DNA from: an uncultured Sphingomonadales bacterium
GTDB lineage: Bacteria > Pseudomonadota > Alphaproteobacteria > Sphingomonadales > Sphingomonadaceae
Length of the DNA stretch: 40,462 bases
Assembly (NCBI GenBank): GCA_903923465.1
Contig: CAIXXP010000131.1
Location: 1 to 40,462, forward strand
Direction: 5' to 3'
The translations under genes were made by a program, and so were the position numbers. Shown here in pieces: positions 1 through 40,462 of this stretch; position 1 is the first letter of the stretch; every line of letters begins with the position of its first letter. The notes beneath the pieces were generated by a model, which did no database searches, was not told the origin of the DNA, and saw only the letters and a list, made by a program, of their open reading frames with translations.

Positions 1-3
1 GGC

Positions 4-609
4 ATGCACACCCACATGTCGATCTGGGACAAGGGCAACCCGCTGTTCGCCGGCGACGGCTATGCCGGCCTGTCCGACATGTGCCTGTACTTCATCGGCG
101 GCGTCATCAAGCACGCCAAGGCGCTGAACGCCTTCACCAACCCCACCACCAACAGCTACAAGCGCCTGGTGCCGGGTTACGAGGCTCCCGTGCTGCTGGC
201 CTATTCGGCCCGCAACCGTTCGGCCTCCTGCCGTATCCCTTACGGTGCGGGCGCCAAGGCAAAGCGCGTGGAATTCCGCTTCCCCGACGCGATGGCCAAC
301 CCCTACCTGTGCTACTCGGCGCTGCTGATGGCCGGCCTTGATGGTATCAAGAACAAGATCCATCCGGGCGAAGCCATGGACAAGAACCTGTACGATCTGC
401 CCGCCGACGAGCTGGCGCTGGTGCCGACCGTGTGCGGCTCGCTGCGTGAAGCGCTTGACGCGCTGACCGCCGACCACGCCTTCCTGCTGGAAGGTGGCGT
501 GTTCACCGCCGATCAGATCGAGGCCTATCAGGAACTGAAGTGGCCGGAAGTGATGCGCTGGGAAACCACGCCGTCGGCTGTTGAGTTCGACATGTACTAC
601 AGCGCCTGA
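4..609 (+). CDS. glnA: Glutamine synthetase, C-terminal part (5' end outside window)
   Basis: Translation [33 protein letters not shown]...[34 protein letters not shown] matches the GSI catalytic domain; ends in TGA. Confidence 0.97.
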
Positions 610-633
610 TCCCGCCGGTCAGACGCAAGTGGG

Positions 634-665
634 AAAGCGCTCCGGGCAACCGGGGCGCTTTTTCG
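634..665 (+). terminator. Rho-independent terminator of glnA
   Basis: AAAGCGCTCCGG-GCAA-CCGGGGCGCTTT stem (one T-G wobble) followed by T's, about 25 bp after the glnA stop. Confidence 0.85.
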
Positions 666-769
666 TTGGGCTGCGGGCGCATGGGGATCGAGCCGAATGC
701 GCTAAGGACTTTCCTACATTTATCCATATAGGATATTTCCTGCTCTTGTGATTCGCAAGGCGCGCGACA

Positions 770-1258
770 ATGTCCACCCCCTCCCCTTCCGCCCCGGGCC
801 GCTGCATCGGGCCCGCAGGCATCGCGCTGATCAGGAATTTCGAATCCTGTGCCCGCGCGCGTGGCGATGGCCGCTTTGCCGCCTACCCCGATCCCGGCAG
901 CGGCGCGGCGCCCTGGACCATCGGCTGGGGCTCCACCGGCCCGGACATCCACGAGGGGCTGATCTGGACGCAGGCGCAATGCGATGCCCGCCTGGCCGGC
1001 CAGTTGGCCAATTTTGCGGCTCAGGTGTGCCATGTGCTGGGCGCGGCGCCGACCACCGCCAACCAGTTCGACGCCATGGTGGCGTTTCACTACAACACCG
1101 GGGCGATTGCCCGCGCGCGCCTGACCCGGCTGCACATGGCCGGCGACTATGCCGGGGCGAAGGCCGCCTTCGCCGACTGGACCCGGGCCGATGGCGCGGT
1201 TCTGCCGGGCCTCGTGCGGCGCCGCGCGGCGGAGGCGGCGCTCTACGGCGCGCCGTGA
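770..1258 (+). CDS. Phage-type lysozyme (GH24-like endolysin/autolysin)
   Basis: GIALIRNFESCARARGDGRFAAYPDPGSG..WTIGWGSTG and NQFDAMVAFHYNTGAI are typical GH24 muramidase motifs (catalytic E, D, T pattern). Confidence 0.85.
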   Translation: MSTPSPSAPGRCIGPAGIALIRNFESCARARGDGRFAAYPDPGSGAAPWTIGWGSTGPDIHEGLIWTQAQCDARLAGQLANFAAQVCHVLGAAPTTANQFDAMVAFHYNTGAIARARLTRLHMAGDYAGAKAAFADWTRADGAVLPGLVRRRAAEAALYGAP

Positions 1259-1263
1259 CGGCC

Positions 1264-4200
1264 TCAGTAATCCTTGCTGACGCGCAGGTTCACGCTCTGC
1301 TGGCCCACGGTGGAGACGCTGCCCAGCAGCGATAGCCAGCGCGTGAGCCGGGCCTCGATATTGCTGGCCGAATAGCCATGCCCGTCACTCACCACCTCGG
1401 CATAGAAGCGCCGGCCGAAATATTTGCCCGCCGCCACGCCGGATTGCCGCCCGATGGTCGGATCCGGCCCGACGATGCGCAGCCGGTCCAGCCCGATGAC
1501 CGAGCGCACCTTGTTGATCGGGTCCAGCCCGCCGCCATTGTGCAGCGAGGCCAGCGCCGCGCCCAGTTGCAAGGCCTCTGGCGCCGAGATCTTGGTGACG
1601 GAATCGCCGAATAGCAGGCGCGACAGCACCTCCTCCTCGGGCAGGGGCGGTATCGACGAGAAGGCGATCTGCGGCTTCAGCGAGGTGCCGTGCACGGTGA
1701 GCGTGGCGGCCAGACCGGTGATATTGGCGGTGGCGGCGATGTCCAGCCGGGGATCGGGCGAGGCGGAATCGGTGAAGATCACCCGGCCGCGGGTCAGGTC
1801 GAAACGGGCGCCGGCAAATTCATAGGTGCCACCCACCAGATCGGCGTGGCCATCCAGCGTGGGGTCGCGCAAGGGGCCACGCAGATGCAGGTCCGCGCCC
1901 CATTCGCTATCCAGCCCCAGGCCGACCAGCTGGATCTTGGAGCGCCCGGTCAGATCGACCAGAAAGCGCCAGCTGGTGTGCCGCGCCGAGGCGGGGGCCA
2001 CATCGCTGCTGCGGTTGATTTCGCGCGTGGCGATGATCGGCAACTCGGCCGCCGCCTGCGCGAGACCCAGCCGCCAGCGGGCGTTGTCGACGCTGAGGCG
2101 CCCGGCGATGGTGCCGTTCAACCCATCGGAGACGATGCGCAGCGGGCCGCTGGCGGTGAGGGCGAGATCGGCCCGGGTGGCCAGTTGCGCCTTGTGTGCG
2201 GCCAGCATGAAATCCAGTGCCGGGCGGTGGCCTTCGGTAATGCCCGAAAAATCGATGCTGCCGCTGCCGTTCACCTGCCCGCCGCCCGCCGTGTGCCCGG
2301 CCAGCGTGGTGAAGCTGAGCCGCGAGCCGGCGAATGCGCCCCTCGCGACCAGCTGGGTAATGTCGGTGCCGGTTTCGGCGCTGGCCATGTGCAGCGTGTC
2401 GCCGGCCAGCGAGCCCCGGATCTGCGGCGCATCGAGCGAGCCGGTGATATCGGCGGCGATGGCGATGGGGCCCGTCAAGTCGAAGTCATCCAGCCCCATC
2501 AGCCGCCAAGGGGCATCCGCCGGGCCCTGAAAGCGCATTTGGGCAAGGAACCGCCCGGCGCGCAGGCGGTCGATCAGCCTGCCCGAGGGCGGGAGGTTGG
2601 CGATGCTGGCCTGCAGGCGACCGATGGTCTGGTGCCCGGCCGCCTGGCTGGGGTCGCCGGCCACCGCGCGCAGCTCCAGCCGGTCGTCGACCAGCCCCCC
2701 GGCCAGCGCGACATCAATCGGGCGCGAACTGACCACCAGCCCGGAGCGGGTGAGATTCTTCACCATCAGCCGGCCGTCGCCGCTGGGCAGCCCCTCGCGC
2801 GGGGCGGAGAAATGCAGCGTACCCGAGGCCAGCCCCCCCAGCCCGAGATCGGCAAAGACCACGTCGCCCAGCGCCAGCGGCATGCCGGCCAGCGCCAGAT
2901 CCAGTTCCTGATTGCCATTGCCGAACACGCCCGAGGCAATCGCCCTTCCCTGTCCGAAATCGATCTGGCTGGGTGCCAGCCGCCAGCCGCCGCCTTCCGC
3001 CTCGGTGCGGGGGGTGAACACGGCGCGGCGCGGCATGGCGATGGCTTGCCCGGCGAACAGGCCATGCGCGCCGAGCGCCACGGCATCGGGCGCGAGATCG
3101 CCGGTAAGCGCCAGTTCGAAGCGCGAACTGCGCCGGCCGGAGAGATTGGCGGCGACGTGCCCCACCCCATCATCCAGCCGCGCCTGTGCCGATACCTGTC
3201 CGAGGAACAGGCGCCCCTTGCCGATGCCCTGCGCCATCAGGCTGGCCTCCAGCGTGGAGTGATGGCGCAGCAGCACGCCGCCCACCCGCAGGCTGCCCCG
3301 CGCGACGGTGAGCGGCTGGTCGCCGCCAAAGTGGGCATCGGTCATGGTCAGCGCCAGATCCATCGCCTCGCCCTGTCCGTTTTGGCCATCACCGCGTGGG
3401 GCCAGCCGCAAGTTGCCCGCCACGCCGCCGCCAGACAGGGTGAGCAGGCCCGTGGCCCCCGCATTGCCGAGGGTCAGCGAGCCGGTCAGCGCGGTTTGCG
3501 AGATGGTGAACTGGCGCACATCCAGTCGGCCGGGTCCCGACCCCCCATTCACCAGCGCCACCACGCCGGAGAAGGGCCCGAACAGCGATTGCCCGGCGGC
3601 GGCCATGCGCAGCCCGCCGGATTCGGGCGAGAGGACCAGCGTCACATCGCGCACGCCGCCGGTTGGATAGGGATCGGGCAGCGACAGCTTCGCATGCAGG
3701 CCATCCGCCGCCAGCTGGCCCGCCAGGGTGAAAGACCCCAGCGTGGCGTGATGGCCATTGCCCGCCAGCGTGGCGGTGCCATCCACATTGCGGCGGGCAG
3801 AGGCGGCAAGGGTCAGGCGCTCACTGGTGAACGCGGCGCGGGAGAGGATCAGTGGCTGACCGTCGCGCCCGCTGGCCTCCCCGGTGAAATTCAGATGGTC
3901 GCCCGCCAGTTGCGCCAGCGCGCCATTGGTGATGCCGCTGAGCTGGCCAGTGAGGTGCGCGCCGAAGCTCCAGCCGCCCTGCGGGGCCAGACGCAGGGTC
4001 AGCGAGGCCTCGCCATCACCGCGCCCCCAATCGGGGATCTGCCAGCCGCGCGAGGCCACATGCCCGGCGATGCCATAGACCCCGCCCGCCACATCGCCGC
4101 TCAGCACCAGCCGCGCGGCCAGCGCCGGTGCGGTGAGGACCATGTCGCTGGAGGCCAGATGGGTGCCGGTGAGCACCAGCGTCGCGCTGCCCCTCGCGCT

Positions 4201-5526
4201 TGTCAGGCGTGGGTCGAGCAGGGCGTTGCCGGTGATGATCCGCCCGGCGGCCAGCGACAGGGGCAGGCGCCAACCGGTCTCGGTTCGAGTGGCGGTGCCA
4301 TGCGCCGAGAGGGCCTGCACCTGCGTGGTGCCGCCGGCCCAGCGGCTGGCCGAGAGGTTGGTCTGCGCGGTGAGCGTGGCGAAGGGGCCGTCGAGGACCA
4401 TGCTGCCACGCCCGCCCTCCAGCATGCCGCCGCCCACCGGCAGCGACCCGTGCGTCTCGGCGGTGAGGAGCAGGTGGTGGAAGGCGCCCTCGCCCAGATC
4501 GGCCTCGCCCTTTGCCGTGGCATGCAGCGTGGCACTGCTCGCCTCCAGCGCGCCGGCAAGGCGGCGGTCGTCAAAGCGGGCGTGGCCGGTGAGCTGAACC
4601 CGCTCGCCCAGCAGGCGGGTGGACGCCGGCGACAGGGCCATTAGCGGGGCGGGCCACAGCTGGCCGGAGAGCGCGAAGGCCCCGGCCTTCTGGTCGAGTT
4701 CCAGCACCGCCGCCCGTTGCCCGCCGCCATCGGCCAGCAGGCTGCCATTCCATTTGTGCCAGGTGCCGGTGCCGCTGAGCCGCACGCGCCGGTCGGTCCG
4801 TGCCCCGGTCAGCGCGGCGAGCAGGCCCCCCTTAGGCGCGGCATAATCCACGCCCAGCGCAAAATGGTCGCGCGAGCGGTCGTCGTCCAGCAGCGCCGCC
4901 AGCCGGTCCCCGCCACCCAGCCGTCCCTGCAGGCTCAGATAGGCCCGGCGCGGGCGAATCTCGCCGCTGGCGTGCAGGTCGATCTTGCGCTCCACCCCCA
5001 GCACCGGCGCCGCCACCGTCAGCCGCTCGATGGCAAAGCGATCCACCCGGACATCGAAATCGGGCAGCAGCGAACCGTTGATGCTAGGGCGCAATTGCGG
5101 CACGCGCAGCAGCACCCCGCGGCGCAGCACCATGCGGCGGATGTCCAGCCGGTTATCGAGCCAGGCCAGCGGGCGCCATTCCACCTCCGTGGCCGGCACG
5201 CGCATGAACACGCCCCGCGTGTCGCGCAGGGCAACATCCTCCAGCACGGCGGTGCCGTAGATCGAGCCATCGATGCGCCCGACCGTCATGCTCAGGCCCG
5301 TGTCGGTCTCGCTGCTTTGCAGCCAGTCCGCCAGCAGGCGGTGGCCGATGGCGGTATCCAGCCCCAGCAGCAGCGTGCCGAGCAACACCAGCAGAACCAG
5401 CGGCAGGCCCAGCCCATATTTCGCGCCGAACCAGGCCAGGCGGCGACCACGCGGGGCTCGCGTGGCCCCGGCAGCCGGCTCTACGCCCTCTGGCGGCAGA
5501 TCATCGGTGGTCGGCTCGCCGGTCAT
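1264..5526 (-). CDS. tamB: Translocation/assembly module protein TamB (DUF490, AsmA-like repeat protein)
   Basis: 1420 aa with N-terminal TM segment, long beta-rich repeats and C-terminal LDGHADLVGGTYEFAGARFDLTRGRVIFTDSASPDPRLDI...PEEEVLSRLLFG motif; adjacent to tamA (TGATG overlap at 5526). Confidence 0.93.
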   Translation of the reverse strand: MTGEPTTDDLPPEGVEPAAGATRAPRGRRLAWFGAKYGLGLPLVLLVLLGTLLLGLDTAIGHRLLADWLQSSETDTGLSMTVGRIDGSIYGTAVLEDVALRDTRGVFMRVPATEVEWRPLAWLDNRLDIRRMVLRRGVLLRVPQLRPSINGSLLPDFDVRVDRFAIERLTVAAPVLGVERKIDLHASGEIRPRRAYLSLQGRLGGGDRLAALLDDDRSRDHFALGVDYAAPKGGLLAALTGARTDRRVRLSGTGTWHKWNGSLLADGGGQRAAVLELDQKAGAFALSGQLWPAPLMALSPASTRLLGERVQLTGHARFDDRRLAGALEASSATLHATAKGEADLGEGAFHHLLLTAETHGSLPVGGGMLEGGRGSMVLDGPFATLTAQTNLSASRWAGGTTQVQALSAHGTATRTETGWRLPLSLAAGRIITGNALLDPRLTSARGSATLVLTGTHLASSDMVLTAPALAARLVLSGDVAGGVYGIAGHVASRGWQIPDWGRGDGEASLTLRLAPQGGWSFGAHLTGQLSGITNGALAQLAGDHLNFTGEASGRDGQPLILSRAAFTSERLTLAASARRNVDGTATLAGNGHHATLGSFTLAGQLAADGLHAKLSLPDPYPTGGVRDVTLVLSPESGGLRMAAAGQSLFGPFSGVVALVNGGSGPGRLDVRQFTISQTALTGSLTLGNAGATGLLTLSGGGVAGNLRLAPRGDGQNGQGEAMDLALTMTDAHFGGDQPLTVARGSLRVGGVLLRHHSTLEASLMAQGIGKGRLFLGQVSAQARLDDGVGHVAANLSGRRSSRFELALTGDLAPDAVALGAHGLFAGQAIAMPRRAVFTPRTEAEGGGWRLAPSQIDFGQGRAIASGVFGNGNQELDLALAGMPLALGDVVFADLGLGGLASGTLHFSAPREGLPSGDGRLMVKNLTRSGLVVSSRPIDVALAGGLVDDRLELRAVAGDPSQAAGHQTIGRLQASIANLPPSGRLIDRLRAGRFLAQMRFQGPADAPWRLMGLDDFDLTGPIAIAADITGSLDAPQIRGSLAGDTLHMASAETGTDITQLVARGAFAGSRLSFTTLAGHTAGGGQVNGSGSIDFSGITEGHRPALDFMLAAHKAQLATRADLALTASGPLRIVSDGLNGTIAGRLSVDNARWRLGLAQAAAELPIIATREINRSSDVAPASARHTSWRFLVDLTGRSKIQLVGLGLDSEWGADLHLRGPLRDPTLDGHADLVGGTYEFAGARFDLTRGRVIFTDSASPDPRLDIAATANITGLAATLTVHGTSLKPQIAFSSIPPLPEEEVLSRLLFGDSVTKISAPEALQLGAALASLHNGGGLDPINKVRSVIGLDRLRIVGPDPTIGRQSGVAAGKYFGRRFYAEVVSDGHGYSASNIEARLTRWLSLLGSVSTVGQQSVNLRVSKDY

Positions 5527-8141
5527 CAGAAGGCCTGACCCAGCGTGACATAAACCCCGATGCGGCTGTCGCCCGGGCGCGGGTTGAGCGGGGTGCCGAC
5601 ATCCAGCCGCACCGGGCCAAAACCGGTCTGATAGCGCAGCCCCAGCCCCGCGCCATAGCGCATGTCCTTGAAATTCGGCACGGTGCCGGTGCCCGCCCCG
5701 CCCGAATCCAGAAACGGCACCAGCGCCAGCGCATTGTGCATCAGCCCGGTGTTGACCCGCGCCTCCAGAGACACCTCGTAGAGCGAACGGGCGCCCTCCG
5801 GCTCGTTAAGGCTGTTGCGCGGGCCGACCAGCTCGAAGCCATAGCCACGGATCGAGCCGCCACCGCCGGCATAAAACCGCCGCGAAGGCGCAACATCTTC
5901 CAGCGCCGCGCCCGGCAGGGTGCCCAGCCGCAATCTTGTGGCAAGCACCACCCCCGACATCAGCGGCTGATAGCCGCTGGCGTCCAGTTGAATGCGGGCA
6001 TAGGTGGAGGCCACGCCGCGCGCCTGCGACAGCTCTGGCGAGACCCGCAGGCCAATGCGATAGCCGCGCGACGGATCGAGAAAATCGTTGCTGCGGTCCC
6101 ATGTCGCCCGCAGGGGCGCGGCCAGCGTGACATAAGCCGTGCGCCCGGTGGTGATGCCGCTGGGCACGCCCTCGCGCTCCAGCGAGGCTTCCGCCTCCAG
6201 GCCCAGCGAATAGCTCCACGGCTTCTGGAACAGCAGTGTCGTCTGGCGCTCATAGGTGGCGGAAAAGTCCACCGCGCGGGCGGCATAGGCCGGCAGGGTG
6301 GCGTTATCGGCATAGAGGTCGAAGGTGAGCACCCGGTCGCGGCCGTGGAAATTGGCGCGGCGCAGCGTGACGCCCGCCAGTTGCTCGTTGGTGCCAGCCA
6401 CCCCGCGCAGGCGCAGCGAGCCCTCGGGTGGGAACAGGTTGCGGTGTTCCCAGCCCGCCTCCAGCCGGAAGCCCTGCGCCGTGTCATAGCCGATGGCGCC
6501 CGAGACGGTGCGCGCCGGCGCCGGGGTCATGGCAACGTCCAGCGCCACCACGCCGGGGATGGTGGCGGGGGCCGCATCCGGTGAGTTGGCGGCGGGGCTC
6601 GTGCCGGCGGCGGGGACGGGCGCGACGGGCGCCGAGACCTCGCGCGGGGTGACGGTGAGGCTGGAGACCAGACCGGTGGCAAGGATCGCCCGGCGCAAAT
6701 CGTCCACGGCGCTGCGCTTGTACGGCTGGCCGGGCTTGAACCGGGCGATGCTGGCCAGATGGCGGCCGGAGAGGAAATGCTCGTTGGTGCTGACGATCTG
6801 GCCAAAGCGGTAGATGCCGCCCGGCTGCACCGGCAGCGTCAGATCGCCCTCCTCGCGCAGGTGGTCGACCGTGAGGGCCGGCGGGTCGATATGGGCGAAA
6901 ACGTAACCCGCCTCGCCCAGCGCGGTGTCCAGCGCCGCGGTCTGGGCGGGGATGGCATCAAGGTGCAGCGGATCGCCGGGGAAGATGGCAAAATGCTTGC
7001 GCAAGGGCAGGTAGGCCGGCCCGAGCGTGGCCAGCGGCCCGAGGTCGATGGTGCCAAAGCGGTAGCGCGTGCCGGGCACGATATCAAAGCGCACCAGCGG
7101 GCCGCCCTTGCCTTCAGCCGCATGGGCAGGCGGCGCGCCCGCCACGACCCCCGAGGGGCCGATACCGCCGGCCCCTACCGGCCCCAGGCCGCCGGCCCCT
7201 GCCGGCCCCAGACCGCCGGCCCCCACCGGCCACAGGCCGCCGGCCAGCGTCTGGTTCGCCTCGGCATCGTAATAGCCGTAGGTGCGCAGCAATTGCTGGA
7301 GCACGGCGCGATCGGCAGCGGCGCGCACCGCCAGTTGCGGCAGATTTTCCGCCTCCTTGCCCGGCATCGCCTGTAGCGCCGACAGCGCGCGAAAGCGGCT
7401 CTCCAGCTCGGCCCGCTCCGGGATGGCCTGGCCCGCGACATGCCAGGCAAGAACCACCCTGCCGGCGGCCAGGCGGTCCAGCCGCTCGGAGGTGGAGCGT
7501 TCGTGCGGCTGGCCCGGCGGCAGATCGACGGTGAGGATGGTGAGCGAGGGCGCCGGGGCGGTGGACTCGCCATCGGGGGGCAAGGCCGCGAGCGGCGCCA
7601 CCGGCGCGGACATATCCGGCCAATCGACGAGAAAACCGGGCAGGTCGGCCAGCGGTGACGAGGGGCTGATCGGTGCGGACCCGGCGCCTGAAGCGGAAAC
7701 GGCGGCAGGCGGTCCCGCAACCTCCGCCAATGGCGCGGGTGCAACGGCGGGCGGTGCGGCGGCACTGCGGGCCCAGTCACCCGGCCGCGCCACGGCGGCA
7801 TCGGGAATGAGCCTGGACAGGGTGCTCTCGCCATCGCCCTGCGGCGTGGGCGCCGCCTGATCCGGCGCGGGCGGTGTCGGCGTCGTTGCCCCCGGCGTGG
7901 CGGCAACCTTCGGGGTGGCGGCAGGCTGCGCGGGGGATTGCGCGAAAGCGGCGGGCGCCCACAGCATCGCCAGCAGGCAGGCGGACGCCCTCAGGCCGGA
8001 AGCTACCCTCGCAAGGGCCGCAGCCGAAAACGGAGCGCGGAGGGAGGGCGCAACCTGCCCTGCCCCCGCCACAGGCCTGCGGGGCAGAACCTCAGCCTGG
8101 CAGGGTCGAGGAGCCGAGGCCCCCGGCGCTGAGCGTGGCAT
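5526..8141 (-). CDS. tamA: BamA/TamA-family outer membrane protein (POTRA plus Omp85 barrel)
   Basis: C-terminal barrel [23 protein letters not shown]...[35 protein letters not shown]; signal-peptide-like [14 protein letters not shown] at 8141 chosen; overlaps the bpt 3' end by 50 bp. Confidence 0.92.
7165..7245 (-). repeat. 24-bp in-frame tandem repeat (3 full copies plus partial) inside tamA
   Basis: ccgccggcccctaccggccccagg / ccgccggcccctgccggccccaga / ccgccggcccccaccggccacagg / ccgccggcc; encodes [25 protein letters not shown]. Confidence 0.95.
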
Positions 8142-8979
8142 GATCGAGGCCGCCCATGCCGTCCTTGCCGCCACCATCGGGCAGGGGCACATCGGCGCGG
8201 CGCTGGCTGGCAACGGCGGCAACGAGACGATCCTGCTCTTCATCGGACATGCGCTTCCAGCCGTCGCGGGCCAGCCGCTCCAGCGGGCGATAGCGCACCT
8301 TGTATTGCATGCGCGCCGAACCTTCCACCCAATAGCCGAGATAGACATAGGGCAGGTGTTCTTCGGCGGCGCGGCGGATGTGATCGAGGATAATGTAATT
8401 GCCAAGCCCGCTGCGCGCCTCATGATCGGGGTCGTAGAAGCTGTAGATCATCGACAGCCCATCGCCCTGCCGGTCTGTCAGGCAGGCACCGACCAGACGG
8501 CCGGGCGCCCCACTCTCGGTAGGCTCCCTATATTCGACGACATAGCTTGTGACGGGGGTATGTTCCACCATGTCGGCAAAATCGACCTCATCCATCGTGG
8601 CCATGCCGCCGCCCGGGTGCCGCTGGCCCAGATAGCGCTGCAGCAGTTCGAACTGCTCGGCGGTGGACCAGGGCTGGCGGATGGTGGCGACGAGATCGGA
8701 ATGGCGCTTCAGGCTGCGGCGCTGCGTGGCCGAGGGGGCGAAGTCGCCCGCCACCACCCGCACCGAAACGCAGGCGGTGCAATCACCGCAAGAGGGGCGA
8801 TAGGCGACGGTTTGGCTGCGGCGGAAACCGATGCGGCCCAGCGCATCATTCAGGGCATCGGCATGGGGGCCGTTGAGTTCCGTGAACACCTTGCGTTCCG
8901 TGCGGCCGGGCAAATAAGGGCACGGTGCCGCGCTCGTCACAAAGAAACGGGGAATTCTGACTGGAACCGTCACCGACAT
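8092..8979 (-). CDS. bpt: Aspartate/glutamate leucyltransferase (arginyl/leucyl-tRNA-protein transferase)
   Basis: [27 protein letters not shown]...[16 protein letters not shown] and [47 protein letters not shown]. Confidence 0.95.
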
Positions 8980-9132
8980 TCTCAATCCCGCAAGCCCACC
9001 ACTACTGCGTGGCGTGGTGCCTGTATGACAAACCTGTAGCAGTGATGAAAGCAGGTTAACCAAAAATCGTGCGGTGGTGAACGAATTTTTTACCGAGCCG
9101 GCCCGCGCGCGCTGGTTTTGCCCCCGGTCAAA

Positions 9133-10395
9133 TCAGTTCAATTCCACCTGACTTACGTCATATCCCTTAGCCCGCAGCGCCGCGACCAGCGCGTCCAGCT
9201 GCTCCCGGTCGCGCGCCTCGCACTCGATATCGGTGATCAGCCCCTTGGCCGGCAGGTGGGTAAAGATGCGCTGATGCCAGATTTCGATGATGTTGATATT
9301 GTGCGTGTTAAACTCTTCCATCACCTTGAACAGGGCGCCGGGGCGGTCCTGCAAGGTAAGGCGAAGCCGCGCGAGACGCCCCGAGCGCGCCAGGTCGCGC
9401 AGCAGCACATTGGCCAGCAGGCGGGTATCGATATTGCCGCCCGACAGCACGATGCCGACCTTGCGCCCGGCAAACATCTCGCGGTTGGACAATACGGCGG
9501 CAAGGCCGGCGGCGCCCGCCCCTTCCACCACGGTTTTCTCGATTTGCAGCAGCAGCGCCAGCGCACCCTCCAGCGCCGATTCGCTGACCAGCACGAAATC
9601 ATCGAGCAGACCGGCCAGAACCTTCGAGGTAAATTCCCCCGGCTGCCACACGGCAATGCCCTCGGCCAGCGTGTCGCCGCCGCAGGGCAGGCTGGTGCCC
9701 TTCAGCCGGTTGAACATGGAGGGGTAGAGTTCGGCCTCCACGCCGATCAGCCGGATGTCGGGGTTCAGCGCGCGGGCCACCGTGCCCATGCCGCTGGCCA
9801 GGCCGCCGCCGCCCACAGGGATGGCCAGCGTGTCTATCTGCGGCACGTCCTCCAGCATTTCCAGCGCCACCGTGCCCTGCCCCGCGGCCACATGCGGGTC
9901 GTCGAACGGGTGGATGAAGGTGAGGCCCAACTGCTTTTCCATGCTGCGCGCCTGGTCAGACGCCTCGTCATAGCTCTCGCCGTGCAGCACAACCTTGCCG
10001 CCCACGCTTTCGGTCTGCATCACCTTCACCATCGGCGTGGTCTTGGGCATGATGATGGTAACCGGCACACCCAGCCGCCGCCCGTGATAGGACAGGCCCT
10101 GCGCATGGTTGCCGGCGCTGGCGGCAATAACGCCACGCGCCCGCTGCTCCTGCGTGAGCTGCAGCAGCGCGTTCAGCGCGCCGCGCTCCTTGTAGGCGGC
10201 GGTGAATTGCAGATTCTCGAACTTCACCCAGATATCGGCGCCGGCAATCGCGCTCAGCGTCGTGCTGTAGAGCGTGGGCGTGCGCACCACAGCGCCGGCG
10301 ATACGGGTCGCGGCAGCGCGTACGTCATCGATGGTCAGCAGCGAGGTGGCGCTCCGGGCGCTGGCAGATGTTTGCCCAAGGTCTTGCATAGTCAT
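9133..10395 (-). CDS. ilvA: Threonine ammonia-lyase with C-terminal ACT domain
   Basis: PLP fold type II: KFENLQFTAAYKERGALNALL, SAGNHAQGLSYHG, PVGGGGLASG; C-terminal LRLTLQDRPGALFKVMEEFNTHNINI (ACT). Start uncertain (10389-10428). Confidence 0.92.
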   Translation of the reverse strand: MTMQDLGQTSASARSATSLLTIDDVRAAATRIAGAVVRTPTLYSTTLSAIAGADIWVKFENLQFTAAYKERGALNALLQLTQEQRARGVIAASAGNHAQGLSYHGRRLGVPVTIIMPKTTPMVKVMQTESVGGKVVLHGESYDEASDQARSMEKQLGLTFIHPFDDPHVAAGQGTVALEMLEDVPQIDTLAIPVGGGGLASGMGTVARALNPDIRLIGVEAELYPSMFNRLKGTSLPCGGDTLAEGIAVWQPGEFTSKVLAGLLDDFVLVSESALEGALALLLQIEKTVVEGAGAAGLAAVLSNREMFAGRKVGIVLSGGNIDTRLLANVLLRDLARSGRLARLRLTLQDRPGALFKVMEEFNTHNINIIEIWHQRIFTHLPAKGLITDIECEARDREQLDALVAALRAKGYDVSQVELN

Positions 10396-10470
10396 AACCG
10401 GGTGCCCGTAAGGCAAAGTGGCGGGCAAGGGAACAGGGTTTTGGGGGAAGGGACGGCGGGGAAAGGATAA

Positions 10471-10654
10471 GGCGCGAGGGACGCGTCACTCGCGCTCCCT
10501 TTCCCCGTCTTGCTCAGCCCATGTTCCGCGTCGTGGCGCCCTGCCGCGCCGCATTATTGCCTGCGGCGCGGCGAGCTCGCGCAAGGCTGAGCCCACGGCA
10601 TAACGATGGCAAGCCCCGGAGCGCGAGGGTGTGCCGCCTTCCCTTGGGCTTGCC
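10471..10654. repeat. Composite nested inverted-repeat intergenic element
   Basis: Outer arms CTCGCGCTCC (10489-10498)/GGAGCGCGAG (10618-10627); middle GCTCAGCC (10512-10519)/GGCTGAGC (10585-10592); inner perfect 11-bp stem GCCGCGCCGCA (10543-10553)/TGCGGCGCGGC (10562-10572); also GGCAAGCCC (10608-10616)/GGGCTTGCC (10646-10654). Confidence 0.75.
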
Positions 10655-10700
10655 CGTTCACCTACTTTGCTTTCCCGCCAATCCCGTCCATACACCGCCC

Positions 10701-11630
10701 ATGACTCAATCCCCCTCCCCGACCGAGCACGCCGGCACCGAGCCCCGGCGCATCTCCATCATTGGCCTGGGCGTGATGGGTGGGCCCATCGCCCGCCATC
10801 TGGGCAATGCCGGCCATGCGCTCACCCTGTATAACCGCAGCCCGGGGCGTATCGACAAGTGGCGGGCGCTGCATCCGCAATTCGCCGTTGCCGTCGCCGA
10901 AAGCCCGGCTGATGCCGCCCGCGAGGCCGATGTCGTGATCACTTGCGTTGGCAATGATGATGATCTGGCCGATTGCGTGCTGTCGCCCAGGGGCGTGTTC
11001 GCCACCCTGCGCGAGGGCGGCGTGTTTATCGATCACACCACGGTTTCAGCCCGCATCGCCCGCCAGATCGCCGTAGAGGCGCGCGACAAGCAGGTGCATT
11101 GCGTGGATGCGCCGATGACCGGCGCGCAGGCCGGCGCGGAAGCTGGCACCCTCACCCTGATGTGCGGCGGCCGGGCCGATGCCATTGCCGCGGCCACGCC
11201 GATCATGCAGGCCTATTCGCGGCGCATCGTGCATGTGGGCAAGGCGGGCACGGGGCAGGCGACCAAGATGGTCAACCAGATCTGCATCGCCGGGATCATC
11301 GGCGGGCTGGCCGAGGCGCTGCGGCTGGCGCAGGCCGAACATCTCGACCTCACCCGCGTGTTCGAGGCGATCAGCGGTGGCGCGGCGCAAAGCTGGCAGA
11401 TGGACAACCGCTGGCAGACCATGTCCGAGGACAGTTTCGATTTCGGCTTCGCGGTGGACTGGATGCGCAAGGATCTGGGCCTGGCGCTGGAGGAAGGGCG
11501 CGGGCTGGGCCTGTCGCTGCCGACAACCGCGCTGATCGATCAGTTCTTTGCCGATGTGCAGGCAATGGGCGCCGGCCGGCAGGATACCAGCGCGCTGGTG
11601 CGCCGCCTGCCGCGCAAGGGCTCCAGCTGA
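10701..11630 (+). CDS. NAD(P)-dependent beta-hydroxyacid dehydrogenase (3-hydroxyisobutyrate dehydrogenase family)
   Basis: ISIIGLGVMGGPIARHLGNAGH, FIDHTTVSARIARQ, VDAPMTGAQAGAEAGTLTLMCGG, GTGQATKMVNQI, WMRKDLGLALEE. Confidence 0.93.
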   Translation: MTQSPSPTEHAGTEPRRISIIGLGVMGGPIARHLGNAGHALTLYNRSPGRIDKWRALHPQFAVAVAESPADAAREADVVITCVGNDDDLADCVLSPRGVFATLREGGVFIDHTTVSARIARQIAVEARDKQVHCVDAPMTGAQAGAEAGTLTLMCGGRADAIAAATPIMQAYSRRIVHVGKAGTGQATKMVNQICIAGIIGGLAEALRLAQAEHLDLTRVFEAISGGAAQSWQMDNRWQTMSEDSFDFGFAVDWMRKDLGLALEEGRGLGLSLPTTALIDQFFADVQAMGAGRQDTSALVRRLPRKGSS

Positions 11631-11634
11631 CGGC

Positions 11635-11665
11635 GGCCAGCCCCCGCGCGACACGCGCGGTGGCC
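11635..11665. terminator. Candidate bidirectional hairpin between convergent genes
   Basis: GGCCA..CCGCGCG-ACA-CGCGCGG-TGGCC; perfect 7-bp inner stem plus 5-bp outer stem. No T tract, so the terminator role is inferred. Confidence 0.4.
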
Positions 11666-11683
11666 ACGGCTTAGAACGGGCGC

Positions 11684-13480
11684 TTAGAACTGGCTCCAAT
11701 CGTCCATGTCCATCGGCGCCAGGGCCAGGTTGCCGACCACTGCCGGCATCGGCGCGGCAGAGGCGGCGGGCGCGGGCCGGGCCACGGCGCGCTCGCCAGA
11801 GGCGCCACCCTGCAGGCTGCCGGCCTGAGCGCCGGCCTTGCCGCGCAGCCGCACGAAAGGCGTGGGGCCCACATCGCTCTTCCCGGCCGGCGCACGACGA
11901 TCCCGCAAGCCAGGCTCAACACCGGTGTGGAAGCGGCCGACCATCTCCGTCAGCATCTTCGATTCATCGGCCAGGCTGCGCGATGCGGCGGTCGATTCCT
12001 CGACCATGGCGGCATTCTGCTGGGTCACGCGGTCCATCTCGCTCATCGCGGCGCTGACATGGCTGAGCGTGCCGGCCTGCTTTTCGGCGCTGGCGGCAAT
12101 GTCGGCCACGCGCTCGCTGATGTCGCCCACCTGCGCCACGATGTGCCGCAACAGCTTGCCGGTTTCATCGACCAGCAACACGCCCGATCCGACCTGATCG
12201 GTACTGGCGGTGATCAGGGTCTTGATGTTCTTGGCCGCCTCGGCACTGCGCTGGGCCAGCGCCCGCACCTCGTTGGCGACCACGGCGAAGCCCTTGCCCG
12301 CATCGCCGGCCCGCGCCGCCTCCACCCCGGCGTTCAGGGCCAGCAGGTTGGTCAGGAAGGCGATGCCGTCGATCACCCCGATGATGCTGCCGATCTCGTG
12401 GGCCGAGCGTTCGATCGCGGCCATGGCTTCGGTGGCGCGCTGCACCACCACGCCGCCATCGTGGGCCTCGCGGTGGGTGCTGGTGATCGACTGCTGCACC
12501 GAGACCGCATTGGTCGCGGTTTGCTGCACGATCGTGGCCACCTCGTTCAGGGCCGCCGAGGTTTCTTCCACGCCCGCCGCCTGCTGCTGGTTGCGGTTGG
12601 CCAAATCATCGGACGCGGCGCGAATTTCCGAGGCGCCTGTCGCGACAAGACGCGCGGTTTCCGCCACCCGGTTCAGCACGTCGGCCAGTTGGGCCACGGT
12701 GCTGTTGAAGGTGGCGCGCAGGTTTTCATAGGCTGGGGCAAAGCTGGTATCGATGCGGTGGGAAAGATCGCCCTTGGCCAGGGCAATCAGCCCATCGCCC
12801 AGAGAGCTGACAACCTGCTGGGCCTGCTGCTCCGCTGCGGCATTGGCTTTGCCCGTATCCCGCAGCATTTTCAGCACCCAGCCAATCAGGCCCAGCACGA
12901 TGAGCGCCGTTATCGCCAGCAGCCAGCTGGTCCACACCATCGTAGAAGCATTGACGCCGCCGATCTCGGTGAGTTGCTGCTGGGATGTGGTAACCAGCGC
13001 ATCGATCTGACGGCGATGGTTGGCATAAATATCGGTCAGGTGGGCATAGCTGGCCTGCATGGCCGCACGGTCGCCCGCCTTGGCCGCGGGCAGGAACCGG
13101 CCGTCCACCTCCTGCCAGAACTGCTGCGCCGATTGCTGCGCCTGCCCGGCGAATTGTTGCTTGATGGCGGGGTCCAGGTCGGAAGCGCGCCAGCGCTGCT
13201 CCTCGTCCAGATAATCCTTTTCCAGCCTGGCAAGGCGATCGCGATGTTCGGCAAAGGCGCCCGGCTTGTCGAGCAACAGCGTGACCTCCAGATAGGGCTC
13301 GATCACATATTCCGGCGGCGGCAGGATATCGGCGACAAAGTCGCTGACATTCCGGCTTTTCACATCGAGCGGCCCCAAAATGCGCACCCGGTTGAAGTTG
13401 TATGCCGCCGCCACAAAGGACAGCAGCACGACGACGACAATCGCCAAACTGCCGACCTTGATCTTCTGCTCATTGTTCAT
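11684..13480 (-). CDS. Methyl-accepting chemotaxis protein
   Basis: Two TM segments, HAMP-like region, and signalling hairpin IIGVIDGIAFLTNLLALNAGVEAARAGDAGKGFAVVANEVRALAQRSAEAAKNIKTLI. Confidence 0.97.
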   Translation of the reverse strand: MNNEQKIKVGSLAIVVVVLLSFVAAAYNFNRVRILGPLDVKSRNVSDFVADILPPPEYVIEPYLEVTLLLDKPGAFAEHRDRLARLEKDYLDEEQRWRASDLDPAIKQQFAGQAQQSAQQFWQEVDGRFLPAAKAGDRAAMQASYAHLTDIYANHRRQIDALVTTSQQQLTEIGGVNASTMVWTSWLLAITALIVLGLIGWVLKMLRDTGKANAAAEQQAQQVVSSLGDGLIALAKGDLSHRIDTSFAPAYENLRATFNSTVAQLADVLNRVAETARLVATGASEIRAASDDLANRNQQQAAGVEETSAALNEVATIVQQTATNAVSVQQSITSTHREAHDGGVVVQRATEAMAAIERSAHEIGSIIGVIDGIAFLTNLLALNAGVEAARAGDAGKGFAVVANEVRALAQRSAEAAKNIKTLITASTDQVGSGVLLVDETGKLLRHIVAQVGDISERVADIAASAEKQAGTLSHVSAAMSEMDRVTQQNAAMVEESTAASRSLADESKMLTEMVGRFHTGVEPGLRDRRAPAGKSDVGPTPFVRLRGKAGAQAGSLQGGASGERAVARPAPAASAAPMPAVVGNLALAPMDMDDWSQF

Positions 13481-13629
13481 GCTGGGACCCGCCGGTTAGC
13501 CGTAGCCGAGGGCCCTGTGCCGCCCGCGCCTGTTCAGCATCCGGCTATAGCGGGGAGCGGAGGCCAGGCGGTTGCGGCGCGGCTAGGGGCATCCCCCTAG
13601 CGGACTGGTCAGGCAATTGCTTCGTGGCC

Positions 13630-14451
13630 TCAGCCCTCGGCGCCCGGCTGGTCCGCCGTGGCATTGGCCGCAGCCGGCGCCGGCGCCGCCGCCTTCGCCT
13701 CGCGTCGCTCGCCCAGCCACATTACCAGCAGCGAACCCTCGTAGAGCACCCACATCGGCACCGCGAGCATGAATTGCGAGGCGACATCGGGCGGCGTGAG
13801 CACGGCGGCAAGGGCCGTGATCCCGACGATGACATAGCGCCGGGCGCCGGCCATCTGCGCCCGGCTGACAATCCCCGCCCGGTTCAGCAACAGCATCAGC
13901 ACCGGCAGCAGGAACGACAGGCCAAAGGCGAAGATGAACTGCATCACCAGGCTCAGATAGTCGCCGGTGCTGGGCAGCGCCTCCAGCTTCAGCCCGCCGC
14001 GCTCCCCCTCGAACCCCAGCAGCCAGCGGAAGGCGTTGGGCATCACCACGTAATAGGCAAAAGCCGCGCCGCCGGTGAACAGTAGCGGGGTGGCGATGAG
14101 GAAAGGCAGGAACGCCCGCTTCTCCTTCGCATAAAGCCCCGGGGCGACAAAGGCCCACAACTGGTTGGCGATGACCGGGAAGCTGATGAGGAAAGCGGCG
14201 AACAGCGCCACCTTCAGGTCGACGAAAAACGCCTCGTACAGCTTGGTATAGACCAGTCGCCCCTCGCCATGGGGAAAGGCATTGGCCAGCGGACGCACCA
14301 GAAAGCCGAAAATGCCATCGACGAAATAGAGGCAGCCGCAAAAGGCGACAAACAGCGCCAGAATGCAGCGCATCAGCCGGGCGCGCAGCTCCAGCAAATG
14401 GTCGAGCAGGGGCACCTGCGTCTCGTCGATATCCGGGATTTCAAAGGCCAT
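13630..14451 (-). CDS. tatC: Sec-independent protein translocase TatC
   Basis: PLLDHLLELRARLMRCILALF..., VAPGLYAKEKRAFLPFLIATPLLF, VLTPPDVASQFMLAVPMWVLYE. Confidence 0.97.
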   Translation of the reverse strand: MAFEIPDIDETQVPLLDHLLELRARLMRCILALFVAFCGCLYFVDGIFGFLVRPLANAFPHGEGRLVYTKLYEAFFVDLKVALFAAFLISFPVIANQLWAFVAPGLYAKEKRAFLPFLIATPLLFTGGAAFAYYVVMPNAFRWLLGFEGERGGLKLEALPSTGDYLSLVMQFIFAFGLSFLLPVLMLLLNRAGIVSRAQMAGARRYVIVGITALAAVLTPPDVASQFMLAVPMWVLYEGSLLVMWLGERREAKAAAPAPAAANATADQPGAEG

Positions 14452-14466
14452 GGCAGGTTGGATGCC

Positions 14467-14880
14467 TCAGGGCGCGGGCGGGCTGGCGGCGGCGGCCTGC
14501 GCTGGCTCCACCGGCGATTTGGCGGGAGTGTGCGGGGCTTGGGTTTCGGGCGCCGGGGTTTCCGGCGCCGGGGTCACGCTCTCGGCATGGGGCACGCCTT
14601 CGGGCGCGGGCGGCGCCAGCGGCTGCGCGGGGCCCACGCCCACGGCGGGGTTGGCGCGCATGATCGCCTCGTTCTGCTCGCGCCACTTCTTTTCCATTTC
14701 CTCCAGCTCGGCCTCGCGGATCATGTTCTCGACGCCGGCGCGGAAGTGGTTGGAAACACGCCGCGCCTTGCCGGCCCAGCGCCCGGCGGCCCGCAGCGCG
14801 CGCGGCAGATCCTTCGGCCCGATCACCACCACAGCGACGAGGATGATGGCCATGATTTTTTCGAGGTCTAGATCGAACAT
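14467..14880 (-). CDS. tatB: Sec-independent protein translocase TatB
   Basis: MFDLDLEKIMAIILVAVVVIGPKDLPRALRAAGRWAGKARRVSNHFRAG; between tatA and tatC. Confidence 0.95.
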   Translation of the reverse strand: MFDLDLEKIMAIILVAVVVIGPKDLPRALRAAGRWAGKARRVSNHFRAGVENMIREAELEEMEKKWREQNEAIMRANPAVGVGPAQPLAPPAPEGVPHAESVTPAPETPAPETQAPHTPAKSPVEPAQAAAASPPAP

Positions 14881-14954
14881 GAGGCGCTACCTGCCGGGCC
14901 AGAGGATTTCAGCGGGTAGACGATACCACCAGAACCCTCCAGTTTTTTGTGGTC

Positions 14955-15119
14955 GCATCGTTTTAGGCGAACACCGGTACCCACTTTTTTGCACGATGCT
15001 CATTTGGTGGGTCGCATCGTTTGAGGCAAAAAACCGGTACCCACTTTTTTGCACGATGCTCATTTGGTGGGTCGCATCGTTTGAAGCAAAAAACCGGTGC
15101 CCACTTTTTTGCACGATGC
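14955..15119 (-). repeat. Three head-to-tail palindromic repeat units in the tatA-tatB spacer
   Basis: Units at 14955-14999, 15014-15059 and 15074-15119 separated by identical 14-nt spacers (tcatttggtgggtc); minus-strand unit GCATCGTGCAAAAAAGTGGGTACCGGTTTTTTGCCTCAAACGATGC. Confidence 0.95.
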
Positions 15120-15125
15120 TCCGGC

Positions 15126-15395
15126 TCAGCCCTGCCCGGTCGGCGTGGTCTCGCCGGGGGCGGGGGCGGGCTGTGCCACGGGCGGGGCGGCAGGCTCTGG
15201 CGCGGGCGGGGCAGCGGCGATTTGCGAAGGGGGAGGAGTGACCGGACGGTTGGTCGTCTCGTCGGCCATACCTTCCTTGAAGCTTTTGATACCCTTGCCA
15301 AAATCGCCCATCAGATCGGAAACCCGACCCCGGCCGAACAACACCAGCACCACCAGCGCGAGCACGATCAGGTGGGGAAGTGACAGACCCATCAT
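15126..15395 (-). CDS. tatA: Sec-independent protein translocase TatA
   Basis: [43 protein letters not shown], canonical TatA TM-amphipathic helix. Confidence 0.95.
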
Positions 15396-15465
15396 GTAGC
15401 AAACTCCGAAATAACCGGGACGAGGGGCACGCTGGGGCGCGTGGCGGTCCCGCAACGCGGCCTAT

Positions 15466-16134
15466 CTAGGCGCTTTCCTCGTCCGGCGCCAGAGTGTCTG
15501 GCGCGGTATCGTCATCCCCTTCGCCAGAGCCCGCCCCGGAACCGCTCATCGCCGCCTCCAGCGCATCGTCCACCGGATCGAGCAGGCCGGCGGCCTTCAA
15601 CTCGTCCAGCCCCGGCAGATCGCGGCGCGAGGGCAGGCCAAAATGGACGAGAAACTCGGGCGTTGTCGCATAGATCACCGGACGCCCCGGCACCTCGCGC
15701 CGCCCGGCGATGCGCACCCAGCCAGCCTCCAGCAGGATGTCGAGCGTGCCCTTGGCGGTCTGCACCCCGCGGATCGCCTCGATCTCGGCGCGGCTGACCG
15801 GTTCGTGATAGGCGAGGATGGCGAGGCATTCGGTTGCGGCGCGGCTCAGGCGGCGCGGCTCCTCGTGGTCCCGGCGCAGCAGATGGGCGAGATCGGGCGC
15901 GGTCTGGAACAGCCAGCGCTGCCCCCGCTCCACCAGATGCACCCCGCGCGGGGTATAATGCGCGGCCAGCTCCGCCAGCGCGGCGCGGATGGCGGGCGGC
16001 GGCGCCGCCCCCAGATGGGCAGAGATCGCCTCCACGGTCATCGGCTCGGTGGCGGCAAACAGGGCGGCCTCCACGGCGCGAGCCAGATCGTCGGGCACAC
16101 CCGCAAAGGGCGCGGGCTCCGCTTCCCCGCTCAT
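15466..16134 (-). CDS. scpB: Segregation and condensation protein B
   Basis: VEAALFAATEPMTVEAISAHLG...LSRAATECLAILAYHEPVSRAEIEAIRGVQTAKGTLDILLEAGWVRIAGRREVPGRPVIYATTPEFLVHFGL. Confidence 0.95.
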   Translation of the reverse strand: MSGEAEPAPFAGVPDDLARAVEAALFAATEPMTVEAISAHLGAAPPPAIRAALAELAAHYTPRGVHLVERGQRWLFQTAPDLAHLLRRDHEEPRRLSRAATECLAILAYHEPVSRAEIEAIRGVQTAKGTLDILLEAGWVRIAGRREVPGRPVIYATTPEFLVHFGLPSRRDLPGLDELKAAGLLDPVDDALEAAMSGSGAGSGEGDDDTAPDTLAPDEESA

Positions 16135-16964
16135 GCCACCTGATCCCGCTCTGGCCGGGCCGCGTCCAGACGGCGCAGGCGCAGCGGGCCAAAGGTGCTT
16201 TCCTGCGCCAGCTCGGCCTTGCCCATGCGCGCCAGTTCCAGCGCGGCGACAAAGCTGGAGGCCAGCGCCGACCGCCGCAGCCGCGGGTCCTGCCAGGCAT
16301 CCCCGGACTCGGGCGGCAGAAACTCGCGCAGCTCCATCCAGTCCAGCGCCAGGCCCAGCATCGCCGAGACGCGGGCCAGCGCCGAATCCAGCGTCATCAC
16401 CATGCGGTCGCGCACCATATGCACCACCGGCTGCGTGCGCAGCTTCACCCGCCCATAGGCCGACAGCAGCGCATACATGTCGCATTGCCAGCGGTGCTTT
16501 TTGTCCACCCTCAGCCCCTCTGGCGCGCCGTGCCGGAACACGTCGCGCCCCAGCCGGTCGCGCGCGAGCAGCCGCGCCGCCGCCTCGCGCATGGCCGAAA
16601 GCCGCGCCAGCCGCAGTTGCAGCCGCATCGCCAGCTCCTCGGGGTCGGGGTCGGGCTGCTCCTCGCGCGGCAGCAGCAGCGCGGATTTCAGATAGGCCAG
16701 CCAGGCCGCCATCACCAGATAATCGGCCGCCAGCTCCAGCCGCAGCGCCTCGGCACGGGCAATATAGGCGAGGTATTGATCGACGAGATCGAGGATGGGG
16801 ATGCGCCGCAGATCCACCTTCTGGCGGCGGGCCAGATCGAGCAGCAGGTCGAGCGGACCCTCCCAGCCATCCAGCTCCAGATAGAGCGCGGTGTCGGGCG
16901 TGGGGGCGGATGCCGGGCCCTGCCAGGCCTCGCCCGCCGTCCCTTCGGCCGCGGCCTCGCTCAT
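16131..16964 (-). CDS. scpA: Segregation and condensation protein A
   Basis: LELDGWEGPLDLLLDLARRQKVDLRRIPILDLVDQYLAYI...YLVMAAWLAYLKSALLLP; overlaps scpB and nagZ by 4 bp each. Confidence 0.95.
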   Translation of the reverse strand: MSEAAAEGTAGEAWQGPASAPTPDTALYLELDGWEGPLDLLLDLARRQKVDLRRIPILDLVDQYLAYIARAEALRLELAADYLVMAAWLAYLKSALLLPREEQPDPDPEELAMRLQLRLARLSAMREAAARLLARDRLGRDVFRHGAPEGLRVDKKHRWQCDMYALLSAYGRVKLRTQPVVHMVRDRMVMTLDSALARVSAMLGLALDWMELREFLPPESGDAWQDPRLRRSALASSFVAALELARMGKAELAQESTFGPLRLRRLDAARPERDQVA

Positions 16965-18025
16965 GCCCCGGCCTCCGCCGCCGGCACCAGCGCCAGCAAG
17001 GCATCGCGCCGGGCCACCAGTTCGGCATGGCGCGCAGGGTCGGGCGCGGCGGGCACGGCGGTGGCGACCAGAGCCCGATCGAGCCGCAGCGCCGCCTGTG
17101 GCGTTATTTCGGGGCAGGCCTCGGTAATGCCCACCATATCATCCATCCGCGCCCAGCAATTCAGCACGATGTCGCACCCCGCCGAAAGCGACGCCACCGC
17201 CCGCTCGGGGATGGTGCCGCTGAGGGCCTGCATGTCGATATCGTCGGTGAGCAGCAGTCCGTCGAAACCAATGCGGCGACGGATGATCTGTTCGATGATG
17301 AACGGCGAAAGCGTGGCGGGGAGCGCCTCGTCCCACACCGGAAAGCGGATGTGGCCGGTCATGCCGATCAGCGGGCGGCCATGGTTATTCGGGCCGGTGG
17401 GGGCCCGCATCAGGCGGGAAAAGGCGGCGATATCGGCCTCCAGCTCGGCCTCGCTGGCATGAACGGTGGGCAGTTCCTTGTGGCTGTCAGCACCGGCCCG
17501 CCCATGGCCGGGCATATGCTTGATGACGCCGGCAACGCCTGCCGCCGCCAGCCCTTTCAGCACCGCGCGGGACAGCGCCGCCACGCCCAGCGGCTCGTCG
17601 CCCAGCGCGCGGTCGCCAATCACGTCATGCGCGCCGGGCAGGCGCACATCGGCGCAGGGCCAGCAATCGACGCTGATGCCCGCCTCGGCCAGGTCCAGCC
17701 CCAGCGCCTCGGCATTGGCGCGGGCGGCGGCGATGGCACTGGCCGGCGCGATGCGCCACAGCCGGGCAAAGGGTTCCCCCGCCGGATAGGCCGGCCACGC
17801 CGGCGGTCGCATCCGCGCCACGCGCCCCCCTTCCTGATCGATGGTAATCAGCAAGCGATCCCTCCCGTGCAGTGATCGCAAATCGTCGGTCAGGGCGCGC
17901 AATTGCGCGCGGCTGGCCACGTTGCGGCCGAACAGAATATAGCCCGCCGGATCCGCGTCGCGGAAGAAGGCGCGCTCGTTCGCGGTCAGTTCGGTCGCGG
18001 AAAGGCCAAATATCGCCGGTATCAT
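16961..18025 (-). CDS. nagZ: Beta-N-acetylhexosaminidase (GH3)
   Basis: YILFGRNVASRAQLRALTDDLRSLHGRDRLLITIDQEGGRVARM, VIKHMPGHGRAGADSHKELPTV, GFDGLLLTDDIDMQAL. Confidence 0.95.
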   Translation of the reverse strand: MIPAIFGLSATELTANERAFFRDADPAGYILFGRNVASRAQLRALTDDLRSLHGRDRLLITIDQEGGRVARMRPPAWPAYPAGEPFARLWRIAPASAIAAARANAEALGLDLAEAGISVDCWPCADVRLPGAHDVIGDRALGDEPLGVAALSRAVLKGLAAAGVAGVIKHMPGHGRAGADSHKELPTVHASEAELEADIAAFSRLMRAPTGPNNHGRPLIGMTGHIRFPVWDEALPATLSPFIIEQIIRRRIGFDGLLLTDDIDMQALSGTIPERAVASLSAGCDIVLNCWARMDDMVGITEACPEITPQAALRLDRALVATAVPAAPDPARHAELVARRDALLALVPAAEAGA

Positions 18026-18115
18026 GGGCCTTCGTCGCAAGATTGGCGGGCTGGCGCAAGCTATGCCGGCGCGGGGCCTGTGCAAAATCGGCGATCGGAG
18101 GGAGAGATAGCCTTG

Positions 18116-18258
18116 GAGGCGTTACGCCCCGAATCCCCCATTACTGTCTTCGTCGCATCGGGATCTCCACGAGGTGGCCTGCCGCGAAGCGGTTAGCAAC
18201 CCGCGGCGCGGCGACCCCGCGCTAGGCCGGACCCCAAGCGCGACAACGACAGGGAAGG
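18116..18258 (-). repeat. Dispersed intergenic repeat (box plus hairpin family), copy 1
   Basis: Minus strand ccttccctgtcgttgtcgcg...aaccgcttcgcggcaggcc...gcgacgaagacagtaatggggg then GGGGCG-TAA-CGCCTC (one G-T); aligns by eye with the 21024-21171 copy. Confidence 0.7.
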
Positions 18259-18328
18259 CGTGCAGAGAGCTAGCCCTGCTCTTAACCCCTTGGTCGTTTG
18301 CCACGAAACCGAAGCCACCGCCCGTGCC

Positions 18329-19183
18329 TCAGCGCTTGACCTGACAGGACACCCCCTCGGCACGCAGCCGGTCGCACAGGGCGTTGCCGCCATCGGCGCC
18401 GGTCAACACCTGCAGGCGCCACACCGTGCCGATATCCGCCTGCCCCTGCAGAATGCGATGGTGCTGCTGCCCCAGGAACGGGTGCTGGCCGACCAGCCGG
18501 CTCCAGCCCGCCTCGGCCAGATCCTTCGACGAAAACGCGCCGACCTGCACCACACCGCCCGCTGGCGCCGCATCCGCAGCACCGGGGCTCGCCGCCACGG
18601 GGGCAGCCGCGCCGGCGCTTTTGCCATCGCCGCCATTTGCCGCAGCCGCGCCACCGGCCGCCGCGCCGGCCACCGCACTATCGTCACCATCGGCCAGTTG
18701 CGCCTGGCGGTTCTGGCCCTGGCTCACGACATAGCTGGTGTCGCCGGTGCCCTGAAACGTCCTGCCGCCCGGGTTGGCCGGGGCTTCCTTGTACTGCGCC
18801 GCGGGCGGTGTCACCGTGCTGCCATCGGGCGCAGGCGCGTTCAACGCATGGTGGTGGGTCATCCACCAGATGCCGCCGACCACCGCGCCCACCAACACCA
18901 GGGCGCCCAGCCCGGCGGCAATCACCCGCCCCGGCGAGACCCTCTCGTAATATTCGTCTTCCTCGCCCTCCAGCCACGGCAGGCGGTCACCCTCGTCAAG
19001 GCCAAGGCGCTCCTGCTCGCCAGAGGGCAGGTGTGCGGGGGCGTGGGGCTGGTCCGGTCCGGAAAGGTCCTCTTCCCAGCCACGCAACGGCGCGCCGGCG
19101 GCGTGGCCGCCCGCTGCGGGGCCTTCGGCACCATGGCCGAATGCGTCGCCGCCCGGTTCCCGATCGTCACCCCAGCCGCCCAT
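18329..19183 (-). CDS. SPOR-domain membrane protein
   Basis: Single TM (GRVIAAGLGALVLVGAVVGGIWWMT) and C-terminal VVQVGAFSSKDLAEAGWSRLVGQHPFL...WRLQVLTGADGGNALCDRLRAEGVSCQV; between argS and nagZ. Confidence 0.9.
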   Translation of the reverse strand: MGGWGDDREPGGDAFGHGAEGPAAGGHAAGAPLRGWEEDLSGPDQPHAPAHLPSGEQERLGLDEGDRLPWLEGEEDEYYERVSPGRVIAAGLGALVLVGAVVGGIWWMTHHHALNAPAPDGSTVTPPAAQYKEAPANPGGRTFQGTGDTSYVVSQGQNRQAQLADGDDSAVAGAAAGGAAAANGGDGKSAGAAAPVAASPGAADAAPAGGVVQVGAFSSKDLAEAGWSRLVGQHPFLGQQHHRILQGQADIGTVWRLQVLTGADGGNALCDRLRAEGVSCQVKR

Positions 19184-19185
19184 GC

Positions 19186-20931
19186 CTACATCTCCTCGAC
19201 CGCCTCCACACCCAGCAGGCTGAGACCATTCTTCACAATCTGCCCGATTTGCGCGGCGAGGAAAAGCCTCGCGCCGGTCAGCCGGGCATCCTGTGCCACA
19301 ATGAAGCGCTTATCGGGCCGATCGTTGCCCACATTCCAATAGGCATGGAACGCGGCGGCCAGCTCGCCCAGGAAGAAGGCGATGCGGTGCGGCTCGCGCG
19401 CCACGGCGGCAGCCTCCACCAGCCGGGGGAATTGCGCGGCGTGGCGCACCAGCGCCAGTTCCTCCTCGCCCAGCAGATCGAGACCGGCGGGGTTGGGCGC
19501 AAAGCCCTCTGCCGCACCCTTGCGCAGGGTGGAACAGATCCGCGCATGGGCATATTGCACATAGAACACGGGATTGTCCTTGCTGGCTTCCACCACCTTG
19601 GCGAAGTCGAAGTCCATCTGCGCCTCGGGCTTGCGGGTGAGCATGGTGAAGCGCACCACCGGCTTGCCCACTTCCTCGACCACCTCGCGCAGCGTGACGA
19701 AATTGCCGGAGCGCTTGGACATCTTCACCGGCTCGCCATTGCGCAGCAGGGCGACCATCTGGACGAGCTTCACCTCGAAGGGTGTTTCCCGTCCCTTAGC
19801 CCCGGTTAACGCAGCAACAGCGGCCTTGATGCGCTTGACCGTGCCCGCATGGTCCGCCCCCCAGATATCCACCAGCGCGTCGGCGGATTGGGCCTTCTGG
19901 AAGTGATAGGCGAGGTCGGCGCCGAAATAGGTCCAGCTGCCGTCGCTCTTCTTGATCGGCCGATCCTGATCGTCGCCAAACTTGGTGGAGCGGAACAGCG
20001 GCAGTTCCACCGGCTCCCAATCGTCGAGCAACTTGCCCTTGGGGGCCTCCAGCTCGCCATCATAGACGAGGTCATGCGCGCGCAGCCATGCCTCTGCCTC
20101 ATCCGGCTTGCCGCTGGCCTGCAGTTCGGCCTCTGACGAGAACACGTCGTGCTTGATGCCCAGCAGGGCGAGATCGTCGCGGATCATCACCATCATTGCC
20201 GCAACGGCGCGGGTGCGGAAGAGGGCGAGCCAATCGGCCTCGGGGGCCTGAACGAATTTATCGCCAAACTCCACCGCCAGCGCCTGCCCCACCGGCACCA
20301 GATAATCGCCCGGATAGAGCCCCTCGGGGATCTCGCCGACGGCCTCGCCTAAAGCCTCGCGATAGCGGACATGCGCCGAGCGCGCGAGCACCTGCACCTG
20401 CGCGCCGGCGTCGTTCACGTAATACTCGCGGATGACCCGGTGCCCGGCATATTCCAGCAACGTGGCCAGCGCATCGCCCACCACCGCGCCGCGGCAATGG
20501 CCCATGTGCATCGGCCCGGTGGGGTTGGCGGAGACATATTCCACATTCACCGTGGTGCCGCCACCGAGCGTGGAGCGGCCATAATCCGCCCCCAGCGTGG
20601 CGATGGCCGCCAGTTCGGTCAGCCATGCGGTGCGCGACAGGGTGAGGTTGATGAAGCCCGGCCCGGCGATGCTGGCGCTCTCCACCAGCGGCAGCTTGGC
20701 CAGTTCCGCCACCAGTGCCTCGGCCAGCGCGCGGGGATTGGTGCCAGCCGGCTTGGCCAGCACCATCGCCGCATTGGTGGCCAGATCGCCATGTGAAGGA
20801 TCGCGCGGCGGCTCCACCGCCACGGCAGAGCGCGACAGGCCGGCGGGCAGGGTTCCAGCAGCCTCCAGCGCATCGAGCGCGGTGGCGATATGGCCGACAA
20901 AGGCGGCGTGAAGCGTTTGATCGTGTGACAT
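19186..20931 (-). CDS. argS: Arginyl-tRNA synthetase
   Basis: VEYVSANPTGPMHMGHCRGAVVGDALATLLEYAGH (HIGH-type motif), VQMVALLRNGEPVKMSKRSGNFVTLREVVEEVG (KMSKR). Confidence 0.97.
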   Translation of the reverse strand: MSHDQTLHAAFVGHIATALDALEAAGTLPAGLSRSAVAVEPPRDPSHGDLATNAAMVLAKPAGTNPRALAEALVAELAKLPLVESASIAGPGFINLTLSRTAWLTELAAIATLGADYGRSTLGGGTTVNVEYVSANPTGPMHMGHCRGAVVGDALATLLEYAGHRVIREYYVNDAGAQVQVLARSAHVRYREALGEAVGEIPEGLYPGDYLVPVGQALAVEFGDKFVQAPEADWLALFRTRAVAAMMVMIRDDLALLGIKHDVFSSEAELQASGKPDEAEAWLRAHDLVYDGELEAPKGKLLDDWEPVELPLFRSTKFGDDQDRPIKKSDGSWTYFGADLAYHFQKAQSADALVDIWGADHAGTVKRIKAAVAALTGAKGRETPFEVKLVQMVALLRNGEPVKMSKRSGNFVTLREVVEEVGKPVVRFTMLTRKPEAQMDFDFAKVVEASKDNPVFYVQYAHARICSTLRKGAAEGFAPNPAGLDLLGEEELALVRHAAQFPRLVEAAAVAREPHRIAFFLGELAAAFHAYWNVGNDRPDKRFIVAQDARLTGARLFLAAQIGQIVKNGLSLLGVEAVEEM

Positions 20932-21023
20932 AGCCCGCGCGGTTAGCCAGTTTAGCGCCGATGCGCCAGTGCGATGGCAGGTATGGGCGTTGGCCAGCAT
21001 TGAAAGAGGGAGATTAGGTTTCA

Positions 21024-21171
21024 CCCCTTCCCTGTCGTCGTGGCGCCAAGGGTTCGGCGTCGCGCGAGGTTGCAGCCCCGCAGGCTTTCAAAGCCGCTTC
21101 GCGGCAATGCGCCCACGTCGAGAGGCCAGAGCGACGAAGACAGTCATGGGGTTTGGGGCCTAAGGCCCCAA
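21024..21171. repeat. Dispersed intergenic repeat (box plus hairpin family), copy 2
   Basis: cttccctgtcgtcgtggcgcc...aaagccgcttcgcggcaatgcgcccacgtcgagaggccagagcgacgaagacagtcatgggg plus hairpin TTGGGGCC-TAA-GGCCCCAA (21153-21171). Confidence 0.75.
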
Positions 21172-21194
21172 GATTACCCTTTTCCCCTTCACCC

Positions 21195-21854
21195 TCACCG
21201 GGTGGCGTTATACGCCAGTTGCGCGTCATCCAGCTGGAAGCCGACCAGCAGCTCGAAGCTGGCGCGGCCCACGGCCTCCTGCACATCGGGATCGGCCAGC
21301 GGATCGACGGCGGCATCGGCCTCGCCGGCGTGGCGCTTGCGGGTGATGCGGTCGTGCACGCTGCGGGCCAGGGTCGCCTCGGCCTTGTCGACCAGCGCGC
21401 CACCCTTGCCCATGGCCTCGGCGCGGGCCTGGCCATCGGCGAAATGGATGGTCACCGTCCCCACGCGCTTGGTCACCACGGCCGAGCCGCCGCGCAGCAC
21501 GGTGACGAAATAGGGCAGAACCAGATCGCGTTCGCCCCGCGCATCGGCGCGCCGGGCCTGAACCCTGAAGGTGACGTCCGATTTCACCTTGGCCGACTTC
21601 GAATCGCAGGTGCTGCGCACGTCGGTCATCGAGGCGACGACATCCACCTGCCGCGAATCGCGCGAGTCAGGGTCGTTGAACAGGGTGATATCGCCGGTGT
21701 AATCGGGGATTCCCACCGCCGGGCACGGGCTGCGCACCGCGCTGATGCCCACGCCATCCTCGACAACCAGTTCGCCGCTGGAGTGGCAGCCGGCCAACGC
21801 AAGGCTGGCCGTGAGGGCAATGGCCTTGAGAACCCGTGAAAAACGACCTGTCAT
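21195..21854 (-). CDS. Putative lipoprotein of unknown function
   Basis: Lipobox-like signal MTGRFSRVLKAIALTASLALAGCHSS; remainder not recognised. Confidence 0.75.
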   Translation of the reverse strand: MTGRFSRVLKAIALTASLALAGCHSSGELVVEDGVGISAVRSPCPAVGIPDYTGDITLFNDPDSRDSRQVDVVASMTDVRSTCDSKSAKVKSDVTFRVQARRADARGERDLVLPYFVTVLRGGSAVVTKRVGTVTIHFADGQARAEAMGKGGALVDKAEATLARSVHDRITRKRHAGEADAAVDPLADPDVQEAVGRASFELLVGFQLDDAQLAYNATR

Positions 21855-21923
21855 GCGTGGCATCCCGATAATCCGTATCGCCTGCCCTAGCGGGCGGCGT
21901 TTCAAAACGCTAGAGGCGGCTTT

Positions 21924-22919
21924 ATGAACATCGCCCGAACTGCTGCCCCGCCCCGCACCAGCACCGCATCCTCCACCTCCGGCCTGCCGCCGCTGCGCTT
22001 GCTCATTGCCGCGCCGCGCGGATTTTGCGCCGGCGTCGACCGCGCGATCGAGATCGTCGAGCGGGCGATCCACCGCTATGGCGCGCCGGTCTATGTGCGG
22101 CACGAAATCGTCCACAACCGATTCGTCGTGGATGGGCTGAAGGCCAAGGGCGCCATTTTCGTCGAGGAGCTGGACGAAGTGCCCGATGGCGCGCCAGTCA
22201 TCTTCTCGGCGCATGGCGTGCCCAAATCCGTGCCGGCCGCCGCCGACGCGCGCGGGCTGGACTGGCTGGATGCCACCTGCCCGCTGGTCTCCAAGGTTCA
22301 CCGCCAGGCAGAGCGCCATGTCGTCGCCGGCCGCCACATCCTGTTCATCGGCCACGCCGGCCACCCGGAGGTGATCGGCACGTTCGGCCAGGTGCCCGAT
22401 GGCGCGATGACGCTGGTGGAAACGCTGGATGATGTCACGGCCCTGCCCTTCACCGATGGCGGCGCGCTGGGCTTCCTCACGCAAACGACGCTGTCGGTGG
22501 ACGATACCGCCGCCATCGTCACCGCGCTGCGCGCCCGCTATCCCGACATCTCCGGCCCGCGCGCCGAGGATATCTGCTATGCCACCTCCAACCGGCAGGT
22601 GGCGGTGAAGGCCATTGCCCCCGATTGCGAGTTGCTATTCGTGATGGGCGCGCCCAATTCGTCCAACTCGCAGCGGCTGGTCGAAGTGGCCGAGCGCTGC
22701 GGCGCCCGCGCCATGCTGGTGCAGCGCGCCAGCGAGATCGACCCCGCCTGGCTCGATGGCGTCACCACGCTCGGCCTCACCGCTGGCGCCTCCGCCCCCG
22801 AGGCGCTGGTGCGCGAGGTGATCGACTTCCTCGCCACCTTCCGCACCGTCAGCGAGGAAACCATCGTCACCACCGAGGAAAAGATGGTGTTCAAGCTGCC
22901 GCGCCAGCTGGCCGACTAG
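21924..22919 (+). CDS. ispH: 4-hydroxy-3-methylbut-2-enyl diphosphate reductase
   Basis: [91 protein letters not shown]. Confidence 0.97.
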
Positions 22920-22934
22920 GACCGGGCGGGGGCC

Positions 22935-23945
22935 ATGGCAGTCTATACCCAGCTTGGCGCGGAGGCGCTGGCCGGCCTGATCGGGCATTTCGACGTGGGC
23001 GCACTGGTTTCGGCCAAGGGCATCGCCGAGGGCGTCTCCAACAGCAACTGGCTGATCGAGACCAGCGGGGCCGGCTGCGCCGCGCAGGAAGGCGGCCATT
23101 GCCGCTTCATCCTCACCGTCTACGAGGCGCGCACCGAAGTGGCGGACCTGCCCTTCTTCCTCGGCTTGCTCGACCATCTGGCGGCCAGGGGCTGCCCGGT
23201 GCCGCGCACCATTCACGACCGCGCGGGCGCGGCCAGCCGCATGGTGGCCGGCGCGGATGGCATCGGCAAGCCGGCGGCGCTCATCGAATTCCTGCCGGGC
23301 GTCTCGGTCAGCGAGCCCACGCCGGCGCAAGCCCGCGCCGTGGGCGAGGCGCTGGCGCAGGTGCATCTGGCGGCGGCCGATTTTGGCGGCACCCGCGCCA
23401 ATGGCCTGGGCCTTGCCCAATGGGGCGAGCTGCTGCGCGCCTGCGGACCGGAGGGACTGGCGGCTATCCACCCCGAACTCGCCACATTGGTGGATCGCGA
23501 ACTGGCCGTGCTGGAACGCCGCTGGCCCACCGATCTGCCGCGCGGGGTGGTGCATGCCGATCTGTTTCCCGACAATGTGCTGATGCTCGGCGATGCGGTC
23601 TCCGGCCTCATCGATTTCTACTTCGCCTGCACCGACATCCTTACTTACGATGTGGCCGTAACCCACGCGGCGTGGTGCTTCTCGTCGGACGGCCGCCGGT
23701 TCGACGCGCGGGCCTCGGCGGCGCTGCTGGCAGGCTATGACAGTGTGCGCCCGCTGGGCGAGGCCGAACGCGCCGCCCTGCCCCTGCTGGCGCGCGGCGC
23801 CGCCATGCGCTTCCTTGCCACCCGCGCCTATGATTGGCTGAACACGCCCGCCGATGCCCTCGTCACCCGCAAGGACCCGATGGCCTTTGCCCGCCGGCTG
23901 GAATTCTATGCCAAGGCGGAAAACGCCGACATCTTCGCGTCATGA
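22935..23945 (+). CDS. thrB: Homoserine kinase (APH-fold ThrB)
   Basis: [85 protein letters not shown]. Confidence 0.95.
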
Positions 23946-24400
23946 GCGAAACCCCGCTCAAACAGGTCGATATCTTCACCGACGGCGCCTGCAAGGGCAA
24001 CCCCGGCCCCGGCGGCTGGGCCGCGCTGCTGCGCATGGGCAGCTATGAAAAGGAACTGGTGGGCGGCGAGGCGGAGACGACCAACAACCGCATGGAACTC
24101 ACCGCCGTGATCCGCGCCCTCGCCGCGCTGAACCAGCCCTGCGCCGTTACACTGCAAACCGACAGCCGTTATGTCATCGACGGCATCACCAAATGGATCC
24201 ACGGCTGGATGAAAAAGGGCTGGGTCAACGCCAAAAAGGAACCCGTGGCCAACGAGGACCTGTGGCGCGACCTGCTGATCGTCTCGCGCCCGCACAAGAT
24301 CAACTGGACCTGGGTGAAGGGCCACTCCGGCAGCGTGGAGAACGAGCGCGTGGATACGCTGGCCAGTGATGAAGCGGTTAAGGCCGGAAGGAAGCGGTAG
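23942..24400 (+). CDS. rnhA: Ribonuclease HI
   Basis: [52 protein letters not shown]...[31 protein letters not shown] overlap with thrB. Confidence 0.97.
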
Positions 24401-24415
24401 GATTAAGGGGTAGGT

Positions 24416-24573
24416 GCGAGGGAATCGTCCCTCGCGCTCCCAATACTGTCGGCGTTGCGTGCCGCTCGCCCTTGGCGCAAGGCCGCTTATAGGCGCTGCG
24501 CGGCCGGGCGCACGGTGGCAGGAGTGGCGCTAAGGTCGACAGTAATGGGAGCGCGAGGGGGTAACCCCCTCGC
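24416..24573. repeat. Inverted pair of the box plus hairpin repeat between convergent genes
   Basis: Left hairpin GCGAGGGA-ATCG-TCCCTCGC (24416-24435) plus GCTCCCAATACTGTCG (24436-24451); right CGACAGTAATGGGAGC (24537-24552) plus hairpin GCGAGGGGG-TAA-CCCCCTCGC (24553-24573). The boxes are 15/16 inverted repeats. Confidence 0.9.
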
Positions 24574-24603
24574 ATCTTACTCTTCCCTCTTCCCCCCTCA
24601 CCC

Positions 24604-25704
24604 CTACTTCCCGAAAAACCGCCCCGGCGCGAACCGCCCCGGATCCACCGCCCCACCCGTTTCGCCCAGCAGCAGCCCGGCGGCCAGCGCGGCACCGGCG
24701 GGGGCGGTCTGGATGCCGAAGCCGCCCTGCCCCGTGCACCAGAAGAAGCCGGCCACGCGGGGGTCGAAGCCATAGACCGGCAGGCGATCGGGCGCGAAGC
24801 TGCGCAGGCCCGCCCAGCGGTGCTCCACCGCCTCGATCCGCCAGTCCACCACTTGCCCCAGCCGATCCAGCGCGCGGGCCACGTCCAGCTCCTCGGGCGC
24901 GGCGTCGCAGGGCGGGCTGGGGGTTTCGTCGTGGGGCGAGAGCCACAGGCGCCCGCTCTCGGGCTTGAAATAGAAGCGCTCGCCCAGATCCAGCACCAGC
25001 GGCAGGCTGGGCGCGGGCACCGGCTCCGCGCGCAACTGCGCCACGGTGCGGCGATAGGGGCGGATGCCCAGCGGCGCGGCCCCAGCCAGCGCCGCCACCC
25101 CATCCGCCCAGGCCCCGGCGGCGTTCACCAGCGTGGCTGCGGATAGCTGGCGACCATCGGCGAGGGTGAGGCGCCAGTGACCGCTTTCCCGTTCGGCCCC
25201 CGCCAGCCGGGCCGTGGTGAGCAACTCGGCGCCACCCTGCCGGGCAGTCGCCAGATAGTGCTGATGCAGCGCGGCCACATCGATGTCGCAGCAATCGGGT
25301 TCCAGCGCGCCCGCCACCCAACCGTCGCGCAGGCCGGGAATGCGCGCGGCGATGGCGGCGCGGTCCAGCCGCTCCACCCTCACCCCCAGCGCCGCGAAGC
25401 GCGCGGCAAAGCCGTCCAGCGCCACCTCGGCCCCCTCGCGCGCGATGGTGAGCGCCCCGCGCGGGCGCAGCACCCCCAGCGCATGCAGCGGCGGCCCCGA
25501 GGCGGTCGTCAGCGGCTGAACCAGCGGCCCGCCATAGCTCTCCGTCCAGAAGGCGGCGGAGCGGCCCGTGGCGTGATAGCCGGGGTGCGCTTCCGCCTCC
25601 AGCAGCAGCACGCGCGGGGGCGATGGCGCGGCGGCCAGCGCGGCGGCCAGCGAGGCGCCGGCCATGCCCGCGCCGATGATGGCGATGTCGGCCGGTCGGT
25701 TCAT
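24604..25704 (-). CDS. FAD-dependent oxidoreductase (DAO/glycine oxidase family)
   Basis: ADIAIIGAGMAGASLAAALAAAPSPPRVLLLEAEAHPGYHATGRSAAF (GxGxxG), NAAGAWADGVAALAG, C-terminal FFWCTGQGGFGIQTAPAGAALAAGLLLG. Confidence 0.9.
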   Translation of the reverse strand: MNRPADIAIIGAGMAGASLAAALAAAPSPPRVLLLEAEAHPGYHATGRSAAFWTESYGGPLVQPLTTASGPPLHALGVLRPRGALTIAREGAEVALDGFAARFAALGVRVERLDRAAIAARIPGLRDGWVAGALEPDCCDIDVAALHQHYLATARQGGAELLTTARLAGAERESGHWRLTLADGRQLSAATLVNAAGAWADGVAALAGAAPLGIRPYRRTVAQLRAEPVPAPSLPLVLDLGERFYFKPESGRLWLSPHDETPSPPCDAAPEELDVARALDRLGQVVDWRIEAVEHRWAGLRSFAPDRLPVYGFDPRVAGFFWCTGQGGFGIQTAPAGAALAAGLLLGETGGAVDPGRFAPGRFFGK

Positions 25705-25924
25705 CGCCGGCGGCCCTTCGCGCCGGCGGGTCGCGCGGGGCAACCATGTCGCGCCAACACCGCGTTAAATTTTGCTCGACGCATAGGGTTAATTCCAGGC
25801 TCCCCGCCAATGCGGGCAAATACCCTTAATGCCTCGCTTACCAAATGACAGAGCATCCCCGGTAGAGAAACGCCGGATACCCGTCCGCCACACACAGTCG
25901 GCCCAAACCTGTTCAGGATGTCTC

Positions 25925-26518
25925 ATGCACGGCGCTTCCTCGTCTCACAGCCTGATTTCCTATGGCCTACTGGGCGCCTTGGCAATCGCGCTGCTGGTGG
26001 CGGGGCTGGGCGATCTGGCGCACCGGCGCATCGGCAACCGGCTGACCGGCAGCATCGCGCTGGCCGCGCCGCTGTTCTGGTGGGCCGGCGGCCTGTCGCT
26101 GGCGGCAGCGGGCTGGCAGGTGGCGCTGGCAGCGGCCTGCCTGATGCTGGGAGCCACGCTGTTTGCCAGCGGAACAATGGGCGGCGGCGATGTCAAGCTG
26201 CTGACCGCGCTGGCCTTGTGGATCCCGCCCTTGTGGTTCGCCCAGTTGCTGGTGGTAATGGCACTGGCCGGGGGCCTGCTGGCGCTGGCGTGGCTGGCGC
26301 ATCGCGCGGCGCGACGTTCGCAACCGGCTCGCGGGGCCGTAGCAGCGCGCCATGGCGCCACCGGTGAGGCCGCCACCGACGAGACCGCCACTGATGAGGC
26401 CCGGGCCTCCGACTCAATCCCCTATGGCATCGCCATCGCCGCGGGCGGGCTGTGGGTGCTGGCGCGCGATTACCTGCCGCTGGCCGGGGCCAATCTGTCC
26501 CTCATGATCGGGAGCTAG
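25925..26518 (+). CDS. cpaA: Prepilin peptidase (A24, CpaA/TadV-like)
   Basis: LGDLAHRRIGNRLTG (Asp-containing motif) and GTMGGGDVKLLTALALW (GxGD motif); multi-TM; first gene of the tad cluster. Confidence 0.88.
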   Translation: MHGASSSHSLISYGLLGALAIALLVAGLGDLAHRRIGNRLTGSIALAAPLFWWAGGLSLAAAGWQVALAAACLMLGATLFASGTMGGGDVKLLTALALWIPPLWFAQLLVVMALAGGLLALAWLAHRAARRSQPARGAVAARHGATGEAATDETATDEARASDSIPYGIAIAAGGLWVLARDYLPLAGANLSLMIGS

Positions 26519-26523
26519 CCGCA

Positions 26524-27636
26524 ATGAACCGCAAAAAACTGGGGCTGATGCTGGGCGCGGCGGCCATTGCCGTGTGCAACGCGCTAATCGCCCACAGCCT
26601 GCTATCGGGTCAGCCGACCCCTTCGGCACAGGCGCTGGAGATGGCACGCCACGGCCCACGCGTGCTGGTGGCCCGGCGCGACCTGCCGGTGGGCACGATC
26701 ATCACCCCCGACGCGCTGAATTTCATAGACTGGCCCAAGCAACTGATGAACCCCGACGACCAGACCGGCGCCGCCTATTTCCTCGACAGCACAACCAGTG
26801 CCGCCAAGCTGGCCGGCACCGTGGTGCGCACGGAAATCGTTGCCGGGCAACCCATCACCCGTGGCGCGTTGGTGGCACCGGGCGACCGGGGCTTTCTGGC
26901 CGCCGCGCTGGGGCCGGGCATGCGCGCCGTCACCATTTCCGTCACCGAACGCAGCGGCGTGGGCGGCTTTGTCTTCCCCGGCGACCGGGTGGACCTGATG
27001 CTGACCCAGACCATGCACGGCGAGGATGCGGGCGGCGCGATGAATGGTGGGGGCCAGCCCTTCGCCGTCACGGAAACCATCCTGCGCGACCTGCGCGTGC
27101 TGGCGACCGACCAATCCGTGGGCGCCGATCTCGTCGGCGGGCATGTGGCGGCGCATGCCTCGCACACGGTGACGCTGGAGGTGAGCCCGCGCAATGCCGA
27201 GAAAATCGAGGTGGCGCAAAGCGTCGGCGCCCTCAGCCTGACCCTGCGCGCCCTGACCGACACGGCCGCCGGCGCCAACCCGGATGCCGCCATCGCCTCG
27301 GGCTCCCTGTCCATTCCCGCCAATGCCAGCCATCAGGACGAGGAGCGGCTGATCGCGCAGAATGCCGCAAATGCGGATTCGCCATCCGGCGGCGACAGCT
27401 TCGTCACCGGCGGGGATGTTTCGCGTTTTCTGCGCCGCTCGCTGCCCCGGCTGGCGGCGGGCCCACTGGCAGAGGGCGGCCGTGTATCCGGCATTTCCGG
27501 TCCGATGCGCAGCCCTTCCGCGGCGATGGACTCCGCCGCAGCGCCTGCCGCCCAGGCCTATCCCTCTCGCGGTGGCGCGGTGGTAACGGTGAGCCGGGGC
27601 AAGGACGTCACGCCGGTCAGCGTGGGAGGGCAGTGA
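26524..27636 (+). CDS. cpaB: Flp pilus assembly protein CpaB (RcpC)
   Basis: VLVARRDLPVGTIITPDALNFIDWP (SAF domain), GMRAVTISVTERSGVGGFVFPGDRVDLMLTQ, TVTLEVSPRNAEKIEVAQSVGALSLTLR. Confidence 0.93.
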   Translation: MNRKKLGLMLGAAAIAVCNALIAHSLLSGQPTPSAQALEMARHGPRVLVARRDLPVGTIITPDALNFIDWPKQLMNPDDQTGAAYFLDSTTSAAKLAGTVVRTEIVAGQPITRGALVAPGDRGFLAAALGPGMRAVTISVTERSGVGGFVFPGDRVDLMLTQTMHGEDAGGAMNGGGQPFAVTETILRDLRVLATDQSVGADLVGGHVAAHASHTVTLEVSPRNAEKIEVAQSVGALSLTLRALTDTAAGANPDAAIASGSLSIPANASHQDEERLIAQNAANADSPSGGDSFVTGGDVSRFLRRSLPRLAAGPLAEGGRVSGISGPMRSPSAAMDSAAAPAAQAYPSRGGAVVTVSRGKDVTPVSVGGQ

Positions 27637-27637
27637 G

Positions 27638-29467
27638 ATGCGCCTTCCCGCCGCCCTCATTCCCGGAAAGCTCGTCCCGATGACATTTCACCCGTTTGAC
27701 GCAACCATCGGCCCCCGCGCCGCCGGCATTGTGGCGCTGGCCTTTGGCGCCGTGCTGGTTTCGGCCAGCGCCGTTCTGGGGCGCGAGGCGCGCGCGCTGC
27801 CCACTTTGGCGCCGCTGCATGCCGCCCCGCCCGCATTGGCCAAAGGCGCGCCCGCGCGCGGCGACACACCGCCCGCCGCCCTGAACCACGAACCGGGGCC
27901 CCGCGAACCTGAGGCGCGCGAACCGGGGGGCCGCGAACTCCCCGCTCCCATGGCCGATATCGCCCTGTCGCTGGGCCATGGGCGGCTGATCACCCTGGCC
28001 GAGCCGATGAAGGACGTGTTCGTCGCCGACGACAAGGTGGCGGATGTTCAGGTAAAGTCCGCCCATCAGCTCTATGTGTTCGGCAAGGCCGACGGCACCA
28101 CCACCATCTATGCCAGCGGCGCGGGCGGCCGCACCATCTGGTGCGCGAACCTGCGGGTAGGCGCCAATATCGACAGCGTGGACCACATGCTGGCGCTGGC
28201 CATGCCGGATGCGCGTATCACCGTCACCACCCTGGGCACCAACACCGTGCTGCTCACCGGCGCCGTCGCCAACCCCGAGGATGCCGCCGAAGCCGCCCGG
28301 CTGACGCAGGCCTTCATGGGCAAGGAGGCCAATGTCATCACCCGGCTGCGCGCGGCCACCCCGCTTCAGGTGAACCTGCAGGTCTGCATCGCCGAGGTTT
28401 CGCGCACGCTGATGCGCAAACTGGGCTCGAACATCACCACCCAGGGCGGCAAAAGCGGGCTGATCGGCGTTGCGCACGGGGGCAACCCGGGCACCATCAC
28501 CAATCCGCTGCCCGGGGGCGTCACCACTGGCGGCAGCACCGTCGGCCTGCCGGTCCTCGATGCCTCGGCCGCCTATGGCCTGCCCACGGGCTCGATCAGC
28601 CTGCCGTTCAACCCGGCCACCGGCAAATTCATCGCGCCCGGCACCGCCACGCCGATTTACGCGATGGGCAGCACCCTGGCCAACACCACCGCCATTGGGC
28701 TTGCCGGCCATTTTTTCGGGCTGAACGTGCTGAATACGCTGGATGTTGGCGAACAGCTGGGGTTGGTCACCACGCTGGCCCAGCCCAACCTCACCGCCAT
28801 TTCGGGCGAGACAGCCGAATTTCTGGCCGGCGGCGAGTTTCCCATTCCCACGCCCGGCGGCCTTGGCGCCACCAGCATCGAGTACAAGAAATTCGGTGTC
28901 AGCCTGTCCTACACCCCCACCGTGCTGGCCGATGGCCGCATTTCGCTGCGGGTGCGGCCCGAGGTGTCGGAACTTTCCACCAACGGCGCGGTCTCGATCA
29001 ATGGCTATTCCATCCCTGGCCTCACCGTGCGCCGCACCGAAACCACGGTGGAACTGGGCTCCGGCCAGAGCTTCATGATCGCCGGGCTGATGAGCAATAA
29101 CGCCAGCCACACCATCGAAAAGCTGCCCGGCGCAGGCGATGTGCCGATCATCGGCGCGCTGTTCCGCTCCACCAGTTTCCAGCAGGGCGAGACGGAACTG
29201 GTGATCGTCGTCACCCCCTATCTGGTGCGGCCGGTGGATGATGGCGACATCAGCCTGCCCACTGACGGCTACCAGAGCCCGGATGCCATTCGCGAGATGC
29301 TGGGCGACATCGTCAGCAAGCGCAAATCCCCGCCGCGCCCCCGACCGACGGCAACGCCCGCCCGCACGGAAGAAACCCGACGCCTTTCGGCACCGGCCGA
29401 GGTGGCCCCCGTCCCGGCGCCCGCCGCCGCCGCAGAGCCCGCGCCCGCGGCCCTGTCGCGACCCTGA
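27638..29467 (+). CDS. cpaC: Tad secretin CpaC/RcpA
   Basis: IALSLGHGRLITLAEPMKDVFVADDKVADVQVKS, secretin domain QPNLTAISGETAEFLAGGEFPIP...IEYKKFGVSLSYTPTVLADGRISLRVRPEVSEL...FMIAGLMSNNASHTIEKLPGAGDVPIIGALFRSTSFQQGETELVIVVTPYLVRPV. Confidence 0.95.
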   Translation: MRLPAALIPGKLVPMTFHPFDATIGPRAAGIVALAFGAVLVSASAVLGREARALPTLAPLHAAPPALAKGAPARGDTPPAALNHEPGPREPEAREPGGRELPAPMADIALSLGHGRLITLAEPMKDVFVADDKVADVQVKSAHQLYVFGKADGTTTIYASGAGGRTIWCANLRVGANIDSVDHMLALAMPDARITVTTLGTNTVLLTGAVANPEDAAEAARLTQAFMGKEANVITRLRAATPLQVNLQVCIAEVSRTLMRKLGSNITTQGGKSGLIGVAHGGNPGTITNPLPGGVTTGGSTVGLPVLDASAAYGLPTGSISLPFNPATGKFIAPGTATPIYAMGSTLANTTAIGLAGHFFGLNVLNTLDVGEQLGLVTTLAQPNLTAISGETAEFLAGGEFPIPTPGGLGATSIEYKKFGVSLSYTPTVLADGRISLRVRPEVSELSTNGAVSINGYSIPGLTVRRTETTVELGSGQSFMIAGLMSNNASHTIEKLPGAGDVPIIGALFRSTSFQQGETELVIVVTPYLVRPVDDGDISLPTDGYQSPDAIREMLGDIVSKRKSPPRPRPTATPARTEETRRLSAPAEVAPVPAPAAAAEPAPAALSRP

Positions 29468-29484
29468 GCCCCCAGGAGACCCCC

Positions 29485-30183
29485 ATGCCCGTGATAGCCC
29501 CCACACTCCGCCCAGTCACCAGCCGCGCCCTGGCAATCACCCCGGCCCTGTCGCTGGCACTGGCCCTGCCGCTGGCCCTGGCCCTTCCGCTGGCGCTGGG
29601 CGGTTGCGGCGGCCTGCCGCGCAACGCCACGCTCTACAGCACGCACCAGCCGGAAGTGTCGCATTCCACCCTCTCGCTGGACCTGCCGGCGACGGCGGAG
29701 GGCCTCGCCCCCGCGCAGCAGCAGCAACTGGCCGCATGGTTCACCGCGATGGACCTGCGCTATGGCGACCGCGTCACCGTCGCCGATCCGCTGGACCGGC
29801 CCACCACCCATGCCGCCGTGGCCGATGTCGCGTCGGGCTTTGGCATCGCGCAGATCGGCAAGGCCGCCGCGCCGGCGGAAGCCGAAGGTCTGGCGCCCGG
29901 CTTCCTGCGCGTCACCCTCACCCGGGCGAGCGCCACCGTGCCCCACTGTCCGGACTGGTCGGCCAATGCCGCCAGCAACCCGCGCGATGGCACCTCCAGC
30001 AACTTCGGCTGCGCGATCAATGGCAATCTGGCCGCGATGGTGGCCAACCCCGAGGACCTGCTGCGCGGCGCCCGCACCACCGGCCACACGTCCGCCATGA
30101 GCGCAGAGAAGGCGATCGCCGCCTGGCGCCTGTCGCCGCCGACGACCCCCGGCACCGCCAAAGACAGCTCCACCCGGCAATGA
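29485..30183 (+). CDS. cpaD: Pilus assembly lipoprotein CpaD
   Basis: Lipobox LALGGCGG; HCPDWSANAASNPRDGTSSNFGCAINGNLAAMVANPEDLLRGA is the CpaD signature. Confidence 0.92.
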   Translation: MPVIAPTLRPVTSRALAITPALSLALALPLALALPLALGGCGGLPRNATLYSTHQPEVSHSTLSLDLPATAEGLAPAQQQQLAAWFTAMDLRYGDRVTVADPLDRPTTHAAVADVASGFGIAQIGKAAAPAEAEGLAPGFLRVTLTRASATVPHCPDWSANAASNPRDGTSSNFGCAINGNLAAMVANPEDLLRGARTTGHTSAMSAEKAIAAWRLSPPTTPGTAKDSSTRQ

Positions 30184-30196
30184 GAAGGCAGCGCCC

Positions 30197-31549
30197 ATGA
30201 ACGCCCCCTGGACATCCGTCGCGGCCGACAGCGGGAACCTCATCCCCGGGCCCAGCGGCCCGTTCACCCTGAACGGCCGCGAGCCGCTCGCCGCCTTTGT
30301 CAGCGATCAGGCGTCGCTGGCCTGTGTGCGCGCCTGCCTTGTCGAACTCGGCTGGAACTCGGCAGGGTGTCACATCGGCGCGCCCGATGATGCCGTGCAG
30401 GCACTGGCCACCGCCGCCAGCCCGGCCATCCTGATTGTCGATCTTTCCGATTGCACCGTGCCGCTGGAGGAAATTCAGGCGCTGGCGCAGGTGTGCGAAC
30501 CGGGCACGCAGGTCATCGCCATCGGCCAGACCAACGACGTCCGCCTCTATCGCGCCCTGCTGGGCAGCGGCGTGCACGACTATCTGCTGAAGCCCCTGAG
30601 CGAAGGCCAGCTGGCGGAGGTGATTATCGGGGCGCAGGCCGCGCTTACCGCCCCGCGCCCGGTCGAGGCGGTGCAGGCCAGCCAGCACAGTATCGCCGCG
30701 GTCATCGGCACGCGCGGCGGTGTCGGCGCCTCCATGCTCGCCACCGCGCTGGCCTGGGTTTCCAGCACCGATCTGGCGCAGGCGACCGCCCTGCTCGATC
30801 TCGACATCCAGTTCGGCACCGGCGCCCTCAGCCTCGATCTCGACCCCGGGCGGGGCCTGATCGATGCCATCGAGAATCCCTCGCGCATCGACGGGCTGTT
30901 CATGCAGCGCGCGATGATCCAGGCCAGCAACACGCTGTCGGTGCTCGCGGCCGAGGCGCCAATCGCCGCGCCGGCCCCGGTCGAAGCCTCGACCCTGCTG
31001 CATCTGGCCGAGGAACTGGGCCATGCCTGTGCCGCCACGGTCATCGATTTTCCGCGCGCCATGTTGCCGACCATGGCCCCCTTCCTCGCCGAGGTGAACA
31101 CGGTGGTCCTCGCCACGGAACTCACCCTGGCGGGCGCCCGCGACACTATCCGCGTGCTCGACTGGCTGAAGTTCCACGCGCCGCACGCAAGGGTGGTGGT
31201 CGTTGCCAACAAGGTGCCCACCGGCCTTTGCGAGATCGGCCCCGGCGATTTCGAGGCCGCGATAGAACGCGGCATTGATTTCATGCTGCCCTTCGAGCCG
31301 CGCGTCGCCATTCAGGCCGCCAAGCACGGACAATGCTTTGCCGAGGCCGACCGGGGCGGCAAACTGGGCCAGACGCTGGTGGCCATCGCCTGGGCGGTCT
31401 GCGCGCCGGGCGAGGCCGACGGGCAGCCGCCCGCAATGCGAACCGCCACCACCCTGCTGGCCCGGTGGAACCCGCTAAAGCTGATGGACCATCTCATCGA
31501 CCAATTCCGCAAGGCCGGGCCGGGCCCCACCGCGAAGTCCGGCGGATGA
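30197..31549 (+). CDS. cpaE: Tad pilus ATPase-like protein CpaE/TadZ
   Basis: Receiver-like N-terminus (LLGSGVHDYLLKPLSEGQL) plus MinD/ParA-like domain VIGTRGGVGASMLATALAW...ALLDLDIQFGTGALSLDLDPGRGLIDAIENPSRIDGLF. Confidence 0.93.
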   Translation: MNAPWTSVAADSGNLIPGPSGPFTLNGREPLAAFVSDQASLACVRACLVELGWNSAGCHIGAPDDAVQALATAASPAILIVDLSDCTVPLEEIQALAQVCEPGTQVIAIGQTNDVRLYRALLGSGVHDYLLKPLSEGQLAEVIIGAQAALTAPRPVEAVQASQHSIAAVIGTRGGVGASMLATALAWVSSTDLAQATALLDLDIQFGTGALSLDLDPGRGLIDAIENPSRIDGLFMQRAMIQASNTLSVLAAEAPIAAPAPVEASTLLHLAEELGHACAATVIDFPRAMLPTMAPFLAEVNTVVLATELTLAGARDTIRVLDWLKFHAPHARVVVVANKVPTGLCEIGPGDFEAAIERGIDFMLPFEPRVAIQAAKHGQCFAEADRGGKLGQTLVAIAWAVCAPGEADGQPPAMRTATTLLARWNPLKLMDHLIDQFRKAGPGPTAKSGG

Positions 31550-32550
31550 TGGCGGGCGTGCTGCTGTTCCTGATCGCCACGGCGGCCCAGTTGGCGCTGC
31601 TGTGGCTGGCGATGGCGCATCGTGGGGGGCTGGCCCGCAATGGCCGGCGGCTCCAGAGCTTGCGGCAACGCCACCCCGTCACCGCGCCCAACCGGCAGGA
31701 GGCCGCCGGCCGCCGGGCAAGTGCCGGCGGCCCGGCGAAAAACGGCGCCAGCAAGGCCGGACAAAATACCGCACCCACGCGCCCTGCCCTCGCCTTCGCC
31801 CCGATGGCCGCTTTCCTCACCGCGCGCCTGCACCGCACCGGCCTCGGCTGGAGCTTGCGGCGCTATCTCCAGATCAGCGCCGCGCTGGGTCTGGGGCTGG
31901 CGGGTCTCGTGCTGCTGAAGACCGGCTCGGTCAGCGCCGCGCTGCTGCTGGGCGGCATCGCCGGCGGGTGGCTGCCCTATGCGGTGGTGGGCAACCTCAT
32001 CACGCGGCGGCGGCGCGCCTTCATCACCAAGCTGCCCGAGGCGATAGAACTGCTCGTCGTCGGCCTGCGCTCCGGCCTGCCGGTCAGCGAGACGCTGGGC
32101 CTCGTCACCAACGAGGTGCCGGGGCCGGTGGGTCAGGAATTCAAGCTGGTCACCGAGCGCATGCGCATCGGCCGCAGCATGGAGGACGCCTTCGTGGACA
32201 GCGCCGAAAGGCTGGGCCTGCCGGAGTTTAATTTCTTCTGCATCACCCTGGCCATCCATCGCGAAACCGGCGGCAATTTGACGGAAACGCTGGTCAATCT
32301 GGCCGATGTGCTCCGCCGCCGCGCGCAGATGACGCTGAAGATCCGGGCGCTCAGTTCTGAATCGCGCACCTCCGCGATAATTTTGGGCGCCCTGCCGTTC
32401 ATCGTTTTCGGGATCATCTGGGCATCGGATGCCGCCTATCTTACCGGGTTTTTCACCGATCGCCGGTTGATCATCACCGGGCTGGGCGGGCTGGTGTGGA
32501 TGGCCATTGGCGCGGGCGTGATGGCCCGCATGGTCAGTTTCGACATCTGA
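31546..32550 (+). CDS. tadB: Tad secretion membrane protein TadB (T2SSF domain)
   Basis: LPEAIELLVVGLRSGLPVSETLGLVTNEVPGPVGQEFKLVTERMRIGRSMEDAF...FFCITLAIHRETGGNLTETLVNLADVLRRRAQMTLKIRALSSE; ATGA overlap with cpaE. Confidence 0.95.
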   Translation: MMAGVLLFLIATAAQLALLWLAMAHRGGLARNGRRLQSLRQRHPVTAPNRQEAAGRRASAGGPAKNGASKAGQNTAPTRPALAFAPMAAFLTARLHRTGLGWSLRRYLQISAALGLGLAGLVLLKTGSVSAALLLGGIAGGWLPYAVVGNLITRRRRAFITKLPEAIELLVVGLRSGLPVSETLGLVTNEVPGPVGQEFKLVTERMRIGRSMEDAFVDSAERLGLPEFNFFCITLAIHRETGGNLTETLVNLADVLRRRAQMTLKIRALSSESRTSAIILGALPFIVFGIIWASDAAYLTGFFTDRRLIITGLGGLVWMAIGAGVMARMVSFDI

Positions 32551-32566
32551 GCGCGGGGCCACGACG

Positions 32567-33553
32567 ATGCACAGCCAAACCCCGCCCACCGCAACTGACC
32601 CGGCCATGCTGGGCGCGATTTTCGTCGCCCTCGCCTCGCTGGCGGTGCTGGTGGCGATCTATGCGGCGCTCTCGCTGCGCGACCCGATGCGCGAGCGTCT
32701 GGGCGCGCTTGGCGAGCGGCGCGACACCGCGAAGGCCGGGGGCCGGGCCTCTGTGGCGCGCAAGACCGGATCGCTGGGCCGCCGCAACCCCACCACAGAG
32801 CGCATCCGCGAATTTCTAGGGCAGTTCAAGATGCTGCAGGACAGCCAGCTGGCGGTGGTGCACCAGAAGCTGGCGCAGGCCGGCATCCGCAACCGGGAGT
32901 GGGGCGTGGCGGTCATCTTCGCGCGGCTGATGCTGCCCGTGGCGCTGGGGCTGCTGGCCAGCTGGTGGCTCTATGGGTCGAACAGCGCGGCCGAGTGGTC
33001 GGCCATGAAACGTTTCTTCGTCTTCGCCGGCATTCTCGTACTCAGCTATCGCCTGCCCGACATCTGGCTGGAAAACCGCGTTTCGAAGCGCACCGCCCTA
33101 CTGCGCGTCGGCCTGCCCGACGCGCTGGACCTGATGGTGATCTGCGCCGAGGCGGGCCTGACCATCGACGCCGCCTTTGGCCGCATCGCCCGCGAGCTGG
33201 AGCCCGCCTATCCGGAACTTTCCAGCGAGTTCGGGCTGACCGCAGTGGAACTGTCCTTCCTCTCCGAGCGGCGCCAGGCCTTCGAAAACCTCGCCTACCG
33301 GGTCAATCTGGATTCGATGAAAGGCGTGACCACCACCATGATCCAGACCGAACGCTATGGCACGCCGCTGGCCTCGGCCCTGCGCATCCTCGCCGCCGAT
33401 TTTCGCAACGAGCGCATGATGCGCGCGGAGGAAACGGCGGCCCGCCTGCCCGCGATCATGACGCTGCCGCTGGTGATGTTCATTCTGCCGGTGCTGTTCG
33501 TGGTGATCATGGGCCCGGCGGCCTGCTCCATCGCGGATGCGTTTGCGAAGTAG
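32567..33553 (+). CDS. tadC: Tad secretion membrane protein TadC (T2SSF domain)
   Basis: LPDALDLMVICAEAGLTIDAAFGRIARELEPAYPELSSEFGLTAVELSFLSERRQAFENLAYRVNLDSMKGVTTTMIQTERYGTPLASALRILAADFRNERMMRAEETAARLP. Confidence 0.95.
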   Translation: MHSQTPPTATDPAMLGAIFVALASLAVLVAIYAALSLRDPMRERLGALGERRDTAKAGGRASVARKTGSLGRRNPTTERIREFLGQFKMLQDSQLAVVHQKLAQAGIRNREWGVAVIFARLMLPVALGLLASWWLYGSNSAAEWSAMKRFFVFAGILVLSYRLPDIWLENRVSKRTALLRVGLPDALDLMVICAEAGLTIDAAFGRIARELEPAYPELSSEFGLTAVELSFLSERRQAFENLAYRVNLDSMKGVTTTMIQTERYGTPLASALRILAADFRNERMMRAEETAARLPAIMTLPLVMFILPVLFVVIMGPAACSIADAFAK

Positions 33554-33566
33554 GGGGAAGGCTAGC

Positions 33567-33717
33567 GCCTGCACCCCTTGCCGTCTGCCGGCGATAGGGG
33601 CGCTGGCGGCGGCCCACCGCATAACCTCGCACCGCAGGCCGTCAAAGCCGCTATGGCAAGGCGCCGCGCGAGAGCCGGGCGCAACGAAGACATTACGCGG
33701 CCCAGGGTATGCCCCTG
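33567..33717. repeat. Dispersed intergenic repeat (box plus hairpin family), divergent copy 3
   Basis: ccgcaggccgtcaaagccgctatggcaaggcgcc..gcgagag..gcgcaacgaagaca aligns with copy 2 ccgcaggctttcaaagccgct..ggcaatgcgcc..cgagag..gcgacgaagaca; hairpin CAGGG-tatgc-CCCTG (33703-33717). Confidence 0.6.
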
Positions 33718-33740
33718 CCCGCCGGAGGCCCCTTACCCCC

Positions 33741-34613
33741 CTACCGCAACACCCGCCCCGCCACGGCATCCAGCATCGCCATCAGCCGGCCATCCCGCGC
33801 TTGCGGCGCCGTGGCCAGCGCATGCGTCAGTGCCGTATCAATCGGCGAGCCCTCGCGCACCGCTGGCAGGCTGGCGGCAAGGCGGCGCACCGCATTGCGC
33901 GCGACGGCGGCGTTGGCGCCCATCAGCGCGAAGACGTCCGCCGCCTCCACCCCGGCGGCATCGTCGCGCCAGGCGTCATAGTCGGTCACCATCGCCAGCA
34001 TGGCATAGGGCAGCTCCGCCTCGCGGGCGAGGCGCGCCTCGGGCATGCCGGTCATGCCGATGACGTCGGCGCCCCACTGGCGGTACATCCGGCTTTCGGC
34101 GCGGGTGGAGAATTGCGGCCCCTCGATGGCGACATAGCAGCCGCCGCGATGCACCGTTGCCCCCGCGCCCTCCGCCGCATCGGCCAGCAAGGCGGAAAGG
34201 CGCGGGCACGCGGGATCGGCCAGCGAAACATGCGCCACCAGCCCCGGCCCGAAGAAGCTGTTCGCGCGCGCATGGGTGCGGTCGATGAACTGATCCACCG
34301 CCACCATGTGCCCGGGCGCCATCGCTTCCCGCAGCGATCCGATGGCCGAGAGGGCGATGACATCACTGACGCCACAGCGTTTCAGCACATCGATATTCGC
34401 GCGATAATTGACGGAGGACGGCGGGATCGCATGCCCCGCCCCGTGCCGCGCCAGGAAGGTGAAACGCACGCCGCCCAGGCTTCCGGTTGTCACCGGGCCC
34501 GACGGCGCGCCAAACGGGCTGCATACCGCGATGTCCTGCGCCGTTTCCAGCCCGATGCCATCGGCCAGGCCAGAACCGCCGATCACCCCGATATGCCACT
34601 GCCTGCCGCTCAT
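33741..34613 (-). CDS. mtnP: S-methyl-5'-thioadenosine phosphorylase
   Basis: HIGVIGGSGLADGIG, FLARHGAGHAIPPSSVNYRANIDVLKRCGV, VAIEGPQFSTRAESRMYRQWGADVIGMTGMPEARLAREAELPYAMLAMVTDYDAW. Confidence 0.95.
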   Translation of the reverse strand: MSGRQWHIGVIGGSGLADGIGLETAQDIAVCSPFGAPSGPVTTGSLGGVRFTFLARHGAGHAIPPSSVNYRANIDVLKRCGVSDVIALSAIGSLREAMAPGHMVAVDQFIDRTHARANSFFGPGLVAHVSLADPACPRLSALLADAAEGAGATVHRGGCYVAIEGPQFSTRAESRMYRQWGADVIGMTGMPEARLAREAELPYAMLAMVTDYDAWRDDAAGVEAADVFALMGANAAVARNAVRRLAASLPAVREGSPIDTALTHALATAPQARDGRLMAMLDAVAGRVLR

Positions 34614-34647
34614 CGCTTTCCCCCTCGCGCCGGGCCTGCCCGCATAT

Positions 34648-35283
34648 TCACACCAGAATGCCGGCGACGACGAACTCGTTGAGGTGCGCGCGGTACCGGT
34701 CACGCAGGGATTCGTCGAGCACGTCGGCCTGCGAGCAATATTTCAGCACCAGCCGGGCCGAGAAGAACCGGTCGGCCGCGCCAATCACGGTGAAATAGAA
34801 CAATTGCGGGTCCACCGGGCGAAACACCCCGGCCGCCACCCCGTCGGAGATCAGCCGCTCATAGGCGCCCAGCAGCGGCTTCAGATAGGAATCGGCCAGC
34901 CGCTGCGCCTCCTCCGCGTCGCACTCGCGGATCATCCGCATCAGCAGGCGGTGGATGTAGGGCGTGCGGAAGAAAGTATCGACCACCGCCGTCAGGTGGC
35001 GGCGAAACTTGGCCTCCGGGTCCATATCCTTGGCCAGCAGCGCATCCACCGAGGCGACGATGTCGGCCATGTCGCGCTCCAGCAGCGCCTTCAGCAGCCC
35101 CGCCTTGTTGCCGAAATAATACTTAACCAGCGCCGAATTCAGCCCCGATCGCGCCGCCAGTTCCGACAGCGAGATATCGACCAGATCGCCCTCGCGCATG
35201 ATGGCGCTGGCCGTGTCGAGCAACTGCGCGGCCGCACCCGGCTCGGCGCCAGCGCCCACCGGGGCCAGAGAGATCTGCGCCAT
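34648..35283 (-). CDS. TetR/AcrR-family transcriptional regulator
   Basis: LLDTASAIMREGDLVDISLSELAARSGLNSALVKYYFGNKAGLLKALLERDM, TetR HTH. Confidence 0.93.
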   Translation of the reverse strand: MAQISLAPVGAGAEPGAAAQLLDTASAIMREGDLVDISLSELAARSGLNSALVKYYFGNKAGLLKALLERDMADIVASVDALLAKDMDPEAKFRRHLTAVVDTFFRTPYIHRLLMRMIRECDAEEAQRLADSYLKPLLGAYERLISDGVAAGVFRPVDPQLFYFTVIGAADRFFSARLVLKYCSQADVLDESLRDRYRAHLNEFVVAGILV

Positions 35284-35310
35284 GCTCACGCCAGCCGACC
35301 CCGCGCCGGA

Positions 35311-36093
<783 letters not shown>

Positions 36094-36120
36094 GTGGCAC
36101 AGCCCTTTTGCGGAAGTCAG

Positions 36121-36140
36121 ATTTAACTGGCCGCTTAAAT
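36121..36140. promoter_or_regulatory. Candidate TetR operator upstream of the SDR-TetR-mtnP operon
   Basis: ATTTAACTGGCCGCTTAAAT: 6-bp perfect arms ATTTAA/TTAAAT around a GGCC centre (16/20 symmetric positions), 27 bp upstream of the SDR start. Confidence 0.5.
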
Positions 36141-36384
36141 GGGCGTGGGCGCCGGGTCAACTTCGCGTATCACCCCGGACGCCGGGCTTTGGCGGTGGGG
36201 CGCGTGATGCGCAAAAATCCCGATGGCGCACCGCTGGACATCCGGGCCGTCTGGTGCTGATTTTATAAGATGATATTTGTGCTGGCGCATATTTGCCTGC
36301 CCGGTGGCCGCGTTACCCTGCGAGCGAATTCCGGCAGGCCGAATCGCCGCTGCCAAGCCGGCCGATGGATGTGTGGGAGCAGAG

Positions 36385-37053
36385 ATGATGAAACGGTTCG
36401 CAACGGCCCTCGCCCTGGCAATGGCCGCGCTGTCCACCAGCGCCATGGCCCAGCCCGCGCCCATATTGGAAGCGGCCGATCCCGACACATTCCAGCCGGC
36501 AGGCTATTCACCCGGCCCGACAATCAACCTCACCCTTTATGGCGAAAACATTCCGCCCGATTGGGGCAATCACCCGGATTTCCGCGAATATTGGCATGTT
36601 TTTGTCCGCAGCGTGTCACCGGATGGCACTGCGGGCGCATGGAGCCATTGTGACGATTCCGACGGTTGCGGCCTCGTCGGCTTCAACTCCGCCGAAATGA
36701 TCATGAACGTGAACCTGCGGCGGTGGGCCAGCACCAACAACAGCACCTTCCAGATGCACTATTACACCGGGCTGGATGACCCCGGCGCGACGGACCCTGC
36801 GGTGAACAAATACCACCAGCCCCTGTCGAACTGGTCCAATATCTGGTCGTGGAAAGTGGCCGCGGTTCGGGCCGAGGCACCGCCCGCCCCCCATCCCATC
36901 GTGCTGCGCGCAAGGGCGCTGGCGGTAATCCCCGTTGCCCCGCCGCCCAAAGCCGTGATGCGCGTCCGGCCGGGCATGGTTCAACTGCCCCTCGCACCGC
37001 GTCCGCTCGCCACGCCAGCGCCGCTGGCCGCCCCCGCGCAACTGCCGCACTAG
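36385..37053 (+). CDS. Secreted protein of unknown function
   Basis: Signal peptide MMKRFATALALAMAALSTSAMAQPA; ordered middle part (HVFVRSVSPDGTAGAWSHCDDSDGCGLVGFNSAEM) and Pro/Ala-rich C-terminus; family not recognised. Confidence 0.7.
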   Translation: MMKRFATALALAMAALSTSAMAQPAPILEAADPDTFQPAGYSPGPTINLTLYGENIPPDWGNHPDFREYWHVFVRSVSPDGTAGAWSHCDDSDGCGLVGFNSAEMIMNVNLRRWASTNNSTFQMHYYTGLDDPGATDPAVNKYHQPLSNWSNIWSWKVAAVRAEAPPAPHPIVLRARALAVIPVAPPPKAVMRVRPGMVQLPLAPRPLATPAPLAAPAQLPH

Positions 37054-37080
37054 GCCGGCGGCGGCAATGGCCTCTTGCCG

Positions 37081-37845
37081 CTAGCTGCGGTCGCGGATCG
37101 CCACGCCCTCCAGCATCAGCCCATAACCGAGGTCGTCCAGCATCCGCCGCTTGATCTGCTGGGTGAAGGCAACGCGGGTATAGCGCAGCATCAGCGAGGG
37201 CTTGGCGGCAAGGCCGGTGGCCACTTCCCAGGCGCGGGGCAGCAGGCGCTCGGGCGCCACCACCTCGGCGACGAAGCCCAGCGCCAGGCCCTCGGCGGCG
37301 GAGATCTCCTGCCCGGTCAGCAGGAAATGGCGCGCCCGGTTCATGCCCAGCAGCATCGGCCACCACACATGCACCCCATCGGCCGGGACAACGCCGGCGG
37401 TGGCATGGGCCTTGTCGGCAAAGGACGCCGTTTCCGATGCGATGACGATGTCCGACATGGTCAGCAATTCGGCATGGAGGAAAGCCGGGCCATTGGCCGC
37501 GCCAATGATTGGCGCCTCGATATCCAGCAGGTTCATCAACAGGTCGCGGCCCTCGCGGCGGATGCGGTCCCAGTCATGCGCGGTGGCCCCGGCCGGATTC
37601 GCCCAGCCGGGTCCGTATTTCGCCATGAAGCTGTCGCCGGTGCCGGTGAGGATGACGACGCGGTTATCGGTGTCGCGGCCGATCTTGTAGAAGGCGTCGC
37701 CCAGCTCGTCGTGCAGGCCGCCCGGCTCGGCAAAGCTCCATTCCGCCGGGCCGCCGTTGCAATGCAGGGTGACCTGCAGGATGCCGTCGCGGCGGTCTAG
37801 CTTTATGTACTTGTATTGGTGCTGATAGCTGCCGAGCTGTGCCAA
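37081..37845 (-). CDS. Crotonase-superfamily hydratase/hydrolase, 6-oxocamphor hydrolase-like
   Basis: LLDIEAPIIGAANGPAFLHAELLTMSDIVIASETASFADKAHATAGVVPADGVHVWWPMLLGMNRARHFLLTGQEISAAEGLALGFVAEVV. TTG start at 37845 supported by AGGAGG 5 nt upstream. Confidence 0.88.
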   Translation of the reverse strand: MAQLGSYQHQYKYIKLDRRDGILQVTLHCNGGPAEWSFAEPGGLHDELGDAFYKIGRDTDNRVVILTGTGDSFMAKYGPGWANPAGATAHDWDRIRREGRDLLMNLLDIEAPIIGAANGPAFLHAELLTMSDIVIASETASFADKAHATAGVVPADGVHVWWPMLLGMNRARHFLLTGQEISAAEGLALGFVAEVVAPERLLPRAWEVATGLAAKPSLMLRYTRVAFTQQIKRRMLDDLGYGLMLEGVAIRDRS

Positions 37846-37975
37846 GCGATCCTCCTGTGGTTCGTTGCCGGTTTGCGCGGGGCGGGGGCAGCGGTTGGGG
37901 GATAATCTGGCGCAAGGGGGCGGCCGCGGCAAGGGTGGTTGTCAGGTTCGTGGAGGGGTCGACGGGGGTTTAGTT

Positions 37976-38009
37976 GATGAAGTGCATGCGGGTGGGGCCA
38001 TGCTTCATC
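37976..38009. other. Intergenic hairpin
   Basis: GATGAA[GT]GCATG-CGGGTGGGGC-CATGCTTCATC: 11-bp stem with a 2-nt bulge. Confidence 0.6.
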
Positions 38010-38562
38010 GCGCCGCCCGTCCGCTCTGGGGGCGTGGGCCGGGCGCGGGGGCGCCCGCGGCGGTGAGGGGTGGGGATGGACGGTGGAAAGAGCCGTCCGG
38101 ATGGTGACAGAGGGTGGCGGTGTAGGACAGGGGCAGGTCTATCCAATTGCGGAGTTCGGGTACTGAACCGGTCTGGGCAACTCGCCAGTCGTTCACGCAG
38201 CTGATTGCGGTCCCCTCTCGCCAACCGTTGCGGAACGCCTCCCGGTCGGCCTTCTGTGAGTGCCCGTTTTGGGGATCGGCCAAACCGGTTTGCTATGAAG
38301 CGGATCTGGCTCAGGCTGCGCCCGACTACGAAATAGCGTGCGCTTTCAACAACCCAGGTATTCACCGCTCGAACGATATCCGACGGGGATACCTTGGGGC
38401 GCAAGGCAATTAGGTAACATTTTTAACCGGGCCAGCCACTATTTTGGACTCTTTGCCCAAGGACCAAATTTCCAATCTCCACATTCCAAGCATTCTCCGC
38501 GAAGCGGGATAGGCTTTGCGACTTGGCCTGATGGCGCTCGGCTGCGGGGACGCGCCGAGGCG

Positions 38563-38598
38563 GACAGTAATGGGAGCGCGAGGGTCTTAGACCCTCGC
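38563..38598. repeat. Dispersed repeat box plus hairpin, downstream of clpB
   Basis: gacagtaatgggagcgcgaggg is identical over 22 nt to 24538-24559; hairpin GCGAGGGTC-TTA-GACCCTCGC (38578-38598). Confidence 0.88.
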
Positions 38599-38624
38599 AC
38601 CTGCCCTGTTTTTGCCTTGCAGCT

Positions 38625-40462
38625 TTACTCCACCACCATCGCCAGCGCGCCGTCGCCGTCGTCGATGCGCACGGTGCTGCCGTCGGGGACTTCGCCGGCG
38701 AGGAGTTTTTCGGCCAGCGGGTCGGAGAGGTAGCGCTGGATGGCGCGTTTGAGGGGCCTTGCGCCGTAGACGGGGTCATAGCCCACCCGGCCCAGCCAGC
38801 GTTCGGCGGCGTCGGTCAGCTCCAGCGTGATCTTGCGGTCCTTCAGCAGCGCGGCGACGCGGGCGACCTGCAACTCCACAATCGGCCCCATGTGTTCGTG
38901 GCCGAGGCGGTGGAACAGGATGATCTCGTCCAGCCGGTTGAGGAACTCGGGGCGGAAGTGGGCGCGCACCACGTCCATCACCTGCGGCTCGACGCTGGCG
39001 GTGCTCTGGCCCTCGTCGAGGTTGGCGAGGTATTGGCTGCCGAGGTTGCTGGTGAGGATGATCAGCGTATTGGTGAAATCCACCACGCGGCCCTGCCCGT
39101 CGGTCAGGCGGCCATCGTCCAGCACCTGCAGCAGCACGTTGAACACATCGGGGTGGGCCTTTTCCACCTCGTCGAACAGCACCACCTGATAGGGGCGGCG
39201 GCGCACGGCCTCGGTGAGGACACCGCCCTCGTCGTAGCCGACATAGCCCGGAGGCGCGCCGATGAGACGCGAGACGGCGTGCTTCTCCATGAACTCGCTC
39301 ATGTCGATGCGCACCATCGCGCTGTCGTCGTCGAACAGGAAGCCGGCGAGGGCCTTGGTCAACTCAGTCTTGCCGACGCCCGTGGGGCCGAGGAACAGGA
39401 AGCTGCCCAGCGGCCGGTTCGGGTCTTGCAGACCGGCGCGGGCGCGGCGCACGGCGCGGCTGACGGCGGCGACGGCATCGGCCTGACCGATGACGCAGGC
39501 GCCGATGACCTCCTCCATCTTCAGCAGCTTCTCGCGCTCGCCCTGCAACATGCGGTCCACCGGCACGCCCGTCCAGCGGGAGACGACGCCGGCGATGTCG
39601 TCGGCGGTGACTTCCTCGCGCAACAGGGCATTCGTGCCCGCCACCTGCGCCTCGGCGAGTTTGGCCTCCAGCTCGGGGATGCGGCCATAGGTCAGCTCAC
39701 CGGCCTTGCCATAGTCGCCGGCGCGCTGGGCCTGTTCGAGTTCGACCCGCGCGGCGTCCAGCTGCTGCTTGATGACCCCTTCGGCAGCCATCTTGTCGCG
39801 CTCGTTCTGCCAGCGGGTGGTCAGCTCGGCCGATTGCTGCTCCAGATTGGCCAGCTCGGCCCGCAGGGTGGCGAGGCGGTCTTTCGAGGCCTGATCCGGC
39901 TCCTTGGCCAGCGCCATTTCCTCGATCTTCAGCTGGATGATGCGGCGGTCGAGGCCCTCGATCTCCTCGGGCTTGCTCTCCATCTCCATGTGGATGCGGC
40001 TGGCCGCCTCGTCCATCAAATCGATGGCCTTGTCGGGCAGGAAGCGGTCGGCGATGTAGCGGTTGCTGAGGGTGGCCGCCGCGACGATGGCGGCATCGGT
40101 GATACGCACCTTGTGGTGCAGCTCGTAGCGATCCTTCAGCCCGCGCAGGATGGAGATAGTGTCCTCCACCGTCGGTTCGCCCACGAATACGGGCTGGAAC
40201 CGACGCTGCAACGCCGGGTCTTTCTCGACGTATTTCTGGTATTCATCCAGCGTGGTGGCGCCGATGCAGTGCAGTTCGCCGCGCGCCAGGGCGGGCTTCA
40301 GCAGATTGCCGGCATCCATCGCGCCTTCGCTTTTGCCGGCGCCGATGAGGGTGTGCATCTCGTCGATGAACAGGATGATCTCGCCTTCGGCGCCCTTCAC
40401 CTCGTCGAGCACGCCCTTGAGGCGCTCCTCGAACTCGCCGCGATATTTGGCGCCGGCGATCA
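38625..40462 (-). CDS. clpB: ATP-dependent chaperone ClpB (5' end outside window)
   Basis: [91 protein letters not shown]; second Walker [22 protein letters not shown]. The frame runs past the listed ORF to the window edge. Confidence 0.97.

Follow-up and report, generated by a model that had tools for sequence, protein, structure and literature searches.

A dispersed, probably non-autonomous REP-like palindrome forms a lineage-specific tandem array between tatA and tatB in a sphingomonad genome

Hairpins at the 3' end of a transcript can protect mRNA. Among the systems closest to the one analyzed here, the Rhizobium-specific intergenic mosaic elements (RIME), attributed to Osteras in 1995, are reportedly intergenic palindromes of rhizobia. 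The GTAG REPs and REPINs associated with RAYTs resemble our element in being short, dispersed intergenic palindromes with one distinct strand and a TAG-containing left flank. CGTC-tagged REPs occur mainly in Alphaproteobacteria, including sphingomonads, and no dedicated transposase is known for them (PMC3733652). The Br-REP1 and Br-REP2 families of Bradyrhizobium are dispersed palindromes tied to 3'-UTRs (PMC5082802). We analyzed a window of 40,462 nucleotides from an uncultured Sphingomonadales bacterium in which the tatA-tatB gap carries a tandem array of palindromes. We conclude that this array is a recent lineage-specific insertion of a genome-scattered repeat that was multiplied in place, and not a dedicated Tat switch. 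The element is of a kind already known (REP-like dispersed palindromes) and displays a testable anchoring at gene borders.

All the features of the locus lie on the minus strand, with the gene order scpA, scpB, tatA, tatB, tatC; gene names are our reading of the translations, and TatABC are backed by homologues in relatives. The tatA gene (15126..15395; an ORF with TatA homologues in relatives) ends in a TGA codon (15126-15128) and is separated by 245 nt from tatB (14467..14880), which is followed by tatC (13630..14451). Three head-to-tail palindromes were found in this gap with a period of 60: palindrome 1, nearest tatA (15074-15119), palindrome 2 (15014-15059), both of 46 nt, and palindrome 3, nearest tatB (14955-14999; 45 nt). 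TRF reported a single array (14951-15121, period 60, 2.9 copies, 94% matches), and the arm GCATCGTGCAAAAAAGTGG matched the window three times with 0 mismatches (0.00 by chance; 100 shuffles, 3 mismatches allowed). The layout given in the original prediction, with three direct copies of 45-46 nt beginning 6 nt past the stop of tatA in a gap of ~245 bp, was thus confirmed. Each unit comprises a 45-46-nt palindrome and a 14-nt tail, and the two tails that serve as spacers (15060..15073 and 15000..15013) are identical. The 6 nt that separate palindrome 1 from the tatA stop (15120..15125) read GCCGGA; the resulting CGGAGC represents one recurrent 5' end of the element, most copies presenting TAGAGC. 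On the tatB side, the inserted sequence ends in a non-repeat remainder of ~50 nt (14900-14954), which was rejected as a second known repeat because no convincing second copy was found in the genome.

Palindromes 1 and 2 (cores AAAAGTGGGCACCGGTTTT and AAAAGTGGGTACCGGTTTT) are each predicted to fold into one hairpin with a 7-bp outer stem, a one-sided 5-nt bulge, an 8-bp inner stem, TGG/CCG and a 3-nt loop (-20.5 kcal/mol and z ~ -4 as RNA; -15.3 as DNA). Owing to a T-G pair in the core, folding is more favorable for the minus strand than for the complementary one. These results agree with the 7-bp and 8-bp stems initially proposed for this strand. Palindrome 3 has decayed (-12.5 kcal/mol; z -0.9): its right inner arm is degenerate, and its coding strand contains GTGTTCGCC in place of GTTTTTTGC. 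The loss of an "A-tract" first described for this copy is plus-strand wording; it is a T-tract that was lost from the coding strand. We predicted no intrinsic terminator (GC-rich stem with an unpaired T-run) within the array, whose T-run pairs with an A-run and so is not an unpaired run of the terminator type. The promoter and terminator scan returned nothing inside the array, and the Rfam covariance-model scan yielded only two chance-level matches, both outside it.

The comparison with relatives indicates how the array arose. The element core was absent from all the tatA-tatB gaps that we retrieved from relatives (0 of 109 tatABC loci, including a few genomes counted twice through two retrieval routes), and these gaps measured 12-87 nt. 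In the closest relative (TatA 98%, TatC 96%), the gap of 23 nt runs from GCTGA through CTTAGCCCGGCAGGTATTGGCGG to ATG and represents an empty site. Relative to this site, the window retains GCTGA and the tatB upstream flank GCCCGGCAGGTA unchanged, with ~222 extra nt between them and no clear target duplication. The element-free gaps together with the empty site therefore indicate a lineage-specific insertion that was amplified locally.

The same element is dispersed across the genome. This Novosphingobium-like draft (2.96 Mb, 299 contigs, 88.9% complete) contains ~41 copies at ~28 places (41 core matches vs 1 for a reversed control pattern), as revealed by the genome search for the 46-nt unit that had been proposed beforehand. 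Many short palindromic copies were thus found, nearly all intergenic or at gene borders, and their neighbors are unrelated genes, which bears out the suggestion of a REP-type hairpin. Several places consist of arrays of two to four copies at 54-62-nt spacing, and tandem arrays other than that of tat were found on contigs C6, C26, C29, C113, C268 and C278. Spacers of one array, that of tat included, resemble each other but not those of other arrays; each array therefore probably expanded where it stands, as had been proposed for tat.

These observations bear on the reading first given to the array, namely that its hairpins protect the tatA mRNA or attenuate transcription, thereby uncoupling tatA from tatB/tatC and maintaining TatA in excess of TatB. 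The array does lie within the operon, 6 nt past the tatA stop, with two hairpins of -20.5 kcal/mol, and the E. coli work summarised in PMC5082802 reports that REPs located in a 3'-UTR may stabilise the mRNA or terminate it. However, the array is absent from the tatA-tatB gaps of all 109 loci of relatives, the same element stands at ~28 unrelated places, and the array is devoid of any terminator-like site. Moreover, the E. coli work summarised in the same source indicates that ribosomes can stall and decay can follow when a REP lies no more than 15 nt from a stop codon, and TatA would therefore be expected to fall rather than rise. A device dedicated to tat is thus very unlikely: a selected TatA:TatB function is not supported, the absence of the array from relatives being one of the outcomes that the original prediction had named as evidence against it. 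Any effect on the TatA:TatB ratio in this strain would be a side effect, in either direction. These results correct a tempting tat-specific reading. That the unit is a genome-wide repeat was not visible from the window alone.

We further analyzed the distribution of the element, which consists of an invariant 19-nt core, AAAAGTGGNNACCGGTTTT, inside copy-variable, self-complementary outer stems. The core was detected in 27 of the 121 genomes of a family sample (control pattern: 0) and in 11 of the 240 genomes sampled evenly across the Alphaproteobacteria. Many close relatives present no copy at all, and copy number is very uneven across the family. In the class-level copies, AAAAGTGGNNACCGGTTTT is surrounded by quite different outer stems, and the ends often resemble TAGAGC (5') and GCGACCANAA (3'). 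Using one element for each of 55 left-arm types, we observed an outer stem of at least 6 perfect bp with the type's own right arm in 58% of the types, vs 4.1% when arms were swapped between types, indicating compensatory change in the stems. Plasmids of Sphingobium, Sphingomonas and Rhizorhabdus also carry the unit of the window itself. Two rhizobial repeats present the same architecture: the first was found in 366 plasmid records, mostly of Rhizobium, and the second, with the core AAAAGTGTGAAGCGGTTTT, at 2171 places in 569 records. Judged by their shared architecture, the sphingomonad and rhizobial repeats would form one family; the repeats are too short for a tree. The palindrome family spans distant Alphaproteobacteria; it is missing from Rfam 15, and the core strings returned no match in our literature search.

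The element differs in several respects from the described families. The copies of this genome lack the CGTC tag, the stem starting with AT and the CCA tail of the CGTC REPs (as described in PMC3733652), which are likewise alphaproteobacterial, reach into the sphingomonads and are without a known dedicated transposase; the element is also larger (46 nt), with its invariant 19-nt core. The consensus sequences of Br-REP1 and Br-REP2 (CCGGAATCTCGAGATTCCGG; CGAGATTCCGGGTTCGGCTCTT...) are unrelated to it (PMC5082802). No inverted termini of the MITE type were found, the ends TAGAGC and GCGACCACAA not being inverted and no target duplication being clear. RIME is similar in that it comprises rhizobial intergenic palindromes, and element-like architecture is abundant on rhizobial plasmids, but the sphingomonad element is a single unit of ~60 nt. 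We read the element as a REP-like mobile hairpin without a match to a published family, RIME having been compared by architecture.

We then examined the position of the element relative to genes. In nine sphingomonad genomes, a codon model was used to call the genes around 88 element loci, with the element masked. Across the 74 loci with both neighbors known, the 5' end of the element was anchored in 38, vs ~3.6 expected. In 22 of these (2.3 expected), a gene on the same strand has its stop codon at most 2 nt from that end; in the other 16 (1.3 expected), the element stands upstream of an opposite-strand gene whose start codon is 12-15 nt away from that end. Expectations were obtained by placing each element at random inside its own gap (20,000 trials, with maxima not above 10 and 8), and the same test on the 3' side of the element gave 0 for stops and 0 for starts. 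The thresholds were set after viewing the distribution in this and other genomes and the counts are therefore descriptive, yet such a choice could not come near to producing the excess; the test is exact for stops and weaker for starts. Published annotations present the same pattern: coding sequences end exactly in the TAG of CTAGAGC in three Bradyrhizobium plasmids and one Mesorhizobium plasmid, and an annotated Sphingobium coding sequence ends at the element. Other annotated plasmids show a distance of 8 nt (Rhizobium fba) or no anchoring, indicating that the anchor is frequent rather than universal.

The stop codons at the junction are mostly TAG (15, with 5 TAA and 2 TGA), whereas genes away from elements mostly end in TGA (259, with 63 TAG and 38 TAA). 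The tat array follows a TGA and not a TAG, and the tat copies present CCGG-AGC at the left flank, for which the consensus is (C/T)TAG-AGC with G rare at the first position. In two relatives, the empty orthologues end at the same codon as the element-bearing gene, which places the element after the native stop, and we rejected the hypothesis that the element supplies the stop codon. We also rejected a model of insertion after any TAG: with all intergenic TAGs as targets, only 8.7% would fall at the stop position and 1.7% at the start position, vs 30% and 22% observed, and a bare preference for TAG is therefore insufficient. Beyond TAG, the anchoring may owe something to DNA becoming single-stranded at promoters and at the ends of genes, or to functional retention.

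At start-type loci (valS, thrS, thiS and hisZ; among L171-L197 and L234-L293), the element is located where the -10 box of a leaderless gene would be. At thrS, the relatives retain a TTAG whose distance from the start is nearly unchanged, and those without the element present, in gene direction, TTGAG(G/C)-N17-TAAGGG-N8-ATG, which is likely a leaderless promoter as judged from its sequence. The possibility that the element donates a -35 box at start-type sites was discarded, since it offers only a weak TTCCCA. The core contains GA in 21 of 23 elements at starts and 23 of 33 at stops (P = 0.096; Fisher test).

Some junctions are occupied in relatives by elements with a different stem: thiS, C113 and C147a in G137 (L173 on C147, L175 on C268 and L176 on C113 compared with L320, L312 and L314) and C147b in G130. 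At the G137 junctions, which lie upstream of the same gene in both genomes, either insertion recurred at a single nucleotide position or the stem evolved very fast with compensation, and the differing stems there could reflect a maintained function. The element might then be a gene-boundary signal, part of a leaderless promoter or a 3'-end signal, that is maintained and bound by a conserved alphaproteobacterial factor, with tat as one instance. The precise anchoring, the junctions reoccupied with different stems and the class-wide invariance of the 19-nt core, all else being variable, argue for such a role. Nevertheless, we consider it unlikely, given that copy number is very uneven with any copy in only 27 of the 121 family genomes, that most of the compared sites are element-free in G137 or G130, that anchoring after stops and before starts would need different functions, and that the element, when reversed before a start, provides only the weak -35 sequence. 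A broader possibility, which we hold tentatively and at low confidence, is that the invariant core is read by a conserved factor, that the element, a mobile hairpin targeted to gene boundaries, is inserted or kept at near single-nucleotide precision, that its self-complementary stems evolve fast and that it has either a mobiliser of its own or a host function. Placement at gene borders is exact and measurable, and the invariant core with its varying stems makes a mobiliser or binding factor testable.

No mobiliser or transposition event was found in the genomes analyzed. A classical REP/BIME system driven by a RAYT would account for the left-hand TAG before the hairpin and for the dispersed, intergenic copies. 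However, the element carries NTAG instead of the GTAG tag, and its copies form head-to-tail tandems in one orientation, whereas BIMEs alternate in orientation. No Y1_Tnp/RAYT gene, flanked by the repeat or otherwise, was detected in this draft (88.9% complete) or in three genomes rich in copies (G040, G087 and G090, of which G040 and G090 are complete), and where Y1_Tnp loci were found in other genomes, no element stood beside the gene. Y1_Tnp/RAYT was thus rejected as the mobiliser, and we regard a RAYT-driven system as highly improbable.

We instead favor, with good confidence, the interpretation that a short palindrome of an alphaproteobacterial family, REP-like and non-autonomous, was inserted here recently and then amplified head to tail in place. 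Three features (strand asymmetry, a TAG on the left and no clear target duplication) suggest that the element moves like REPs and IS200, travelling in folded, single-stranded form. Of the two strands, one would be favored, because the T-G wobble and G-G mismatch of the core fold well only on that strand. Insertion would occur at or beside a left-hand TAG- or TA-containing sequence, as for REPs and IS200/IS605 ends, with the site supplied by a stop codon or, in leaderless genes, by the complement of the -10 box, and insertions inside genes would be purged by selection. Under this interpretation, the tat mRNA would have gained three hairpins from 6 nt after the tatA stop, of which two are stable and one is degenerate, and any effect on tat (3' protection, ribosome stalling at the stop or weak attenuation) would be a by-product.

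Two element copies, unlike the rest, are located inside open reading frames (L185, C37:824-875; L183, C38:4167-4218), one of them near the 3' end of the frame. Finally, at L173 (contig C147, 7543-9031), a pair of oppositely oriented elements, ~1.4 kb apart, flanks an amine-oxidase-like gene, which adjoins a squalene-hopene-cyclase-like gene.
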